The notes under the pieces: generated by a model | The model's input: the letters and a program-made list of their open reading frames with translations, nothing else | What the model was told of the DNA's origin: nothing | Database searches by the model: none | Translations under genes and position numbers: made by a program | Assembly: GCF_012184425.1 (NCBI RefSeq) | Contig: NZ_VTOW01000002.1 | Coordinates: forward strand, 558,001 to 622,000 | Origin: Candidatus Manganitrophus noduliformans | GTDB taxonomy: Bacteria > Nitrospirota > Nitrospiria > SBBL01 > Manganitrophaceae | Direction: 5' to 3' | DNA length: 64,000 bases | Part shown: piece by piece, positions 1 to 64,000 of the stretch | Layout of the letters: each line of letters starts with the position of its first letter | Position numbering within the stretch: the stretch's first letter is position 1

Positions 1-317
1 TTATGATTCGTCAATTTGCCGCGGCGGTAGGTATCGTTATCCATCGCCGGGAGATCGTCGTGGACGAGCGAGTAGGTATGGACCAGTTCGATCGCCGCCG
101 CAAAGGGAAGGACGACCTCCCTTCTCCCGCCAACCGACTCCGCCGCCGCAAGACAAAGAATCGGCCGAAGCCGTTTTCCCCCTGCGAAAAGGGAATAGCG
201 GATCGCCTCATGGATCAAGGGAGGGGGGCACTTCGGCCCGGGGAGGTACGAATGAAGAAGCTGATCGACCTCCGCCTGTCGATCGCGGAGATACTTCTTC
301 AGCGGATCTTTATCCAT
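1..317 (-). CDS. ispA: Farnesyl/geranylgeranyl diphosphate synthase (polyprenyl synthetase), N-terminal part
   Basis: The reading frame runs off the left edge, so only about 105 N-terminal residues are visible. It starts MDKDPLKKYLRDRQAEVDQL and contains LFAGGKRLRPILC followed by the first aspartate-rich motif DDLPAMDND, which binds the Mg-pyrophosphate of the allylic substrate, then RRGKLTNHK. These are hallmarks of short-chain trans-prenyl synthases that condense IPP with DMAPP/GPP. The start codon overlaps the end of xseB by 8 bases, the common xseB-ispA arrangement, which implies translational coupling. The second aspartate motif lies outside the window, so chain length cannot be judged. 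Confidence 0.93.
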   Translation of the reverse strand, partial: MDKDPLKKYLRDRQAEVDQLLHSYLPGPKCPPPLIHEAIRYSLFAGGKRLRPILCLAAAESVGGRREVVLPFAAAIELVHTYSLVHDDLPAMDNDTYRRGKLTNH

Positions 318-630
318 GAGGCGGGCGCTCCTTCGTTCCGAATGAGGACGATTCGTCGGCCGCCGGCGCTTGCTTCATTTCGAAAGGCCGCGCTCGCCGC
401 TTCCCATCTTTCTCTTGGACGAGGATCTCAACCTTCTTTTCAGCCTCCTCCAGCATCTTCAGACAATTCTTTGAGAGGCGAACCCCCTCTTCGAAGACCT
501 TGAGAGATTCCTCCAACGGAAGGTCTCCTTTTTCGAGCGACTTCACCGCTTCTTCCAACCGAGAAAGAGCCTCTTCAAATTTCAAATTCGCCACACCGGT
601 CCCGGTTCCATCTCCCCGCAAAATCAGCAT
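310..630 (-). CDS. xseB: Exodeoxyribonuclease VII small subunit
   Basis: The protein contains the XseB helical-hairpin signature: LKFEEALSRLEEAVKSLEKG, then LPLEESLKVFEEGV and CLKMLEEAEKKVE. The small subunit binds XseA to form exonuclease VII, which degrades single-stranded DNA to oligonucleotides. From the ATG at 630 it is 106 residues, longer than the usual 75-90; a GTG at 594 just before NLKFEEAL would give 94 residues. Neither start has a clear Shine-Dalgarno sequence, so the start is uncertain. The C-terminal tail after QEKDGKR is low-complexity. It overlaps ispA; the partner xseA lies 2.3 kb upstream on the same strand. Confidence 0.92.
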   Translation of the reverse strand: MLILRGDGTGTGVANLKFEEALSRLEEAVKSLEKGDLPLEESLKVFEEGVRLSKNCLKMLEEAEKKVEILVQEKDGKRRARPFEMKQAPAADESSSFGTKERPPHG

Positions 631-741
631 ATTTTGCGGGAAAGCGCTTATAAAATCGGTCGTCCCGAAAAACCATCTCCATTATACAAGAGAGCGGCGC
701 AAGGTCAAGTTATTTTTCTTTTCTAATCGGCACTTTGATCA

Positions 742-770
742 TGTAGGGGTTCGACATGTCGAACCCTACA
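742..770. repeat. Palindromic repeat, GTAGGGGTTCGA type
   Basis: A 29-base near-perfect palindrome (TGTAGGGGTTCGACA / TGTCGAACCCTACA, with one extra G in the left arm) sits between the DASS symporter stop and the xseB start. It resembles elements at 4285, 11097, 22379 and 24557. It could fold in RNA but has no U-run, so it is called a dispersed repeat rather than a terminator. Confidence 0.7.
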
Positions 771-807
771 TAAAACGGCCGCCGCCGATTCGCATCACCC
801 GATCAGC

Positions 808-2364
808 TCACATCAACCCCAACAGCGGACAGAGAAGTCGAAGAGTTCCCCAGATGATCAGGAACCCGAGGAGGTCGAAGAAAACACCCGCCCGAACCAT
901 CCGGCCGATCGGGATCAAACCGGAGCCGTAGACGATCGCGTTCGGCGGGGTCGAGATGGGAAGCATAAAGCCGTAGCTCGCCCCCAATGTCGCGCCGAGC
1001 GCGGGAGGGATCGGACTGACCCCGGAGGCGAGCGCGAGCGCAATGATCACCGGGATGATCATGTTGGCCGAGGCGGTGTTCGAAGTCAACTCGCTGACGA
1101 CGATGCCGAGACCGATCGCAAAGGCGGTGATCCCCCAAAGCGAATCGATTTCGAGGGAGGCGAGGAGCCCTTCGCCGACCGCTTGCGAGAGACCGGTCTT
1201 GAACATCAAATCCCCCAGGGCCAATCCCCCCCCAAAGAGGAGAATCGTTCCCCAATCGATCCCGGCGGCCTCCCGCCAGGAAAGGGTGTACTCCTGCCTG
1301 CCCCAGTTTGTCGGCAAAAGAAAGAGAAAGCTCGCCGCGACGATCGCCGCCGCTCCCTCGGGCAAGCGGCTGTTGAAGAGCTTGACCGGCGCCCCCTCCG
1401 GTCCGAAGATCAGCGCCAAAAATCCCGGGAAGGTCCAGAGCAACACGGCCAGGAGAAAGGCGAAAAGGGTGTTCTTCTGGCCGCGGGTCCAGGGGCCGAT
1501 CGCCTCCCGCTGGGCCCGGATGAATTCTGAGACGCGTCCCGCACGCATCGACGGCCCGGCCGGATGGAGGAAGAGAAGCAGGAAGTAGAGGACGATGTAC
1601 ATCACGAGGAGGAGGGGAAGGGCCAGGAGCATCCAGTGAAAGAAGCTGATCTCTCTCCCCGTTTGCTTGGCGATCATCCCGATCCCGATCAGGTTCGGAG
1701 GGGTTCCGATCGGCGTCCCGACCCCGCCGATCGAAGCGGCATAAGCGATCATCAACATCACCCCGACCGCGTAGGGTTGCAGCGCCCCTTTCTCATCGGA
1801 GAATTCCTTCAAGGAAGAGAGGATCCCGAGGGCGATCGGAAACATCATGGCGGTCGACGCGGTGTTCGAAATCCACATCGAAAGGAAGGCGGTGATCGCC
1901 CCCAGCGTCCAGAGGATGCGGGTGGGACGATCCCCGACCCATCGAAAAGAAAGAAGCCAGAGCGAAAAGCGCCGGTCGAGGCGATGCCCCTCCATCGCGC
2001 GCGCGATCAGAAAACTTCCGATGAAGAGAAAAAGGATCGGGTTGCCGAACGAAGAGAGAACCGCATCGGCCTTCCCGATCCCTAAGACGATGGCGAGGAC
2101 CGGACCGAGAAGCGCCGTGATCGGAATCGGAATCGGCTCTGTGACCCAGAAGATCACCACCCCCGCCAACAGCGCCGCGAGGCGATGCGCCTCCGGGGAC
2201 AACGAAGAGGGGAGAAGAAAAATGATCAGCGCCGCCAGCGGCCCCGCGATCAACCCGACCCGCTTTCGCCACCGCTCGAAGCGGACTTCGGCCTCGGAGA
2301 GGATCTCTTTCGGTTCGGGATTGGAAGGGGCCGCCTCTACCTTCTCCTGAATCTCCTGCGTCAC
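808..2364 (-). CDS. DASS/SLC13-family sodium:anion symporter
   Basis: A 518-residue polytopic membrane protein of the divalent anion:Na+ symporter family (dicarboxylate, sulfate or related anions). It has two copies of the Ser-Asn-Thr motif that forms the sodium and substrate sites: SNTASTAMMFP near residue 167 and SNTASANMIIP near residue 426, each in an inverted-repeat half. About a dozen hydrophobic segments follow a charged cytoplasmic N-terminus of about 35 residues. The start is GTG with a GGGAG about 11 bases upstream, right after the yjbQ stop, so the two are probably co-transcribed. Substrate cannot be assigned from sequence; sulfate or C4-dicarboxylate are both possible. Confidence 0.9.
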   Translation of the reverse strand: MTQEIQEKVEAAPSNPEPKEILSEAEVRFERWRKRVGLIAGPLAALIIFLLPSSLSPEAHRLAALLAGVVIFWVTEPIPIPITALLGPVLAIVLGIGKADAVLSSFGNPILFLFIGSFLIARAMEGHRLDRRFSLWLLSFRWVGDRPTRILWTLGAITAFLSMWISNTASTAMMFPIALGILSSLKEFSDEKGALQPYAVGVMLMIAYAASIGGVGTPIGTPPNLIGIGMIAKQTGREISFFHWMLLALPLLLVMYIVLYFLLLFLHPAGPSMRAGRVSEFIRAQREAIGPWTRGQKNTLFAFLLAVLLWTFPGFLALIFGPEGAPVKLFNSRLPEGAAAIVAASFLFLLPTNWGRQEYTLSWREAAGIDWGTILLFGGGLALGDLMFKTGLSQAVGEGLLASLEIDSLWGITAFAIGLGIVVSELTSNTASANMIIPVIIALALASGVSPIPPALGATLGASYGFMLPISTPPNAIVYGSGLIPIGRMVRAGVFFDLLGFLIIWGTLRLLCPLLGLM

Positions 2365-2370
2365 AGAATT

Positions 2371-2793
2371 CTATTCTCCCACGAGGTGAACCAAAACCGT
2401 CCGGGCGTGCCCCGCGCTGCGATGCTCGTACAGGTAGACCCCCTGCCAGGTGCCGAGGGCGAGCCGGCCCTGTCGGATCGGGATCGAGAGGGAAACGGCG
2501 GTGAGGGCGGCCCGGACGTGCGCCGGCATATCGTCCGGCCCTTCGGTCGTATGCCGGAAGAGGGGATCCCCCTGCGGGACGAGGCGGTTGAAGAAGCGCT
2601 CCAGATCGCGCAAGACCTCCGGATCGGCATTCTCCTGGATCAAAAGCGACGCCGACGTGTGTTGGATGTAGAGGGTCAAGAGGCCGTTCTGAATCGGGTG
2701 GCTCCGCAGCCACCGCTCCGTCTCCTCCGTGATTTCATAAAGCCCCCTTCCCGAGGTCTTAATTTGAATTTCACCGCTCTTCTGCTGAATCAC
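2371..2793 (-). CDS. yjbQ: YjbQ/UPF0047 family protein
   Basis: 140 residues, the usual length for this family. Recognisable blocks are GLLTLYIQHTSASLLIQEN, HTTEGPDDMPAHVRA and LGTWQGVYLYEHR, carrying the conserved His/Asp/Glu residues of the trimeric YjbQ fold. Some members show weak thiamine-phosphate synthase activity; the physiological role is unsettled. I place the start at the GTG at 2793 because AAGGAG lies at ideal spacing; the frame stays open further upstream to 2880, but that stretch has no family similarity. It ends 6 bases before the symporter start. Confidence 0.9.
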   Translation of the reverse strand: MIQQKSGEIQIKTSGRGLYEITEETERWLRSHPIQNGLLTLYIQHTSASLLIQENADPEVLRDLERFFNRLVPQGDPLFRHTTEGPDDMPAHVRAALTAVSLSIPIRQGRLALGTWQGVYLYEHRSAGHARTVLVHLVGE

Positions 2794-2883
2794 CCCGGTC
2801 TCCTTCTGCTTGTATGTGGGACCGGCGCTGGAGGAAATCTTTGACTTCAGATCTCGCACACCAGGTGCGCCATGCCCCACACC

Positions 2884-4269
2884 CTATGAAACGTCCTCCG
2901 GCGTCGTCTTCTCCTCCACCGAACAGATCAGCTTTCCCCGATGAAGGGTGATCTCGATCTGGTCGCGGAGGGCGACCGCATCGGCCTCCCGGACCACCTC
3001 GCGCGAGGGGACTTTTCGGGTGATGCTATATCCTCGATCCAGGATATTCAGGGGACTGAGGATATTCAGCTGGACCATCTGCGATTGGAGCAGGCGCCGC
3101 CGCTGTAAGATCAGATCGCTTCCCTCTTGGGTCAGATTCAAATTCAGCTCCGTCAAACGGCGCCGGAGCGCCTGGAGTCGATCGATCGGGTTTAAGTGCG
3201 TCAGCCCCTGTTGATGGTGAACCAGTTTTGCCCGCCGCTCCGACAGCAGCCGCCCGAACGACTGCCGAAGACGGATCGCGAGGTGATCGACCCGATCGTG
3301 AAACTGCCCGATCCGTCGAACCGGATCGGCGAGGAGGCGGATCTCGTATTGGAGATGATTCCGATCGGCCTGAATCCGCGCCCGGATCGTTTCGACCAAC
3401 GCGGCATTCAAAGAGTAGAATCGACCGAGCATCTCGCCGGCGTTTCGAACGACGATCTCGGCGGCAACCGAGGGGGTCGGCGCCCGCAGATCGGCGACAA
3501 AATCGGCGATCGTCGTATCGGTCTCATGCCCGACCGCCGAGAGAACCGGAATCTCCGACCGGGCGATGGCGCGCGCGACGATCTCTTCATTGAAGGCCCA
3601 GAGATCTTCGAGCGATCCGCCGCCGCGCGCCAGGATAAGAAGATCGACCCGCTCCCCCGAAGAACGGCGGCTCCTTTGGTTCAACCCATCGAGCGCCCGG
3701 GCTATTTCATCGGCCGCCCCCTCCCCCTGAACCGCCACCGGATAAATTAGAATCGAGAGAGGAAGCTCGGTCCGTTTGAGGACCTTCATCAGATCCTGAA
3801 GGGCGGCGCCGGTGGATGAAGTGATCAATCCGATCCGCCTCGGCAGAGGGGGGATCGGTCTCTTCCGGCCCGGATCGAAAAGCCCATCGCCGCGCAACTT
3901 TTCCTTGAGCGCCTCGAAGGCGGCCTGCAGCGCCCCCGCCCCCCGCGGCTCGATGTAATCGACAATGATCTGATACTCCCCCTTCGCCTCATAGAGGGTC
4001 AGGTGTCCGCGGATCAATACCAACTGTCCTTCTTTGGGGGTGAACCTAAGAAACCGCCCATGCGACCGGAAGATGACCCCCTTGATCTGGGAGGCGGCAT
4101 CTTTGAGCGTAAAATAAACATGTCCCGAGGAGGGGATCTTCAGATTGGCGACCTCTCCCGCGACCCAAAGGTCGGAGAAGGTCCGCTCGAGATCAGAGCG
4201 GAGCCGCGCGGTCAACTCCTGAACCGTCAGGATCTTTCGCTCGGAAGGTTGGATCGGAGAAAATGCCAT
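2884..4269 (-). CDS. xseA: Exodeoxyribonuclease VII large subunit
   Basis: 461 residues. The N-terminal OB-fold (LWVAGEVANLKIPSSGHVYF, residues about 35-55) is followed by the catalytic domain with PRRIGLITSSTGAALQD, LLILARGGGSLEDLWAFN and SAVGHETDTTIADFVADLRAPTPS split across residues about 145-275, then long coiled-coil helices and a C-terminal LDRGYSITRK. This is the catalytic subunit of exonuclease VII, active on ssDNA in repair. An AAGGGG precedes the ATG. It is separated from xseB by yjbQ and the anion symporter. Confidence 0.96.
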   Translation of the reverse strand: MAFSPIQPSERKILTVQELTARLRSDLERTFSDLWVAGEVANLKIPSSGHVYFTLKDAASQIKGVIFRSHGRFLRFTPKEGQLVLIRGHLTLYEAKGEYQIIVDYIEPRGAGALQAAFEALKEKLRGDGLFDPGRKRPIPPLPRRIGLITSSTGAALQDLMKVLKRTELPLSILIYPVAVQGEGAADEIARALDGLNQRSRRSSGERVDLLILARGGGSLEDLWAFNEEIVARAIARSEIPVLSAVGHETDTTIADFVADLRAPTPSVAAEIVVRNAGEMLGRFYSLNAALVETIRARIQADRNHLQYEIRLLADPVRRIGQFHDRVDHLAIRLRQSFGRLLSERRAKLVHHQQGLTHLNPIDRLQALRRRLTELNLNLTQEGSDLILQRRRLLQSQMVQLNILSPLNILDRGYSITRKVPSREVVREADAVALRDQIEITLHRGKLICSVEEKTTPEDVS

Positions 4270-4284
4270 TCATCCCCTTCTTCT

Positions 4285-4313
4285 GTAGAGACGTCCCGAC
4301 GGGACGTCTCTAC
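4285..4313. repeat. Perfect palindrome between rarA and xseA
   Basis: Arms GTAGAGACGTCCC and GGGACGTCTCTAC (13 bases each, perfect) around a 3-base GAC loop. It starts immediately after the rarA stop (minus strand) and lies upstream of xseA. There is no U-run on either strand. It resembles the other GTAG...CTAC palindromes of this window. Confidence 0.75.
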
Positions 4314-4314
4314 G

Positions 4315-5652
4315 TTATTTATGATTCGGTTTGTTTCGGATCGCCCGCTGCTTCTCCCGCCAGAGCCGCAGCCGCTCGGCGATCCGCTTCTCTTCTCCTT
4401 GGTCGGAGGGGCGATAGAACGTCTTCTCCTCGGGAAGATAAAGCTGCGGAACGAAGTGGTCCGGATAATCGTGCGGATAAAGATATCCCTTCCCCCGTCC
4501 CAATCGCTTCGCCCCGCTGTAGTGGGTATCTCTCAACGGGGGGGGAACTTCCATCACGCGGCCCGATTCGATCTCCTCGAGCGCCGCATCGACCGCAAGA
4601 TACGCGGCATTGCTCTTGGGGGCGGAGGCGATGTAGGTCGTCGCCTGAGCAAGCGGGATACGTCCCTCCGGCATCCCGATCGCCTCCAGCGCATGGAGGG
4701 CGGCAACCGCCACGACCAACGCGCGCGGATCGGCATTGCCGACATCTTCGGAAGCGGCAATGACCAGGCGCCGCGCGATGAAGAGGGGGTCTTCGCCGGC
4801 ATAGATCATCTTCGCCAGCCAGTAGACCGCCGCGTCGGGATCGGAGCCGCGAAGACTTTTGATGAAGGCCGAGATCGTATCGTAGTGGCTGTCCCCGCTT
4901 TCGTAGATCAATCCCTTCTTCTGGACCGACTCCTCAGCGACCGTCAGATCGAACCGGATGATTCCTTCCGCATCGGGCGGCGTCGTAACGACGCCGATCT
5001 CAAGCGCGTTAAGAAGGCGGCGGGCGTCCCCTTCGGTCATCTCGATCAGATGCCGCTCCGCCTCTTCCGTCAACTGGACGTTTAATCTACCGAAGCCCCG
5101 CTCCGGATCGGAGAGGGCCCGTTTGATGAGAGAGCGAAGCCCTTCCGGCGGGAGCGGCTTCAACTCGACGATCTGCGAGCGGGAAGAGAGGGCCGGGATG
5201 ATGGAGAAAAACGGATTCTGCGTGGAAGCGCCGACCAGGGTGATATTTCCCTTTTCGACGTCGGGGAGAAGGGCCGACTGCTGGACTTTATTGAAGCGGT
5301 GGATCTCATCGACCAGGAGAAGGGTCTTTTGCCCGGAGCGGTTTTTTTCTTCCTGCGCCTTTGCAATCACCTGGCGCACTTCGGCGACGCCGGCGGTGAC
5401 GGCGTTGAGATCGACGAAGGCCGATTTGCTGTAGGCGGCGATGAGATGGGCCAGCGCCGTCTTGCCGCAACCGGGCGGTCCGAAAAGGATCAGGGAAAAG
5501 ACCCGATCGGCCTCCACGGCGCGTCGGAGAAACTTCCCCGGCCCCACAAGGTGCTCCTGTCCGACGAATTCCGAAAAATCTCTCGGACGCATCCGCCAGG
5601 CCAAAGGGGGATTTTTATCGGTATTGTCTGTCTTCGCAGGGGATTGCGCCAT
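4315..5652 (-). CDS. rarA: Replication-associated recombination protein A (AAA+ ATPase)
   Basis: 445 residues from ATG 5652 (MAQSPAKTDN...), the normal RarA/MgsA/WRNIP1 length. Features are LAWRMRPRDFSEFVGQEHLV at the N-terminus, Walker A GPPGCGKTALAH near residue 60, Walker B LLLVDEIHRFNK, sensor 1 GASTQNPFF, and the C-terminal tetramerisation region with GSDPDAAVYWLAKMI and HDYPDHFVPQLYLPE. RarA acts on stalled replication forks. The frame stays open upstream to 5895, but that part is the 6S RNA gene, so the extension is rejected. The ribosome site at 5652 is weak. Confidence 0.95.
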   Translation of the reverse strand: MAQSPAKTDNTDKNPPLAWRMRPRDFSEFVGQEHLVGPGKFLRRAVEADRVFSLILFGPPGCGKTALAHLIAAYSKSAFVDLNAVTAGVAEVRQVIAKAQEEKNRSGQKTLLLVDEIHRFNKVQQSALLPDVEKGNITLVGASTQNPFFSIIPALSSRSQIVELKPLPPEGLRSLIKRALSDPERGFGRLNVQLTEEAERHLIEMTEGDARRLLNALEIGVVTTPPDAEGIIRFDLTVAEESVQKKGLIYESGDSHYDTISAFIKSLRGSDPDAAVYWLAKMIYAGEDPLFIARRLVIAASEDVGNADPRALVVAVAALHALEAIGMPEGRIPLAQATTYIASAPKSNAAYLAVDAALEEIESGRVMEVPPPLRDTHYSGAKRLGRGKGYLYPHDYPDHFVPQLYLPEEKTFYRPSDQGEEKRIAERLRLWREKQRAIRNKPNHK

Positions 5653-5728
5653 ACCTTGACACCGTGATGAAGCGCGCTGCTGGTCATGCCGGAGGTTGAG
5701 GTAGGATGAGAGGGGGGGGAAATGAAAA

Positions 5729-5906
5729 GCCCCCACGGTTGCCGTGGAGAAGGTTTCCTCAAACCGGAAACAACCAGGTGGGCACCGAGATGAAGACTTT
5801 AGGCTTTTCCGCCCGGGGCGGAACGTGCACACCGTCCTCCTGGACTCGGCTCCCTGGCAGCGATTGTTAGGTTTAGAGACGACCCATCCACGCACAACGC
5901 AGGGGC
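5729..5906 (-). ncRNA. ssrS: 6S RNA
   Basis: A 178-nt region between zapA and rarA, the position where ssrS is found in many bacteria. The ends form a long closing stem (5' GCCCCUGCG and GCGUGGA pairing with 3' UCCACGGC and CGUGGGGGC, around a small internal loop), followed at once by UUUU at 5728-5725. The interior carries 6S-like segments: GGGAGCCGAGUCC, then GGCGGAAAAGCCUAAAGUC and UCUCGGUGCCCACCUGGUU. 6S RNA mimics an open promoter and sequesters sigma70 RNA polymerase, and serves as template for product RNAs. Assigned from structure and context by eye; a covariance search was not run. Confidence 0.85.
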
Positions 5907-5964
5907 AATTTTTATTTCTAAAATTACCTTATCAAAGTTATTTTAAAAATACAAGAGGACAAAA

Positions 5965-6261
5965 TTAATCCAATTTAAACTCTTCGAATTGCTCTTCGAT
6001 GCTCTCGATGATATCACGCGTCTTGCCGCCGATGAGGGCGTCCCGCTCCTTCTGACGGCTCCGAAGTTGAAAGAGCTCATGGGCGATATTGATCGCCGCC
6101 AGGATGGCCAGCTTTGAGGAATTGATCCCCTTGGCATGGCCCGCCATCTCGGTCATTTTTTTATCGACGTAACCTGCAAGCTCCTTGGCATAGGCTTCAT
6201 CCGCTTCGCCCCGAAGCGTATAGCGATGGCCGAAAATCTCGACATGAAGCTTATTCTTCAC
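5965..6261 (-). CDS. zapA: Cell division protein ZapA
   Basis: 98 residues. It has the ZapA pattern: LHVEIFGHRYTLRGEADEAY, AGYVDKKMTEMA and SSKLAILAAINIAHELFQLR, then a coiled-coil C-terminus. ZapA binds and bundles FtsZ filaments at the division ring. Its start overlaps the preceding coiled-coil gene by 11 bases, indicating coupling; the 6S RNA gene follows 58 bases after its stop. Confidence 0.93.
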   Translation of the reverse strand: MKNKLHVEIFGHRYTLRGEADEAYAKELAGYVDKKMTEMAGHAKGINSSKLAILAAINIAHELFQLRSRQKERDALIGGKTRDIIESIEEQFEEFKLD

Positions 6262-6511
6262 CGGCTTTCACCTTCACGGGAATCTCTGAATCTTCTTCAA
6301 GCGGCTCCTGGATTTCAAGATGATTCAGCGTCCCCAAAATGCGCTCGATCCGGAGCCGAACTTCGCCCCGCTCTTCCTGAAGCTGGCGAAACTCCCTCGC
6401 CTGCTCGTTGACCTTGGCCTCTAGTCCCTCTTTTTCCCGCTTCAGCTTTTTAATCAGCTCGATCATTTCCTGCACCCGCGCTTCCAATACTTCCAACTGC
6501 TCTTGCACCAT
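6251..6511 (-). CDS. ZapB-like coiled-coil cell division protein
   Basis: 86 residues, almost entirely coiled coil (LEVLEARVQEMIELIKKLKR, then heptads to about residue 65) with an acidic tail. This protein commonly precedes zapA outside enterobacteria and resembles ZapB in size and composition, so a role in linking ZapA to division is inferred from context. I chose the ATG at 6511, which has GAGGGG just upstream; an ATG at 6541 would add ten residues. Confidence 0.75.
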   Translation of the reverse strand: MVQEQLEVLEARVQEMIELIKKLKREKEGLEAKVNEQAREFRQLQEERGEVRLRIERILGTLNHLEIQEPLEEDSEIPVKVKAGEE

Positions 6512-6630
6512 GGTCCCCTCTATCCGGTTAAACAGACCCAATTAAATTTTCAATCAATCTACCGTTTCGATTTTTATTTGTCAATAAAATCTTCTGGCGT
6601 TCCGAATATGGGAAAGGGACCGATCTAGAT

Positions 6631-6657
6631 CAAAACAAGCAACCGGCTTTGCCGGTT
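6631..6657 (-). terminator. Candidate terminator downstream of tonB
   Basis: On the minus strand, arms AACCGGC and GCCGGTT around AAA are followed by GCTTGTTTT. It lies 85 bases after the tonB stop. The U-run is interrupted, so strength is uncertain. Confidence 0.5.
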
Positions 6658-6668
6658 CGAGCGCGGGG

Positions 6669-6721
6669 TGTGGGGGCATCGGAGAAGCGCGTGCAACGCG
6701 AGCATCGCACGGGCCCCCACA
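6669..6721. repeat. 53-base imperfect palindrome
   Basis: Outer arms TGTGGGGGC and GCCCCCACA enclose an inner symmetric segment around GCGTGCAACGCG. It lies between the tonB stop and its candidate terminator. Function unknown; it is larger than, and different from, the GTAGGGG-type palindromes. Confidence 0.6.
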
Positions 6722-6741
6722 TAGGATAACCGCCCCACATA

Positions 6742-7758
6742 TTATCGTAAATAGGTAATATGATTGTGATAGACAAAATGGCCGGTGATGGTGATATGGT
6801 CCTCGTTCCAAGAATCGGGCAAGGGAGCAAAAGGAGAGGCCTCTTTGATTGCGCGCACCGCCTCCAGATCGAGGACTTCATAACCCGACGTGGAGACGAC
6901 CCTCACCTCGCTGACATATCCGTTTCGCTGAATCGTGAAGGTCAAAAGGAGGTTTCCCTGGATTCCCCTCTCCGCGGCGGCCTGCGGATACCTCCAGATA
7001 TACTCAATCTTGTTCTTGAGCTTCAGCGTATAGGAGAAATATTTCAGATCGTCCGTGTTGATGGAGATCGTATCTTTCGGCGGAACCCGTTCCTGATCGG
7101 AAAAAACCTTCGCCAGCCGGTCGAGGCTCTTTGCATCGGCAAAAGGGAGACCGGGAAGACCGGGGACACCCGGCCGGGGTGGAGAATCGGTTCCGGCCTC
7201 TCCCTGTCCGTCTTGCCCGAAGGGAAGCGACGGAAGGGGTCTCTTTGCCTCTTCCGTGGCAAGCGGAGGGGAAGGGATCGGCGCGGGAAGGGCCCCCTCG
7301 GGTTCTGTAGAACGTTCCGGAAGAGCGGGGGACGGCGCGGGGACGATCGGCGCCGGAGGGACTTGCGGCTTCGCCGCCGGCGGCGCGATCGGCCCCGGCG
7401 CTTTTCCCGCTCTGGCCGTAGGAGGAAGACCCGGGCGCTCCGACTTTGGAATCGGCGGGAGGCGGGTCTCTTCCCCTCGCGGGATTGATTTTAGATCTTC
7501 TTCCCGATCGGTTCCAAACAAGAGACTTCTCGGCTTTGGCGTGGCGAGGACCTCCGGATCGACCAACTGAACGACTTGATCTTCCGGTTGACCTTCCGAG
7601 GGTATGCGAGCCGGCTCCCATCGCGCCCACTGCTGGATGATAAGGAGCATCGAGAGATGGACTAAAAATGAGAGGGAAATGAAGAGAACGTACGGAAAGC
7701 GGGATCTCTCTCTCCCTTCCGGGTATACTTCTTCGGCGATTTCATCGTAGAGGTGCAT
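6742..7758 (-). CDS. tonB: TonB family energy transducer
   Basis: 338 residues from ATG 7758 (MHLYDEIAEEV). A single transmembrane segment (residues about 21-41) is followed by a Pro/Ala-rich periplasmic spacer to about residue 230 and a TonB C-terminal domain with IEYIWRYPQAAAERGIQGN, GYVSEVRVVSTSGYEVLD and ASPFAPLPDSW. It should carry proton-motive energy from ExbBD to outer-membrane transporters; no exbB, exbD or receptor gene is in this window. A strong promoter abuts the ATG at 7758. The frame also opens at 7788, inside that promoter, so the shorter start is preferred. Confidence 0.88.
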   Translation of the reverse strand: MHLYDEIAEEVYPEGRERSRFPYVLFISLSFLVHLSMLLIIQQWARWEPARIPSEGQPEDQVVQLVDPEVLATPKPRSLLFGTDREEDLKSIPRGEETRLPPIPKSERPGLPPTARAGKAPGPIAPPAAKPQVPPAPIVPAPSPALPERSTEPEGALPAPIPSPPLATEEAKRPLPSLPFGQDGQGEAGTDSPPRPGVPGLPGLPFADAKSLDRLAKVFSDQERVPPKDTISINTDDLKYFSYTLKLKNKIEYIWRYPQAAAERGIQGNLLLTFTIQRNGYVSEVRVVSTSGYEVLDLEAVRAIKEASPFAPLPDSWNEDHITITGHFVYHNHITYLR

Positions 7759-7765
7759 GGAACGG

Positions 7766-7793
7766 ATTATAACATAACGGCAACACACATCAA
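7766..7793 (-). promoter_or_regulatory. Sigma70-like promoter of tonB, predicts leaderless mRNA
   Basis: Minus strand: -35 TTGATG (7793-7788), 16-base spacer, perfect -10 TATAAT (7771-7766). Only 7 bases separate the -10 box from ATG 7758, so transcription should begin at or beside the start codon. Confidence 0.75.
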
Positions 7794-7819
7794 AGGCGAT
7801 GCCCGTCCCCGCACCTCGG

Positions 7820-7848
7820 TTGACAGAACCCTTTAATTTTCATAAGAT
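7820..7848 (+). promoter_or_regulatory. Sigma70-like promoter of the DUF192 gene, predicts leaderless mRNA
   Basis: Perfect -35 TTGACA (7820-7825), 17-base spacer, -10 TAAGAT (7843-7848), then 6 bases (AACCCC) and ATG at 7855. No room is left for a ribosome binding site. Confidence 0.8.
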
Positions 7849-7854
7849 AACCCC

Positions 7855-8301
7855 ATGCGAAAACCGACTTTTATTGCGCTGCTCTTCCTTGCAACGGCCC
7901 TCTCCTGGAATTCGGCCTTTTCGGAAAAGCCGCCCGCCCGCCGCACCGTTATTTTTCCAAGCGGCACCCAGATCCATGCCGAAGTGGCCGATACCCCTGA
8001 AGCGAGGAATACCGGGCTGATGTTCCGTGATTCCCTTCCGTCCGGCGGCGGGATGCTTTTTGTTTTTCAAGAGGCGCGCCCTTATCTTTTCTGGATGAAG
8101 AACTGCAAATTCCCGATCGACATCATCTGGTTCAACGAACAGAAGGAAATCATCTTCATCTCCGAGAAAACCCCTCCCTGCAAAGAGGACCCCTGCCCGA
8201 ATTACGGGCCGCTCGATAAAAATGCCCTCTATGTCATCGAGGTTGCATCGGGGTTTGCAGCAAAGGAAAAACTGAAATTGGGAATGAAGGTCCGATTTTA
8301 G
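7855..8301 (+). CDS. DUF192 domain protein, exported
   Basis: 148 residues. A signal peptide (MRKPTFIALLFLATALSW, cleavage near AFSEK) is followed by a complete DUF192 domain: EVADTPEARNTGLMFRDSLP, GGGMLFVFQEARPYLFWMKN, FPIDIIWFNEQKEIIFI and YVIEVASGFAAKEKLKLGMK. DUF192 proteins are small, mostly extracytoplasmic beta-rich proteins without an established activity. The gene is divergent from tonB, with both promoters in the 97-base gap. Confidence 0.9.
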   Translation: MRKPTFIALLFLATALSWNSAFSEKPPARRTVIFPSGTQIHAEVADTPEARNTGLMFRDSLPSGGGMLFVFQEARPYLFWMKNCKFPIDIIWFNEQKEIIFISEKTPPCKEDPCPNYGPLDKNALYVIEVASGFAAKEKLKLGMKVRF

Positions 8302-8349
8302 CGGTTGCCCCGCCGCCGCGAGCTTGGAGCGGCCGGGTTGTCCTCGTTC

Positions 8350-8377
8350 TTGACAGTTCCTTTATTTGAATGATAAA
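8350..8377 (+). promoter_or_regulatory. Sigma70-like promoter of the SmbP-like gene
   Basis: -35 TTGACA (8350-8355), 16-base spacer and -10 GATAAA (8372-8377). The predicted start near 8384 leaves a leader of about 32 bases that carries the strong ribosome site. Confidence 0.65.
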
Positions 8378-8416
8378 TTCCGGCTGTTTTTCCCACCCCC
8401 CACAAAAGGAGGAACC

Positions 8417-8851
8417 ATGCGTCATAAAGCGAAATTCACCCTCATGGCAGCGGCCCTTTTTATGGCATCGGTGTCGACCGATGCATTGGCCGGCGGCGGA
8501 CACGCAGCACCCGCCAGAGAACAATGCAACGCGATGGTCGCCGCGGGAGAAAGCGGTCTCGATCATGGCGGGCAAGGACATACCGACACCGCCGTGAAAC
8601 ATCTGAAACAGATGGTGAAGGCGGGACAAGAGTGTTTAAGTCACGGCCAGGAAGCGATCAAAGCAGCGGGCGGAGGCCCGATCAAGATGCATGGGGGAGA
8701 AGCGATGACGCATGTGAAAGAGGCGCTCACCCATGCCAAGGAGGCGGTCAGCCACGGCGAGGCCGGCCATAATGACGTCATGATGGATCACGCGAAGGAA
8801 GCGATGATGCATGCAAAGGAAGGCAACAAACATGCGCAGGAAATGAAATAG
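8417..8851 (+). CDS. SmbP-like small histidine-rich metal-binding protein
   Basis: 144 residues from the ATG at 8417, preceded by AGGAGG. A signal peptide ends near TDALA (residue 25). The mature part is helical and has 13 His in about 119 residues, many in repeats of the type HxKEAxxHAKEA (for example THVKEALTHAKEAVSH and DHAKEAMMHAKEG). This spacing matches SmbP of Nitrosomonas, a periplasmic four-helix protein that binds copper and other divalent metals. Metal buffering in the periplasm is inferred. Two Cys (EQC, QEC) may form a disulfide. A terminator follows. Confidence 0.8.
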   Translation: MRHKAKFTLMAAALFMASVSTDALAGGGHAAPAREQCNAMVAAGESGLDHGGQGHTDTAVKHLKQMVKAGQECLSHGQEAIKAAGGGPIKMHGGEAMTHVKEALTHAKEAVSHGEAGHNDVMMDHAKEAMMHAKEGNKHAQEMK

Positions 8852-8853
8852 CC

Positions 8854-8887
8854 CTGGGATAATTAGACAACTGGGATAATTAGACAA
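8854..8887. repeat. Two-copy 17-base tandem duplication
   Basis: CTGGGATAATTAGACAA occurs twice in direct tandem (8854-8870 and 8871-8887) immediately after the SmbP-like stop codon. It is probably a replication-slippage duplication. Confidence 0.9.
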
Positions 8888-8907
8888 ATAGATGGGTTTG
8901 ATAGAGA

Positions 8908-8939
8908 GGGATGACGCCGGAGGCGCTCATCCCTTTTTT
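8908..8939 (+). terminator. Rho-independent terminator of the SmbP-like gene
   Basis: Arms GGGATGACGCC and GGCGCTCATCCC around GGA, followed by TTTTTT. The stop codon of the convergent methyltransferase gene lies inside the right arm. Confidence 0.85.
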
Positions 8940-9736
8940 CTTGCCGTCACCACGAAGTTGAAACCAAATCGATTGAAGGGGAAGGTCCCGGAAATCGCAA
9001 GGTCGAGCCTGCCGATCGCGAGGGCGAGCTTGCCGATCGGGCTTCGCTTTCCCTTCTCCAAAAGATAGCGATCTGGAATTAAAGAAGAGAGAATGTTATG
9101 GCCCCGGCAGGAGAGGATTTCGAATCCGTTTTTCTCCAGGAGCGATTTGAGCTCCCGCCAGGTAAACGTCTTAAAGCGCATCCCCTCCCAGACCCGCGTG
9201 GCATGTCCCTTCCCCGGAACACGGAGGGCATCGATCATTTCGGAGGGGTGATAGAAGATTCCGAAATTCCACTTGGTATCGGTTTCTATCGTCAAGATCG
9301 CCCCCGGCTTTGCGACCCGGCCCATCTCGGTCACCGCCTGCTCGTATCCATCGACGATGTGGCTTAAGACATCGCCATAGGAGATGAGAAAGTCGAAGCT
9401 CTTATCGGGAAAGGGAAGCGCACAGGCGTTCGCCACCTGGAATTTCACATTGGGATGGGCCTTGCATCGGTCTTTGGCCACTTCGATCAGCTCCTTCGAG
9501 AGGTCGATCCCGACCACCTCGTCGGCATACGGCGCCAAATGGATCGCCTGCAGGCCGCTCCCGCAGCCGACATCGAGGATGCGCGAGTAGCGCTTCCCCT
9601 TCGTCAACTCCGCGAGGCAGAGGTCGTAAAGGAGATAGCTGTTCATCAGGAAAGGGGTTTCGCTGACGAGATCGTCAAACCCCTTTCCCCAATCGTTGTA
9701 GACTTTCGCAATCGTTTCGCTGGATGGCTTGGACAT
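8927..9736 (-). CDS. Class I SAM-dependent methyltransferase
   Basis: 269 residues. Motif I is ILDVGCGSGLQAIHLAPYAD (residues about 58-77), motif II VVGIDLSKELIEVAKDR, then VANACALPFPDKSFDFLISY and VAKPGAILTIE, the UbiE/small-molecule methyltransferase pattern. The substrate cannot be inferred. A -10 box lies 8 bases before the ATG and there is no Shine-Dalgarno sequence. Confidence 0.85.
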   Translation of the reverse strand: MSKPSSETIAKVYNDWGKGFDDLVSETPFLMNSYLLYDLCLAELTKGKRYSRILDVGCGSGLQAIHLAPYADEVVGIDLSKELIEVAKDRCKAHPNVKFQVANACALPFPDKSFDFLISYGDVLSHIVDGYEQAVTEMGRVAKPGAILTIETDTKWNFGIFYHPSEMIDALRVPGKGHATRVWEGMRFKTFTWRELKSLLEKNGFEILSCRGHNILSSLIPDRYLLEKGKRSPIGKLALAIGRLDLAISGTFPFNRFGFNFVVTARKKG

Positions 9737-9744
9737 GGTTTTTT

Positions 9745-9773
9745 CTTATATCACGATCAGGGGTGGGGCACAA
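9745..9773 (-). promoter_or_regulatory. Promoter of the methyltransferase, near-leaderless
   Basis: Minus strand: -35 TTGTGC (9773-9768), 17-base spacer, -10 TATAAG (9750-9745), then 8 bases to ATG 9736. Confidence 0.6.
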
Positions 9774-9809
9774 GATATTTCTGACTCTTTCTCCCCTCCC
9801 CCTTCCGTC

Positions 9810-10724
9810 TCACCCTTCCCGTGTTTTCAGGTCTTCGGCCTTCTGAAGACCGTCCAGCAAGCCCTCCCGGTAGGTGGGGAAGCGGAGGGTAAGACCGAAC
9901 TCTTTGAGCAGTTTTTCGTTCTGATACCGGACGGCAGGGGCAGCGGCCTGGAGATCGGCACTCGGAAGAATCAGCGGGGGCGCGCCGAGCATCGCCGCCA
10001 TGTGGTTGTAATACTCGGCGGGTGTATGCGGCGCTTGATCGACCACGTTATACGCTTGGCCGGGCCTCCCCTTTTCCATCGCGGCGATCAAGATGTCGAG
10101 GTAGTCTTCCAGATAGATTCGGTGATACAACGCCGGCAGATCGGCCGGAAGCGAATAGACCCCTCTTCGGACCTGATCGAGGATGCCGGGGAGCGCCTGG
10201 TAAAGGGCGCCGGTTCTGAGGATGACTCCCGGAAACCCCTCCTCCGAAAACCGCGCCAGAATCTCCCGCTCCGCCTCCAGATGAATCCGGCCGGTCGCGC
10301 TCTTCGGGCGAGAGAAGACCTTCTCATCAATCCCCGCGGCCGGCAGATTCTGGCCTGGAACCACATTATCGTAGACCGCGAGACTGCTCTCATAGATATA
10401 GCGCTTGACCGTGCCGCGCGGGATCACCGAGAGGATATTCTGCAATGCCTTCAGATCGGTCGGCTCCGGCGCCGCCATCCCATGCTGCCGCCGGTTGGCA
10501 AGATGGAAGATCACATCGGCATTCGCCACCGCCATCTTCGCCAAAAAGGGCTCCGAGAGATCGGCCGCCAACGGATTGATTCCAAGCCGGGCGAAGCCGG
10601 GGGCCAGGCCGTCGGATGAAATCAGCGCCCAGACACTGTGATCGTGCTGCAGGAGGCGCACGCCGAGCTGCTTCGTCAGTTGTCCTTCGCCGATGAGCAG
10701 GATGGTCGTGAATTGTTTTGGCAT
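9810..10724 (-). CDS. NAD(P)-binding SDR-fold protein (epimerase/dehydratase-like)
   Basis: 304 residues. The N-terminal Rossmann motif is LIGEGQLTKQLGVRLLQ, followed by ADVIFHLANRR, YIYESSLAVYDN and VILRTGALY, the order of extended SDRs. The usual YxxxK catalytic pair appears to be replaced: in the block SATGRIHLEAER a Thr and a His stand where family members have Tyr and Lys. It may therefore be a binding or regulatory member rather than an active epimerase. A clean GGAGG precedes the ATG. Possible co-transcription with the ABC-F gene upstream (26-base gap). Confidence 0.75.
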   Translation of the reverse strand: MPKQFTTILLIGEGQLTKQLGVRLLQHDHSVWALISSDGLAPGFARLGINPLAADLSEPFLAKMAVANADVIFHLANRRQHGMAAPEPTDLKALQNILSVIPRGTVKRYIYESSLAVYDNVVPGQNLPAAGIDEKVFSRPKSATGRIHLEAEREILARFSEEGFPGVILRTGALYQALPGILDQVRRGVYSLPADLPALYHRIYLEDYLDILIAAMEKGRPGQAYNVVDQAPHTPAEYYNHMAAMLGAPPLILPSADLQAAAPAVRYQNEKLLKEFGLTLRFPTYREGLLDGLQKAEDLKTREG

Positions 10725-10750
10725 GTCGTTTTCCTCCTATGCAAAGAGGA

Positions 10751-12748
10751 TCAGGGAGGGGATGATTGCGTCGTCATCGCTTGGGAGAGCGCTTCATATT
10801 CGAGGGAGAGTTTCTCCCAGAGAGCCGTCTCCTGATCGATCTCGGACTTCAAACGGTTGTGCCGTTCCATCAGTTCGTAAAAACGAACCTTCTCTTGGTA
10901 GATGTTCGGATCGGCCAAAAGCGCCACACATTCCTGGTACGCTTTGTTTTTTTCATCGAGCGCCTTCTCAAGCGCTTCAATCTTTTTCTTCAGCGGCTGC
11001 GCTTCGCGGTAGAGCCGATTTCTCGCCTCGGCCTCTTTTCGCTTCTGCTCCTTCTGCTCCGCCTTGCTTAGCAGCGATTTTTCCTTCTCCTGGGATGTAG
11101 GGGCGTATTGCGATACGCCCTTACCCACCGACGCGGGCATCTCGGCCGTCTTTCCCTTCTTGTAGAGATAATAATCGTAATCGCCAGGATAAACAGTTAC
11201 AAGCCCCTGGTCAACCTCGATGATATGATTCGCGACCCCTCGAATGACGTGCCGATCGTGCGTGATGAAGCAAATGGTGCCGGTATACTCCCTCAACGCT
11301 TCCTCAAGAACATCGCGGGAAGGGATATCAAGATGGTTCGTCGGCTCGTCGAGAAGAAGTAAGTTCGCCGGCTTGATCAACATCTTCGCCAGCGCCAACC
11401 GGCTCTTCTCCCCTCCGCTCAACACGGAGACCTGTTTGAAAACATCATCACCCGAGAAGAGAAAAGCGCCGAGGATCCCCCTCAGGAACGACTGCGCTCC
11501 TTCCGGATGGGCCTCTTGCATCTCCTGAAGGAGGGTGTAATTCGGATGCAGCGATTCAAGTTGATGCTGGCTGAAATAGCTGAGATTGACCTTCTGTCCG
11601 AGGGCGCGGCGCCCGCGATCGACCGGTAGAACCCCCGCCAGAATTTTGAGGAGGGTCGATTTTCCGGCGCCGTTCGGCCCCACCAGCGCCACCTTCTGTC
11701 CCCGCGTGATCGTCAGGTTGAGCCCTTGGTACACCTTGATCGCCCCATAAGACTTGTCGATCCCTTCCAGGGTGATCACCTCCTGGCCTCCCCGCTCCGG
11801 CTGAGGGAAGGTAAACCGCACCTTCTTGCGCTCCTGCGTCAGCTCCACCTTATCCATCTTCTCGAGCTGCTTGATCCGGCTCTGCACCTGACGCGCCTTG
11901 GTGGCCTGGGCGCGGAACCGGTCGATGAAACGCTTGGTTTCATCGATCTTTTTTTGCTGGTTCTCGTAAGTCGATTGCCGAATTTCCGCCGCCTCCTCCT
12001 TCGCGACAAGATAGCGATCGTAATTCCCGGTGTAATTGACCAGCTTTCCATTGTCGATTTCGACAATCCGGTCGGCCAGCGCATTAATAAAGGGACGGTC
12101 ATGGGAGATAAACAGAATCGCTCCGGCATAGCTCTTCAAAAAGTTTTCAAGCCAGATCACCGACTCCAGATCGAGATGGTTGGTCGGCTCGTCGAGGAGA
12201 AGAATGTCGGGCTGGGAGAGGAGAAGCTTCGCCAGCGCAATCCGCATCAGCCATCCGCCGCTCAACGTGTCGGTCTTCTTTCCGAAGTTCGCCTCTTTGA
12301 AGCTCAATCCCGAGAGGATTTGCTTCGCCTGGTGTTCCAGGTCATACCCTCCCTTCGACTCGTACTGGATCTGCAGCTCCGCATAGTGGAGACCGAGACG
12401 CTCCTTTTCCTTCATGTCGTCGGTCTCGTGCATTTCGCGCTCGATCCGCTTGAGGGTCGCTTCGATCTGATTGATCGAATCGGAGGCCGAAAGAACCTCT
12501 TCCAGAATAGAGCGTCCCCGCAATTGGATAATCTCTTGAGGAAGATAACCGACCACGGAGCTCTTGGAAATGATGACCTCTCCCTCGTCGGGGTCGACCT
12601 TGCGGGAGATCATCTCCAGCAGCGTCGTTTTGCCGGCGCCGTTCGGGCCGATCAGGGCGATCCGATCCCCATACGCGACCTGCAAGGTCGCGTCGGCAAG
12701 CAGGGTCCTGGCCCCGAATCGTTTTGTGATGTTGAGAAGAGAGATCAT
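10751..12748 (-). CDS. ABC-F family ATPase
   Basis: 665 residues with two ATP-binding cassettes and no membrane segments. First cassette: Walker [16 protein letters not shown] (residue about 33), signature [15 protein letters not shown], Walker [13 protein letters not shown]. Second: [43 protein letters not shown] charged linker ([19 protein letters not shown]) joins them and a C-terminal coiled coil ends the protein, as in Uup/YheS. ABC-F proteins act on the ribosome. A palindromic repeat (11097-11124) lies in the poorly conserved stretch between the second cassette and the coiled coil. The start overlaps the add stop as ATGA? read in reverse order: the add stop TGA shares bases with this ATG. 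Confidence 0.93.
11097..11124. repeat. Palindromic repeat inside the ABC-F reading frame
   Basis: Arms GTAGGGGCGTAT and ATACGCCCTTAC (one mismatch) around TGCG. It is in frame and encodes, on the minus strand, roughly [10 protein letters not shown] between the second cassette and the C-terminal coiled coil of the ABC-F protein. Confidence 0.75.
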
Positions 12749-13824
12749 TTCTTTGAATGATTAAACCGAGGCCGCTCCAGATCATGCTGCGGCGGAAGGT
12801 TTTCCCGGATGTTCGGTGTCGCGTGGATAAAAGAGTGGGCGCGGGCCTTTCGATGAATTTCCTGAAGCTGCGCCGTCGTCAGCCACTTCGAGAGCTTTTC
12901 GTTCTCCCGGATTTGATCGGTATTCGAAACGGTCGTGTTGTCGGTGCAGATGGCGATCGGAATCCCATACTCCAAAAAGGTAAATATCGGATGGGGCGCC
13001 CCCATCGGCACGGCGCCGGTCTGATAATTGGAGGTGTAACAGCATTCGACCAGAACCTGATCTTTCGCCAGCCTCCGCATCAACGCTTTGTCTTTGATCG
13101 CAGAGCAGCCGTGGCCGATTCGCCGCGCGCCGAGGATATCGACCGCCTCCCAGATCGCCTCCGGCCCTTCATCCTCTCCCGCATGAATCGTCAGCCCGAG
13201 GTTTCCCGAACGGGCGATGTCGAAAGCTTCTTTAAACAGCCGCGCCGGGTTTCCCCGCTCCGCCCCCGCCACATCGAAGCCGATCACCCCCGTCCGCTCA
13301 TGGAACTGCTGCGCCTCGGCGATCGCCTGCCGGGCGAGGATCTTGGCGATATGGGGGCCTTGATGCCGCATGGCGATGACGATGAGTCCGGTCTCGATCG
13401 GATATTTTCGCTTGGCGCGGTTCAAGCCGGTCAACACCGAGCTGATCGTCTGCCGAAGGGTCAACCCCGCGAAAGTGTGGATGATCGGCGCATAACGAAG
13501 CTCCAGCAGCCGGACGCCGTTCTGATAGGCCTTTTTGACAATCGACTCGACGACATAGGAGATGTTTCCGTAAAACTGCGTGATCCAGGCCGGATAGTGA
13601 AACTTGTCGAGGTAGCGAAGCAGCGCCCCCTCTTCCCCCTCCTGAAGAACGAGAAGACGCTCCATCTCCTTCTTTGTGGCAACCGGGTTGAGCCGGTGCT
13701 CTTTCATCAGCTTCCAGGTGATGTCGACCGGAATCGACCCGTCGACATGCTGGTGAAGCTCGACCTTCTCGATTTTTCCGATTCCGTTTTTCGATGGTAT
13801 CTGCTTTTTGTTGGAACGTCTCAT
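12745..13824 (-). CDS. add: Adenosine deaminase family protein
   Basis: 359 residues from ATG 13824, which overlaps the stop of the upstream dihydroorotate dehydrogenase gene as ATGA; the frame stays open to 13872 but that start lies inside the neighbour. Metal ligands and catalytic residues of the amidohydrolase fold are visible: [12 protein letters not shown] (HxH), [15 protein letters not shown] (His and catalytic Glu), [10 protein letters not shown], and a C-terminal [11 protein letters not shown]. The last motif is TDN where adenosine deaminases normally have TDD; the zinc-binding first Asp is kept. Deamination of adenosine or a related purine is likely. Confidence 0.87.
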
Positions 13825-14891
13825 CTGCCTGCTTCTTCTTGCCAGTAACGGTATGCCAGAAACGGATCCCACATCGCGCCGGTGGCGGTCATGACGGCAT
13901 CGACCCCCACGCCGAGGAACTCCCGGACGTGCGCCGAGGTCATCACCCCGCCGACGCCGACGATCTCGAAATCATATTTCTCTTTCTGTTTTAAATCGAC
14001 GATCCGCTTCGCCTGCGTCATCGCGCAGGACCGGATGGCGGCGCCGCAGACCCCCGACCGAAGCCGTCCTTTCCCGGGGAGCGCTTGGGTGCCGTCGGGA
14101 TTTACCACCTCAAAGGAGAGGGTGTTGAGACCGGAGATCGCATCGACGTGCGGCGCGTTGGCGGCGACAACCTTCTCCAAACGGGAGGGATCGGAGATGT
14201 AGCCGATCTTGATGATCAACGGCACCGAGCCGATCGCCTGCTTCACCCGCCTCGAAATCTCCGAAGAGAAGACCGGATCGGTGTAGACGCTCCCTTCCCC
14301 CGTCACGACGTTCGGACAGGAGAGGTTGATCTCGACCACGGGCGCCCCCGCTTCGGCGGCCAGACGGGCCGCGCGGGCGTAATCTTCCGCCAGATCCTTT
14401 TCGCCCGGCGTGCCGACGACGCTGACGATCAGCAGCTGCCCGTCGCCGATCCCCCCTTTCGCCCGGCCGATATCTTCCTGCCAAATCTTCGGATCACGCG
14501 ACGGCATTCCGAACGAATTGGTGATGCTGATCTCTTCCACGCTGGAGGGAGATTCCATCGAGGCGATCAAGCGCTTCCCGAAATCTTTCTCGGTCAACGG
14601 CCCCTTCCATTGAAGGAACATGCAATTCGGATCGGGATGGCTGGGGGTCGCCGCGGTTCGGACCGTCTTATAGACAAGGAGGTCGAAGCCAAGCTCCGCA
14701 TAGGCGATGATCCAGCGCGAATTCAAAAGCGGTCCGGCCGGGATGCCGAGACGGGAATTGACATCGAATCCGAGGAATTTCACTTTCTTCCGAATCTGCC
14801 GGGCGGGGGGCTTTTCTTTGAGAAAGGGACCTTCTTGATAATTGGCTTCGTAGGAGCGGGTGATATCGTATGTCGGGCTTGGCTTCATCAA
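13821..14891 (-). CDS. pyrD: Dihydroorotate dehydrogenase, class 1-like
   Basis: 356 residues forming a TIM-barrel flavoprotein. VVEINLSCPNVVTGEG carries the Cys that serves as catalytic base in class 1 enzymes; LGIPAGPLLNSRWI, LIIKIGYISDP, ISGLNTLSFEVVNPDG and VGVGGVMTSAHVREFLGVG match FMN and orotate-binding regions. An N-terminal extension of about 45 residues and inserts make it longer than the usual 300-310, so a related dihydropyrimidine role is possible. Translationally coupled to the deaminase gene by an ATGA overlap, suggesting a nucleotide-metabolism pair. Confidence 0.85.
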   Translation of the reverse strand: MMKPSPTYDITRSYEANYQEGPFLKEKPPARQIRKKVKFLGFDVNSRLGIPAGPLLNSRWIIAYAELGFDLLVYKTVRTAATPSHPDPNCMFLQWKGPLTEKDFGKRLIASMESPSSVEEISITNSFGMPSRDPKIWQEDIGRAKGGIGDGQLLIVSVVGTPGEKDLAEDYARAARLAAEAGAPVVEINLSCPNVVTGEGSVYTDPVFSSEISRRVKQAIGSVPLIIKIGYISDPSRLEKVVAANAPHVDAISGLNTLSFEVVNPDGTQALPGKGRLRSGVCGAAIRSCAMTQAKRIVDLKQKEKYDFEIVGVGGVMTSAHVREFLGVGVDAVMTATGAMWDPFLAYRYWQEEAGR

Positions 14892-14951
14892 AAGAATGTT
14901 CCTGAAAAATCGAATTAATGCTTTTCATGCTAACACGGAGAGGTCACCGGG

Positions 14952-15119
14952 TCAACCTTCCGGCTGAGGGACGGAATAATCGGAGTTAGAAGGGATGGCC
15001 AAACGGTGGTGCTGGTGGGCCATAAACTGATGCCGGCTTCCGGAATAGGGACCTTCAAAACCGAGTTCACGCAGTCTGCGGATAAAATCACGCCGCTTAC
15101 ATGGAATCCATCGGCTCAC
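14952..15119 (-). CDS. hicA: HicA-like toxin, C-terminally truncated
   Basis: A short frame of 55 codons from GTG 15119 reads MSRWIPCKRRDFIRRLRELG, then FEGPYSGSRHQFM, HHRLAIPSNSDYSVPQ and ends PEG-stop. This is the HicA double-stranded-RNA-binding-like mRNA interferase fold with the catalytic His in GSRHQFM. Homologues I know of continue after SVPQ with about 15-25 more residues (LRMM...), so the final helix seems lost and the toxin may be weakened or inactive. It overlaps hicB by 23 bases on the same strand. Confidence 0.7.
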   Translation of the reverse strand: MSRWIPCKRRDFIRRLRELGFEGPYSGSRHQFMAHQHHRLAIPSNSDYSVPQPEG

Positions 15120-15369
15120 GGGTGGGCTCCCTGTTTAGATCCACGCCGGCAATGACAGGTAAAGAGTGGCCCAGCTTGAGACCGACCAGAATCCAGTCCT
15201 CCAAGGTTGAGCGCAATTCATCTTCACACGCGCGCAATGTGGATCCGAACGCGACGACCCCTTTACAGGAGGGAATCCGACCCGTGAATGTGCCGTCCTC
15301 CAGCTTATCATAGACCGCCTGAGCCATTGCCTGGCTCACGTATTCGGTCAGGATATACTGTACGGCCAC
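15097..15369 (-). CDS. hicB: HicB-family antitoxin
   Basis: 90 residues from GTG 15369, with GGGAGG five bases upstream; a second GTG at 15375 is possible. The sequence has the HicB partial RNase H-like fold: VQYILTEYVSQAMAQAVYDK, GRIPSCKGVVAFGSTLRACE and LRSTLEDWILVGLKLGHSLP. HicB neutralises HicA and usually represses the operon. The gene order antitoxin-then-toxin is the reverse of the commonest hicAB arrangement but is known. Confidence 0.82.
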   Translation of the reverse strand: MAVQYILTEYVSQAMAQAVYDKLEDGTFTGRIPSCKGVVAFGSTLRACEDELRSTLEDWILVGLKLGHSLPVIAGVDLNREPTREPMDSM

Positions 15370-15430
15370 GTGCACCTCCCATTTAATCGATTCAGGCTTC
15401 GTTAACCGGCAGCCCCGTCTTTAGGTGGTC

Positions 15431-15460
15431 ATTATAACATGCCCCTTCAAACGGGGCCAA
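15431..15460 (-). promoter_or_regulatory. hicBA promoter with candidate operator
   Basis: Minus strand: -35 TTGGCC (15460-15455), 18-base spacer, perfect -10 TATAAT (15436-15431). A palindrome, GCCCC and GGGGC 7 bases apart (15441-15457), fills the spacer and overlaps the -35 box; it is a plausible HicB operator. Confidence 0.6.
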
Positions 15461-15597
15461 CTGAAAAACCGGCGCATTATCAAACTTTGCTCTGCATTTC
15501 CATCTTGATTGACGCCCCTCTCCTGGCTATTTGGTAGCAGCGATTCGGCCATCACGGAATTCCCGGCTTTTCTTATTTTAATCTGGCGGTTTAAATT

Positions 15598-15631
15598 GAA
15601 GCGTCCCCGCCGCAAGCAGCGGGGACGCTTC
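15598..15631. repeat. Perfect inverted repeat with GC-rich 13-base arms
   Basis: Arms GAAGCGTCCCCGC and GCGGGGACGCTTC around an 8-base loop. No proper U-run follows on either strand. Confidence 0.7.
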
Positions 15632-15719
15632 GACCCGAAGGAAAAACATCTATTTGTGTTGGCGCATCTAACCCGCGTCCAAGGAGCGGAAAAGCGACGC
15701 GCGTGCGTGTTCATAGCAA

Positions 15720-15748
15720 GACAGCCCAGGCAATATACCTGGGCTGTC
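15720..15748 (-). terminator. Candidate terminator of the siroheme reductase gene
   Basis: Perfect 11-base arms GACAGCCCAGG and CCTGGGCTGTC around 7 bases, located 37 bases after the stop codon. Only a short T-rich stretch (TCTTGCT) follows on the minus strand, so termination is probable but not certain. Confidence 0.5.
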
Positions 15749-15784
15749 TATAACACTCCTTATCGAGAAATTCAACCGGATCGA

Positions 15785-18199
15785 TTAAACCTTTTCGATG
15801 ACCAGCTTGAAATGGCCGTCCGGCAATTTTTCATTCTTTAAAATCTTATGCCCCTCGGCCTGAACGCTTCGTGGAACATTCCGGATCGGCTCCCCGTCGT
15901 CGATGATGACCTCGAGCAGCTGGCCGGCATCCATTTCTTCCAACTGCAGTTTCGTCTTCACAAAGTTCATGGGGCAAGCGACACCCGAAAGGTCCAGACT
16001 GGCATCGACTTCTTTTTGTACGCTCATATCCACCTCATTCTGTATCACGGACGAAATCGGCTCTCTCTTCCTTAACTTCAAGCCGGCATCGAGACGATCA
16101 TATGCTTCATGACACTCCCGGACAAAGGCATCGGCCAGATCGAGAGTCTTCCGGACCGATTCGAGCTGCGGATCGAAGGAGACCCACTTTCCGAGATCCT
16201 CCGTGAAGTTTTCGAACCGTTCCGTGACGATCCCCTGCTCCACCAGCTTGTGCTGGAACTCCTTGAGGATCTGATCTTCATGCGGCAAATCGACGCCGAA
16301 CGGAATCAACAAGGCGCGGCAGCAGACCATGATCGCCTGTTTGATGTCGGCGATCGCCTCGTCCGACTGCCCACGGGCGAGGGCGGCGGAGGCCTTCTCG
16401 ATCGACTGGCTCCCCATCCGAAGATGGTGCTCGATCATATCGATCACTGTCCCGGCGCACTCCCCCGGACCGAGGTCGTCGAGCGAGAAATCCTGATCGC
16501 CGTTGTAATCTTGATAATACTCCGGCGCCTCCTGCGGCGTGGGGATCTGGATGAACTTCTCCAGCCGGGCGGAGAGGGCGTCGCGGCCGAAGCGCTCGAT
16601 GAACTGGTTGAACGCTTCCTCCCCCTGCCGATTCTCGCGATAGGCCTTGATGAGCTCGATCACCGCCGAAGGAATGTTCTTGGCAGGGATCTTCAGCTTG
16701 GAGGCCCCGATCACCGAGCGCTCCGCGCTCACCCCCCCTCCCAAATGGAGTTGGTAGTGCGGCGCCAGCTTGCCGTGAACCTTTTTGCCGACCCCATGAA
16801 AACCGATCCCGGCGATATGGTGATGGCCGCACGAATTCGGACAGCCGGAGATCCGTATCCGAAGACCGTTGATGTCTTCGAATTCCGGAAGATCTTTCTC
16901 GAATCGGTCGACAATGGCCGCGCCCAATCCCATCGAGGAGGTCAATGCCAGCTGGCAGCTGTCGGCGCCCGGGCAGGCAATTACATCGACGGCGCGTTCC
17001 GCCCCCGCGCCGGCCAACCCGATTCGATCGAGCGCGGCGTAAAGCGCCGGAAGGTCCTGCCGGCGGACATGGTGAAGAATCAAGTTTTGCTGATGGGTCG
17101 TCCGGATCGCATCCGGGGAAAACCGATCGACGATATCGGCCATTCCGCGCAGCTGGGCGGCGGTGATGTCTCCGAGAATTAATTTGATCTGGACGGCGCA
17201 GATGCCGGGCATCGGCTGCGGGATGATATTCGTCCGAAACCACTTCTCATACGCCGCGTTTCCGTGGTGACCATTCCCCCCGTTCTGAACCAAGTCAAGC
17301 TCAAGGGAGGGAGCCTTCGGTTGCGGGGCCGGCAGAGCGGGATAGACTTTGCCCGATTCCTTAAGGAGGGCCAATTCTTCCGCCACCTTATTGTTGAATT
17401 GATCGCTCCCCCACTTTTCAATAATGAATTTCATCCGGGCCTTGCTCTTTGTTTTCCGGTCTCCGTTCGCATCGAAAATTTTGAGGATCGCTTCGCAGAA
17501 AGGCAAAACCTCTTCCATCGGCAAAAATTCGGTATAGAGCTTCGCCAGTTTCGGATGAGACCCCAACCCTCCTCCGACAAAAACTTTGAAGCCGTACTCC
17601 GTCCGGCCCTGAACGTCACGGCTCGTCGCGATGAACCCGATATCATGGATCGACGCCAAACCGCACTCGCTCTGGCACCCGGAGAAGGAGATTTTGAATT
17701 TGCGGGGAAGATCTTGGTTGATCGGATTCCGCAGCAGGTAGTAGGCGACCTTCTCTGAAATCGCGGTCACATCGAATAATTCAGTGGGGCAGACTCCTGC
17801 AAGATGACAGGCGGTCACGTTGCGGACGGTGTTGCCGCACGCCTCGCGGGTCGTTAATCCAGATTCGGCCAGCCGGGTCATCACGGCGGTGATGTCGTCC
17901 AATTTCACAAAATGGTACTGGATATCCTGCCGGGTGGTGACATGTCCCTTGCCGGTCGAATAATGCTCGGCGATTTCCGCCAAAGCGCGAAGCTTCCGAC
18001 TATTCAGAACCCCCGACGGGATCTTGACCCGGACCATCTGAAACCCTTTTTGCCGTTGTCCATAGATCCCATGTTGGAGCCGGAAACGCTTGAACTTTTC
18101 TTCAGGAATCTCTTTTTTCTTCAGACGTTCCACCTGAAGACCAAAGTTCTCAATTTCCTTGACGATTTCTTCCGGAAGGGTGGTTTGAATTGGGCCCAT
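15785..18199 (-). CDS. Siroheme nitrite/sulfite reductase with C-terminal TusA domain
   Basis: 804 residues. Two ferredoxin-like/siroheme halves are followed by a helical region (about 580-715, including IKQAIMVCCRALLIPFG, HEPN-like) and a TusA domain (about 733-804; SLDLSGVACPMNFVKTKLQ, Cys742). Unusually, both halves have a full C-x5-C plus C-x3-C set for a [4Fe-4S]-siroheme centre: Cys131/137/175/179 (ACHLAGVC, SGCQSECG) and Cys409/415/453/457 (ACPGADSC, SGCPNSCG). Six-electron reduction of sulfite or nitrite is expected; the sulfur-carrier domain favours sulfite/sulfane sulfur but this is inference. No siroheme genes are adjacent. Confidence 0.88.
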   Translation of the reverse strand: MGPIQTTLPEEIVKEIENFGLQVERLKKKEIPEEKFKRFRLQHGIYGQRQKGFQMVRVKIPSGVLNSRKLRALAEIAEHYSTGKGHVTTRQDIQYHFVKLDDITAVMTRLAESGLTTREACGNTVRNVTACHLAGVCPTELFDVTAISEKVAYYLLRNPINQDLPRKFKISFSGCQSECGLASIHDIGFIATSRDVQGRTEYGFKVFVGGGLGSHPKLAKLYTEFLPMEEVLPFCEAILKIFDANGDRKTKSKARMKFIIEKWGSDQFNNKVAEELALLKESGKVYPALPAPQPKAPSLELDLVQNGGNGHHGNAAYEKWFRTNIIPQPMPGICAVQIKLILGDITAAQLRGMADIVDRFSPDAIRTTHQQNLILHHVRRQDLPALYAALDRIGLAGAGAERAVDVIACPGADSCQLALTSSMGLGAAIVDRFEKDLPEFEDINGLRIRISGCPNSCGHHHIAGIGFHGVGKKVHGKLAPHYQLHLGGGVSAERSVIGASKLKIPAKNIPSAVIELIKAYRENRQGEEAFNQFIERFGRDALSARLEKFIQIPTPQEAPEYYQDYNGDQDFSLDDLGPGECAGTVIDMIEHHLRMGSQSIEKASAALARGQSDEAIADIKQAIMVCCRALLIPFGVDLPHEDQILKEFQHKLVEQGIVTERFENFTEDLGKWVSFDPQLESVRKTLDLADAFVRECHEAYDRLDAGLKLRKREPISSVIQNEVDMSVQKEVDASLDLSGVACPMNFVKTKLQLEEMDAGQLLEVIIDDGEPIRNVPRSVQAEGHKILKNEKLPDGHFKLVIEKV

Positions 18200-18315
18200 T
18201 GAATCCTCTCATCGAACTTAAAAGATTTCACAAAGGATACACCAGATTCCCCAAACAATCAATATAAAACTCGCCGCCCCAAGCAATGAAATTCCCCTTT
18301 AAAACAACGAAGATA

Positions 18316-18351
18316 ATAAAAAAGGGGAGCCGTGTCCGGCTCCCCTTTTTT
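18316..18351. terminator. Bidirectional-looking terminator below the TPR lipoprotein gene
   Basis: Arms GGGGAGCCG and CGGCTCCCC around TGTC, flanked by an A-run on the left and a T-run on the right. It lies 50 bases downstream of the lipoprotein stop (minus strand). Confidence 0.85.
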
Positions 18352-18400
18352 AGCTGATTCGACCTACGGATTCTTTCCGCCGATCCGTTCCGGTCGATTC

Positions 18401-18793
18401 CTACTGCTGGCCACTCGTATCTTGTTGACCCATTTCAGGCTGGCCGCCTCCCATTCCAAACTCCTTCTGGAGGAGCTGTTGCGCTTTTTCGAAATGTTGA
18501 TTGGCCTGTTGGGTCTTTCCCTGCCGATAGAGGGCGAGCGCGAGATTCAAATGAGCTTCCGGGATATCGGGATTGATTTTGGTCACGTTCTCAAAATGTT
18601 GCTGCGCATTCACATACTTTTCTTCGTTGTACGCATCAACGCCTTCGTTAAATTCATCTTGAACGGTTTCCGGTAAATTCCCCGGCGCCGCGGCTTGCGG
18701 TTGGCCGCCTCCGCCGTTAAAAATCTTACTGGTCGTTCCACACGCCGTCGTAAGGAACATCAACGCTATCGACAATACGATTACTTTTTTCAT
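18401..18793 (-). CDS. TPR-repeat lipoprotein
   Basis: 130 residues from ATG 18793, which has AAGGAGG at good spacing; the frame stays open to 18826 but that start lacks a site. A lipoprotein signal (MKKVIVLSIALMFLTTAC, lipid-anchored Cys18) precedes a Gly/Pro/Gln-rich linker and two tetratricopeptide-like repeats (FNEGVDAYNEEKYVNAQQHF, AHLNLALALYRQGKTQQANQ). The tail is Gln/Gly-rich. Probably a periplasmic scaffold; no partner is evident. Confidence 0.85.
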   Translation of the reverse strand: MKKVIVLSIALMFLTTACGTTSKIFNGGGGQPQAAAPGNLPETVQDEFNEGVDAYNEEKYVNAQQHFENVTKINPDIPEAHLNLALALYRQGKTQQANQHFEKAQQLLQKEFGMGGGQPEMGQQDTSGQQ

Positions 18794-18840
18794 TCTATAC
18801 CTCCTTCTGGTGAGCCTGGTGAGCATATTCCGTAGTCTTT

Positions 18841-18870
18841 ATTGTAATAATCGCGGTTGCCCCGCATCAA
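18841..18870 (-). promoter_or_regulatory. Candidate promoter of the TPR lipoprotein
   Basis: Minus strand: -35 TTGATG (18870-18865), 18-base spacer, -10 TACAAT (18846-18841), about 48 bases upstream of the start codon. Confidence 0.5.
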
Positions 18871-18947
18871 TTACCTCGAAGAGCTAATCCTGTCAGGTAG
18901 GCTTGCATCATCGGAATATCGATCGCGATGTCACTTTGAAAAAGAAT

Positions 18948-18975
18948 TTGACAGGCAAATGAATTCGCGTAGAAT
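18948..18975 (+). promoter_or_regulatory. Promoter of the FG-GAP lipoprotein, predicts leaderless mRNA
   Basis: -35 TTGACA (18948-18953), 16-base spacer, -10 TAGAAT (18970-18975), then 7 bases to ATG 18983. Confidence 0.7.
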
Positions 18976-18982
18976 ACCGGCC

Positions 18983-20116
18983 ATGATGAACCAATCTCTT
19001 TCAGTCCTCACGGTGATCTTCCTCTTCCTGGAAGCAGGTTGTGTCAAACCCGAACCGCCCCCGCCGAATCCTTTCCGAGAGCCGATCACCTACGCGGTTG
19101 GGCATAGCCCCTCGTTCGTCGGCGCCGCCGACCTGAATCAAGACGGCTTCCTCGATCTGGCGGTGGCCAATACCGAAGACAACAACGTCTTTCTTCTCAT
19201 CAACAACAAAGACGGAAGCTTTCAAGATCCGGTCCAGCTCAAAACCGGACGGCAGCCCCGATCGATCGCCTTCGGGGATTTTAACGAAGACGGAAAGGTT
19301 GATCTGGCCGCCCTCAACAACGATGAAGATAACCTCTCTCTTTTTCTCAACCAAGGCCACGTCCTTTTTGCTCCTCCCGTTATTTATCAGGTCGGCCGCG
19401 CCCCCTTCATGGCGACGGTCGCCGACTTCAACGGAGATCGGCATCTGGATATGGCGGTCGTCTCGCGCTACGATCGTCTGATGATCCTGCTCGGGAAAGG
19501 AAATGGCACATTTGAGAATGGAATGGTCCTCGATCCGGGAGCGATCCCCACCGGAATCATCTCCGGGCTTTTCAACGGAGACGAGTTCCTCGATCTTGCC
19601 GTTGCGAACAACGGCCCCGGAAGCCATGAATTTATTTTTTTATGGGGACGGGGGGACGGCACCTTCGAGAAGGGAGAAAAAGGGACCGCCGGGATGAACC
19701 CGCTGAGCCTGATCTCGGAAGACTTCAATCAAGACGGCCTCCCCGATATTGTGGTCGTGAACGGCCTTGGAGATTCCCTCTCCCTTTTTCTTCAAGAGAA
19801 AGAGGGCCGCTACGGGAAAGCGCATCATTTCGGGGCGGAGGGAGGACCGGTCGCCGCCGTCGCGGCCGATTTCAGCGGAGACGGTCTCCTCGATCTGGTC
19901 GTCGCCAACAGCCGGAGTTCGAATATCTCCTTTTTAGCCGGAAAAGGGGACGGGACCTTCCATCACCCTCCTTTGAATATCCGCACCGGCGTCGGACCCT
20001 TTTCAATCGCGACTGGAGATTTTAACCAGGACGGTTTCCTCGACATCGTCGTCGCCAATAACGAAGATCAAAACCTTTCGCTCCTGATCGGAAAACAAAG
20101 AAAGAGGAGGGATTGA
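18983..20116 (+). CDS. FG-GAP/VCBS repeat lipoprotein (beta-propeller)
   Basis: 377 residues. A lipoprotein signal (MMNQSLSVLTVIFLFLEAGC, Cys20) is followed by seven repeats built on DxNxDGxxDLAVAN, for example DLNQDGFLDLAVAN, DFNEDGKVDLAALN, DFNGDRHLDMAVVS and DFNQDGFLDIVVANNED, enough for one seven-bladed propeller with Ca-binding loops as in integrin alpha subunits. A surface or periplasmic binding role is likely. The frame is open from 18857, but the promoter at 18948-18975 places the start at 18983. The stop overlaps the -35 box of the next gene. Confidence 0.85.
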   Translation: MMNQSLSVLTVIFLFLEAGCVKPEPPPPNPFREPITYAVGHSPSFVGAADLNQDGFLDLAVANTEDNNVFLLINNKDGSFQDPVQLKTGRQPRSIAFGDFNEDGKVDLAALNNDEDNLSLFLNQGHVLFAPPVIYQVGRAPFMATVADFNGDRHLDMAVVSRYDRLMILLGKGNGTFENGMVLDPGAIPTGIISGLFNGDEFLDLAVANNGPGSHEFIFLWGRGDGTFEKGEKGTAGMNPLSLISEDFNQDGLPDIVVVNGLGDSLSLFLQEKEGRYGKAHHFGAEGGPVAAVAADFSGDGLLDLVVANSRSSNISFLAGKGDGTFHHPPLNIRTGVGPFSIATGDFNQDGFLDIVVANNEDQNLSLLIGKQRKRRD

Positions 20117-20162
20117 CAAAGGGACCCGAAATCATTTATTAATAATCATTCTCATTATTAAT
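20113..20162 (+). promoter_or_regulatory. perR promoter with Fur/PerR-type operator
   Basis: -35 TTGACA (20113-20118), about 17 bases, an AT-rich -10 (TTATTA, 20136-20141), then a 25-base operator at 20138-20162 with perfect 9-base arms ATTAATAAT and ATTATTAAT around CATTCTC. The operator overlaps the -10 box and start site, which suggests negative autoregulation of the operon. Confidence 0.7.
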
Positions 20163-20175
20163 AAGTGAATATCCA

Positions 20176-20571
20176 ATGAGCCCTTTTTTTCGAAAAAGCC
20201 GCCAGCGGCAGATGATTCTCGATACCCTCTCCGACATGAAAACCCATCCGACCGCGCAAGAAATCTTCGCCCGGGTCCGGGAGGTCGACTCCCAGGTCGG
20301 GCAAGCCACCGTTTACCGAAATCTCCGGATCTTAAAAGAACAGGGTGAAATTATCGAGCTGAGTTTCGGAACCGGCGAGAAACGCTACGATCGAAACGTC
20401 AGCCGCCACGAGCATTTTACCTGCCGACGATGTGGAAAAATCGAAGATATTTACCCGAACTACCGCTCGCTGACCGGAAGTCTTTCGGAAAAAGGCTTCC
20501 AGATCGATGAGTGGAGAATAGAGGCCTTCGGCATCTGCCAAGGTTGCATTGAACCCAATCAACCGCATTGA
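20176..20571 (+). CDS. perR: Fur-family peroxide-responsive regulator (PerR-like)
   Basis: 131 residues. The winged helix contains HPTAQEIFARV and GQATVYRNLRILKEQGEI; the dimerisation domain has a structural zinc site with Cys83/Cys86 (CRRC) and Cys121/Cys124 (CQGC). The regulatory metal ligands of PerR (His37, Asp85, His91, His93, Asp104 in Bacillus) correspond to His24, Asp72, His78, His80 and Asp91 here; presence of Asp72 in RYDRNVSRHEH favours PerR over Fur. It is followed by rubrerythrin, a typical PerR target, and preceded by a matching palindromic operator. Confidence 0.82.
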   Translation: MSPFFRKSRQRQMILDTLSDMKTHPTAQEIFARVREVDSQVGQATVYRNLRILKEQGEIIELSFGTGEKRYDRNVSRHEHFTCRRCGKIEDIYPNYRSLTGSLSEKGFQIDEWRIEAFGICQGCIEPNQPH

Positions 20572-20614
20572 TTTGCGGTCTGACACAACAGACGAGAAAG
20601 GGGGAAGGAAAAAG

Positions 20615-21043
20615 ATGGCAAAACCACTCAACGGAACCAAAACCCACGACAACCTGAAGCATGCGTTCGCCGGAGAATCCCAGGCGAACCGCCGGTATCT
20701 TTATTTTGCTCGGAAGGCCGATATCGAAGGCCAGCCCGACATCGCCGGCGTTTTTCGCGACACGGCGGAAGGCGAAACCGGCCACGCTTTCGGCCATTTT
20801 GATTTTCTAAAAGAGGTCGGCGATCCGGCCACCGGATCACCCGTCGGGGATACCGCCGTCAATCTTCAGTCGGCGATCGACGGCGAGACCTATGAGTACA
20901 CACAGATGTACCCCGGCTTCGCCAAGATGGCGCGCGAGGAAGGATTCGATGAGATCGCCGCATGGTTTGAAACCCTCGCCCGCGCCGAAAAATCCCACGC
21001 GGGCCGGTTCCAGAAGGCCCTCGATTCGATCAAAGGGAAATAA
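20615..21043 (+). CDS. rbr: Rubrerythrin (diiron domain only)
   Basis: 142 residues from ATG 20615. The four-helix ferritin-like domain shows [57 protein letters not shown] and [14 protein letters not shown], giving the Glu/His ligands of a diiron peroxidase site. The C-terminal rubredoxin domain of classical rubrerythrin is absent, so electrons must come from another carrier. It reduces hydrogen peroxide in the cytoplasm. Second gene of the perR operon. Confidence 0.9.
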
Positions 21044-21071
21044 CCGCCTCTCTTATTGACTCCAAACCGGA

Positions 21072-21101
21072 GGGTGCGCCGGCGAGACCGCCGGCGCACC
21101 C
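21072..21101. repeat. Strong hairpin between rubrerythrin and the Fe-S gene
   Basis: Perfect 13-base arms GGGTGCGCCGGCG and CGCCGGCGCACCC with loop AGAC. No U-run follows (CCATCTTTC). It may stabilise or partially terminate the perR-rbr transcript. Confidence 0.7.
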
Positions 21102-21127
21102 CCATCTTTCAAAGATTAGGATCATCC

Positions 21128-22378
21128 ATGTCGCCGGACCCCTTAAGCCTGATTTCAGAAAACAAGAGAACCCTCGATCAGGAATTCGCGCGCGTCGCCG
21201 ACATCTGCAACGGATGCCGCCGCTGTTTTAATCTCTGCCCTTCGTTCGATCAGATGTTCATCCGGATAGACGATCGGACCGGCGAGGCCGACAGCCTCGC
21301 CAAAAAAGACCAGGACGACATCACCGATCTCTGCTACTATTGCAAGCTCTGTTATAACCACTGCCCCTACACTCCGCCGCATCACTTCAACCTCGACTTC
21401 CCTCGCTTGATGCTTCTCGGAAAAGCCGAGCGGGCCAAGACCCACCGCCCCACCTTTCGCGATCGGATTCTGGTCGACACCGATTGGGTCGGCCGATGGG
21501 GACGCCGGTTGGCGCCGCTTCTCAACTGGGCCAATTCGGTCCGCGCCGTCCGCCTCTTGATCCATCGATGGTTCGGCATTCACAAAGATCGCATTCTCCC
21601 CAAGATCGCGACCGAGACTTTCACCGAATGGCGGGCAAAAAATCAGCCCCCTCAATCGGCGCCGGCGACCAAAAAGGTCGCGCTGTTTCATACCTGCTAT
21701 GTCAACTACAACGCCCCCGATATCGGGAAAGCGTCGGTGCAGGTGTTGGAGAAGAACGACATCGAAGTCATCACCCCCCCGCAGCGCTGCTGCGGGATGC
21801 CCTATTTCGATGTCGGCGATATCGAATCGGCCCGGGAAAAAGCCCGATTCAATATCCGGTCGCTCGAAGAGGTGATTCAGGCCGGCTACGACATCGTCGC
21901 CCCGATGCCGACTTGCAGCCTGATGTTAAAAAAAGAGTATCCCGCTTTATTGGGAGACGAAGCAAGGACCGTTTCCGAGCACACGTTCGACCTCTGCGAG
22001 TACCTGATGCGGCTCAACAGCGAGGGAAAGTTAAACAAGGAATTTAAAAACCCGATCGGAAAGATTTCCTATCAAATCCCCTGTCATCTGCGGGATCAGA
22101 ACATCGGCTACAAATCGCGCGATCTGATGAAGCTGATTCCGGGAACCACTATCGATGTGATCGAGAAGTGCTCGGCGCACGACGGCACCTGGGGGATCAA
22201 GACCGAGTACTTCGACGAATCGATGAAGACGGCGAAGCCGCTCTTCCGCGCCATTGAGGAGGGGAATCCCGATATGGTTGCAACCGACTGCCCCCTGGCC
22301 GGAATGCAAATCCTCCAGGGGACCGGGAAAGAGCCGCTTCATCCGATTCAAATTGTGAAAAAGGCATACGGATTATGA
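21128..22378 (+). CDS. Heterodisulfide reductase-related Fe-S protein with two CCG domains
   Basis: 416 residues. N-terminal ferredoxin part has two [4Fe-4S] motifs, CNGCRRCFNLCP and CYYCKLCYNHCP, followed by two cysteine-rich CCG-like domains (HTCYVNYNAPDIGKA ... PPQRCCGMPYFDVGD, and IPCHLRDQNIG ... IEKCSAHDGTWG) as in GlpC and HdrB/D. The last CCG motif is degenerate (CSAHDG). It probably passes electrons between a soluble donor and the adjacent diiron rubrerythrin; this is inferred from conserved neighbourhood with DUF3501. ATG 21128 has AGGAT upstream; the frame is open to 21056 across the hairpin. Confidence 0.85.
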   Translation: MSPDPLSLISENKRTLDQEFARVADICNGCRRCFNLCPSFDQMFIRIDDRTGEADSLAKKDQDDITDLCYYCKLCYNHCPYTPPHHFNLDFPRLMLLGKAERAKTHRPTFRDRILVDTDWVGRWGRRLAPLLNWANSVRAVRLLIHRWFGIHKDRILPKIATETFTEWRAKNQPPQSAPATKKVALFHTCYVNYNAPDIGKASVQVLEKNDIEVITPPQRCCGMPYFDVGDIESAREKARFNIRSLEEVIQAGYDIVAPMPTCSLMLKKEYPALLGDEARTVSEHTFDLCEYLMRLNSEGKLNKEFKNPIGKISYQIPCHLRDQNIGYKSRDLMKLIPGTTIDVIEKCSAHDGTWGIKTEYFDESMKTAKPLFRAIEEGNPDMVATDCPLAGMQILQGTGKEPLHPIQIVKKAYGL

Positions 22379-22402
22379 GGGCGACGCACGCGTCGCCCCT
22401 AC
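22379..22402. repeat. Palindromic repeat, GGGCGACGC type
   Basis: Perfect arms GGGCGACGC and GCGTCGCCC around AC, followed by CTAC. It begins on the base after the stop of the Fe-S gene. Related to the other GTAGGGG...CCCCTAC palindromes. Confidence 0.7.
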
Positions 22403-22418
22403 AACCTGGAGCAGAACG

Positions 22419-23009
22419 ATGAAGAAAATCGACGCTGAAGAACTTCATTCACTGGCTGAGTACGAAAAAATAAGAGATTCCTATCGTCAAGGGATCATGG
22501 AGGAAAAGAAGAAGAGGCGGATCCAAGTCGGCCCTTACGTCTCTTTGACCTTCGAGAATCGGGAGACCATTCTCTTCCAGATACACGAGATGTTGCGCGT
22601 AGAGCGGGTCGAAGATCCCGCCAAGGTCCAGGAGGAGGTTGACGTCTATAATGATCTCATCCCGGACGAAGGGGAGCTCTCCGCGACCCTTTTTATCGAA
22701 ATCACCGAGGAAGCCAAGATTAAAGAGGTTTTGGACCGGCTGATCGGAATCGACAAACCGAATGTCGTTTATTTCCAGATCGGGAAGAAAAAGGTCCCTG
22801 CTGTTTTTGAGGGGGGCCGAAGCACCGAGGAGAAGATCAGCGCGGTCCATTATGTCCGGTTCAAATGGAATCCGACGCTCATTGAAGCGTTCCGAAGCGA
22901 AAAGGAAAACTATCTGGTTGCGGAACACCCCCACTATAAAGAACGGGCGTCGATTTCGGAAGAGACGAAAAAAGCGCTGCTGGAAGATTTGGATCAGGCG
23001 GACGGATAA
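22419..23009 (+). CDS. DUF3501 family protein
   Basis: 196 residues, soluble, rich in Glu/Lys. It contains RRIQVGPYVSLTFENRETI, QIHEMLRVERVEDPAKVQEE, YNDLIPDEGELSATLFIEI and VHYVRFKWNPTLIEAFR, the conserved blocks of DUF3501. The family is regularly encoded beside rubrerythrin and the HdrD-like Fe-S protein, as here, so it is likely a partner in peroxide detoxification. No catalytic motif is apparent. Last gene of the operon before a terminator. Confidence 0.88.
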   Translation: MKKIDAEELHSLAEYEKIRDSYRQGIMEEKKKRRIQVGPYVSLTFENRETILFQIHEMLRVERVEDPAKVQEEVDVYNDLIPDEGELSATLFIEITEEAKIKEVLDRLIGIDKPNVVYFQIGKKKVPAVFEGGRSTEEKISAVHYVRFKWNPTLIEAFRSEKENYLVAEHPHYKERASISEETKKALLEDLDQADG

Positions 23010-23015
23010 AAGAGG

Positions 23016-23055
23016 GCTGGGGCCGGTGAAGTCCTCCAGCCGGCCCCAGCTTTCA
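23016..23055. terminator. Terminator between convergent DUF3501 and tusA genes
   Basis: Arms GCTGGGGCCGG and CCGGCCCCAGC around 13 bases, followed on the plus strand by TTTC. It serves the DUF3501 operon and may also stop the convergent transcript. Confidence 0.7.
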
Positions 23056-23058
23056 AAA

Positions 23059-23292
23059 CTATTTCTTCTTGCGAATGTAGACCTTGAACACCTTTCCTTC
23101 CTGAATTAAATCCAAGAACTCGTTTCCGCTGCTCTTGCACCAGGCGGGCATATCTTTCTTGATCCCTTCATCGTCGGAGAGGATCTCCAGCACTTGGTCG
23201 ATCTCCATCTGCTTGATCTTCTTTGAAGTCAAAATCACCGGAATCGGACAGAAGAGTCCCAGGGTGTCGAGTGTCTGATCCGCAACAATCAT
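23059..23292 (-). CDS. tusA: TusA-family sulfur carrier protein
   Basis: 77 residues. The TusA signature LDTLGLFCPIPVILTSKKIK carries the persulfide-accepting Cys15 in the CPxP motif. A stretch with an additional Cys (MPAWCKSSGNEF) matches the C-terminal half of the fold. It lies 30 bases downstream of an atypical cysteine desulfurase gene, the natural sulfur donor for TusA, so the two probably work together in sulfur transfer. Confidence 0.9.
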   Translation of the reverse strand: MIVADQTLDTLGLFCPIPVILTSKKIKQMEIDQVLEILSDDEGIKKDMPAWCKSSGNEFLDLIQEGKVFKVYIRKKK

Positions 23293-23322
23293 CCGTTCAT
23301 CCCTAATCGTACTCCGCCCCCT

Positions 23323-24498
23323 TTATGTCCGAGGCGACAGGCTGGTGTAAATCGGCGAGACCTGCCGGATTTCTTCGACGCACCTTGGAAAAATGGAGAG
23401 GACCGTCTTGATCTCCTCCTCGGTCGTTCCCATCCCCAGGCTGAAGACGATCCCCCCCTGGGCCACGTTCGCCGGAAATCCGGTGGCCGTGAGGACAGGC
23501 GAGATCTTCAACGCCTCGGCGCTGCACGACGATCCGCTCGCCGCGAAGATCCCTTGTTTTTCCAAGAGTCGAATCAGCGCCTCCCCGTCGACAAACTCCA
23601 CCGCAAAGCTGGCGATGTGAGGAAGCCGGTGGATCGGATCCCCGGTCAGGTGAATGAGGGGGACCCGCTCCGTCAGTCCGACGATCAGCCGATCCCGCAG
23701 CGCCGCCAATCGGGGCGCTTCGGAAGGGAGGCGCTTTCTCGCTTCGAGGGCCGCCACTCCCATTCCGACGATCGCCGCGACATTCTCGGTCCCGCTCCGC
23801 CGACCTCCCTCTTGGATTCCACCCTCGATCAGAGGATGAACGCGCGTTCCACGCCGAATATAGAGCGCCCCGGCCCCCTTCGGTCCGTAAAACGGCTGGG
23901 CCGAGAAGGAGGCCAGATCGATCCCGAGGGAATCGACACGGAACGGAATCATCCCGACGGTGGCGACGGCATCGGTGTGGAGGAGGACCCCCGCCGCCTG
24001 CGTGATCGAGGCGATCTCCTGAATCGGCTGCACCGTTCCGATTTCATTGTTCGCATGCATGATCGACACCAAGACCGTCTCATTTCGAAGCGCCGCCGCG
24101 ACCTGTTCCGGGCGGACCCGCCCTTTTTGATCGACCGGAAGCCAGGTGACCGCCACCCCCTCGCGCTCCAGGTGCTTGAGGGGGTGAGCCACGGAGAAGT
24201 GCTCGATCACCGAGGTGATGATGTGGGTCTTTTTCTTCGGACGCGCGGCAAGAATGCCCTTGATCGCAAGGTTGTTCGCTTCGCTCCCCGAGGCGGTAAA
24301 AACGATCTCCCGCGCCTCGGCGCCGATCAGCTCCGCCACCCGCTTGCGCGCCTCTTCGATTCCCCTTCGGGGAATCTCCCCCGCCGCATGCCGACTCTGC
24401 GGGTTGCCGAAGTGCTCCGCCAGGAAGGGGAGCATGGCCTCGCGCGCCGCCGGCAGAAGCGGTGTGGCTGCGATATGATCGAGGTAGATTTTTTTCAT
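23323..24498 (-). CDS. Cysteine desulfurase homologue lacking the PLP lysine
   Basis: 391 residues, full NifS/IscS-like length. Conserved blocks: IYLDHIAATPLLPAAREAM, FTASGSEANNLAIKG, SVIEHFSVAHPL (His100), SIMHANNEIGTVQPIQEIA, GPKGAGALYIRRGT and FAASGSSCSAEALK with the persulfide Cys325. However, the usual SAHK Schiff-base motif reads SAQP: Lys is replaced by Pro202 and the preceding His by Gln201. The PLP-contacting Gln of DAxQ is Ala179. It may not form an internal aldimine, so a different role (sulfur shuttle, or PLP bound otherwise) must be considered. Paired with tusA. Confidence 0.85.
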   Translation of the reverse strand: MKKIYLDHIAATPLLPAAREAMLPFLAEHFGNPQSRHAAGEIPRRGIEEARKRVAELIGAEAREIVFTASGSEANNLAIKGILAARPKKKTHIITSVIEHFSVAHPLKHLEREGVAVTWLPVDQKGRVRPEQVAAALRNETVLVSIMHANNEIGTVQPIQEIASITQAAGVLLHTDAVATVGMIPFRVDSLGIDLASFSAQPFYGPKGAGALYIRRGTRVHPLIEGGIQEGGRRSGTENVAAIVGMGVAALEARKRLPSEAPRLAALRDRLIVGLTERVPLIHLTGDPIHRLPHIASFAVEFVDGEALIRLLEKQGIFAASGSSCSAEALKISPVLTATGFPANVAQGGIVFSLGMGTTEEEIKTVLSIFPRCVEEIRQVSPIYTSLSPRT

Positions 24499-24556
24499 AA
24501 CGACGAATAATAAGCGGGATGGAAAGAGGTTGTCAAGGACCGGCGGAAGGATGGTC

Positions 24557-24578
24557 GGGGTTCAACATATTGAACCCC
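24557..24578. repeat. Palindromic repeat, GGGGTTCAA type
   Basis: Arms GGGGTTCAA and TTGAACCCC around CATA. It resembles the element at 742-770. It lies between the cysteine desulfurase homologue and the desaturase gene. Confidence 0.7.
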
Positions 24579-24600
24579 TGCACGGCCTTTAGACAAAGAA

Positions 24601-24640
24601 AATAAAAAACCGGCCCCCCCTTTTCGAAGGAGGGCCGGTT
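24601..24640 (-). terminator. Terminator of the desaturase gene
   Basis: Minus strand: arms AACCGGCCC and GGGCCGGTT, followed by TTTTTTATT, 15 bases after the stop codon. Confidence 0.8.
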
Positions 24641-24654
24641 AAAAGAAAAACAGC

Positions 24655-25515
24655 CTAATTCGTTTCAGTACGATAGGAAAGATCTCTCGCCAAACCGACC
24701 ATGTAGAGGCTGAAAATCAACCATTTGGAAGGATCGAAGTTGTACCACTTCGGGCCGTTCCGGTAATCGCGGGGGTAGGTGTGATGGTAGTTGTGATACC
24801 CCTCGCCGAAGGTGATCAAGGAGATCAACCAACTGTCCCGGCTGCTGTTTTGGGTGCCGTTCGGCTGGTCTCCCCACATATGGCAGATCGAATTGATGCA
24901 GAAGGTCGAATTCAACACCAGGAAGGTTCTGAACACACCGGCGAGAAGAAACCCGGAGAGCGCCCCGATCCAGCCGCGATGAAGAAAACCGATCACCGTC
25001 GGAATGACAAAACCGGAAAGAAGGACGAGGAGATAATTACGGTGCTGCCACATGATCAGCTTATCTTTTTTAAAGATGGCCGTATATTTATCATCCATCG
25101 AGAAGGGGGTTTTGATGAAGATCCAAAGAAGATGACTGTGCCAGAATCCTCGCTTCGCGTTGTAGGGGTCCGCATCCGTATCGACGTTGGCATGGTGACG
25201 GACGTGGTCGGAGCACCACTTCAGAGCGGAATTCTCCAGCGCCCAGCCCCCCGCGATCAGGAAAGCCACCTTCACCGCATCGGGAGCGTTAAAACTTCGA
25301 TGAGAGATGAATCGGTGGTAGCCGACGGTGATCCCCATTCCGGACATCACATAGAATAACCCGAACATCGTCCAATCCAACCAGGAATAATCGAAAAAAT
25401 AACCAAACAGGGGAACGCCGACGAACATGACCATCGAAAGCGCCGAAAAAACAACAATCGCCTTATAGTCTATGATCCGTCCATCCGCCACATCGGCGGT
25501 CATCATCTGCGCCAT
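24655..25515 (-). CDS. Acyl-CoA/fatty acid desaturase
   Basis: 286 residues. The three histidine boxes of membrane-bound diiron desaturases are present: HRFISH (HxxxxH), HVRHH and HNYHH, between four hydrophobic segments. The closest pattern is the delta-9 acyl desaturase family (GxTxGYHRFxSHR ... HNYHHTYP). It would introduce a double bond into membrane acyl chains using oxygen, implying aerobic or microaerobic life. No C-terminal cytochrome b5 domain. A consensus promoter lies about 65 bases upstream. Confidence 0.92.
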   Translation of the reverse strand: MAQMMTADVADGRIIDYKAIVVFSALSMVMFVGVPLFGYFFDYSWLDWTMFGLFYVMSGMGITVGYHRFISHRSFNAPDAVKVAFLIAGGWALENSALKWCSDHVRHHANVDTDADPYNAKRGFWHSHLLWIFIKTPFSMDDKYTAIFKKDKLIMWQHRNYLLVLLSGFVIPTVIGFLHRGWIGALSGFLLAGVFRTFLVLNSTFCINSICHMWGDQPNGTQNSSRDSWLISLITFGEGYHNYHHTYPRDYRNGPKWYNFDPSKWLIFSLYMVGLARDLSYRTETN

Positions 25516-25587
25516 TCTTCTATCCTCGATTCGTAATAAAGTGAGTTGGTTTTAAGTATAACCGAAAAGGTGCGAAACAAGTCTGGC

Positions 25588-25616
25588 ATTATACAGGAAT
25601 GTCGATGGGGAAGCAA
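25588..25616 (-). promoter_or_regulatory. Promoter of the desaturase gene
   Basis: Minus strand: -35 TTGCTT (25616-25611), 17-base spacer, perfect -10 TATAAT (25593-25588). Confidence 0.65.
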
Positions 25617-25668
25617 GCGCTTTGTGATCCGAGGAGCGCCCCCGGAGGGGATCAGCGGCCGGACTATT

Positions 25669-27663
25669 CTACCTAGGAATAGGATAAATAAACTCATTAG
25701 GTAGCTGTTCGGGAAGAAGGATCGTGAGGGTCGTCCCTCGGCCCAGGGCGCTGGCGACCTCGATCCTTCCGGCAAGCGCCGCCACCATTTTCTTCACGAT
25801 CGCCAGCCCTAAACCGGTCCCCTCGGTATACTTCCCCTTTACCTCTTGCGCCACCACTCTCTGCTCATACTCCTCGAAGATCTTCCCCAGGTGCGCCGGC
25901 TCAATCCCTACCCCGGTGTCTGAAACCTCCAGCAACACTTCTTGCCGCTCCACCCGCCGCCCCAGACGGAGCCGAACTTCGCCTCGATGGGTAAATTTCA
26001 CCGCATTGGAGAGGAGATTGGTCAGGATGCTTCTCACCTGCATCGGGTCGGTCAAAAAACATTCCGGGAAGCCGGGGTCGATCTCTTTCCGTAGATGAAG
26101 CCCTTTCTCTTGAAGGAGCGGCTCGAAGATCATCAACACTTTCTCTGTTAACTCCCTGAGGTTCACCTCCATCACTTGCAGCCCCTTCTTGCCCGATTCA
26201 AGCTTGGCCAAATCCAAGATGTTGTTGATGAGGTGAATCAGTTCATTGGCATTATGATGAATGCGGCCGACCGCGCCGGCCTGCTTGGGGGTGAGCTCTC
26301 CGTAGGCCCCCCTTCGAAGGAGTTGGGTAAAGCCGGAAATGCTATTGACCGGGGTCTTCAGCTCATGCGACATGTAGGAGAAGAAGAGATTTCGCGCGCG
26401 GCTCGCCTCCTCAACACTCACATTCTTCTGCTGGAGCATCAGATTCATCTCCTGAATCGCCTCTTCCCCCCGTTTCCGCTCGGCGATTTCCTTCTGCGCC
26501 GCCCGATAGAGGTTCGCGTTATCGACCGCCGCAGCAACGCGGCGCGCCAGATCTTCAGCCAAAACAAGCTCTTCTTCTCCATAACATCGATTGCTCTCCG
26601 CGGTCAAGAAGGAAAGCACTCCGAGCGGTCGCTCCCGCGCGATCAGCGGAACCATCATGGCCGATCTGAGTCCCAAGGAGCGGGCCATCCGGAGGTGCTC
26701 GGGATCTTTCGCGATCTCTTGCAGGAGACGATCGGAAATCTCGGGTAAAATGATCGATTTACCCGATTGTAGGACATGCAGAAGCGGATGGGGGCTCCCC
26801 GGCCGGGGGGGATAACGGCGCATCAGCTCCCACCCCAACCCCTCTTTGGAGGGATCGGCCGCCGCGACGGCGACCCGGCGGATCGTCCGATCTTCCTCCA
26901 CAACATCGACCACACATCCATCGGCCATATACGGAACCACCAGGCGCGCCACGCGGGGCAAGCTCGCTTCGTAATCGAGGGAAGCGGCGAGAATCTCGCT
27001 GGCCTCCGCCAGGAAAGTGAGGCGCCACTGCATCCGCTCGGCATCCGCACGGGCCATCTGTTCTCGCTCGAAGAGTTGCGCCCGCTCTTCCTCGACCTGT
27101 TTTCGAAGGGTGATATCGCTGATCACCGTCCGGCAAACCGCCCCCCTCGAGGCATCTTCGATGAGGATGCTCTCCATCTGCGCATAAAAGGGAATACCGC
27201 TCTTGGTTTGTAGCCGGATCTCGCAGATTTGCCGCTTCCCCCCCTTAAAGAGGCTCCTCCGATGGGCATGGAAAAGGGGCCGGTCTCTTTTGAAGACATA
27301 GAAATAAAAGGGCTTCTTCAGCAAAAATTCGCGATCGACCCCTAACAGATCCGCTCCCTTGAGGTTCGCTTCCGTAATCAATCCGCTTCGGCTGAGGGTG
27401 AAGTAGCCGACCGGCGCAAAATCATAAAGGTCGGAATAGCGATTCCGGGAGGCCTCCAGTTCCGTTTGGGCCCGTCGCAGTTCCTCATTCTGTGATTCGA
27501 GTTCATGTTGATGGAGCCGGAGTTGGTCGATGACCTTCTGAACCTCACTCGGAGAGCGGGGGGCCGCGTCGCCGTTATCGTAGGTTTGCTCTTGGCCGGC
27601 GCCGAAAAGGAAGGTTTTCTTGTTTGATTTCCGCTTCTGTTGAGCTTTGGGAGGGATCTCCAT
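25669..27663 (-). CDS. PAS-GAF sensor histidine kinase
   Basis: 664 residues, no membrane segment. An N-terminal coiled coil leads into a PAS domain (about 75-190; YDFAPVGYFTLSRSGLITEA), a GAF domain (about 220-375), and a HisKA domain with phospho-acceptor His near residue 433 in FFSYMSHELKTPVNS. The ATPase domain has LSNAVKFTHRG (N box), VSDTGVGIEPAHLGKIFEEY (G1/F) and GTGLGLAIVKKM (G2). It is a cytoplasmic sensor with no cognate regulator next to it; its kinase core is a close paralogue of the kinase at 31968-33989. Confidence 0.92.
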   Translation of the reverse strand: MEIPPKAQQKRKSNKKTFLFGAGQEQTYDNGDAAPRSPSEVQKVIDQLRLHQHELESQNEELRRAQTELEASRNRYSDLYDFAPVGYFTLSRSGLITEANLKGADLLGVDREFLLKKPFYFYVFKRDRPLFHAHRRSLFKGGKRQICEIRLQTKSGIPFYAQMESILIEDASRGAVCRTVISDITLRKQVEEERAQLFEREQMARADAERMQWRLTFLAEASEILAASLDYEASLPRVARLVVPYMADGCVVDVVEEDRTIRRVAVAAADPSKEGLGWELMRRYPPRPGSPHPLLHVLQSGKSIILPEISDRLLQEIAKDPEHLRMARSLGLRSAMMVPLIARERPLGVLSFLTAESNRCYGEEELVLAEDLARRVAAAVDNANLYRAAQKEIAERKRGEEAIQEMNLMLQQKNVSVEEASRARNLFFSYMSHELKTPVNSISGFTQLLRRGAYGELTPKQAGAVGRIHHNANELIHLINNILDLAKLESGKKGLQVMEVNLRELTEKVLMIFEPLLQEKGLHLRKEIDPGFPECFLTDPMQVRSILTNLLSNAVKFTHRGEVRLRLGRRVERQEVLLEVSDTGVGIEPAHLGKIFEEYEQRVVAQEVKGKYTEGTGLGLAIVKKMVAALAGRIEVASALGRGTTLTILLPEQLPNEFIYPIPR

Positions 27664-27703
27664 GGGGGCCCCTGAAACGCCTTTAAAACCGTTGAATGTT
27701 TCC

Positions 27704-30682
27704 TTACGGATGCGATTGTTCTTCGAATAACAGGAGGAACAACTCTTCTTCCTCCATGACGACTTTCTCTTTTAATTTGATTTTGTGAATTCCGATTTTC
27801 AGCCGCTTTCTCCCGAGCGCGGGGAAGGCATGCTCCGCTTCAACCGTTCGTTCTGTTGAATCGCGCTCGATCATTTCCTCAAGCGCGCTCCTCAACAACG
27901 GAATATTCATCCGCCCCCCTGCCAAATTAATCAGAGCTTGCCCGTCGCTCTCCTCTCTCTGAATCTGGAACACCCGATAGAGCGCCTCGTTCGCCGATAA
28001 GACGCGCAGCCGTTTGTTGAGCACCACCAAGGGCTGCTCTATCGCCTCGATCAGGCGGTTCGTGTAATCGAGGAGCGCCTCTTGGGCCAGGCGCGATTTT
28101 TTAAGATCGCTGATGTTCATGAAAGTGATGATGACCCCGTCGATTCGGTTCTCCATCGTCCGGTAAGGGAAGACCTTCATCAAATACCAATCCCCCTCCC
28201 GGGTTTGAAGCTCCCTCTGTTTGAAAATCAGCGTCCGCATGACCTCCTCGATATCCCGGACGAGCTTCTCATAAACGAGGTTTCCGGTGAGATGGCCGAT
28301 CGGCCGGCCGATGTCGCCGGGAATAAGATGTATGATTTTCGCGACGGCTGGCGTGAAACGCTTGATCCGAAGGGCGCTGTCGAGGAAAATCGTCCCGACT
28401 TCGGTGCTGCTCAGCAGGTTCGTCATATCATTGTTCGCCTGGGAGAGCTCATCGAGCTTGTTCTGCAGCTCGGAATTCACCGTCACCAACTCCTCATTGA
28501 TCGACTGCAGCTCCTCCTTGGATGTTTCCATCTCTTCGTTGGCGCTTTGCAGCTCTTCGTTCGTCGACTGCAGCTCTTCGTTCGTTGATTTCAGCTCCTC
28601 GTTCGATGTCTCCAGCTCTTCGATCGTCGTTTGCAGCGACTCCTTGGTCGTATTTAATTCATGCTCCAGGTCCAGAAGGCGCTGATCGATCTGCGGCGTT
28701 CCCTTCCCCTTTTTTTGTCCGGAATCGGCCGGCGCGTGCGGCGTCACCTCCTGAAAGATCACCATCGCAAGACCATCCATCCCTTTCTGCTGGAACGGTT
28801 GAACCGTGAGACAAATGGTGCGGATCTCTCCATTCCCTTCGAGACGGATCTCGGGACGGACGACCCGCTCCTGTCTCGTAAACGCCTTGTGAATAGCCCC
28901 CCGCAATTCGAGCCGGAGCCCTTCGCGCACCATCTTCAAGATATTGAAGGTCGCCTCTCCCGTCGTGTGCTCCAGATAGGGCCCGGTCCGCCCCCGGAAG
29001 TGCACGATCTCAAACCGCTCATTGACGATGACGGAAGGAGGGGCATAGTCGTCCAGCAACATCTTCTCGGCAATACTAACGACGCCGGATTCGGAGTGAA
29101 GCTTCAACGCTCTTTTCTGAAGCCCCTCCGGCTCTTTGACCGCGGGGGCCGTCGGAAACTCCACGGCAATCCGCGGAGAGCTCTTCCGGTGAAAGATCTT
29201 CCACCTTTTATCGATCAGGGAAAAGAGATTCGCGAACTCTCCGATCGTCTCCGAAGGCCCGAGCATCAGATAACCGTCTGGATTCAACGTATAGTGGAAG
29301 AGGGGAAGAATCCTCTTCTGCAACAGCCCGCTGAGATAAATCAGGAGGTTCCTGCAGACGACCAGGTCCAATTTGGAAAAGGGGGGATCTTTGATCAGAT
29401 CTTGTTTGGCAAAAATAATCATTTCCCGGATCTGTTTCTTGATCCGATAGCTGTTCCCCTCTTTTTCGAAGAAGCGGCGCAGCCGCTGCGGAGAGACATC
29501 GACCGCGATCGCCTCCGGATAAAGACCCGTCCTCGCGAATTCGAGCGCCGCTTCGTCGATGTCGGTCGCGAAGATCTGAACCTTGTAATAATGGCCGAGA
29601 CGCTCCATCTCTTCCAGCAGCAGGATCGCGATCGAATAGGCCTCCTCCCCGGTCGAGCAGCCGGCGTCCCAGATCCGGAGCGGCTGCTCGGCTTCCCTTT
29701 TTTCGAAAAGATGCGGGACGACTTTTTTCCGAAGCGCTTCGAACGCCTCCGGATCTCTGAAAAAATTGGTCACCCCGATCAGCAGCTCCTGGAAAAGCGC
29801 TTCCACCTCCGGCTTGGTTTGTTGCAGATATTTGAGATAGTCGCCGATCTTTTTAAATTGGTGAACCGCCATCCGCCGCTCGATCCGACGGTTGATCGTG
29901 TTTCTTTTATAGAGGGAAAAATCGTGGCCGGTCTGCGAGCGAAGGATCATGAAGACCTTGTCCAATCGATCGACAAAGGTCGGCTCGGCCGTCTCCGGCG
30001 GAGGGGCCGCGGAGATATACGGATGACGAACGTATCGGAGCAGCTCCTGGGGCATCTCTTCGACCCGCAAGACATGGTCGACGCTTCCGGTCGCGACGGC
30101 GCTCCGGAGCATGCCGCCATACTTTGCCGAAGCCTCGTCCTGGACCATCGTCATGCCGCCGGCCGCTTTGATCGCCTTGAGACCGAGCGTCCCGTCGGTC
30201 CCCCCGCCGGAGAGGATGATACAGACCGCCCGATGTCCTTTGTCCTCCGCGAGAGAGCACAGAAAGAGATCAATCGGAAAGCGGACGTCGTGGTCTTTAT
30301 CGGGGTCGCTCAGGTAAAGCGCGCCATGAAAAATGGTGAGGTATTTGGCGGGTGGAATCACATAAACGGTATTCGGCCTGACCTGCGCCCGATCCTCCGC
30401 CATACGAACCGCCATACGGGTATGGCGGCTTAATAATTCGGGCATGGCGGTCTTGTAGTGAGGATCCATATGCTGAACTACTACAAAGGCCATACCGCTA
30501 TCGGGCGGAATATGACCGAAGAACTTATCAAGCGGTTCCAGCCCCCCGGCCGACGCGCCGATCCCGACCACACACAACGCTTCAAAGGAGGGGGGCTGTT
30601 CGGACGGCGTTTTCCTCTTGAGCGCGCCCGCGGGTCGGTTTTTTTGGGGGACCGTTTTCTTTCCTTTTTTCTCTTTTTTCAT
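27704..30682 (-). CDS. CheB-CheR fusion protein with coiled coil and PAS domain
   Basis: 992 residues. CheB methylesterase domain (about 35-225) with the triad residues in GIGASAGGLEP, VVVQHMDPHY and GGGTDGTLG. CheR methyltransferase domain (about 240-500) with RNTINRRIERRM, IWDAGCSTGEEAYSIAI and LVVCRNLLIYL. Then a PAS-like segment, a long coiled coil of repeated TSNEELKSTNEELQS heptads (about 670-740) and further PAS domains to the C-terminus. There is no kinase domain. Such fusions are often found with PAS histidine kinases instead of chemoreceptors, as here, and are thought to regulate signalling by an unknown methylation target. Confidence 0.9.
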   Translation of the reverse strand: MKKEKKGKKTVPQKNRPAGALKRKTPSEQPPSFEALCVVGIGASAGGLEPLDKFFGHIPPDSGMAFVVVQHMDPHYKTAMPELLSRHTRMAVRMAEDRAQVRPNTVYVIPPAKYLTIFHGALYLSDPDKDHDVRFPIDLFLCSLAEDKGHRAVCIILSGGGTDGTLGLKAIKAAGGMTMVQDEASAKYGGMLRSAVATGSVDHVLRVEEMPQELLRYVRHPYISAAPPPETAEPTFVDRLDKVFMILRSQTGHDFSLYKRNTINRRIERRMAVHQFKKIGDYLKYLQQTKPEVEALFQELLIGVTNFFRDPEAFEALRKKVVPHLFEKREAEQPLRIWDAGCSTGEEAYSIAILLLEEMERLGHYYKVQIFATDIDEAALEFARTGLYPEAIAVDVSPQRLRRFFEKEGNSYRIKKQIREMIIFAKQDLIKDPPFSKLDLVVCRNLLIYLSGLLQKRILPLFHYTLNPDGYLMLGPSETIGEFANLFSLIDKRWKIFHRKSSPRIAVEFPTAPAVKEPEGLQKRALKLHSESGVVSIAEKMLLDDYAPPSVIVNERFEIVHFRGRTGPYLEHTTGEATFNILKMVREGLRLELRGAIHKAFTRQERVVRPEIRLEGNGEIRTICLTVQPFQQKGMDGLAMVIFQEVTPHAPADSGQKKGKGTPQIDQRLLDLEHELNTTKESLQTTIEELETSNEELKSTNEELQSTNEELQSANEEMETSKEELQSINEELVTVNSELQNKLDELSQANNDMTNLLSSTEVGTIFLDSALRIKRFTPAVAKIIHLIPGDIGRPIGHLTGNLVYEKLVRDIEEVMRTLIFKQRELQTREGDWYLMKVFPYRTMENRIDGVIITFMNISDLKKSRLAQEALLDYTNRLIEAIEQPLVVLNKRLRVLSANEALYRVFQIQREESDGQALINLAGGRMNIPLLRSALEEMIERDSTERTVEAEHAFPALGRKRLKIGIHKIKLKEKVVMEEEELFLLLFEEQSHP

Positions 30683-30833
30683 TCCCTTTGGAAAAGTGAA
30701 TGCCGCCCGTCGATAAAAGAGCCGACGCGAAAAGACTATCCCGCCGATTGCGCCTGACGCAGATTAGCATAAAACCGTCGAACATTCTACAAAGGACCGA
30801 AGATAAGCGGCGTGAGGAAAATGGAAGATCCTT

Positions 30834-31856
30834 TTACTTCCTTTTTTTTCTCACCAAGCGGTTCTCTTTGACGGTCTCCGCGGACGAAAGCATCCAATCC
30901 CCCCCGAGAAGCATCTTTTGGAGCAGTTGCGCATGCGTCCTCATCCCCTCGGCCTTTTCCACAAGACGGGCTGCAAGCTTTCGGTCGGATCGTGAGGCCA
31001 TCCGGCGCGCCAACTCCTCGCTCTCTTCGAGGGCGCGCACCCCGGCCCATAGCGCCGCTTCCAGCTCTTCGGCCTGGGCCGCCGCCATTCCATCCGTTGA
31101 AAAGACATGTCCGACGTGGCATTCGAATTGAATCAAGCCCCCTCTTTCAGACTCCACCATGGAACCGTTGCACTCCGGGCAGGTAAACACCGATCTTTTT
31201 TTTATCGGTTTGGTTTCCATCGCCACCACCTCCCTTCCAACCGGCTCCCGCGCCAATTTGGCGAGAAGGGACGAAATCTTCGCGAGGGGAAGAATATGAT
31301 CGACCCTGACGTGCTTGATGGCATTTTGAGGCATTTCGGGACTGAGGGCTTCATTCGGATCTTGAACGATCGCCACGCCGCCGCGGGCCTTGATCGACAT
31401 CAAGCCGGCCGTTCCGCAGTCGAGCGCCCCCGTTAAAACAACGCCGACCGACCGCGGGCCGTAAGCGCGCGCCGCGGCGCGAAAGAGGGGATCGACCGCC
31501 GGCCGATGCCCGTTCTCGCGCGGTCCCCGCACGGTCCGGATAAACCCCGGCTCCAGCGTAAGATGGTGATCGGGCGGCGCCACGTAGATTCGGCCGGGTA
31601 GAATGGCGTCGCCGTTTCTGGCATGAACGGCGGGAAGAGGCCCGAATCGCGTCAAAATATCGGGCAATACGCTGGGGTAAAAAGGAGACACGTGGAGGAC
31701 GACAAAAATGGAGGCGGCCAAATCGGGAGAAAAACCGCTCACCAAGGTCTTCAACGCCTCCACGCCCCCCGCGGACGCGCCGATGGCAATGATATCGCGC
31801 GTCTGTTGCTTTCCAGAAACCTTCCCGTTACCCCGCGGGCCTTTTTTCCTAATCAT
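30834..31856 (-). CDS. CheB-type methylesterase with C-terminal zinc ribbon
   Basis: 340 residues from ATG 31856 (AAGGAG upstream). It lacks a receiver domain. Methylesterase motifs are IIAIGASAGGVEALKTL, FVVLHVSPFYPSVLPDILTR and VVLTGALDCGTAGLMSIKA, with Ser, His and Asp of the triad. A C-terminal extension carries CPECNGSMVESE ... FECHVGHVFS, a Cys/His zinc-ribbon-like motif, then helices. Because no REC domain is present it cannot be switched by CheA in the usual way. Confidence 0.88.
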   Translation of the reverse strand: MIRKKGPRGNGKVSGKQQTRDIIAIGASAGGVEALKTLVSGFSPDLAASIFVVLHVSPFYPSVLPDILTRFGPLPAVHARNGDAILPGRIYVAPPDHHLTLEPGFIRTVRGPRENGHRPAVDPLFRAAARAYGPRSVGVVLTGALDCGTAGLMSIKARGGVAIVQDPNEALSPEMPQNAIKHVRVDHILPLAKISSLLAKLAREPVGREVVAMETKPIKKRSVFTCPECNGSMVESERGGLIQFECHVGHVFSTDGMAAAQAEELEAALWAGVRALEESEELARRMASRSDRKLAARLVEKAEGMRTHAQLLQKMLLGGDWMLSSAETVKENRLVRKKRK

Positions 31857-31967
31857 GGCGCTTTTCTCCTTTTGTACCTCATTACATTTATCGTGGCACA
31901 AAAGAACAGTTTAATACAATAGAAGCTTTGCACCGATCGATCGAATTCATCAGAGGGCGAGGAGATC

Positions 31968-33989
31968 TTATGTTGCCGTCGACGCTTCGGGGATAAAAAC
32001 GGTGAAGACGGCCCCTTCTCCGGGAGCGCTGGCAACCTCAATCCGACCCCCCAGAAGATCGACCATTTTTTTTACGATCGCAAGCCCCAATCCGCTTCCG
32101 CCGATGTAATTCCCTTTCGCCTCCCGCGCCACCCCCCTCTGCTCATATTCTTCGAAGATCCTCCCCAAATACTCCTCCGAGATACCGGCCCCCGTGTCCG
32201 ACACCTGCAGCAGCATCCCCCCCTGCGTCGGCCGCTCCAAACGGAGCCGAACCTCCCCCCGTTCGGTGAATTTCACCGCATTGGAAAGAAGGTTCATCAG
32301 GATGCTCCTCACCTGCATCGGGTCGGTCAAAAAATGCTCCGGGAAGTCCGGATCGATCTCCTTCCGGAAACGCAGCCCCTTCTCCTGCAGCAGCGGATCG
32401 AAACTGAGGAGGACCTTGTCGACAAGCTCTCTGAGGTTGACCTCCACCGCCTGCAGCCCGATCTTTCCCGTCTCCAGCTTCGCTAAATCCAAAATATTGT
32501 TGATAAGATGGATGAGCTCTCTGGCATTGTTATTGATCCGGCCGACGGCCGCCGCCTGCTCGGGGGCGAGGGCCCCGTAGTTGCCGTTTCGAAGCAGCTG
32601 CGCAAAGCCGACGATGCTGTTGACCGGGGTCTTCAGCTCGTGCGACATATATGAGAAGAAGCGGTTGCGCGCGCGGCTCGCCTCCTCAATCCGCAAGTTT
32701 TTCTCCCCGATCGCCTCCTCCGCCTCCTTCCGGTCGGTGATATCGCGGTAATTGACGACGATGGCATGGACCCCCGGCTCCCGAAGCAGATTGCTCCCGA
32801 TTCCCTCCACCCAGCGCCACACGCCGCTCTTGTGCCGAAAACGGAGCTCGGCCGTCGCCTCTCCCTCCGACCGCTTGGCGAGATCCGAGAAAAGATGTTT
32901 CATCCTTCCCCGATCCTCGGGGTGGATCAGTTCGAGCGCCGTTTTTCCGATCAGCTTTTCCGGGACGTAGCCGAAGATTCGCAAAGTGGAGGGGCTCGCG
33001 TAGAAAATTTTCCCGCTCGCATCCAACAGGGCAATGGCATCGGAGCTGTTCTCAATCAACGCGCGGAACCGCCGCTCGCTCTGCCGCAACGCCGACTGGG
33101 CCCGATTGCGCTCGGTGACGTTGTTCGCAATCACCAGTTGGGCGTTCCTTCCGGAGAAAAAGATCCGCTGCCCGGTGATCTCCACATCGATGACGGCGCC
33201 GTCCTTTTTCCGATGCTGCCACACCCCCGCGCGAACGGGCCTCCCGGACGATTTCGCAAGCCCCTCCGTCAGGAGGGAGACCTCTTCCGCCGGGCGGATG
33301 TCTTGAATGGTCATGGAGAGAAACTCCTCCCGGCTGTAGCCGTAATGATCGATCGCCGCCTCGTTCACCGCCAAAAAGGCAAACGACTCGGTATCGACGA
33401 CCCACATCGGGTGGGGATTGCTCTCGAACAGCAGGCGATATCTTTCCTCCGAATCCCGCAGCGCCTCCTCCGCTTGAACGCGGTCGCTGATATCGATCAG
33501 GATCGATCGAGAGACCCGCCCCTGCTCGCGGTCCTTGACGACCACACTCTCAATCCGGGCCGCAAAGAGCATCCCGCGGCCCGGACGCAGCCGCACCTCG
33601 CATCTCTCCGGATGCCCTTCCTGGAACAATCGCTTCAGATAAGTGATAAAGGACGATCGACTCCCCTTATCGAGATGAACTGAGAAGGAGGTCTTCACCA
33701 AACCGGCGCGATCGGCGCCCAACAGTTTGGCCCCTTTCAAATTCACATCCAAGATGAGGCCGCTCCGGCTGAAGATGAAGTAACCGACCGGAGCGAAGTC
33801 GTACAGAGAGGAAAAGCGGTCGCAGGAGAGCTCCAGATTGGACTGCGCCTGCCGGAGTTCTTCGTTCTGGACCTCCAACTCGCGCTGATAAATCTCCAGT
33901 TCGCGAACGAGTTTCTCAATTCCGACCACGCGCGGCTTGTTCCTTCCCTTCGCTCCCCTTCCCTGGCTTATTTTTCCTGATTCTTGCAT
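31968..33989 (-). CDS. Multi-PAS sensor histidine kinase
   Basis: 673 residues, soluble. A coiled-coil start is followed by three PAS domains (about 55-165, 180-290 and 305-420; e.g. YDFAPVGYFIFSRSGLILDV and FRALIENSSDAIALLDASGK), a HisKA domain with phospho-acceptor His near residue 450 (FFSYMSHELKTPVNS) and an HATPase domain (LSNAVKFTERG, VSDTGAGISEEYLG, GSGLGLAIVKKM). The kinase core closely parallels that of 25669-27663, indicating duplication around the CheB genes. No receiver domain and no adjacent regulator. Confidence 0.92.
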   Translation of the reverse strand: MQESGKISQGRGAKGRNKPRVVGIEKLVRELEIYQRELEVQNEELRQAQSNLELSCDRFSSLYDFAPVGYFIFSRSGLILDVNLKGAKLLGADRAGLVKTSFSVHLDKGSRSSFITYLKRLFQEGHPERCEVRLRPGRGMLFAARIESVVVKDREQGRVSRSILIDISDRVQAEEALRDSEERYRLLFESNPHPMWVVDTESFAFLAVNEAAIDHYGYSREEFLSMTIQDIRPAEEVSLLTEGLAKSSGRPVRAGVWQHRKKDGAVIDVEITGQRIFFSGRNAQLVIANNVTERNRAQSALRQSERRFRALIENSSDAIALLDASGKIFYASPSTLRIFGYVPEKLIGKTALELIHPEDRGRMKHLFSDLAKRSEGEATAELRFRHKSGVWRWVEGIGSNLLREPGVHAIVVNYRDITDRKEAEEAIGEKNLRIEEASRARNRFFSYMSHELKTPVNSIVGFAQLLRNGNYGALAPEQAAAVGRINNNARELIHLINNILDLAKLETGKIGLQAVEVNLRELVDKVLLSFDPLLQEKGLRFRKEIDPDFPEHFLTDPMQVRSILMNLLSNAVKFTERGEVRLRLERPTQGGMLLQVSDTGAGISEEYLGRIFEEYEQRGVAREAKGNYIGGSGLGLAIVKKMVDLLGGRIEVASAPGEGAVFTVFIPEASTAT

Positions 33990-34259
33990 CGATCCGTCCG
34001 CTTATGTTCCGGTAAAAGCCAGGATCATCATAGTCCCCTCTCCGCCCCCTTTCCGTAAGGGGGATGACGGTTCTACGCGCTTATTGATCAAGGATGCCGA
34101 TCCACAAAAAAATATCAAGACAAATATGGGAGTACACCTAGGCAACATTCACAAGATATCGCGTCTCTTTCGGAGAGTTCAAGGCAAATTTTCCACGACC
34201 GGCTCAGGACATCCGCCCGCTTTTCAACCGAAAGATTCCTTGCCGGAATGACGTCAAAG

Positions 34260-34288
34260 TTGACAACGCGGTTTTGCAGGTGTTAAAG
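34260..34288 (+). promoter_or_regulatory. Promoter of the dsrEFH-like genes, predicts leaderless mRNA
   Basis: -35 TTGACA (34260-34265), 17-base spacer, -10 TTAAAG (34283-34288), then 7 bases to ATG 34296. Confidence 0.6.
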
Positions 34289-34295
34289 TCGGCCG

Positions 34296-34607
34296 ATGGA
34301 AAAAAAGAAGTTGGGCATTCTCTTATCAACCCCCCCGGAAGACAAAAACCTGGCCACCGTCGCCTCTCTCGCAAACGAGGCCCTTCGACAGGGGGTCGAC
34401 ACCTATCTCTACCTGATCGACGAGGGGGTGCGGAATGTAGACCGTCCCGAGATGGAGCGGCTGAAGCAGAATGGGGTGAAACTCTTTCTCTGCGCCTACG
34501 GCGCGCGGCGCCGCGGCATTCCGACGAGCGACAAGGCGGTCTTCTGCGGGCTGGTCGTTCTCTCCGATCTGGTGAAAGGATGTGACCGTTTCGTCACATT
34601 TAATTGA
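34296..34607 (+). CDS. DsrE-family sulfur-relay protein
   Basis: 103 residues. The DsrE fold pattern is clear: KLGILLSTPPEDKNLATVAS, GVDTYLYLIDEGV and KQNGVKLFLCAYGARRRGI. The Cys in KLFLCAYG corresponds to the sulfur-binding Cys of DsrE/TusD. It starts a three-gene run (DsrE, DsrF, DsrH-like), the TusBCD/DsrEFH pattern that passes persulfide sulfur from TusA onwards. No tusE/dsrC gene is present nearby. Confidence 0.8.
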   Translation: MEKKKLGILLSTPPEDKNLATVASLANEALRQGVDTYLYLIDEGVRNVDRPEMERLKQNGVKLFLCAYGARRRGIPTSDKAVFCGLVVLSDLVKGCDRFVTFN

Positions 34608-34611
34608 CCGA

Positions 34612-34959
34612 ATGACACGCAGCGTCGTCGTCCTGATTCGAAGCGATCCCGAGACAAGTCACCGCGCCGTCGAAGGGGTCCGGATCGCCCTCGGTCTCGC
34701 CTCCGGAGAACATGCGGTGGAGGTGATCCTCACCGGCCGCGCGCCGCTGCTCTTGACTCCCGATACCGACACGTTGGTCGACGGCGAGATGGCGGAGAAG
34801 TTCCTCTCCACCCTTCAGGAATTCATCCCCCCCTTTTATATCGATCAGGAAAGCGCCAAAGAAGTCGATCTCTCCGAGAGCGATTACAAGACGGTCCCCC
34901 TCTCAAAAAAAGAGATCGCCGAAAAAATTGCGGCCGCCCAACGCTTCGCCCTTTTTTAG
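34612..34959 (+). CDS. DsrF-like DsrE-superfamily protein
   Basis: 115 residues from ATG 34612, four bases after the DsrE stop; the frame is open to 34582 inside that gene. Sequence VVVLIRSDPETSHRAVEGVR, IALGLASGEHAVEVILTGRA and KKEIAEKIAAAQRFALF fits the DsrE/F superfamily with its nucleotide-like binding loop. It has no Cys at all, so it probably is a structural partner of the Cys-bearing DsrE subunit. Confidence 0.7.
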   Translation: MTRSVVVLIRSDPETSHRAVEGVRIALGLASGEHAVEVILTGRAPLLLTPDTDTLVDGEMAEKFLSTLQEFIPPFYIDQESAKEVDLSESDYKTVPLSKKEIAEKIAAAQRFALF

Positions 34960-34968
34960 AAAGAGCCG

Positions 34969-35226
34969 ATGAAAAGGATTTTGCACATTTTAAGGCGGAA
35001 GGATGATCCGGCCCCCCTGGAAATCATCCGGAGGCAGTCCGAATCGAACGAGCTGGTCATTATCCTGATCCAGGATGCGGTCGGTCTTGAATTAAAAGGG
35101 ATCAAGGGGGAGGTCTTCGCCTTGGCGGATGATCTGAAGGGGGGAGAGACGCCGGCCCATCCTCCGATCGGCTATAAAGAAATGCTGGGATATATCCTCG
35201 ATTCGGAGAGCGTCGTAACATGGTAA
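34969..35226 (+). CDS. DsrH/TusB-like protein
   Basis: 85 residues, the usual DsrH/TusB size. MKRILHILRRKDDPAPLEII, VIILIQDAVGLEL and KGEVFALADDLKGG follow the DsrH pattern. Like the middle gene it has no Cys. It starts 9 bases after the DsrF-like stop with an AAAGAG site, so the three genes form one transcript convergent with the isc operon. Confidence 0.72.
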   Translation: MKRILHILRRKDDPAPLEIIRRQSESNELVIILIQDAVGLELKGIKGEVFALADDLKGGETPAHPPIGYKEMLGYILDSESVVTW

Positions 35227-35239
35227 GTATCCGAAGCCG

Positions 35240-35452
35240 TTAACCCTGGGCGTCCTGATATTCCTCATGCCAGGCCATCTGGATCGCCTCCAAGATCGCC
35301 TCGTTCGACTTCTTCGGGTCGTCTTCGAAGCCGGGAAGCTCGGTCACCATCTTGTGCAGATCGGTAAACCGGACCGTGAGAGGATCGAGATTCGGATGTT
35401 TCTCCAAGAGCAAAATCGCAATTTCCTCGGAATCGTGCCAGCCCATTTTCAT
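35240..35452 (-). CDS. iscX: Fe-S assembly protein IscX
   Basis: 70 residues from ATG 35452, preceded by GGAGGGA. It matches IscX/YfhJ: GWHDSEEIAILLLEKHPNLD, VRFTDLHKMVTELPGFEDDP and EAILEAIQMAWHEE. IscX binds IscS and iron and modulates cluster assembly. The open frame continues upstream to 35569 inside fdx but is not needed. Last gene of the isc operon. Confidence 0.93.
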   Translation of the reverse strand: MKMGWHDSEEIAILLLEKHPNLDPLTVRFTDLHKMVTELPGFEDDPKKSNEAILEAIQMAWHEEYQDAQG

Positions 35453-35487
35453 CGAATCTCCCTCCGTTAGGACAAACGCCCTTCGCG

Positions 35488-35823
35488 TCAGTGCTGCTCG
35501 GCTTTTCGGAACGTTTGCGTGTTCTTCGGAATCTCGACCACCACATCTCCTTTGATCCGGGCCTGACACCCGAGCCGGGAGGTGAGCGTCAACCCCTCCG
35601 CCGTATCGAGACGGTCTTCTTCGTCTTCATCCATTTCGGAGAGATGTTTCTCCGTTCCTTCCCGGACGATCACATGACAGGTGGTGCAGGCGCAGTTTCC
35701 CCCGCAGTTGTGCTCCAGGTCGATATGATTGTCGAGCGCCACGTCGAGGATCGACTGCCCCTCTTTCGCCTCGACGGTCACGTCCTGTCCCACATCTCCT
35801 AATTTAAAAGTCACTTTCGGCAT
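35488..35823 (-). CDS. fdx: ISC-type [2Fe-2S] ferredoxin
   Basis: 111 residues. Adrenodoxin-like cluster ligands Cys40, Cys46 and Cys49 (C-x5-C-x2-C in NCGGNCACTTCH) and Cys86 (RLGCQAR) are in place. It supplies electrons for cluster assembly on IscU. It lies between hscA and iscX as in the gammaproteobacterial isc operon. Confidence 0.95.
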   Translation of the reverse strand: MPKVTFKLGDVGQDVTVEAKEGQSILDVALDNHIDLEHNCGGNCACTTCHVIVREGTEKHLSEMDEDEEDRLDTAEGLTLTSRLGCQARIKGDVVVEIPKNTQTFRKAEQH

Positions 35824-35832
35824 GGTCTCTTT

Positions 35833-37668
35833 CTATAAATCAGAGAGCTTCTTTTCCTGAAGCGCCTCTTTCAATGTTTGATTCATCAGCATTTCGGCAA
35901 GCTGCTTCGTCGACTGATCGAGCCGGTCGAGCGCTTCGCGGACGCGATGATGATCATTTCCGTTCATCGCCTCTTTTAAACCGGCCATGCTTTTTTCGAT
36001 TTCCGCTTTTTCGGCCGGATCGATCAAGGCCGCCCCCTGGGAGAGGGCCTTCTCGGCGTGACGCAGCACCGACTCCGCTTCGTTTCGCGCTTCGATGAAC
36101 ATCCGTTCGTTGAGATCCGCACGGGCGTGCTCGATCGAATCGGAGATCATCTTTTCGACTTCTCCATCGGTCAATCCATAAGTCGGCTTCACCTCGATCG
36201 ACTGCGCCTTCCCGCTCCTTAACTCCTTGGCGGTCACATTGAGGATGCCGTTCGCGTCGATCATGAAGGTCACCTCAATCCTCGGAATGCCGGCCGGCAT
36301 CGGATCGATCTCGGTCAGATTGAATTTCGCAAGGCTTCGGCAATCTTTCACCAACTCCCGCTCCCCCTGGACGACATGAATCGAGACCGACTTCTGCCCG
36401 TCCACAAAAGTCGTGAACGACTCCTTTGCGCTCGTCGGGATCGTGGTATTTCTCGGAATCAGCCGACTGACGACCCCTCCCATCGTCTCAATCCCCAGCG
36501 AGAGCGGGGTCACATCGAGCAGGAGCATGTTCGTAATGCCGCCGGCCAAGATGTCGGCCTGGACCGCGGCGCCCAGCGCCACCACCTCATCGGGGTTCAG
36601 CTCGCTGTGAGGGGTCTTCTTGAAGAGATCGGCGACCTTTTCTCGCACCAGCGGAATCCGGGTCGATCCGCCGACCAGAATCACCTCATCGACCTGTTCC
36701 GGTTTGAGCTGCGCATCGGCCAGCGCCTGACGGCACGGCCCCAAGGTCTTCTCGACGAAGCCGTTGATCAGTGCATCGAACTCGGTCCGTGAAATCGTCC
36801 GGCGATAGTCGATCTTCTTATCTGGAAAAGAGAGCGCAATCTCCGCCTTCTCTTCAAATGAGAGCCGGCACTTGGCTTCCTCCGACGCCAACCGGATCTC
36901 CTGAAGAACATCGGGCGAGTTGGAAAGATCGGTTCCGCTCTGAGCCGTGATCTCGCGAGCGATCAGGAGCATCAGCTGTCGATCGACATCATCTCCCCCC
37001 AGATGGGTATCGCCGTTGGTCGAAAGAACCTCGAAGATGCCGTTTTTGATCTTCAGGATAGAAACATCGAACGTTCCCCCGCCCAGATCGTAGACGACGA
37101 TCGTTCCCTCTTTCTTCTTCTGGAGTCCATAAGCGAGCGATGCAGCGGTCGGCTCATTGACGATTCGAAGGACTTCAAGCCCGGCGATCTTCCCGGCGTC
37201 TTTGGTCGCCTGCCGCTGGCTGTCGTTGAAATAGGCCGGAACGGTGATGACCGCCTGGCGCACCGGCTCTTTGAAGAACGCCTCCGCCCGCTGCTTCAGC
37301 TCTCTCAAGATAAAGGCGGAGATCTCCGGGGGGGTATAAAGCTTCCCGGCGACGGAAATCCGGACGACCTCCTGCTGCCCTCCCGAGAGCGCGTACGGAA
37401 CGAAGGATCGATCGCCGCCGACATCTTCCATCCCCTTTCCCATGAAACGCTTGATCGAATAAATCGTTCGATCCGGGTGGGTGATCAGATGTTTCTTCGC
37501 CTCTTCCCCGACGATCACGCCGTCCGGCCGGCCCTCCCATCCAAACGAGACAACGGAGGGGAGAATGACCCTCCCTTGCGCGTCCGAAATAACCCGAGGA
37601 GTCCCGTTCTCCATGTAACCCACCAGGCTGTTTGTGGTTCCCAGATCGATTCCAACCACTCTCGGCAT
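35833..37668 (-). CDS. hscA: Hsp70-type chaperone HscA
   Basis: 611 residues. Hsp70 motifs: [55 protein letters not shown] and [15 protein letters not shown], followed by the substrate-binding domain ([20 protein letters not shown]). Position in the isc operon after hscB and before fdx assigns it as HscA, which with HscB releases clusters from IscU by acting on its LPPVK motif. Its ATG immediately follows the hscB stop. Confidence 0.95.
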
Positions 37669-38379
37669 TTAATTCCCTTTCTCCAACTTTTCAATTCCGG
37701 TTTGAATGTCGTTCAACACCCGTTCCAAATAGGCGCGGCGCGACAGAATCTGTTTCATCTCGGAGAGAAGCCGCCGCTGCGCTTGCGTGATTTCCTCTTC
37801 TTTCGATTCCTCTTGAAGTCGGTCCCACTCCGTAGCGAGCTTCTCCAGCGCCCGCTCTCCCTCACTCTGAATCTGTCCAAAACGGGCTTGCTCGCGCTCG
37901 AGGGCATCGACGAGTCCCCCTCTTTGGGCCGAATCACCCGGCGCTTCTTTGACCCCCTCCAATAACTCTTGCAGCTCTAAAATCTCATCGAAAAGATCGG
38001 CCGGCGCCTCCGTTGAAACGGCGCTCCCCCCGTCGACCCGCCCGATCAGATATTCCGTCCTTTGAATCGGATCTCTGAGCGTTCGATAAGCTTTGTTCAC
38101 CAGCGCCGAGTTCTCAAGACTGATCGCCTGCTCTTCCGAAGATTTCTTTTGATAGAAATCGGGATGAAACTTGCGGCTCAATTCATAAAATGTCGCTTCG
38201 AGCCGGGCAAGATCGATCTTCAAACGAGGCCCGATCCCGAACAAGGTGAAATAGTCGATTGTTTCCGGAAATCGTTGCAGAACCGCGCATCGGTCGCAGG
38301 CATAAAGCGACTCGACCGGGGCGCCGCAACTCCAGCAGGGTCTTCTTGTCGTCACTTCGGACGTTCTGGACAACTTCAA
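37669..38379 (-). CDS. hscB: Co-chaperone HscB with N-terminal zinc-finger motif
   Basis: 236 residues, longer than the 171 of E. coli HscB. Residues 1-35 carry two CxxC pairs (CWSC, Cys15/18; CDRC, Cys28/31) like the N-terminal domain of eukaryotic HSC20 and some bacterial homologues. The J-domain follows, with FTLFGIGPRLKIDLARLEAT and the HPD in SRKFHPDFYQ, then the C-terminal three-helix IscU-binding domain (LFDEILELQELLEG). Start is TTG at 38379 or GTG at 38355; neither has a good ribosome site. Confidence 0.9.
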   Translation of the reverse strand: MKLSRTSEVTTRRPCWSCGAPVESLYACDRCAVLQRFPETIDYFTLFGIGPRLKIDLARLEATFYELSRKFHPDFYQKKSSEEQAISLENSALVNKAYRTLRDPIQRTEYLIGRVDGGSAVSTEAPADLFDEILELQELLEGVKEAPGDSAQRGGLVDALEREQARFGQIQSEGERALEKLATEWDRLQEESKEEEITQAQRRLLSEMKQILSRRAYLERVLNDIQTGIEKLEKGN

Positions 38380-38409
38380 TTAGAAAATCCCAGATCCATA
38401 AAATAGAAC

Positions 38410-38425
38410 GGCCCCTCACGGGGCC
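38410..38425. repeat. GC hairpin between iscA and hscB
   Basis: Arms GGCCCC and GGGGCC around TCAC in the 158-base gap, followed on the minus strand by GTTCTATTTTATGG. It could act as a weak attenuator or processing site that sets the ratio of iscRSUA to hscBA-fdx-iscX mRNA. The rest of the gap shows nothing recognisable. Confidence 0.45.
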
Positions 38426-38537
38426 TTTGTCAAGTTCACAATCACGCCTTTTCACGGCCGCTGCCTGATACTTCAGACCTCAGACCGTCGAGCGCGCCGC
38501 TCCGGCTCTGCTCCGTTCTCCTGGTTTCATATGATTC

Positions 38538-38888
38538 TTAGGCGGAAAAGGATTCGCCACATCCACAGCTGCGCTTCGCATTCGGATTGAGGAATTTGAA
38601 GCCGCCCCCGACCAACTCTTTGCTGAAATCGAGCGTCGTTCCGGCAAGGTAAATGGCGCTCTTCTGATCGACGATCACCCGAAGGCCGTCCACCTCGAAA
38701 GAAGTATCGTGGGGGGTCGCCTCCGTTTCAAAATTCAGGTTATACGAGAGACCAGAACAGCCGCCCCCTTGCACGCCGACCCGCAAACCGACCTGACCGA
38801 GGTTTTTTTTCTCTATAATCTCTTTGACCGCCGCCACCGCATTCGGCGTAAGCGCAATTACCTGTTCCTGATTCGTTGTCGATTCCAT
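38538..38888 (-). CDS. iscA: Iron-sulfur cluster assembly protein IscA
   Basis: 116 residues from ATG 38888 (GGAGG upstream). A-type carrier motif: VGVQGGGCSGLSYNL (Cys44) and RSCGCGESF (Cys108, Cys110), the three conserved Cys. It carries [2Fe-2S]/[4Fe-4S] clusters to targets. The open frame extends to 39179 through iscU and is disregarded. Confidence 0.95.
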   Translation of the reverse strand: MESTTNQEQVIALTPNAVAAVKEIIEKKNLGQVGLRVGVQGGGCSGLSYNLNFETEATPHDTSFEVDGLRVIVDQKSAIYLAGTTLDFSKELVGGGFKFLNPNAKRSCGCGESFSA

Positions 38889-38902
38889 CTTGCCTCCGTC
38901 TC

Positions 38903-39286
38903 TTAAGCCAGACTGTTTTTCTTCTTGTAATCGGCAATGGCGGCTTTGATCGCATCTTCCGCCAACACCGAGCAATGAATCTTGACCGGGGGCAGATTCA
39001 GTTCGTTGACGATGTCGGTATTCTTGATTTGCGTCGCCTGATCCAGCGTCTTTCCCTTGATCATCTCCGTCGCCAAGCTCGAACTGGCGATGGCGCTGCC
39101 GCAGCCAAATGTCTTGAATTTGGCATCTTCGATGACGCCGTTGTTCACTTTCAGCTGAAGCTTCATCACATCTCCGCACTCCGGCGCGCCGACAACCCCC
39201 GTTCCGACTTCAGGATCGGTTTTATCCAACGATCCGACATTCCGAGGGTTATTGTAATGGTCGATCACTTTATTGCTGTATGCCAT
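38903..39286 (-). CDS. iscU: Fe-S cluster scaffold protein IscU
   Basis: 127 residues. Scaffold cysteines Cys37 (PECGDV), Cys62 (FGCGSAIASS) and Cys105 (KIHCSVLAE) with the Asp39 that aids transfer are present, as is the HscA recognition motif LPPVK (98-102). GGAGG precedes the ATG. Confidence 0.97.
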   Translation of the reverse strand: MAYSNKVIDHYNNPRNVGSLDKTDPEVGTGVVGAPECGDVMKLQLKVNNGVIEDAKFKTFGCGSAIASSSLATEMIKGKTLDQATQIKNTDIVNELNLPPVKIHCSVLAEDAIKAAIADYKKKNSLA

Positions 39287-39316
39287 TTCGAATCTCCTCC
39301 ACCGTTGGAAATAGAT

Positions 39317-40534
39317 TTAATGTTGTGTCCACTGAACATTCTTGAGATCGATCCCCTCTTTTGCCATTTCATAGAGAGGAGACATCTCTCGAAGCCGTCG
39401 AACCGTCTCGACCACGCGTTGAACGACGTAGTCGACTTCTTCGTTCGTATTGAAACGTCCCAATCCAAACCGGAGAGAAGAATGGGCCAAATCGCTTCCA
39501 ACCCCCAAGGAGCGTAGAACATAGGACGGCTCCAACGTGGCGGTGGTGCAGGCCGAGCCTGAGGAAAGGGCGATCTCTTTCAAGCCCATCAAAAGCGACT
39601 CTCCTTCGACATACGCAAAACTCATATTGAGATTACCCGGCAGCCTTTGACTCGGATCTCCATTCAAATAAACCTCATCCAATCCCTTGAGAATCCCCTC
39701 TCTGAGTCGTTCCCGCAGCTGGGTGAGGCGGGCCGATTCTTCAACCATCTCTTTGTCGGAAAGCTCGCACGCTTTTCCAAAACCGACGATCCCGGGAACA
39801 TTGAGCGTACCCGATCGCATCCCCCGTTCATGCCCTCCGCCGTCGATAATCGGCGCGATTCGGACACGCGGATTTTTCTTTCTCACGTAAAGCGCGCCGA
39901 TTCCCTTGGGACCATACATCTTGTGGGCCGACAAGGCCATCACATCGATTCCCATCGCCTGAACATCCACCGGAATTTTGCCGACCCCCTGGGCCGCATC
40001 GCAATGAAAAATAACCCCTCGCTCCTTGGCAATTTTGCCGATTTCGGCCACCGGCTGGATCACGCCGATTTCATTGTTTGCCATCATCACCGAGATCAGG
40101 ATCGTCTTTTCGGTGATGGCCGCTTTGAGCAGATCGAGATCGACCATCCCATCGGCCTTGACCGGAAGATAAGTGACTTCATATCCCATCTTCTCTAGAC
40201 GTTTGCAGCTGTCCAAAACCGCCTTGTGTTCGGTGACCACCGTAATAATGTGGTTCCCCTTCTCCCGATACATCTCGGCGACCCCTTTGAGGGCCAGATT
40301 GTCCGACTCGGTTGCGCCGCTGGTGAAGATAATTTCTTTCGGATCACAATGAATCAGATGAGCGATCTGTTCGCGTGCCTGATCGACCGCTTTTTCGGCT
40401 TCCCAGCCAAACGCATGATTTCGACTGGCGGCATTACCGAACTTTTCGACAAAATAGGGAAGCATCGCTTCCAGAACACGGGGGTCCATCGGCGTGGTCG
40501 AATGATTATCCATGAAAATAGGGAATTTCAACAT
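39317..40534 (-). CDS. iscS: Cysteine desulfurase IscS
   Basis: 405 residues. The PLP lysine is present in [18 protein letters not shown], the catalytic persulfide Cys in [18 protein letters not shown], and [18 protein letters not shown] plus [11 protein letters not shown] complete the site. It supplies sulfur to IscU, and probably to TusA. It contrasts with the degenerate homologue at 23323-24498. AGGAG precedes the ATG. Confidence 0.97.
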
Positions 40535-40553
40535 AAACTCCTCTAGTAAACGG

Positions 40554-40985
40554 TCAGCGAACCGTAATTTCTTCGATGACTTCCTCTCGATACATCTGAT
40601 CGAGGGTCGTCTTATCTAAAAGCTCGATAATTTTGCTCTCAATCCTACGAAGTGGGCTTCGGACAGTACACCGTTCCGTTTGTAAACACGTATTCTCACC
40701 ATCATGGCAACGGATAATTTGGACGGGACCCTCAATTGCCCGGATCACCTCGCCCACGGTGATCAACGCGGGTTCTTTGGCAAGTATATACCCTCCCTTC
40801 GGTCCATTCTGGCTGAGGATGATTCCTTTTTTTGCAAGCCTCTGTAGTATTTTTGCTAACAATTCCAATGGAATATTATATATTTCCGAGATCGTTCGGG
40901 TATTTGCGATGAACTCTTCTCCTTGACAGGACATATAATTGATTGCCATGAGCGCATAGTCTGTTTTTTTTGTTAGTTTTAACAT
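40554..40985 (-). CDS. iscR: Rrf2-family Fe-S regulator IscR
   Basis: 143 residues from ATG 40985. The winged helix starts [19 protein letters not shown] and includes [20 protein letters not shown] and [10 protein letters not shown]. Three Cys for the [2Fe-2S] cluster are Cys93, Cys100 and Cys106 ([14 protein letters not shown]); the spacing is x6-x5 rather than x5-x5 of E. coli. It should sense cluster status and repress its own operon through the box at 41021-41045. The frame is open to 41087 through the promoter. Confidence 0.93.
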
Positions 40986-41020
40986 ACTGCTCTCTGAAAG
41001 GAGAATCGCCGACCGTTTTA

Positions 41021-41045
41021 ATCGGCGACTGGTTTTGTCGGATAT
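41021..41045 (-). promoter_or_regulatory. Type 1 IscR-binding site
   Basis: Minus strand 41045 to 41021 reads ATATCCGACAAAACC then AGTCGCCGAT. Against the published type 1 consensus ATASYYGACTRWWWYAGTC-RRSTAT it has the same 25-base length and about 20 matching positions by hand count. It begins one base after the -10 box, so a bound repressor would cover the start site. Confidence 0.75.
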
Positions 41046-41046
41046 A

Positions 41047-41075
41047 AACATAACATAGCACTTTACCCATGTCAA
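41047..41075 (-). promoter_or_regulatory. Promoter of the isc operon
   Basis: Minus strand: perfect -35 TTGACA (41075-41070), 17-base spacer, -10 TATGTT (41052-41047). The transcript would have a leader of about 55 bases that contains an inverted repeat (TCGCCGA and TCGGCGA, around 41007-41030). Confidence 0.7.
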
Positions 41076-41102
41076 CCGAAAATTCATGGCCGGTTTACAA
41101 AA

Positions 41103-42614
41103 TTAGGGATGGAGTTTTTCGATTTCCGCTTTTGCGATTTTATTAATTGGATCTCTTTTGAGGGCTTCTGAGAAGGAAGTCATCGCCTTCTGTGTCAACC
41201 CGGTCTTGCTGTAGATCAGACCTAACTCGACATGGAATTCCGTCCTGGTGGGATCCAAGGCGACCCCTTTTTTTAGAATTTCTGCTGCATCGCGCAGCTT
41301 GCCTGGAATGCGCGCCATTGCTTGACCGTATCGCAAGTAATAGACGGCTTTATCGATTCTTTCCGGCATCTTATTAATCGCTTCCTGGAAGAAGTAGCAG
41401 GCATCCCGAAGATCCCCTTTCTCGAGCGCGGCCTCTCCACGCGCAAAAAAATCGCGATGCGTCGGCTCCGCCTGTTTCTGATTTTGTTTTCCATTTGCCA
41501 GCTCGGAATCGTAGGCCTTCCTCTTCTTTTCTACCAAGAGCGTGTCGTAGGCCTGGGTGATCCGGACGAAGAGGCTTTCCAATTCTTTTTTTACCTGACC
41601 CATTTCGGCTTCAAAGTGACGATCCGGATGGTATTCCTTTGCCAGCCTAAAATAAGCCTTCTTAATCTCGTCTCGACCCGCCGAGGGGGTCACCTTTAAT
41701 ATTTCGTAATAATTCTGATTCTCCATCTGCAGGTAAGCTTCACGAATCTTTTGGACGGTCGCCTCTTTCTCCTCGTCGAAAAAAGCTTGCTTTAGAACTT
41801 CTTCTTCGGCGGCAGGAGGCGCCTCTTCCGTTTCTTTTTGATGATCTTGATGATGGTCCTGCCAATCGACTTTTTCGGCCCCTTCCGTTTTCTGGAAAGC
41901 CGGCGATAAAATCCCCGCCGTGATAAAAAAATAGAGCACCCGGGCGCAGTCCATGGATGACATCGTTGATTCGCAAAGAACGTCACGCAGAGTCCGCTCC
42001 CCGTTTACCAAACGGAGGAGGTCACGCTCTGCCGCGCTAAGGTTCACACTCTGAAACAGAGAGCGGGGATCGGTGGAGAGGTGTAGGACACTATTGAGTG
42101 GAGGAAGGTCGTGGATCAACCGGTTCCAGTCCTGGATCCGCTTGATCCCATCCAGGATAATATCCCCGGTGCTGATCTGAAGCGTGATCACCTCCTCCGA
42201 AGGGAGCGGTCCTTCTATAAATTCATAATCTCCTTCGACCCAGGTGAAAGGGCTCAAAACGATTTCTCTTACCTGGAAAACCACCCCTTCGAAGAGATCC
42301 TTCGGAGCGATAAAGCCCTGTTCAACCAAGATCGTCCCTTGCCGCTTCCCGGTCTTCTTCAAAAGATCGACGGAGATCTCGTACTGTTTAAAGTTGATCT
42401 TCCCGGTTTTCAGGAGCACCTCTCCCAGGCGGTCATCAGAGTAGAGTGAAGAGGCAAAAATAATGTCCCCCTCCTGGATGAAGATCGATTTATTCAAATC
42501 GTTTCGTTTGAGGGTAAGAACGCCGGTTTTAAGCTCGCTTCGAAGGAGCTGCAGGAGGACCGGCAACCGGGTGTCCCGGAGCCGGCCGGAAGGGAGGATA
42601 GGCGGTGCGGTCAT
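41103..42614 (-). CDS. DUF4388-DnaJ-TPR protein
   Basis: 503 residues from ATG 42614, just after the secF stop; the frame is open to 42668 inside secF. N-terminal DUF4388 (PATAN-like) domain: LPVLLQLLRSELKTGVLTL, IFIQEGDIIFASSLYSDDRLGEV split over residues about 15-110. A J-domain follows at about 310-380 (YYEILKVTPSAGRDEIKKAY, with HPD in EYHPDRHF), then tetratricopeptide repeats to the end (ARGEAALEKGDLRDACYFFQ). No membrane segment. It may link a chaperone to secretion or signalling; position after secDF suggests co-transcription. Confidence 0.82.
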   Translation of the reverse strand: MTAPPILPSGRLRDTRLPVLLQLLRSELKTGVLTLKRNDLNKSIFIQEGDIIFASSLYSDDRLGEVLLKTGKINFKQYEISVDLLKKTGKRQGTILVEQGFIAPKDLFEGVVFQVREIVLSPFTWVEGDYEFIEGPLPSEEVITLQISTGDIILDGIKRIQDWNRLIHDLPPLNSVLHLSTDPRSLFQSVNLSAAERDLLRLVNGERTLRDVLCESTMSSMDCARVLYFFITAGILSPAFQKTEGAEKVDWQDHHQDHQKETEEAPPAAEEEVLKQAFFDEEKEATVQKIREAYLQMENQNYYEILKVTPSAGRDEIKKAYFRLAKEYHPDRHFEAEMGQVKKELESLFVRITQAYDTLLVEKKRKAYDSELANGKQNQKQAEPTHRDFFARGEAALEKGDLRDACYFFQEAINKMPERIDKAVYYLRYGQAMARIPGKLRDAAEILKKGVALDPTRTEFHVELGLIYSKTGLTQKAMTSFSEALKRDPINKIAKAEIEKLHP

Positions 42615-42619
42615 TGTTC

Positions 42620-43543
42620 TCAGCTCTGTGAAGAAGCTCTTTTCAACACCCTGGCTCTCTTTTCCCACAAGAGAAGCAGCGGGCTGGCGATAAACCAGGA
42701 CGAGTAGGTCCCGATGACTAATCCAAACATCATTGCCAGGGCAAAATCATGGATGACCTCTCCGCCCAAGAAAAAGATGGCCAAGAGGACCAAAAAGGTG
42801 GTCACGCCGGTGATGAACGTCCGGGAGAGAACCTCATTAATAGAGCGGTTGATAATCTGATCGAAAGATTCCCTCTTCTGGAGCCTGAGATTTTCCCGAA
42901 TACGATCAAACACAACCACCTTATCATTTAAAGAATAACCGGCGATGGTCAGCAGCGCGGTGACGATCAACAGGGTGATCTCTTTATTTAAAACGAAGAA
43001 GATCCCGAGAACCGTCAGAACATCGTGAAAGGTGGCGAGGGTCGCTGTGACGCCGAATCGAAATTCAAAACGGAAAGCGATATAAATAATGATTCCGATC
43101 ATCGCGATCGCGATCGCCAACAACGCGTCCTTCTGAAGCTTTTGTCCGACGGTCGGTCCGATTTCGGTGCTGCTCTCCACCGTGAATTGATTCTCCGGAA
43201 ATTTTTTGTTCAGCGCCTCCTGGACCTGCTCCACCACATTTTTCTGGACGATATCCTGTTTCAGCCGGACCAGCAGCTTATTCTGCGCGACGACTTCCTG
43301 AAGTTCAGCCCCTTTCACGCCGGCTTCTTCCAGGGCCGCTCTTGCCTCTTCTATTTGTATCGGCTTCTCAGACCTGAGTTGGATGGCAGCCCCCCCGGCA
43401 AAGTCGATCCCCAGATTCGCTTTTCCCTGCGAGATGAAAACCAGAGACGCGATCCCAAAAGCAAGCATCAACGCCGAGAGGGCGAAGGAGAAATAGCGTT
43501 TTCCGACAAAGTCGATATTTGTTTTTTTAAATACTTGGAACAT
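42620..43543 (-). CDS. secF: Protein translocase subunit SecF
   Basis: 307 residues from ATG 43543, preceded by GAGGAGG. Six membrane segments and a periplasmic domain with LGIDFAGGAAIQLRSE. Typical motifs are EIGPTVGQKLQKDALLAIAI, TIAGYSLNDKVVVFDRIREN and INEVLSRTFITGVTTFLVLL. With SecD and YajC it uses the proton gradient to help secreted proteins across the membrane. Confidence 0.96.
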   Translation of the reverse strand: MFQVFKKTNIDFVGKRYFSFALSALMLAFGIASLVFISQGKANLGIDFAGGAAIQLRSEKPIQIEEARAALEEAGVKGAELQEVVAQNKLLVRLKQDIVQKNVVEQVQEALNKKFPENQFTVESSTEIGPTVGQKLQKDALLAIAIAMIGIIIYIAFRFEFRFGVTATLATFHDVLTVLGIFFVLNKEITLLIVTALLTIAGYSLNDKVVVFDRIRENLRLQKRESFDQIINRSINEVLSRTFITGVTTFLVLLAIFFLGGEVIHDFALAMMFGLVIGTYSSWFIASPLLLLWEKRARVLKRASSQS

Positions 43544-43589
43544 AGACCTCCTCGTGCGATACGTCCGCAGGAAAAGAATGCCGGACACA

Positions 43590-45224
43590 TCAGATGCTGA
43601 GCCGCTGCAGTTTCCACCGGCTATTGATAAAATCATAAACCACTTTGGTCCCGATCAATGCTGTAAAAAGATTGAACATCACGCCGAGGCTCAAGGTAAC
43701 GGCGAAACCCTTGATCGGGCCCGTCCCGAAGAGAAAGAGGACGAAGGACGTAATGAGGGTCGTCACGTTGGAATCGAAGATGGAAGAGAACGCCTTGGTA
43801 TAACCCGCGTCGACCGCCAGCCGGACCGGCTTTCCCGCCCGGAGTTCATCCCGAATCCGCTCGAAGATCAAGACATTCGCGTCGACCGACATCCCGATCG
43901 TCAAGATAATCCCGGCAATCCCCGGCAGGGTCAGGGTCGCATTGAGTGCGGCCATGGCCCCCAGCAACAAAACGATATTGAGGACCATCGTCAGGTCGGC
44001 CAACAAACCGGAGGCCCGGTAATAAACAACCATGAACGAGACGACCAGGAGGGTCCCGATCATCCCCGCCTTTAATCCATTCTCGACCGAATCTTGCCCC
44101 AGGGAGGGTCCCACGGTCACGTTCTGGATGATTTTTACCGGCGCCGGAAGCGCGCCGGCCCGGAGAACGATCGACAAGTCGTTCGCCTGATCCATCGTAA
44201 ACGTGCCGCTGATCTGAGCCCGACCGCCGGAGATCCGCTCTTGGATCACCGGAGCGGAGTAGACCGTGTTATCGAGAACGATCGCCAAGCGCCGGCGTCT
44301 GTTCTCTTCCGTCACCTTCTCAAAGAGTCTTGCGCCGACCGGATCAAACGTAAGGGCGACATACGGCGTATTGAAGTCTCCGATCGACACCCGAGCGTCA
44401 CTCAACAGATCACCCGACAGCGCGGCCTGGCGCTTGACCAAAAATGGCCGCTTCGTGACCTTGCCGGTCTCCTCGTTCACCATCCGCTCAAAGAGGATCT
44501 GATCGTCCGGAGGAATCTGGGCTTGATATTCCTGAACGAAAGCCGCTTCCTGGTCTGCCTCGATCTCAAGCGGGAACTGTCGCGCGATCGGGTTCTCATC
44601 GTCGACCAGCTTGAATTCGAGTTGGGCCGTCCGCCCGATCAATGCGATCGCCCGCTGCGGCTCTTTCACCCCCGGAAGCTGGACCAGAATCTCGTCAGCC
44701 CCTTGCTGCTGAATCAGCGGTTCGGTCACGCCGAATTGGTCGATTCGGTTTCGGATCGTCTCCAACGCCTGGGAGGTGGCCGACTCCAGAATTCGGTTGA
44801 CCTCCGACTCCCGAAGGGTGAGGACCATCTCCCCCGAGCCCGATTGCTTCGTCGCCAGGTTGGGATAGTCCTCATCGAGGATTTTAGAAATCGCCTCCTT
44901 ATTTTCCGGAGCAAAGGAGAGAAGGATATCCCTTCCTTCCCTTCGGATCGATTGAGCGGCCAGATTCTTCTCCTCCAACGATCTCTTGAGGCTCTCGGTG
45001 GTTCGCTCCACCGTGTTGTCGACCGCCTTTTCCCCTTCGACCTCCATCACCAAATGCATCCCCCCTTGGAGATCGAGCCCCAGGGTAATCCCCTTGTCCG
45101 GGAAAAACCGGCCCCACCAGGAGGGAAGCTTCGAGTAGAGCGGGGTCGACGGAAGGAAGAAAACGATCGAAACAAAGACCGTGAGCAGAATGAAAATCAA
45201 ACGTCCGCGAATTCCTTTCTTCAT
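43590..45224 (-). CDS. secD: Protein translocase subunit SecD
   Basis: 544 residues. An N-terminal membrane segment and GITLGLDLQGGMHLVMEV are followed by the large periplasmic P1 domain (VTEPLIQQQGADEILVQLPG) and a C-terminal set of five membrane helices with SLGQDSVENGLKAGMIG and LTIGMSVDANVLIFERIRDE. Its start overlaps the yajC stop as ATGA, indicating coupling. Confidence 0.97.
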   Translation of the reverse strand: MKKGIRGRLIFILLTVFVSIVFFLPSTPLYSKLPSWWGRFFPDKGITLGLDLQGGMHLVMEVEGEKAVDNTVERTTESLKRSLEEKNLAAQSIRREGRDILLSFAPENKEAISKILDEDYPNLATKQSGSGEMVLTLRESEVNRILESATSQALETIRNRIDQFGVTEPLIQQQGADEILVQLPGVKEPQRAIALIGRTAQLEFKLVDDENPIARQFPLEIEADQEAAFVQEYQAQIPPDDQILFERMVNEETGKVTKRPFLVKRQAALSGDLLSDARVSIGDFNTPYVALTFDPVGARLFEKVTEENRRRRLAIVLDNTVYSAPVIQERISGGRAQISGTFTMDQANDLSIVLRAGALPAPVKIIQNVTVGPSLGQDSVENGLKAGMIGTLLVVSFMVVYYRASGLLADLTMVLNIVLLLGAMAALNATLTLPGIAGIILTIGMSVDANVLIFERIRDELRAGKPVRLAVDAGYTKAFSSIFDSNVTTLITSFVLFLFGTGPIKGFAVTLSLGVMFNLFTALIGTKVVYDFINSRWKLQRLSI

Positions 45225-45571
45225 TTCGCCCGCTCCTCGGCCCCTCCGGCCTCCGCGGTTTGAACCTCTTCAATGTAATTTCGTCCCACTTTCACGCGAA
45301 CCCCCTCTGCAATCTGAATCGTCACGACATCCGGGGAAAGATTGGTCACCGTTCCGATGATCCCTCCCGTGGTCGTCACGCGGTCCCCTTTTTTGAGCGC
45401 CTCGATCATCGCCTTCCGTTTTTTCATCTTCTTTTGTTGAGGCATGACCAAAAGAAAATAAAAAATAACAAAGATTAAAATAAACGGGATAAAGGAGAGC
45501 ATCGGATTTCCGGGCGCCGCCGGCGCTCCTCCCGCCTGTGCCCATGCATTTGATTCAAACCATTCCAGCAA
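45221..45571 (-). CDS. yajC: Preprotein translocase accessory subunit YajC
   Basis: 116 residues with one membrane segment (MLSFIPFILIFVIFYFLLV) followed by MPQQKKMKKRKAMIEALKKG and DRVTTTGGIIGTVTNL, the YajC signature. It joins SecDF. Order tgt-yajC-secD-secF is the classical one. Confidence 0.96.
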   Translation of the reverse strand: MLEWFESNAWAQAGGAPAAPGNPMLSFIPFILIFVIFYFLLVMPQQKKMKKRKAMIEALKKGDRVTTTGGIIGTVTNLSPDVVTIQIAEGVRVKVGRNYIEEVQTAEAGGAEERAK

Positions 45572-45624
45572 CGCAACCTCCTAGTAGTATATCCGGAATT
45601 AAAAAAATGGGGGGGTGAAAACAC

Positions 45625-48485
<2,861 letters not shown>

Positions 48486-48641
48486 CGATTCTTCCCGGCA
48501 TGTATGAAGCCGCCGTGAACAGGCGGCCGACCTTTTATTCTCGGCGAGCGACCTTCACTTGAAGCGCTGAAGAAAAAAGGAAAAACAAGCTTTTGAGTAT
48601 AGCGGATCTGTTTGAAAAGTCAACTCTCCGGGTCGATTTCT

Positions 48642-50675
48642 TCAGGAAACGCTCTTGATGCCGAATAGAATTCGCCGCGCCTCCTCGAGCTGATGGTGAT
48701 CCCCGAGGAGGAGAAGTTTATCGCCGGCCCGGAGCTCCTCGCTCGGATCGGGATTGATGATCCGATCTCCATTCCGCTCGATCACGATAATACTCGCCCC
48801 CGTTCTGCTCCGGAGCTGGAGCTCGCTGATCAGTTTTCCGGAGGCCGAGGATCGCTCCAGGATCGAGAGGGTATCCAACTCTACCTCCTTCAAATTCGCC
48901 AGCAGCGGAAGAGACAAGCCCTCCGAAGGATGGGGCGGCAAGGGGGACCAGACCTCGTCCAGGGCGACTTGGGCCAGATTGTGGATTCGAGAGAGCTTCC
49001 GCCAAAGCAATGACGAGACCGCGGCGATCAAAATCAGAGAGACAAAGAGGACCGGCCAGGGAGGAAGGAAAGTGGCGCTGATCAGAAGGATCCAAAGCGC
49101 CAGGAAAACGGTTCCTCCAAACAGAATGGTATTAGCAATCGTGGTTCGGATCGCCGGAGCCCGGACCCCTGCGCCGCTGCGGCGGACGCTGATCTCGGCA
49201 AGAAGGAAACCCAACGATTGAAACTTTCGGAAGGTGGCGAGAAGCGGAACAAGGGTGATCAGAAGGGTGATCAACCAGACCAGCGCCTTGGCCCCTCCGA
49301 TCCACTCGGGGAGCCAGGGCGCTTCAATTCGTTTGGCCAGGTAGGCGGCCACCAAAAAGGCGCCGGTAATCAAGGCCATGTTCAAACCGATCTGCCAGGC
49401 CAGCCGCCGGGCGAGACGCTTCGCCTGGCTTCGTTCGGCGGTGTTTCCGAGCCGTTTGATCCAGTCGGCGTAGAGGCTCAAAGAGCCGACCAGCGTCCTG
49501 GGGGCGGTTCGATCGAACCAATTGACAAACCCGTCTGCGCTTCGGATGAAAAAAGGGGTCAGGAGTGTCGTCGCCGCGGAGACGGTCACCGCGATCGGAT
49601 AGAGAAATTGGCTGGTGACATTGAGCGTAATGCCGAGCGAGGCGATGATGAAAGAGAACTCCCCGATCTGCGCCAGGCCCATTCCGACCCGCATCGAGGT
49701 ACGAAGGTCATGCCCCGCGATGAGGGTTCCGACCGTACAGGTCACGATTTTCCCGGCCACCACGACAAGCGTAATGACGATAATCGGGGTCATATACTCC
49801 GCCAGGAGGGCCGGGTTGATCTGCATGCCGATCGCCACGAAGAAGACGGCGCTGAACATATCCCGCACCGGGGCGACCAGATGCTCGATCTTGCCGATCT
49901 CCCTCGCCTCCGCGATGATCGCGCCGATCATAAAAGCGCCGAGCGCGATGCTGTAGCCGAACTTCACCGCCAACAATGAGAATCCGAAGCAGAGCCCGAG
50001 AACGGTGACCAAGAGCATTTCATTGCTTCTGTATCGGGCGACGTACCGGAGGAGCCGCGGCACCGCCAGCAAACCGAAGACAAGCGCGACCACCAGAAAG
50101 ATCGCCAACTGCCCCGCCGTGAGCAACACCTCCGTCAACTGCAGTGAACCGGTCACGGCGACCGTTGAAAGCAGCGCGATGATCATGATCGCGAGGATAT
50201 CCTCGACGATCAGAATCCCGAAGATCATCTGGGCGAATTTCTCCTTGGTTTTCCCGAGCTCTTCAAGCGCCTTCAAAATAATGGTCGTGGAGGAGATCGA
50301 AAGGATCGCGCCGAGAAACAGGGAGTCCATCTTTCCCCAGCCGAAAAGCTGCCCCACCTCGTAGCCGAGCCAGACCATCACGAGGATCTCCAATATCGCG
50401 GCGCTCAGCGCCGCGCTCCCCACCTGTTTGAGTTTCCGAAGATTGAAGTCGAGTCCGAGGGCGAACATCAGAAAGATGACCCCTAACTGCGCGAGCGTCT
50501 CGATCGAGGCCTCATCGCTGATGAGCGGATAGGGAGGGGTATGCGGACTGATGATGAACCCGGCAAGGATATACCCGAGCACCACCGGAAGGCGGAACCG
50601 GTGGAAAAAAACCGTCACCAGACCCGACACGATCATGACAACGGCTAAATCTTGTAGAAGAATAATGTCCCGCAT
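48642..50675 (-). CDS. CPA2-family cation:proton antiporter (KefB/RosB-like)
   Basis: 677 residues. An antiporter domain of about 12 helices with PVVLGYILAGFIISPHTPPY, FLMFALGLDFNLRKL and VGMGLAQIGEFSFIIASLG is followed by two to three extra membrane helices and a C-terminal TrkA-C domain (SGKLISELQLRSRTGASIIV, DKLLLLGDHHQLEEARRIL). No TrkA-N/NAD domain is visible, unlike KefB. It probably exchanges K+ or Na+ for protons with ligand control through TrkA-C. Confidence 0.88.
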   Translation of the reverse strand: MRDIILLQDLAVVMIVSGLVTVFFHRFRLPVVLGYILAGFIISPHTPPYPLISDEASIETLAQLGVIFLMFALGLDFNLRKLKQVGSAALSAAILEILVMVWLGYEVGQLFGWGKMDSLFLGAILSISSTTIILKALEELGKTKEKFAQMIFGILIVEDILAIMIIALLSTVAVTGSLQLTEVLLTAGQLAIFLVVALVFGLLAVPRLLRYVARYRSNEMLLVTVLGLCFGFSLLAVKFGYSIALGAFMIGAIIAEAREIGKIEHLVAPVRDMFSAVFFVAIGMQINPALLAEYMTPIIVITLVVVAGKIVTCTVGTLIAGHDLRTSMRVGMGLAQIGEFSFIIASLGITLNVTSQFLYPIAVTVSAATTLLTPFFIRSADGFVNWFDRTAPRTLVGSLSLYADWIKRLGNTAERSQAKRLARRLAWQIGLNMALITGAFLVAAYLAKRIEAPWLPEWIGGAKALVWLITLLITLVPLLATFRKFQSLGFLLAEISVRRSGAGVRAPAIRTTIANTILFGGTVFLALWILLISATFLPPWPVLFVSLILIAAVSSLLWRKLSRIHNLAQVALDEVWSPLPPHPSEGLSLPLLANLKEVELDTLSILERSSASGKLISELQLRSRTGASIIVIERNGDRIINPDPSEELRAGDKLLLLGDHHQLEEARRILFGIKSVS

Positions 50676-50799
50676 GGCCCTCCGTCGAACAAAATAATAT
50701 TACATCCTAACAAGCTCGTCTTACTTTTTCAATCGATCAAGAAAAAAACATTTCATGTCGGCATATCTCGCCGCCGAGGAGGGTCGCCTATCTTTTCAC

Positions 50800-50827
50800 T
50801 TTACATTTTGATAGAATCGGCTATCAT
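50800..50827 (+). promoter_or_regulatory. Promoter upstream of the DUF3105 gene
   Basis: -35 TTTACA (50800-50805), 16-base spacer, -10 TATCAT (50822-50827). Predicted start near 50834 gives a short leader with the GAGGAGG ribosome site. Confidence 0.6.
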
Positions 50828-50861
50828 ACAAACCCAAATTAAACATGAGCATGAGGAGGAG

Positions 50862-51440
50862 ATGAGGATAATATCGATCGGAACGATCTTATTTGCTTTG
50901 ATCCTGTTTTTGAACGGACCGCTGCAGGCGGCCCCGAAAGCGCCTGCCAAGGGCGCGGAGAAAAAAACCGAGAAGGTCGAGGAGAAAGCGCCCGGGGTCT
51001 CGGTTCCCTCTCTCGGCAACGACCATATCCAATCGATCGATTCCCCCCATCCCCCTTATAATAGCAAGCCGCCGACCTCCGGACCGCATGTCCCCTTCGT
51101 CGCCAAATGGGGGATCTATCGGCAGCAGATTCCCAACGAACTGCAAGTACACAACCTGGAAGACGGCGGCGTCATGATTCAATACGACTGCAAAAATTGC
51201 GCGGAGATGATCCAGAAGCTCGAGAACCTCGGAAGAGAGTACCTCAAGATGTCGCAGATGACTCCGCAGAACGGCCGTTTTGGACATCTTATCGTCGCCC
51301 CCTACCCCGGCATGGAGACGCCGATCGCGCTGACGGCCTGGGGAAAAATCGACAGGCTGAATGAATTTGACGAAGCCAGAATCCGCCGCTTTATCGAGGC
51401 ATACGTCGGGATTGACCACCATCCGCGCCACACAGAATAA
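50862..51440 (+). CDS. DUF3105 family protein, exported
   Basis: 192 residues from ATG 50862. A signal peptide (MRIISIGTILFALILFLNG, cleavage near LQA) is followed by a Lys/Ala/Pro/Glu linker and the DUF3105 domain: YNSKPPTSGPHVP, ELQVHNLEDGGVMIQYDC, LIVAPYPGMETPIALTAWG and RIRRFIEAYVGIDHHP. His residues in GPH and VHNLEDGG suggest metal binding, but the function is unknown. The next gene, lnt, overlaps or directly follows. Confidence 0.85.
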   Translation: MRIISIGTILFALILFLNGPLQAAPKAPAKGAEKKTEKVEEKAPGVSVPSLGNDHIQSIDSPHPPYNSKPPTSGPHVPFVAKWGIYRQQIPNELQVHNLEDGGVMIQYDCKNCAEMIQKLENLGREYLKMSQMTPQNGRFGHLIVAPYPGMETPIALTAWGKIDRLNEFDEARIRRFIEAYVGIDHHPRHTE

Positions 51441-51480
51441 ACGCTCCACCGCTCCATCGCTCCCATCGAATCCGGCGCTT

Positions 51481-53025
51481 GTGAAGAGGCGACTTCTTCC
51501 CTTTGCGCTGGCATTTTTATCCGGTTTATTTCTCGCCCTCAGTTTTCCACGCTGGGAGCTCTTTCCGCTCGCCTGGGTCGCCTTCATCCCCCTTTTTTTC
51601 GCTGTCCGGAATGTCTCCGCGGCCCGATCGTTTCTGATCGGCTGGACGGCCGGATTGGTTTATTTTTCCGGCACCCTCTCCTGGGTCACGATCAGCATGA
51701 CCCGGTACGGGAAGATCCCCCAGCCGATCAGCTATCTGCTGATGTTGCTCTTGGTCGCCTATTGCGCGGTCTACGTCGGACTCTTTGCGGCGGGTAGCCG
51801 ATCTCTCTTTGAAAAAAAACGCGGGTGGGCGCTTCTGTTGATTCCGGTCCTCTGGGTCGCGCTGGAATATGCCCGCGGACACCTTCTCTCCGGTTTTCCC
51901 TGGGCCGCTCTCGCCTATTCGCAATATCGCTTTCTTCCGTTGATTCAGATTGCCGATCTCGCCAGCATCTATGGGATCGGATTTCTGATCGTGCTGGTCA
52001 ATGCCGGCCTCTTTGAAGTGATCCGGGGGGGATGGATCGAGCGTCGGATGGCATGGCGTCCACTGATTTTGACCGGAGGGCTTTTCCTCCTTAGCCTCGG
52101 ATACGGCCTCTATCGTCTCGATCAGCCGATGGGAGAAGAACGAAGCCTGACGGTGGCGGTGGTCCAGGGGAATATCGAGCAGGATCAAAAATGGGATGCG
52201 CGCCTGCGCGATGAGACGGTTCAAAAATACAAACGTCTCTCCCTCGATTCGGTTAAAAAAGAAGCCCCTCCGGAGTTGATCGTCTGGCCGGAATCGGCGG
52301 CCCCTTTCTTCTTTCAGACGGAAGCCGCCCTTCGGAACGAGCTGCTCGACTTCGCCCAAGAAGGGAAATTCTATCTTCTCTTCGGAAGCCCCGCGTTCGA
52401 GCCGGCCTCCTCGGGACAGATGGCGCTGTTGAACAGCGCCTATCTTCTCTCGCCGGCCGCCGAGGTAGTGGGGCGCTACGATAAGATCCACCTGGTCCCT
52501 TTCGGCGAATATGTCCCTCTCTCTTCCGTTCTCTTCTTTGTCAATAAATTGGTGGAGGGGATCGGAGAGTTCATACCCGGACGCGAAGCGACGGTGATGG
52601 AAGCGGCCGGGACACGAATCGGAACGGTGATCTGTTTTGAAGTGATCTTCCCCGAGGTGGTTCGGCGGTTCGCCCAAAACGGGGCGACGGTGATGACGAC
52701 GATTACGAACGACGCCTGGTTCGGCGATTCGGCGGCCCCCTATCAGCATTTCTCGATGGTGGTCTTTCGATCGATCGAAAATCGGGTTCCCTTCGCCCGC
52801 TCCGCAAATACCGGCATCTCCGGCTTTATCGACGCGCACGGGCGGATCATAAAGCAGAGCCCGCTCTTCACCGAAGCGGCGCTGACGCAATCGCTTCACC
52901 CCGGCACGCGGCGGACCCTCTACACCGCCTATGGAGACGTTTTCGCGATCGGTTGTGTTATAATCGCCCTGGGATTTGCATTGTTTTCCTATAGAGAGAA
53001 GAGGAGAAAAACCGATGCTGATTGA
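51481..53025 (+). CDS. lnt: Apolipoprotein N-acyltransferase
   Basis: 514 residues from GTG 51481. An N-terminal block of about six membrane helices precedes a nitrilase-type domain with the Glu-Lys-Cys triad: IVWPESAAPFF (Glu), GRYDKIHLVPFGEYVP (Lys) and TVICFEVIFPE (Cys), then NDAWFGDSAAPYQHF. It adds the third acyl chain to outer-membrane lipoproteins, fitting the lipoproteins encoded in this window. The frame is open from 51361, overlapping DUF3105; no start has a good ribosome site, so the exact start is uncertain. The end overlaps prfB by 11 bases. Confidence 0.92.
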   Translation: MKRRLLPFALAFLSGLFLALSFPRWELFPLAWVAFIPLFFAVRNVSAARSFLIGWTAGLVYFSGTLSWVTISMTRYGKIPQPISYLLMLLLVAYCAVYVGLFAAGSRSLFEKKRGWALLLIPVLWVALEYARGHLLSGFPWAALAYSQYRFLPLIQIADLASIYGIGFLIVLVNAGLFEVIRGGWIERRMAWRPLILTGGLFLLSLGYGLYRLDQPMGEERSLTVAVVQGNIEQDQKWDARLRDETVQKYKRLSLDSVKKEAPPELIVWPESAAPFFFQTEAALRNELLDFAQEGKFYLLFGSPAFEPASSGQMALLNSAYLLSPAAEVVGRYDKIHLVPFGEYVPLSSVLFFVNKLVEGIGEFIPGREATVMEAAGTRIGTVICFEVIFPEVVRRFAQNGATVMTTITNDAWFGDSAAPYQHFSMVVFRSIENRVPFARSANTGISGFIDAHGRIIKQSPLFTEAALTQSLHPGTRRTLYTAYGDVFAIGCVIIALGFALFSYREKRRKTDAD

Positions 53026-54131
53026 ATTAAAACAGAACCTTGAAGCGGTGCGGCAGGAACTCGAACAGCTCCGGAGCCATCTTTGACCTCGCCGACCATC
53101 AAGAGCAGATCGAGAAATTAACGTCCGAATCGAGCGATCCCAACTTTTGGAAAGATCCGTCCATCGCTCAGAATAAGCTCGCCCTCAAGTCACGCTTCGA
53201 GAAGGAGATCAAGCGCTGGAACGAAATCGAGACCCGCTTCGAAGAGACCTCCGTAATGTTGCAGCTGTCGGAAGAAGAGGGGGACGCGTCGCTTGAGAAA
53301 GAGATCGAGGCCAACCTTCTGCAGCTCAAATCGGAGATCGATCAGTTCACGATCGAAACCCTTCTCTCCGGCGAGAAAGATTTCAACAATGCGATCGTCA
53401 CCCTCCATCCGGGGGCCGGGGGAACCGAATCTCAGGACTGGGCGCAGATGCTCATGCGGATGTATGTACGCTGGGCCGAGCGGAAAGGGTATCGGATCGA
53501 AACCCTCGATCTCCAACCGGGAGAAGAAGCGGGAATCAAAAGCGTCACCTTTTCCGTGAAGGGACCGTACGCTTACGGATATCTAAAATCCGAAAGCGGG
53601 GTTCACCGTCTCGTTCGGATCTCGCCGTTCGATGCCAATAAACGAAGACACACCTCCTTCGCTTCGGTTTTCATCTCCCCTGAAATCGAGGATGATCCCG
53701 ACGTAGTGATCGACGAGAAAGACCTTCGGATCGACACCTATCGCGCCAGCAGCGCCGGAGGGCAGCATGTCAACAAGACCTCCTCGGCGGTGCGGATCAC
53801 CCATTTGCCGACCGGCGTCGTCGTCCAGTGCCAGAACGAGCGCTCCCAACTCCAGAATAAAGCGGTGGCGATGACCGTCTTGAAGTCCCGGCTCTATGAA
53901 ATCCAGCAAGCGCAAAAAGAGGCGGAATTGTCAAAATTGACCGGAGCGGGGGAGAAGAAAGAGATCGGATGGGGGCATCAGATCCGGTCGTACGTCTTTC
54001 AGCCTTACCAGATGGTGAAAGACCACCGGACCGGTCTTGAAAAGGGAAACGTGACGGCGGTGATGGACGGGGAGATCGATCCGTTTATCGAGGAATATCT
54101 GAAGGGGGAGAAGAAGCGTTCGGGTTCATGA
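53015..54131 (+). CDS. prfB: Peptide chain release factor 2 (programmed +1 frameshift)
   Basis: Translation starts at ATG 53015 (GAGGAG upstream) and reads MLIELKQNLEAVRQELEQLR then SHL, meeting an in-frame TGA at 53084-53086. A +1 shift at CTT-TGA-C continues with DLADHQEQIEKL to 54131, giving about 371 residues. The main part has the SPF-type motif VRISPFDANKRRHTSF for UGA recognition and the GGQ peptidyl-hydrolysis motif SSAGGQHVNKTSSAVR. RF2 releases peptides at UGA and UAA and controls its own level by this shift. Coordinates cover both parts: 53015-53083 and 53085-54131. Confidence 0.96.
53070..53087 (+). promoter_or_regulatory. prfB +1 frameshift signal
   Basis: The slippery sequence CTTTGAC (53081-53087) is preceded by an SD-like CGGAG four bases upstream of CTT, as in the classical autoregulatory RF2 site. 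Confidence 0.92.
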
Positions 54132-54489
54132 AAAAACCGTCGAGGAGGTTTTTGACCTCCTTAATCGTGAACGGCTTTTCGATAAAAAGATTGCCGGTCT
54201 CTTCGAGGAATGAAATCGTCTCCGGATTGGCGACATCTCCGGTAATAAAAACCACCCGCTTGGCCATGTCGGGGAAACGTTCCTGAATCTGAGAATAAAG
54301 CGCCTTCCCGTCCATCAGCGGCATTTTCATGTCGAGGAAAACGGCGTCGTACTTCCGATCTTTTAATTTTCCCGCCGCCTCCCGGCTGTCCAAAGCCTGA
54401 TCCGCCTCATATCCGATTTTGGACAGAAGATGGGTGAGCAGATCGAGAAGGAGCTGCTCATCGTCGATGATCAGGATTCTCTTGGCCAT
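54085..54489 (-). CDS. Single-domain response regulator (receiver only)
   Basis: 134 residues from ATG 54489 (AAGGGA upstream). It is a CheY-like receiver: RILIIDDEQLLLDLL (acidic pair), DAVFLDMKMPLMDG (phospho-acceptor Asp), VVFITGD (Thr) and FIEKPFTIKEV (Lys), with a short C-terminal tail and no output domain. Its 3' end overlaps the end of convergent prfB by 47 bases. A separate HTH protein is encoded just upstream. Confidence 0.9.
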   Translation of the reverse strand: MAKRILIIDDEQLLLDLLTHLLSKIGYEADQALDSREAAGKLKDRKYDAVFLDMKMPLMDGKALYSQIQERFPDMAKRVVFITGDVANPETISFLEETGNLFIEKPFTIKEVKNLLDGFFMNPNASSPPSDIPR

Positions 54490-54531
54490 GATCCCTTTTG
54501 ATGGCATCCGTGCCCGACGCGATCGGCCATG

Positions 54532-54753
54532 TTACGCTTCTTGATCGATTTTAACCAATCCTTTTTGAATCGCGTATCGAATCAACTCGGCCAGGTTTCT
54601 GAGGGCAAGTTTATTCATGATATTGGCCCGGTGGGTCTCCACCGTCTTGACACTAATCTGAAGCTTTTCCGCCACTTCCCTATTTTTAAAGCCGTCCGCG
54701 ACAAGACGCACAATTTCGGTTTCACGCTTCGTTAAAGATCTCTTTTCCGGCAT
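54532..54753 (-). CDS. Stand-alone LuxR/GerE-type HTH protein
   Basis: 73 residues, only the LuxR_C output domain: LTKRETEIVRLVADGFKNRE, VAEKLQISVKTVETHRANIM and NKLALRNLAELIRYAIQKGL. The ribosome site AGAGGAAGAG precedes the ATG. Its sequence parallels the HTH part of the NarL-type regulator at 55147 (VETHRxxIMxKL...LIRYAIQKG), so it may be a duplicate that lost its receiver, or one half of a split regulator together with the receiver 42 bases downstream. Confidence 0.85.
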   Translation of the reverse strand: MPEKRSLTKRETEIVRLVADGFKNREVAEKLQISVKTVETHRANIMNKLALRNLAELIRYAIQKGLVKIDQEA

Positions 54754-55146
54754 TCTCTTCCTCTTTATGCGTTCAACATGAATAGGTTATGATCCAAGGG
54801 GAGGGAACAATCGTGTTAAAAATGAGATTAAAAAGGGTGAGGAAAAAAACGGATGGAACTTTCGCTGGTGCCTTCGTCTCTCCATCATCAAACCAGTTTT
54901 CCAGGATAACCGGACAACCGCTCTAACCCTTCCCGCCAATCCGACCTTTTTCGGGGACCGACCCCGCAACTTACCCGTCGATTCCGGGGCAAACCAGATG
55001 TGATCCGGACAAGGGATATTCCATCTGAGGGTAAAAACGCTAATACTTATAACTGATTGCGATTCATTTGTAAATCAGGGGAGTCCCTGACGGTCGTTCA
55101 ACCAAAACGGGAAGGCGTAAAAGCGGGGATCACCTAGGGTGGTGCG
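54754..55146. other. Intergenic region between HTH protein and NarL-type regulator
   Basis: 393 bases without a credible gene. A weak terminator-like hairpin (TCAGGG and CCCTGA, 55075-55090, followed by TTTAC on the minus strand) lies 57 bases after the NarL-type regulator ORF stop. No riboswitch or small RNA was recognised. Confidence 0.6.
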
Positions 55147-55821
55147 CTACCGTTCCTGCGCGTGAGGTCCTTCAACCCAGCCTTTCTGAATGGCATATCG
55201 GATCAATCCGGCTGCGTTGTGGATATTCAATTTTTGCATGATATGGGACCGGTGCGTTTCAATGGTCTTGGCGCTAAGAGAGAGTCGGGTGGCGATGCGC
55301 TTGCTGGTATAACCCTCCGCAATCAGCTGCAGGACCTCCCGCTCCCGGGTCGTCAGCGGTTGAGACCGCGTCGTGACGGGCCGTCTCACCCCACCGCCGA
55401 CATAATCTTCAATGATCGACTTTGAAACGGCGGGGCTAAGATAAGATTCCCCCCGATCCACGGCGTGGATCGCCGAGACCAGCTCTTCGATGGGAGAGCC
55501 TTTGAGCAGATAACCCGAAGCGCCCGATTGAAGAATTTTGAAGATGTATTCCTTCTCCGCATGCATCGTGAGAATCAAGATCTTTATTTCGGGAAGCCGC
55601 TTTTTAATCTCGCGGGTCGCCTCCAGGCCGTTGAGGCCGGGCATGCTGATATCCATGATGATCAGGTCGGGAAGGAGCTGCACGGCGATTTCCACCGTCT
55701 CCTCCCCGTCTTGCGACTCTCCGACAATCTGAAGCTCCGGATAGGTCTCAAGAAGTTTTTTCATCCCCTGCCGGACGATGGTATGATCGTCGGCGATCAT
55801 GAGCTTGATTCTTCTCGTCAC
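55147..55821 (-). CDS. NarL/FixJ-type response regulator
   Basis: 224 residues. Receiver domain: KLMIADDHTIVRQGMKKLLE, DLIIMDISMPGLNGLEATRE (Asp) and LTMHAEKEYIFKILQSGASG YLLKGS split over residues 80-108. The C-terminal LuxR HTH is TTREREVLQLIAEGYTSKRI then KTIETHRSHIMQKLNI. It overlaps the start region of the upstream kinase gene by 4 bases (ATGA) and is certainly its partner. Confidence 0.94.
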   Translation of the reverse strand: MTRRIKLMIADDHTIVRQGMKKLLETYPELQIVGESQDGEETVEIAVQLLPDLIIMDISMPGLNGLEATREIKKRLPEIKILILTMHAEKEYIFKILQSGASGYLLKGSPIEELVSAIHAVDRGESYLSPAVSKSIIEDYVGGGVRRPVTTRSQPLTTREREVLQLIAEGYTSKRIATRLSLSAKTIETHRSHIMQKLNIHNAAGLIRYAIQKGWVEGPHAQER

Positions 55822-58478
55822 GATCCCCTCTTTACGATCGGCACCTTGATTGAAATCCGCGTTCCCTGTCCCGGGTCCGAGTCGATGAAAAAGGTCCCTC
55901 CCGCCAATTCGACCCGCTCCTTCATCCCTAAAATCCCGAGACCCCGTCGGATCATCGGCGGAGAAGAAAAGTAGCGCTTCACCTCAAAGCCCTTTCCGTC
56001 GTCGGTGATGTAGAGATGGATATGGACATCCTTTTTTTCCAGGGAAAGGATGACCGATTCCGCCTGCGCATGTTTGGCGACATTGGTCAGGGCCTCTTGG
56101 ATCACCCGATAAAGAAGGATCTCGATTTTCGCCGAAAGCCGCTTCTGCAGGCCGGTCGTCTGGAGGTGGACGGCGGTCCGGGTGCGCTTCGAATACTCCT
56201 CGATGTACCAGCGGAGCGTCGGCACCAGGCCGAGTTCGTCCAGAATGGCGGGACGCAAATCGTAGGAGAGCCGCCGGAGCTCTTCCATGATTTTCCCCAC
56301 CTGGGACTTGACCTCCTCGATTTTCTCCCGGATCGCTTTCTCGGAAGGGGGAAGCTCCTTTTCCACCCACTCAAGATTCATCTTGATTCCGGTCAGCGCT
56401 TGCCCCGCCTCATCATGCAGCTCTTGAGCAATCCGTCGCCGCTCCTCTTCCTGGATGTTAACGATCGCGGAAGAGAGGGTCTGCAGGCGCTCCATGTGTT
56501 TGGTCACCGCCTGGTAAAGGGTGGCATTTTCGATGGCGACCGAGACCTGATTGGCCATCGTGACGATCTTCTGGATCTCTTCCGGAGCGAACTGCCGGAA
56601 ATAACGGGTTTCATCCAGAAGGAGCACGCCGATGACCCGCTCTTTAATAATGAGGGGAACCGATAAAAGGGATCTCGACTTAAAGAGATCGATCCATTTC
56701 TTGCTGACCCGCGGATCTTGAGGGGCGTTCTCGATCACGAAAGAATGCTGCTCCCTCGCCGTGAGGGAAAGGAGCGTATTCTCATTCATTTTGATTTCCA
56801 CCTTCCGGATCGCGTCCCCCCGCTGATCCGACGCGGCCACGCCGTAGAGAAGGTTTCGCTTGTCGTCTACGGAGAAAATATAGCAGTTGCTCGCCCCGAT
56901 CATCCGGGTCAGGCTGTTGGCGACCGAAGAGAGCAGTTGATCGAGGTGAAGGCTTTTCGTAATCGACTGGCTGACCTCGTTCATGATCGTCAGATCTTCG
57001 ACACGCTGGCGCGCCTGATCGAACAATTTCATATTGTCGATGGTAAAGCCGATCTCTCTGCCGACGAAGCCGAGGACGCCCAGATCACTTTCGGTGAAGA
57101 GCCGGCTCCGGCTGAACAAGGAAAGGGTCCCCCAAATCTGTCCCGAAGCCTGGATCGGCACCCCCATATAGGCGAGAAGACCGTCCTCTCCGACAAATCT
57201 CTTTTTTAAAGGACCCTTCGCATCCTCCGCGACAACAAGGGTGGGCGATTTTTTCTCCACAATCTTTCCGATCACATTTTCGCCGACTTTTGCCCCCTGT
57301 TTTTCAAGGCGCTGCGCTTTTTCGGGGGATAGGCCCTTTTGCGCGACCAGGAGAAATCGTTGTTTCTTATCATCGAACCGGAGAAGATACCCCCCCTCGA
57401 TATTCATCAGCGAGAGGATTTTTTCCAAAGCGGTCCGGAAAACATCTCCCTCCTGGAAAGAACGGCTGAGGCTGGCAAAGAGCGACTCCAACAGATTCAA
57501 TTCAATTTTCTTATCGGAGAGATCTTTCTCCAAGACGTCGATCTCTGTTGCATCTTGTGCTGAGATCGTCACGCCGGCCATCTTCGTCTCTTTTAGATAT
57601 GGCGAGAGATGGACATTGAGAATCCGCCTTGACTCGCCACGCCTTAAGACCTCCAGATGGAAAGGGGGAAGATTCCTTTGACCCGACTTGAGGGCTTCCA
57701 CCTGGCCGGAAAAGGTGCTCAGTCCCGTCGCGGTCAGGTGCTGAGAAAAGGGGGTCCGATGGACCTGTTCTTTTTCATAACCGAGGAATTGAGCGAATTC
57801 GGAATTGATCGAAACGATCCGGCCGCTGAGATCCAGACCGGCGGTCAAACGGGGCGTTTCCGGCGCGGCGGCGGAGGGGGCTCCTTGTTGTTGGGTAACA
57901 AACGGGGAAATCAGCTTGGCAATCATTAGAAAGAGATCTCGATCTTTCGGCGTCATTGCATCCGGCTTCGCATAACCGACCGAGAGCGATCCGAGCACTT
58001 TCCCCTCCGACTGGAGGGTGGCTCCGCCGAAGCTCTGAATGTTCATCCCGCGGATGATCTGACCGACGAAAACGGGATCTTTTGAGATCTCATGAGAAAA
58101 AAGGGCGGGGCCCTGCTGGAGGACAATCGTCGGAAGGGACTGCCAGGCGCGAGGGATAAAACCATTCTTCCCGAAATCTTTCGGCATTCCCCGATGGGAA
58201 AGAAGGACCCATTCCTTTGCCTTCTCCTCTCGGCTAAACAGGAGAAGAATGTCCGAGCCGAGGACTTTGAAGATTTGATCCAAGAGGAGATTCAAGAATT
58301 GGGGGGGGTCGCGAACCAATTCGGCATGGTCCGCCATGATTTGGAGGATCGGCTCTAGTTTTTCGAAAGGAGAGGATGACGCACTGCTCTCGCTGGGAGG
58401 AGGGTCATAATCGGCCGATTTACTGAAGGAGCTTCCGCTGTCTTCCTCCATTGGGACAGGTACCTGTTCTTCGTACAT
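55818..58478 (-). CDS. GAF/PAS sensor histidine kinase, HisKA_3 (NarX/DegS-like)
   Basis: 886 residues, no membrane segments. Successive GAF domain (about 45-200), PAS domain (about 215-320), GAF (about 345-490) and GAF (about 510-665), then HisKA_3 with IAQELHDEAGQALTGIKMN (phospho-acceptor His near 688) and HATPase with IQEALTNVAKHAQAES and DDGKGFEVKRYF, GLGILGMKERVELAGG. It phosphorylates the NarL-type regulator. Multiple GAF domains suggest sensing of small ligands or redox/gas signals, not identifiable from sequence. Confidence 0.92.
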   Translation of the reverse strand: MYEEQVPVPMEEDSGSSFSKSADYDPPPSESSASSSPFEKLEPILQIMADHAELVRDPPQFLNLLLDQIFKVLGSDILLLFSREEKAKEWVLLSHRGMPKDFGKNGFIPRAWQSLPTIVLQQGPALFSHEISKDPVFVGQIIRGMNIQSFGGATLQSEGKVLGSLSVGYAKPDAMTPKDRDLFLMIAKLISPFVTQQQGAPSAAAPETPRLTAGLDLSGRIVSINSEFAQFLGYEKEQVHRTPFSQHLTATGLSTFSGQVEALKSGQRNLPPFHLEVLRRGESRRILNVHLSPYLKETKMAGVTISAQDATEIDVLEKDLSDKKIELNLLESLFASLSRSFQEGDVFRTALEKILSLMNIEGGYLLRFDDKKQRFLLVAQKGLSPEKAQRLEKQGAKVGENVIGKIVEKKSPTLVVAEDAKGPLKKRFVGEDGLLAYMGVPIQASGQIWGTLSLFSRSRLFTESDLGVLGFVGREIGFTIDNMKLFDQARQRVEDLTIMNEVSQSITKSLHLDQLLSSVANSLTRMIGASNCYIFSVDDKRNLLYGVAASDQRGDAIRKVEIKMNENTLLSLTAREQHSFVIENAPQDPRVSKKWIDLFKSRSLLSVPLIIKERVIGVLLLDETRYFRQFAPEEIQKIVTMANQVSVAIENATLYQAVTKHMERLQTLSSAIVNIQEEERRRIAQELHDEAGQALTGIKMNLEWVEKELPPSEKAIREKIEEVKSQVGKIMEELRRLSYDLRPAILDELGLVPTLRWYIEEYSKRTRTAVHLQTTGLQKRLSAKIEILLYRVIQEALTNVAKHAQAESVILSLEKKDVHIHLYITDDGKGFEVKRYFSSPPMIRRGLGILGMKERVELAGGTFFIDSDPGQGTRISIKVPIVKRGS

Positions 58479-58818
58479 CCTTAATCCTTACCCGCTCACA
58501 CCCTGTGTCCTTCAAAATCGTATGGTACTTGCCTCTGCGATAGTAAGGGGGTGGAACTTCCTCTCTTGGCCAGTTCATGAGTGAGGGTGTCTGCCGCAAT
58601 TGAGTTCATCCAGAGGGACTGGATGCGGATCATAGTCGGCGGTGACTTTAACATAGATCCCTCTGAATGTCAAAGCGATTTTGAAGATCTCCTGATTAAG
58701 GAGGAGGTGATCCTCTCGTCCGAAAAGCACCGTCCCGGACGGCGCTCCGAGCCGATTTCTAAGAGATCATGCGGGCAGCCTTCCGCGCGGAAATCCTCTC
58801 TACCGCACAGCAAAATAT
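58479..58818. other. Intergenic region with possible gene remnant
   Basis: 340 bases. A plus-strand frame (58581-58871) contains MRIIVGGDFNIDPSE, reminiscent of the GDFN motif of endonuclease/exonuclease/phosphatase-family proteins, but the rest has no similarity that I can see and the frame runs into the next gene. It may be a decayed fragment or chance. Confidence 0.4.
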
Positions 58819-59895
58819 TTAGGCGACTTCCCTCTCCTCTTCATAGAGAAGGGGGCGCTCCCGCACCCTGAGCCATTGCTCTTTGGGAATGCTCATGAAA
58901 ACACGGACAATCTCAGGATCGAATTGGATCCCCGCCGAGCGTATAATTTCCGCACGGGCCGCCTCAAAGGGGAGCGCCTTTCGATAAGGGCGATCGGAGG
59001 TCATTGCGTCGAGCGCATCGACGATCGCAAAGACGCGCGCCCCCAGCGGAATCTCCTCTCCCTTCAGCCCCCTTGGATAACCGGACCCGTCAAAACGCTC
59101 TTGATGACTGTAGACGATCTCGGAGGCTTCTCTCAAAAAGTCGATCCTGGAGAGCAGCCGCTTCCCCAATTCCGCGTGGGTCATCATGATCTCCATCTCC
59201 TGCTTGGTCAGCTTTCCGGGCCGGAGGAGAATATCATCGGGAATGCCGATCTTGCCGATATCGTGAAGGTAAACCCCTCTCTCCAATACTTCCAGTTCTT
59301 GACCGCTCATGCCGAGAGTGCGTCCTAGAAGAAGGGCATAATGCGTCACCCGCCTCGAGTGAGCATGGGTGCCGATATCGCGGGTATCGAGTGCGGAGCC
59401 GAGCGCTTCGAGTGTTGCCCGATAACTTGCCTGAATCTTCTTTAAGGCATCGTGCAACTCACGGGTCCGCTCCTCCACCTTTTTTTCAAGGTGAAGTTGA
59501 TACTCTCTGTTCTCGATAATCAATCTTCGACGCTGAAGCGCCTTCTCGACACTCAGGATCACCTCGTCCAAATTGAAAGGTTTGATGAGATAATTGTCGG
59601 CACCCAACCGCATTGCCTCAATGGCGGTTTCCGCCGCATGGACGGCGGTGACCATGATGAACGACAAATCGGCATCGGCCGCTTTGGCCTCTTTCAGCAA
59701 GTCAATCCCCGACATGCCGGGCATGAGGATATCCGACAACACCAGATCGAAAGACCTCTCTCTTAATACTGAAAGGGCCTCTTCACCCCCTTCGGCGCGA
59801 TGACACTCATACGCTTCATTGGAGAGGACCTCGAAGAGGATATCACGGATATTTTCCTCGTCATCTACAATTAAAATTGTTCCCCTTTTTTCCAT
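58819..59895 (-). CDS. Response regulator with HD-GYP domain
   Basis: 358 residues from ATG 59895; a GTG at 59916 is an alternative. Receiver domain (about 1-120): TILIVDDEENIRDILFEVL, DLVLSDILMPGMSG (Asp). A coiled coil is followed by the HD-GYP domain with THAHSRRVTHYALLLGRTLG, YLHDIGKIGIPDDIL, THAELGKRLL, YSHQERFDGSGYPRGLKGEE and DALDAMTSDRPYR. It is an RpfG-type c-di-GMP phosphodiesterase controlled by phosphorylation. No kinase is adjacent. Confidence 0.93.
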   Translation of the reverse strand: MEKRGTILIVDDEENIRDILFEVLSNEAYECHRAEGGEEALSVLRERSFDLVLSDILMPGMSGIDLLKEAKAADADLSFIMVTAVHAAETAIEAMRLGADNYLIKPFNLDEVILSVEKALQRRRLIIENREYQLHLEKKVEERTRELHDALKKIQASYRATLEALGSALDTRDIGTHAHSRRVTHYALLLGRTLGMSGQELEVLERGVYLHDIGKIGIPDDILLRPGKLTKQEMEIMMTHAELGKRLLSRIDFLREASEIVYSHQERFDGSGYPRGLKGEEIPLGARVFAIVDALDAMTSDRPYRKALPFEAARAEIIRSAGIQFDPEIVRVFMSIPKEQWLRVRERPLLYEEEREVA

Positions 59896-59929
59896 TATAA
59901 AAGCCCAATTATTCACAAATCTGCTACGT

Positions 59930-59959
59930 ATTCTAGAATAAAAAAGCCAACACTGTCAA
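59930..59959 (-). promoter_or_regulatory. Promoter of the HD-GYP gene
   Basis: Minus strand: -35 TTGACA (59959-59954), 18-base spacer, -10 TAGAAT (59935-59930). Confidence 0.6.
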
Positions 59960-60039
59960 CGACGGAGGGTTCTTGATCGGTAGGGACGAATCAACGAGTC
60001 GCCCTCTTAATCAGTACCGAAACATCAAACCTAATCTCC

Positions 60040-60072
60040 AAAAAAAAAGGGGGAGCGAAAGCTCCCCCTTTT
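60040..60072 (-). terminator. Terminator of the cytochrome c pair
   Basis: Minus strand: arms GGGGGAGC and GCTCCCCC with a four-base TTTC loop, followed by a run of eight or more T. Confidence 0.88.
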
Positions 60073-60073
60073 A

Positions 60074-60511
60074 CTACTTTTTTCGGCCGAGGCTTCTCTC
60101 ATAGAGAAGCACCAACCAGGCCTCTTCATCGGTGATCACGCTTCCGACCATCGGCATCATCGCCGTTCCCGGACTCCCATGTTTGATCACCCAGAAGAGT
60201 TCCCCATCCGTACGCATCGCATGGAAGGCGGCGCTTGTGAAATTGCGGGGAGGAGGATCCAGCCCTGCGGCTGCCAACCCTTCCCCTGTCCCTTCCTTAC
60301 CGTGACAGGTGAAACAGGTTCCTTTTCCCTCAAAGAGCGCTTTTCCTTTCGATATGTTCTCCGGAGTCGGCTTAAAGGGACTCTTCAAACTCTGAGCCTC
60401 TTTCAGACGATCCGCAGGAACCCTCGGTTTTGCCAGTTCCTCCTCGGCTGAAAACGCAAAGGAGGCCATCAAAACCAAAGTCAAAAGGATTGGGAAAAAC
60501 CTTCTAAACAC
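60074..60511 (-). CDS. Exported monoheme cytochrome c (paralogue 1)
   Basis: 145 residues from a GTG start. A signal peptide ends near FAFSA (residue 21). One heme motif CFTCH (Cys66, Cys69, His70) and Met residues in GTAMMPMVG (118-121) as candidate distal ligand. It is a class I cytochrome c of the periplasm, about half identical by eye to the next gene; the pair is a tandem duplication. Electron transfer between periplasmic partners is expected, with specific donor unknown. Confidence 0.9.
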   Translation of the reverse strand: MFRRFFPILLTLVLMASFAFSAEEELAKPRVPADRLKEAQSLKSPFKPTPENISKGKALFEGKGTCFTCHGKEGTGEGLAAAGLDPPPRNFTSAAFHAMRTDGELFWVIKHGSPGTAMMPMVGSVITDEEAWLVLLYERSLGRKK

Positions 60512-60528
60512 CTCTCATGCATCCGAAC

Positions 60529-60969
60529 TTATGGCTGGTCGTGCAGGCTTCTCTCAAAAAGGATCACCAGCGCCATTTCTTCTTCGCTGATCACGCCGGG
60601 GACATAGGAGATCATCCCGGTGCCGGGGCTGCCGTTCTTGATCACCCAAGCAAACTCACCATCCGTCTTGCCCTTCAGTTTCGGATTGTGGAAATTGCGG
60701 GGGGTGGGATCAAGCGCCGCGCCGGCGGGACCGTCACCGCGTCCTTCATTTCCGTGGCAGGTGAAGCAGGTTCCCTTTCCGTTGAAGATCTCTTTTCCTT
60801 TGGCAATATTATCAGGGGTCGCCTTCATCGGGTTCTTCCACGCCTTTGCGGCCGCCATCTGGTCCGCAGGAACACGGGGCGCCAGGGGATCCTTTTCCGC
60901 CGCCGAACCGATATTCACGCTAAACGCTGTTGCAACGAGCATTGCCAAACCGATCCGTCCAAACTTCAT
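60529..60969 (-). CDS. Exported monoheme cytochrome c (paralogue 2)
   Basis: 146 residues, AAGGAGG before the ATG. Signal peptide ends near NIGSA (residue 23). Heme motif CFTCH (Cys68, Cys71, His72) and candidate distal Met119 in GSPGTGMIS. Shared framework with paralogue 1: PRVPAD, GKGTCFTCHG, LDPxPRNF, GSPGT and LVxLxERSL. First gene of the pair, 165 bases behind a consensus promoter. Confidence 0.92.
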   Translation of the reverse strand: MKFGRIGLAMLVATAFSVNIGSAAEKDPLAPRVPADQMAAAKAWKNPMKATPDNIAKGKEIFNGKGTCFTCHGNEGRGDGPAGAALDPTPRNFHNPKLKGKTDGEFAWVIKNGSPGTGMISYVPGVISEEEMALVILFERSLHDQP

Positions 60970-61141
60970 TTTGTTCCTCCTTGTTTATTTCTAATGAAGC
61001 TCTGCTGTCTGGTGTTGCTGATCCGGTATTGCTGGTGCTTGTAGAGATCTCAGAAAGTGAAAAAACACTCGCTCCCGCGCTCTGACTATTAAGAATGCTC
61101 AGCTGGAAGAACAAGTGACCTTTTCGGAATAACAAGGCGAT

Positions 61142-61170
61142 ACTATATCGATTGACCCCCGGAGTGTCAA
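61142..61170 (-). promoter_or_regulatory. Promoter of the cytochrome c pair
   Basis: Minus strand: perfect -35 TTGACA (61170-61165), 17-base spacer, -10 TATAGT (61147-61142). Its -35 region is half of an inverted repeat shared with the divergent promoter at 61187. Confidence 0.75.
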
Positions 61171-61186
61171 GTCTTTTTTGCAAAAC

Positions 61187-61215
61187 TTGACACCTCATTC
61201 CTGATTCAGTAAGAT
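61187..61215 (+). promoter_or_regulatory. Promoter of the SUMF1-like lipoprotein gene
   Basis: Perfect -35 TTGACA (61187-61192), 17-base spacer, -10 TAAGAT (61210-61215), leader of about 20 bases without a clear Shine-Dalgarno sequence. Confidence 0.75.
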
Positions 61216-61242
61216 CGGCTCACTTAAAACCGGACCCTGCGG

Positions 61243-62055
61243 ATGATCCATTATAGAAATAATATCCTTGCCCTGTTCCTGACCGCTCTCTTACTGGCCT
61301 GTTCGCGTCGTCCTCCGGAAGGAATGGTCGCTGTTCCCGCCGGTGATTTCATCCGAGGCACCGATGAAGTCGATGAGGAGCACTTCGCTCAGGAGCAGGG
61401 GATCGTCAAACCCTGGTTTGTCGATGAAGGTCCGGCCCATAAAATCTACCTGCCGCTGTATTATATCGACCGGACCGAGGTCACCAATGCGCAATACGCC
61501 GACTTTATTCGTTCGACGCGGCGCGCGCCTCCCGGCCATTGGGAAGAGGGACAATACTTGAAAGGGAGTGATCATTATCCGGTGGTGAATGTCCCCTGGC
61601 AGGATGCGCAGGACTACTGCCATTGGAAGGAAGGCCGGCTGCCGACCGAAGCGGAATGGGAGAAAGCGGCACGGGGAACCGACGGAAGAAGATATCCCTG
61701 GGGGAACGAGTTCGATTTGACGAAGGCGAATATCGGGGGACAGTCTCAAGACCTGACCCCGGTAGGCCACTATCCCGCAGGCCAAAGCACTTACGGCGCA
61801 GTGGATATGATCGGGAACGTTTGGGAATGGACGGCCGACTGGTACCACCCCTACCCCGGAAGCAAGTATCAGAGCAAGGAGTATGGAAAGCAGCTCAAGG
61901 TGATTCGAGGCAATTCGTGGTCGGCGATCGGGCATTTTCCTCCGGATGTCCAGGAAGAGTTGGTCAAGCATCATTCGACCGTTACCTTTCGCCTCTATGC
62001 CCCCCCCGATTCCACCATCAGCGATGTCGGCTTCCGCTGTGTCCGGCCCGGTTAA
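61243..62055 (+). CDS. SUMF1/formylglycine-generating-enzyme-like lipoprotein
   Basis: 270 residues. A lipoprotein signal (MIHYRNNILALFLTALLLAC, Cys20) precedes a complete SUMF1-type domain: GMVAVPAGDFIRGTDE, YYIDRTEVTNAQYADFIRST, PVVNVPWQDAQDYCHWKEGR, LPTEAEWEKAARG, YPWGNEF, DMIGNVWEWTADWYHPY and VIRGNSWS. The active-site Cys pair of true formylglycine-generating enzymes is not evident, so it is probably a structural or binding member, as in many bacterial lipoproteins. Confidence 0.88.
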   Translation: MIHYRNNILALFLTALLLACSRRPPEGMVAVPAGDFIRGTDEVDEEHFAQEQGIVKPWFVDEGPAHKIYLPLYYIDRTEVTNAQYADFIRSTRRAPPGHWEEGQYLKGSDHYPVVNVPWQDAQDYCHWKEGRLPTEAEWEKAARGTDGRRYPWGNEFDLTKANIGGQSQDLTPVGHYPAGQSTYGAVDMIGNVWEWTADWYHPYPGSKYQSKEYGKQLKVIRGNSWSAIGHFPPDVQEELVKHHSTVTFRLYAPPDSTISDVGFRCVRPG

Positions 62056-62074
62056 TTCGTTTCAGAGAGAACAG

Positions 62075-63562
62075 ATGCCCCCCGCCGATCGCCTGATATT
62101 GGACCGCCCTCATAGGGATCTGATTGTCGAAACGCTTCCTACTCAAGGAAAGTCGGCGACGGCCCTCTTCGAGCGGCTCGGATGGAAGGAACAATCGGTC
62201 CTCTTCGAGGGAATGCGAGGAGGGTGGTTCGATGGGCGGTTTTCACTCATGGCCGGAACTCCCTTTGCCAAGTTCGAGAGCAAAGAGGAGACAAGCCGAT
62301 TCGAACTGCTCGGTGACGGGAAGGGATACGCTCATCATCAGAAGGGAAACCCGCTTGCTCACCTTCAGCGGTGGCTCGATCGATTTCAATCTTCCCTTTT
62401 TGAAGGATCGCTTTCCGAAATTCCGTTCCTACAAGGAGGAGCGGCCGGATTTTTCAGCTATGATCTGGTCCGACGATGGGAAAATATCCCCGCCCCTTCC
62501 GTCCGAAATCCGGCCATTCCCGATATCCTCCTTCTTTTCTTTAATCTCTTCGTTCTCCTCGATCATACAAGAGAGCGACTCTATCTGGTCTACAATCCCT
62601 TTCCTGAAATGGAAATGGGAAAACCGGAGGAATCGGCCTGTCGGGACGGACGGGCGAAGATGGCTCACTTACGATCGGAGTTCCTCTCCTCTCGGCCGTC
62701 GCGGGCAATTAAACCGCAAATCCTCACCCCGACCGTCGAAGAAGATTTTTCGGAACGCGAGTATGTTGAAATGGTTCTCCGGGCGAAGGAGTATATCGCA
62801 GCCGGGGATATCTTTCAGACCAATCTCTCGCACCGTTTTCGTATCGCTTCCCCCGCTCCCTCTCCTTTTCAGATTTATCGGCGGCTTCGCAAGATCAACC
62901 CCTCCCCTTTTGCCGCGTATCTCGATTTGGGCTTGATTCAGATTGCAAGCGGCTCGCCGGAACGGCTCGTTCGGGTAAGCACCTCGGGGGGAAGACGCCT
63001 CGTCTCGACGCGACCGATCGCGGGAACCCATCCGCGCGGGGGAGATGAAGCAGAAGACCAGCGGATGATTCAATCCTTGTACAAAAGCGAGAAGGAACGG
63101 GCGGAGCATCTGATGCTGGTCGATTTGGAACGGAACGATCTTGGAAAGGTCTGCCGATACGGCTCGATCGAAGTGGACGAGTTGATGTCGCTTGAAAAAT
63201 ACTCGCATGTCTTGCATCTGGTCTCAAATATCCAGGGAGAGCTTCGGCCGGAGATGACCTTGACGGAGGTCGTGCAGGCGCTTTTCCCGGGAGGGACGAT
63301 CACGGGGGTTCCGAAAGTTCGCTGCATGGAGATTCTCTCCGAGCTGGAGAAACGCGCCAGGGGCATTTACACCGGGGCCGTCGGCTATATCGACTTTACA
63401 GGGGAGATGGATCTGAACATCGCCATTCGGACCTGGGTCCGGCAGGGAGAGGAGATGACCTTTCAAGTGGGGGCCGGCATCGTCGCCGACTCCGATCCGG
63501 AGAAGGAATACCGAGAGACCCTTCAGAAGGCGGCCGCTTTGATAAAGGCGCTGGAACCATGA
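62075..63562 (+). CDS. pabB: Aminodeoxychorismate synthase component I (chorismate-binding)
   Basis: 495 residues from ATG 62075 (GAGAGA upstream). C-terminal chorismate-binding domain: KEYIAAGDIFQTNLSHRF, INPSPFAAYLDLG, ASGSPERLVRV, DLERNDLGKVCRYGS, LFPGGTITGVPKVR and YTGAVGYIDFTGEMDLNIAIR. The PIAGT motif has Ala where E. coli PabB has the Lys of PIKGT, as in anthranilate synthase, so TrpE function cannot be excluded on that residue; the downstream pabC-like gene favours PabB. No glutamine amidotransferase is adjacent. Confidence 0.88.
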   Translation: MPPADRLILDRPHRDLIVETLPTQGKSATALFERLGWKEQSVLFEGMRGGWFDGRFSLMAGTPFAKFESKEETSRFELLGDGKGYAHHQKGNPLAHLQRWLDRFQSSLFEGSLSEIPFLQGGAAGFFSYDLVRRWENIPAPSVRNPAIPDILLLFFNLFVLLDHTRERLYLVYNPFPEMEMGKPEESACRDGRAKMAHLRSEFLSSRPSRAIKPQILTPTVEEDFSEREYVEMVLRAKEYIAAGDIFQTNLSHRFRIASPAPSPFQIYRRLRKINPSPFAAYLDLGLIQIASGSPERLVRVSTSGGRRLVSTRPIAGTHPRGGDEAEDQRMIQSLYKSEKERAEHLMLVDLERNDLGKVCRYGSIEVDELMSLEKYSHVLHLVSNIQGELRPEMTLTEVVQALFPGGTITGVPKVRCMEILSELEKRARGIYTGAVGYIDFTGEMDLNIAIRTWVRQGEEMTFQVGAGIVADSDPEKEYRETLQKAAALIKALEP

Positions 63563-63618
63563 AACACGTGAGGCGCCAGGCCCTTACGCCCCACCCCTCA
63601 CCTTTCACGGCCGATTAG

Positions 63619-64000
63619 ATGTGGATCTACCTCCAAGATCGATTTGTCCCGAAAGAAGAGGCAAAGATCTCCGTCTTCGATCATGGTTTTCTTTATGGAG
63701 ACGGTCTCTTTGAGACCCTTCGCGCTTACGATGGGGTTGTTTTCCGTCTCTCGCGGCACCTGGAACGATTGGCCCGGTCGGCCCGGCGATTGGAACTTCC
63801 CCTTCCTCCCCTTCCTCGGCTTGAGGCCATTCTCTACGACACGCTGAAGCGAAACGCCCTACGGGATGCAATTCTCCGTCTCACCTTTACCCGTGGAGAG
63901 GGGGAGATCGGCCTCGATCCGGCGCTGTGCGATAAACCGACGCTGGTCGTCACGGCCCGGCCCTTTACCGGCTATCCTCCGGAATATTATCGCGATGGGA
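63619..64000 (+). CDS. pabC: Class IV aminotransferase / aminodeoxychorismate lyase, N-terminal part
   Basis: About 127 residues are visible before the window ends. MWIYLQDRFVPKEEAKISVF then DHGFLYGDGLFETLRAYDG is the N-terminal motif of fold-type IV PLP enzymes (PabC, IlvE, D-amino acid transaminase), followed by FRLSRHLERLARSARRLELP and LRLTFTRGEGEIGLDP. The PLP lysine lies beyond the edge. Its place right after pabB suggests 4-amino-4-deoxychorismate lyase in folate synthesis. Confidence 0.85.
   Translation, partial: MWIYLQDRFVPKEEAKISVFDHGFLYGDGLFETLRAYDGVVFRLSRHLERLARSARRLELPLPPLPRLEAILYDTLKRNALRDAILRLTFTRGEGEIGLDPALCDKPTLVVTARPFTGYPPEYYRDG

Follow-up and report, generated by a model that had tools for sequence, protein, structure and literature searches.

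The divergently transcribed tonB and DUF192 genes of Candidatus Manganitrophus noduliformans are very probably transcribed from sigma-70-type promoters that start at the A of each AUG, and translated without a leader. Housekeeping promoters would drive both genes, each with a −10 box that ends 6−7 nt before the start codon. In sigma-70 promoters this spacing puts the transcription start at the A, and with both promoters lying so near to the start codons, the AUG is probably the very first codon of each message. We infer that RNA polymerase starts on this A or no more than about 1 nt away from it, which would leave both mRNAs essentially without a 5′ UTR, and that the 5′-terminal AUG is recognized by 70S ribosomes or by subunits loaded with initiator tRNA. 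Within the genus, this leaderless route would be a minority mode beside Shine-Dalgarno (SD)-led initiation. Leaderless mRNAs had been proposed for the two genes in a preliminary description of the DNA, and this reading now appears well supported by the conserved position and sequence of the promoters and by the conserved N-terminal protein sequence.

The promoter anatomy was read directly from the window, the 64,000-nt stretch of DNA analysed here. The tonB gene (6742−7758, reverse strand) encodes 338 aa with a TonB C-terminal domain (Pfam TonB_C, E 1.1e-16). Upstream of its ATG (7756−7758), the predicted 5′ end of the mRNA, lie 7 nt (CCGTTCC), a −10 box TATAAT (7766−7771) preceded by TG, a 16-nt spacing and a −35 box TTGATG (7788−7793). 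On the forward strand, the DUF192 (COG1430) gene (7855−8301) encodes 148 aa with a signal-peptide-like N-terminus (Pfam DUF192, E 6.4e-32). Its −35 box TTGACA (7820−7825) is followed after 17 nt by the −10 box TAAGAT (7843−7848), then by 6 nt (AACCCC) and the ATG (7855−7857), where the mRNA is likewise predicted to begin. A spacer of 26 bp (7794−7819) separates the two −35 boxes, so the promoters stand back to back without overlap. Both −10 boxes thus lie within 5−9 nt of the start codon, and neither intervening sequence contains an SD motif. The geometry given in the preliminary description was correct to the base, as was its remark that neither gene has room for an SD site. No further promoter-like site was found on either strand of the 96-bp intergenic region; positions 1−20000 of the window contained 20 promoter-like sites compared to 6.8 (SD 2.6) in shuffled sequence. 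The reverse strand also carries, immediately beyond the 3′ end of tonB, a neighbouring pair of cell-division genes, zapA and a zapB-like gene (5965−6511).

The arrangement was conserved among the relatives. In all six genomes of the genus, the tonB TATAAT was located 6−7 nt before the ATG, and the TonB N-terminus shared the sequence MHLYD(E/D)IA(E/K)E. The DUF192 −35 box TTGACA and −10 box TAAGAT were also present in all six, with the promoter ending 6−7 nt before the ATG. The intergenic region itself varied in length from 87 to 205 nt, and the spacer between the two promoters was poorly conserved in the alignment, diverging while the DUF192 −35 and −10 boxes and the tonB −10 box were kept. 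The DUF192 gene was found in 17 of the 18 genomes of the order, giving 17 loci (6 in congeners and 11 others), of which 13 had a TTGACA-type promoter 6−7 nt before an in-frame ATG. In the remaining loci the gap was 4 nt in one and 10 nt in another, and two had no recognizable promoter. The −10 box was TAAGAT or TAAAAT in most of the loci outside the genus. Between the −10 box and the ATG, the bases varied among relatives and the spacing remained constant; an SD sequence was never formed. Such conservation of the geometry (tonB 6/6, DUF192 13/17) makes an origin by chance very unlikely.

The same geometry was seen before other genes of the window, including the three positions at which the preliminary description had reported a recurrence (9736, 18983 and 34296), all of which proved to be real sites. 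A methyltransferase gene (8927−9736, reverse strand) is preceded by TTGTGC-17-TATAAG-8-ATG (9734−9773), with a weak −35 box and a −10 box lacking the last T, and this arrangement was kept in all four genomes compared. For a gene encoding FG-GAP repeats (start 18983, forward strand), the arrangement is TTGACA-16-TAGAAT-7-ATG (18948−18985), also kept in relatives. At this start (18983−18988) a tandem ATGATG is present here compared to ATGACA in two congeners, which indicates that the first ATG (18983) is the shared start. A DsrE-family gene has TTGACA-18-TAAAGT-6-ATG (34260−34298, forward strand), and its −10 box was conserved in four genomes. The domain identities of these three genes, like those of tonB and DUF192, were assigned by Pfam. 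One conserved case was absent from the preliminary description, namely TTGACA-18-TATTAT-8-ATG (24496−24536, reverse strand) before an aminotransferase class V gene (23323−24498).

The window was further compared with syntenic stretches of three relatives (G005, G001 and G003). Orthologues with a conserved start were found in all three for 36 of the 57 window genes, and the 21 genes without them were dropped. A −10 box located 0−44 nt from the start and conserved in all four genomes was found at gaps of 6 nt (DUF192 and the DsrE gene), 7 nt (tonB), 8 nt (the class V aminotransferase, 24498) and, once, 12 nt. The FG-GAP gene fell outside this count since its start had been called at 18986, and the methyltransferase gene because its −10 box lacks the last T.

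To place these genes in the context of the genome, 844 kb of the 5.17-Mb sequence was sampled, with genes called by codon usage only and upstream signals ignored. Among ATG starts, an SD core 4-mer was present before 139 of the 267 first genes and, within operons, before 129 of 212 genes. In 444 kb of the same genome, purines peaked at about −7 to −11, which implies a working anti-SD; no 16S rRNA or anti-SD stretch was found in this genome or in G001, G003 and G005, such stretches possibly being missing from the sequence searched. Before the first genes, 94 promoter-like sites (at least 9 of 12 matches) were found compared to 21.8 in shuffled sequence. Their distances to the ATG were bimodal, with 8 sites at 5−8 nt (0.9 in shuffles), 34 at 17−36 nt (2.9) and an avoided interval at 9−16 nt that held only 2 (0.7). 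With 8 of 94 promoter-like sites at 5−8 nt and an SD core before 139 of the 267 first genes, leaderless initiation was not the main mode of the genome; on these counts the main mode is SD-led and leaderless initiation a minority. Half of the eight sites at 5−8 nt fell in the 64-kb window, an uneven spread which indicates that the window is untypical and richer in such sites than the rest of the sample.

Start codon identity followed the same spacing. After 105 strict promoter-like sites (TTGAC-TANNNT), ATG was the commonest triplet at 6−7 nt, with 15 occurrences compared to a mean of 3.3 over the 64 triplets; GTG (1) and TTG (3) were not enriched at this position. The leaderless geometry therefore accounts for roughly a tenth of the recognizable promoters (8/94; 15/105). 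A pyrimidine is expected just before the start at a transcription initiation site, and C or T preceded the ATG in 10 of 16 leaderless candidates compared to 94 of 251 other first genes, as expected if these are initiation sites. The preliminary description had suggested that leaderless translation is common in this organism and had proposed a count of −10 boxes near start codons against shuffled sequence. The excess at 5−8 nt supports the first point only in part, the dominance of SD-led genes limiting its extent to the share given above. For the second, the count was clearly above the shuffles when a −35 box was required (844 kb), but TANNNT alone was not enriched at 5−8 nt before first genes, with 16 observed compared to 21.0 expected from baseline gaps of 10−41 nt. 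The latter result is probably due to a fall in AT content towards the start codon. For the leaderless signal to appear, either a −35 box had to be required or the baseline had to be a local or shuffled one.

The excess was also observed at larger scale, using the strict pattern TTGAC-N17..19-TANNNT followed by ATG after either 5−8 or 10−13 nt, with no gene required at the ATG. This genome contained 88 matches at 5−8 nt and 32 at 10−13 nt (p 1.6e-7), and the difference of about 56 may serve as a rough number of its leaderless genes with strong promoters. For the 18 genomes of the order, the corresponding counts were 868 and 427, and for 60 Nitrospirota genomes with a completeness of 90% or more they were 2809 and 1440; the 5−8 nt count was the higher in every one of the 18 and of the 60. 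Of the 341 whole-genome matches with an ATG 0−30 nt away, gaps of 6 and 7 nt held 21 among the 100 matches listed, all of which were from contig 1 and hence a non-random part of the total. Across families, the geometry before a ChaN-like gene was kept in three genomes of another family (49−62% protein identity), and that before the DciA gene in one (48% protein identity). No in-frame start codon was present upstream of the ATG in four of the six ChaN-like and DciA copies, the exceptions being the ChaN-like copy of G006, with an in-frame start at −9, and the DciA copy of this genome, with several. Of the other gene groups in the cross-family comparison, group D was dropped, as the gene from this genome shared no homology with the remaining members. 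One of the two relatives in group C (G007) was left out of the count, its reading frame extending over just 9 codons. Loci L083−L091, which for the most part duplicate loci of genomes already included, did not enter the counts a second time.

Three other explanations for the near-ATG promoters were weighed. The real transcription starts could lie further upstream, at other promoters that give normal leaders with a weak SD or none, the boxes near the ATG being fortuitous or minor. By a simple test 128 of the 267 first genes lacked an SD core 4-mer, so a missing SD is in itself unremarkable, and the failure of TANNNT alone to exceed a distant baseline also fits this explanation. Against it, the intergenic region offered no other promoter-like site in either direction, the DUF192 −35 and −10 boxes and the tonB −10 box were retained in congeners across a diverging spacer, and promoters in the sample avoided gaps of 9−16 nt yet recurred at 5−8 nt. 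Upstream starts were therefore considered improbable. Still less probable is a chance product of matching a consensus while AT-rich gaps are scanned. Many sites were inspected, and matches to the promoter consensus are cheap, but shuffled sequence gave 0.9 sites where 8 were found, the sites were conserved in four to six genomes, and the shorter gap prevailed in each genome of the order and phylum samples; this explanation can be given almost no weight.

The position of the translation starts was the remaining consideration, as the transcripts would have short ordinary leaders if translation truly began downstream. The gene caller ignores upstream signals, annotated starts are generally prone to error, and tonB has an alternative in-frame ATG at codon 37. 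Starting there, however, would cut off the hydrophobic N-terminal segment that forms the TonB membrane anchor. For DUF192, the next in-frame start is a GTG at codon 44, and the Pfam match begins at residue 40, so its use would remove the signal-peptide-like segment and place the start inside the domain. Residues from M1 onwards were, moreover, conserved among the congeners. Downstream starts, which the preliminary description had named as a finding that would overturn its reading, are accordingly very unlikely, falling between the two preceding explanations in probability. In the other direction, a GTG in frame with tonB occurs at 7788, but this codon is within the −35 box. Transcription from the A of the AUG and leaderless translation thus remained the preferred reading for both genes.

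The control genomes set bounds on the gene-based test. In stretches of E. coli K-12, none of the promoter-like sites before 140 first genes lay at 5−8 nt (0.9 in shuffles), a small control, and with the strict pattern 350 kb yielded no more than 6 promoter-like sites, a number too low for the count to be used. A plasmid of Deinococcus deserti was used as positive control, and 6 of its 71 first genes were recovered by the −10 box alone and none with a −35 box. High leaderless shares have been reported for the group of this species (PMC3160421, in the part of the text available), and the weak recovery therefore shows that the gene-based test is insensitive. The strict pattern gave 1 compared to 0 matches in two Deinococcus plasmids, which provides a low bound on sensitivity only.

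Leaderless expression itself is well known, and the genes described here would be a new, conserved instance of it with good conservation evidence. Leaderless genes with TANNNT signals have been described in Actinobacteria and Deinococcus-Thermus, and in the sections of that survey available (PMC3160421) they have a signal resembling a −10 box whose first T lies about 12 bp before the start, a predicted transcription start at the start codon and no SD, as here. Unlike those genes, the present ones have a strong −35 box (TTGACA) and represent a minority mode. In Deinococcus-Thermus, a −10 motif that works without a −35 box is located mostly 6−7 bp before the ORF in ~30% of ORFs (PMC12340547, available portion); the spacing is the same here, whereas a −35 box accompanies almost every clear case and the share is much lower. 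For leaderless mRNAs, whose initiation codon is at the 5′ end or close to it, binding at this codon is described as being mostly by 70S particles (PMC9031893, available portion). This would be the predicted route here, AUG and not GTG being enriched at the leaderless position. Among the groups listed in 2011 as having leaderless genes the Nitrospirae do not appear, and a term search of the same source found no mention of them (PMC3160421, as available). Searches of the open-licence literature listed no paper on leaderless genes in Nitrospirota, and the domain-wide survey PMC12340547, available in part, may cover the phylum. The main text, as available, of the comparative-genomics paper on Candidatus Manganitrophus (PMC9040806) mentions neither leaderless genes nor start sites nor the Shine-Dalgarno sequence.

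The result provides base-precise leaderless predictions, backed by conservation, for a manganese-oxidizing chemolithotroph of an uncultivated lineage and for a phylum unlisted in the available part of survey PMC3160421. As about a tenth of the recognizable promoters mark the start codon directly, they also help to correct start annotation, for example at 18983, and they delimit a set of genes in which to ask what keeps some genes leaderless while most use an SD. It is conceivable, if rather doubtful, that the Nitrospirota hold a small, gene-specific and vertically conserved leaderless set (DUF192, tonB, the ChaN-like lipoprotein, DciA, the class V aminotransferase and others) with strong −35 and −10 boxes fixed 6−7 nt from the AUG, and that this set forms a separate regulon-like class whose response to ppGpp or to the state of the initiation factors is independent of that of SD-led genes.

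Several nearby and related elements were also observed. Before related genes of relatives G008, G010 and G048 (loci L142, L143 and L141, with L142 assigned to DUF6502 by Pfam), the −10 box of a TTGAC promoter falls within the palindrome TTGGGAnTAnAATCCCAA, and the ATG follows after a few nt. The palindrome may be an operator-like element placed over a leaderless-type promoter. Close before the start of a Fur-family gene (Pfam FUR, 20120−20571) lies an AT-rich inverted repeat, TTATTAATAATCATTCTCATTATTAATA, whose resemblance to a Fur box suggests autoregulation. A 14-pair hairpin, TGTAGAGACGTCCCGACGGGACGTCTCTACG, was located at 4284−4314, between the genes at 2884−4269 and 4315−5652, and a similar sequence was present in G001.

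Follow-up and report, generated by a model that had tools for sequence, protein, structure and literature searches.

A multi-phylum family of NifS/IscS-fold proteins without the Schiff-base lysine, linked to TusA, DsrE and IscU genes: candidates for a persulfide relay

Within the window (the 64,000-nucleotide stretch of Candidatus Manganitrophus noduliformans DNA analysed here), a full-length gene of the NifS/IscS class encodes a protein in which the lysine expected to hold PLP is replaced by proline, and this gene belongs to a large subfamily whose conserved trait, as read from aligned sequences, is the joint loss of the Schiff-base lysine, the glutamine of the DAxQ motif and the active-site arginine. 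The protein probably hands on sulfur that it has obtained from another protein, and not sulfur taken from cysteine. The reading that is modestly favoured here is that of a sulfur-transfer platform of NifS/IscS fold that no longer desulfurates cysteine, and in which persulfide would be relayed from TusA or DsrE to Cys325 and from there to a scaffold such as IscU. The lysine-less state is already known from two archaeal proteins, AfIscS and Methanosarcina acetivorans IscS1; when compared with the open-access literature, what is apparently new is the existence of a family that spans many phyla, the joint loss of the three residues, and the operon association with TusA, DsrE and IscU.

Roles for the three positions come from work on canonical enzymes. 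In DndA, the Schiff base is made with the lysine, and the carboxylate of cysteine is presumed to be held by Asn150, Gln178 and Arg353 (PMC3343029), so that the window protein, altered at the Gln and Arg sites, is without two of these three presumed ligands. In E. coli IscS, the K206A and Q183E variants have no desulfurase activity, R354K keeps it, and K206A still binds some PLP and forms intermediates slowly (PMC9978102). The preliminary description of this DNA had reported an intact, full-length reading frame, which is borne out (minus strand, ATG start), and it had correctly read Gln201, Pro202, Ala179, His100 and Cys325; codon 201 is CAG, where IscS has His. The replacement of the active-site arginine by Val351 had escaped it. 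The tusA gene that it placed downstream does start at 23292, 30 nt past the stop codon of the lysine-less gene, and the canonical IscS that it located elsewhere in the same genome is indeed intact, with the normal HK, DAAQ and R residues. A terminator-like hairpin sets the lysine-less gene apart from a fatty-acid desaturase gene upstream, and a near-consensus promoter match precedes the ATG, so that the gene looks like part of a two-gene operon with tusA; as evidence for a separate transcription unit, promoter match and hairpin are weak. All coordinates are collected in the table.

Table. Features of the window, with positions counted from its first letter
Feature	Position	Strand	Basis
TusA sulfur carrier, 77 aa, FCPIP motif, conserved partner (P0004)	23059..23292	-	Pfam PF01206
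Lysine-less NifS/IscS-fold protein, 391 aa (P0002)	23323..24498	-	ORF, profile matches, AF2 model
Codon 202, Pro (CCG); Schiff-base Lys position (E. coli K206, DndA K200)	23893..23895	-	sequence; PMC9978102, PMC3343029
Codon 179, Ala; Gln position of DAxQ (E. coli Q183, DndA Q178)	23962..23964	-	alignment; PMC3343029
Codon 351, Val; Arg position, presumed cysteine carboxylate binder (E. coli R354, DndA R353)	23446..23448	-	alignment; PMC3343029
Codon 325, persulfide Cys; sole invariant Cys in the lysine-less family	23524..23526	-	alignment
Codon 100, PLP-stacking His, invariant	24199..24201	-	alignment
Sigma-70-like promoter match TTGACA-18-TATTAT (11/12), just 5' of the ATG; consensus match only	24507..24536	-	1 found vs 0.9 expected in shuffles
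Terminator-like hairpin with T tail, separating the lysine-less gene from the desaturase gene upstream	24608..24640	-	sequence scan
Canonical IscS of the same genome	39317..40534	-	profile match; residues HK, DAAQ, R
IscU of the canonical operon, possible acceptor	38912..39283	-	profile search (G000:C2:596912-597283)
Sulfite/nitrite reductase (two-repeat)-TusA fusion, TusA C-terminal	15785..18199	-	5 kb from the lysine-less gene

The assignment of the window protein to the fold type I PLP-enzymes of the NifS/IscS class follows from its match to Pfam Aminotran_5 (E 6.5e-71). Its best NCBIfam match is NifS TIGR03402, with 454.1 bits, under the cut-off of 530.75, and the score against the IscS equivalog is 345, under the cut-off of 643.2. 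An AF2 model, calculated for a single chain from an alignment of 41 sequences, has a mean pLDDT of 92.2, the sole segment below 50 being residues 326-329, which adjoin Cys325; it resembles known IscS, NFS1 and NifS structures with Z values of 48-56 (54-55 for E. coli IscS; 53-56 for E. coli IscS, human NFS1 and Archaeoglobus fulgidus IscS, AfIscS, together). With canonical E. coli IscS and NifS the protein shares the fold, the persulfide Cys, the PLP-stacking His and the pyridine Asp, but these enzymes have the Lys, Gln and Arg. Of the features of an active desulfurase, the window protein thus retains the fold and the persulfide Cys, and is without the aldimine Lys, the Gln/Arg pair and a curated score.

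The extent of the trait was determined in an alignment of 203 sequences of the NifS/IscS class, in which 89 canonical homologues have all three residues, 111 are without the Lys, and three (L148, L155, L188) are of odd composition. The Gln of DAxQ is kept in none of the 111 lysine-less homologues (Ala 100, Val 7, Ser 3, Gly 1), and the Arg in none of those that have position 351 aligned (Val 70, Leu 33, Thr 4, others); an earlier set of 56 lysine-less and 58 canonical sequences gave the same joint loss. At the Schiff-base site itself the 111 proteins carry Gln (63), Ser (18), Pro (11), Asp (8), Val (5) and others, including Thr, and proline was rejected as a meaningful trait. With regard to the clade sharing the proline that was to be looked for in an alignment, the loss of the lysine is common to a large subfamily, but proline is not its conserved state, and the window gene is one member of that subfamily, not an isolated Lys-to-Pro oddity. 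All lysine-less members have His100, Ser102, Glu152, Asp176 and Cys325 (Cys325 in 111/111), the His at position 201, which contacts the phosphate, is often replaced, and the Ser/Thr phosphate residues are partly kept. Position 102, also missed at first, is Ser in 111/111 lysine-less proteins vs Ala in 82/89 canonical ones. Two Nitrospirota sequences, L148 (1382-2545, minus strand) and L155 (1980-3284, minus strand), have the Lys and lack Gln and Arg, have TusA and IscU as neighbours and are placed within the lysine-less group, as intermediates or reversions, and L188, with Lys, Arg and a Cys at the Gln site, groups with canonical enzymes. In L042, L047, L056, L066 and L088 (Thermodesulfobacteriota/Myxococcota-type), the site reads SGxxxGAPKG, the usual YGPKG also being altered.

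One unusual residue, seen in one genome, could point to a sequencing error, a pseudogene or ongoing decay, and the orthologue of genome G003 (L008) has a frameshift close to the 3' end, for which an assembly error may be responsible. Several observations speak against this explanation, which is refuted by the orthologues and by dN/dS and can be regarded as practically nil in probability. The frame of the window gene is intact. The trait occurs in independent orthologues across the order and beyond: the site is without Lys in four of the five further genus genomes (Pro in L006, L008 and L009; Gln in L007), the fifth (G002) giving a partial match that does not cover it, and at least 10 genomes of the order have an orthologue without the Lys, the site being Pro, Gln or Ser. 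A sequencing artefact is rejected since these orthologues come from independent genomes, and an HK pair at the site was found in none of the orthologues of genus and order recovered with this site. Pairwise dN/dS, from pairs with unsaturated synonymous change, is 0.06-0.13, which indicates purifying selection, in agreement with the early judgement that simple decay was not at work. Neither does another lysine appear to take over the Schiff-base role: no other Lys is invariant in the family, and the best, K207 (96/111), belongs to the YGPKG motif that canonical enzymes also have.

Lysine-less members were found in Nitrospirota, Thermodesulfobacteriota, Planctomycetota (Scalindua), Nitrospinota, Elusimicrobiota, Aerophobota, WOR-3, Actinomycetota, Myxococcota and archaea. 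With a profile-score threshold of at least 565 bits, set from loci whose site residues were read, such a gene is present in about 120 of the 296 Nitrospirota genomes sampled. In trees calculated with the trait columns removed, a branch with SH-aLRT support of 98-100 separates the bacterial lysine-less sequences from the rest. Unconstrained trees put the archaeal AfIscS type among sequences that bear the lysine, but a single clade is not rejected by the AU test (p 0.80); one or two origins of the lysine loss are both possible on these sequence data. Most of 10 lysine-less genomes searched also have a canonical copy (G315 gave only lysine-less copies above the search threshold, and G323 is an assembly of 1.3 Mb).

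The window TusA matches PF01206 with 81.9 bits (cut-off 28.6, E 2.9e-23) and has its Cys-Pro motif within FCPIP. Neighbours were counted on the same strand and within 1.3 kb, and since some loci are short the counts are lower bounds; in the set made non-redundant at 85%, TusA adjoins 47/65 bacterial and 4/5 archaeal lysine-less genes vs 0/69 canonical ones, DsrE adjoins 4/65, 5/5 and 0/69, respectively, and IscU 42/65, 4/5 and 42/69. At 60% non-redundancy, TusA adjoins 8/21 bacterial and 2/2 archaeal lysine-less genes vs 0/24 canonical genes. As the lysine was lost only once or twice, these associations do not represent many independent events. The partners themselves retain key residues, the Cys-Pro being kept in 72/72 TusA-like proteins and the three Cys and the Asp in 59/59 IscU proteins. 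Archaeal genes of the AfIscS type lie in operons of the type TusA-DsrE-IscS(D)-IscU, and DsrE-like genes also occur on the opposite strand in several lysine-less members of the window's class. Other recurring neighbours are rhodanese and DsbD-like genes which, like DsrE, were confirmed by Pfam, and, by reading of the sequences, Rrf2-type regulators, thioredoxin and MnmA-like genes. Within the loci covered, no TusA was found near the gene in some lysine-less lineages (several Scalindua, Elusimicrobia, Nitrospinae), and no IscU adjoins the lysine-less gene in the window, its genus or its order, which makes the acceptor uncertain there; TusA is still paired with the gene in that order. A dedicated second IscU was sought in the window's genome and not found: apart from the IscU of the canonical operon, there are two NifU_N genes, and both adjoin SufS-like genes.

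The closest known counterpart is AfIscS (PDB 4eb5, 4eb7, 4hvk; D199K mutant 4r5f), 41% identical to the window protein, which likewise is without the Schiff-base Lys (Asp199), the Gln of DAxQ (Ala) and the Arg (Leu), has the equivalent of Ser102, keeps the persulfide Cys, the His and the Asp, and has the same fold (Z 53-54, rmsd 1.2-1.4). The genes of its near relatives have TusA, DsrE and IscU as neighbours. AfIscS differs in having Asp in place of Pro at the lysine site, and IscU adjoins most sampled genes of its type but not the window gene. According to a passage of PMC7585200 (refs 46-48), AfIscS has no desulfurase activity and provides a cysteine ligand to the [2Fe-2S] cluster bound by IscU. 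M. acetivorans IscS1, comparable with the window protein by its published description only, is annotated as a cysteine desulfurase, is without the essential lysine, lies beside IscU in a genome with other IscS copies, and formed inclusion bodies as a recombinant protein (PMC7585200). These precedents, AfIscS D199 and IscS1, also qualify the initial reading of the trait; they are the only ones found in the open-access literature on a lysine-less/TusA/IscU system, where no description of the multi-phylum family with its joint Lys/Gln/Arg loss and TusA/DsrE/IscU operon was found. The TusA/DsrE relays of sulfur oxidisers offer a further parallel in that TusA, DsrE and DsrE2 are also among the neighbours of lysine-less genes; to our knowledge, these relays have no lysine-less component of IscS fold.

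The persulfide relay that the preliminary description had thought conceivable is partly supported: the linkage to TusA, DsrE and IscU, the invariant Cys and the loss of both the Lys and the cysteine-binding residues agree with it. In such a scheme, TusA would be loaded from inorganic sulfur, either sulfide or sulfite by way of a reductase-TusA fusion or through carriers of DsrE type; sulfite, sulfide and thiosulfate are candidate sources. The persulfide sulfur would then be handed from TusA to Cys325, which would deliver it, or serve as a cluster ligand, to a scaffold, for which IscU is encoded next door in most relatives and the IscU of the canonical operon could serve in the window lineage; PLP, if bound at all, would be held non-covalently in a structural role. 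Fe-S assembly would in this way receive sulfur independently of cysteine, and the transfer, from TusA to IscS, would run opposite to that of E. coli, where TusA accepts sulfur from IscS. The site of TusA on E. coli IscS and that of IscU are adjacent and compete, both giving access to Cys328 (PMC11302665), and a hand-off from TusA through the Cys to IscU is therefore sterically reasonable. The direction of sulfur flow is not given by gene order. The reductase-TusA fusion of the window could be a sulfur source; it is fused in 6/6 genomes of the genus, exists as two separate genes in some related families, and was not seen as a conserved neighbour outside the genus among the lysine-less loci examined.

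The main rival to the relay is the role proposed for AfIscS, that of a structural partner that binds the scaffold and lends Cys325 to the nascent [2Fe-2S] cluster but carries no sulfur, sulfide arriving free or directly from TusA. AfIscS shares the triple loss and Ser102 with the family, its reported inactivity and cluster ligation (PMC7585200, refs 46-48, as summarised there) are in line with such a role, and the proximity of IscU in 42/65 bacterial relatives agrees with it; yet it leaves unexplained why the persulfide carriers TusA and DsrE are so frequently adjacent, and why the pairing with TusA is kept in the window's order despite the absence of an adjacent IscU, and it is considered unlikely, if deserving of attention. 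Quite improbable is a regulatory pseudoenzyme that would form heterodimers with canonical IscS, or compete with it for TusA or IscU, and so tune the flow of sulfur from cysteine. The canonical paralogue present in most lysine-less genomes examined is compatible with such regulation, as are the adjacent gene pairs of Elusimicrobia (L104, L113, L075) and the divergent pair of Methanophagales (L087), but a pure regulator needs neither an invariant persulfide Cys (111/111) nor a TusA and IscU of its own, and the two genes lie about 15 kb apart in the window's genus.

Very doubtful, too, is a lysine-independent PLP enzyme that would hold the cofactor non-covalently and act on another substrate or a non-cysteine sulfur donor. 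The retained pyridine Asp and stacking His, the partly kept Ser/Thr phosphate residues and the residual PLP binding and slow intermediates of E. coli IscS K206A (PMC9978102) lend it some credit, but the Arg and Gln presumed to hold an amino-acid carboxylate are gone, the phosphate-binding His201 is often replaced, and AfIscS is reported, in the PMC7585200 passage (refs 46-48), to be without desulfurase activity.

Cysteine is the textbook sulfur source of Fe-S clusters. Yet there are anaerobes that draw on sulfide by a route not yet defined (PMC8351635); a lysine-less IscS fed by TusA is a concrete candidate for such a route and would also give AfIscS a sulfur donor. A broader proposition, for which the balance tips somewhat toward doubt, is that a widespread branch of the ISC system, independent of the PLP lysine and composed of TusA, often DsrE, lysine-less IscS and IscU, builds Fe-S clusters in bacteria and archaea from inorganic sulfur without cysteine, AfIscS being the one member of known structure. 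These genes will probably be labelled as cysteine desulfurases by annotation pipelines, and metabolic reconstructions would then credit about 120 of the 296 Nitrospirota genomes sampled, as counted by profile score, with an activity that is probably absent.

Some further arrangements were recorded. In L075, L104 and L113, the adjacent canonical and lysine-less IscS genes are accompanied by rhodanese, MnmA-like, IscU and Rrf2-like genes. In the window, genes for Fur, rubrerythrin, a CCG-domain Fe-S oxidoreductase and DUF3501 lie in a row at 20176-23009 (plus strand), convergent with the tusA pair, and two tandem DsrE-family genes (34305-34944, plus strand) lie near the canonical ISC operon, the genome having 9 DsrE matches in all. 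Lastly, on the Nitrospiraceae chromosome CP070737, an open frame (L190, 1-2652, plus strand) joins the C-terminal part of a molybdopterin oxidoreductase to a canonical NifS domain, which represents either a natural fusion or a missed stop.
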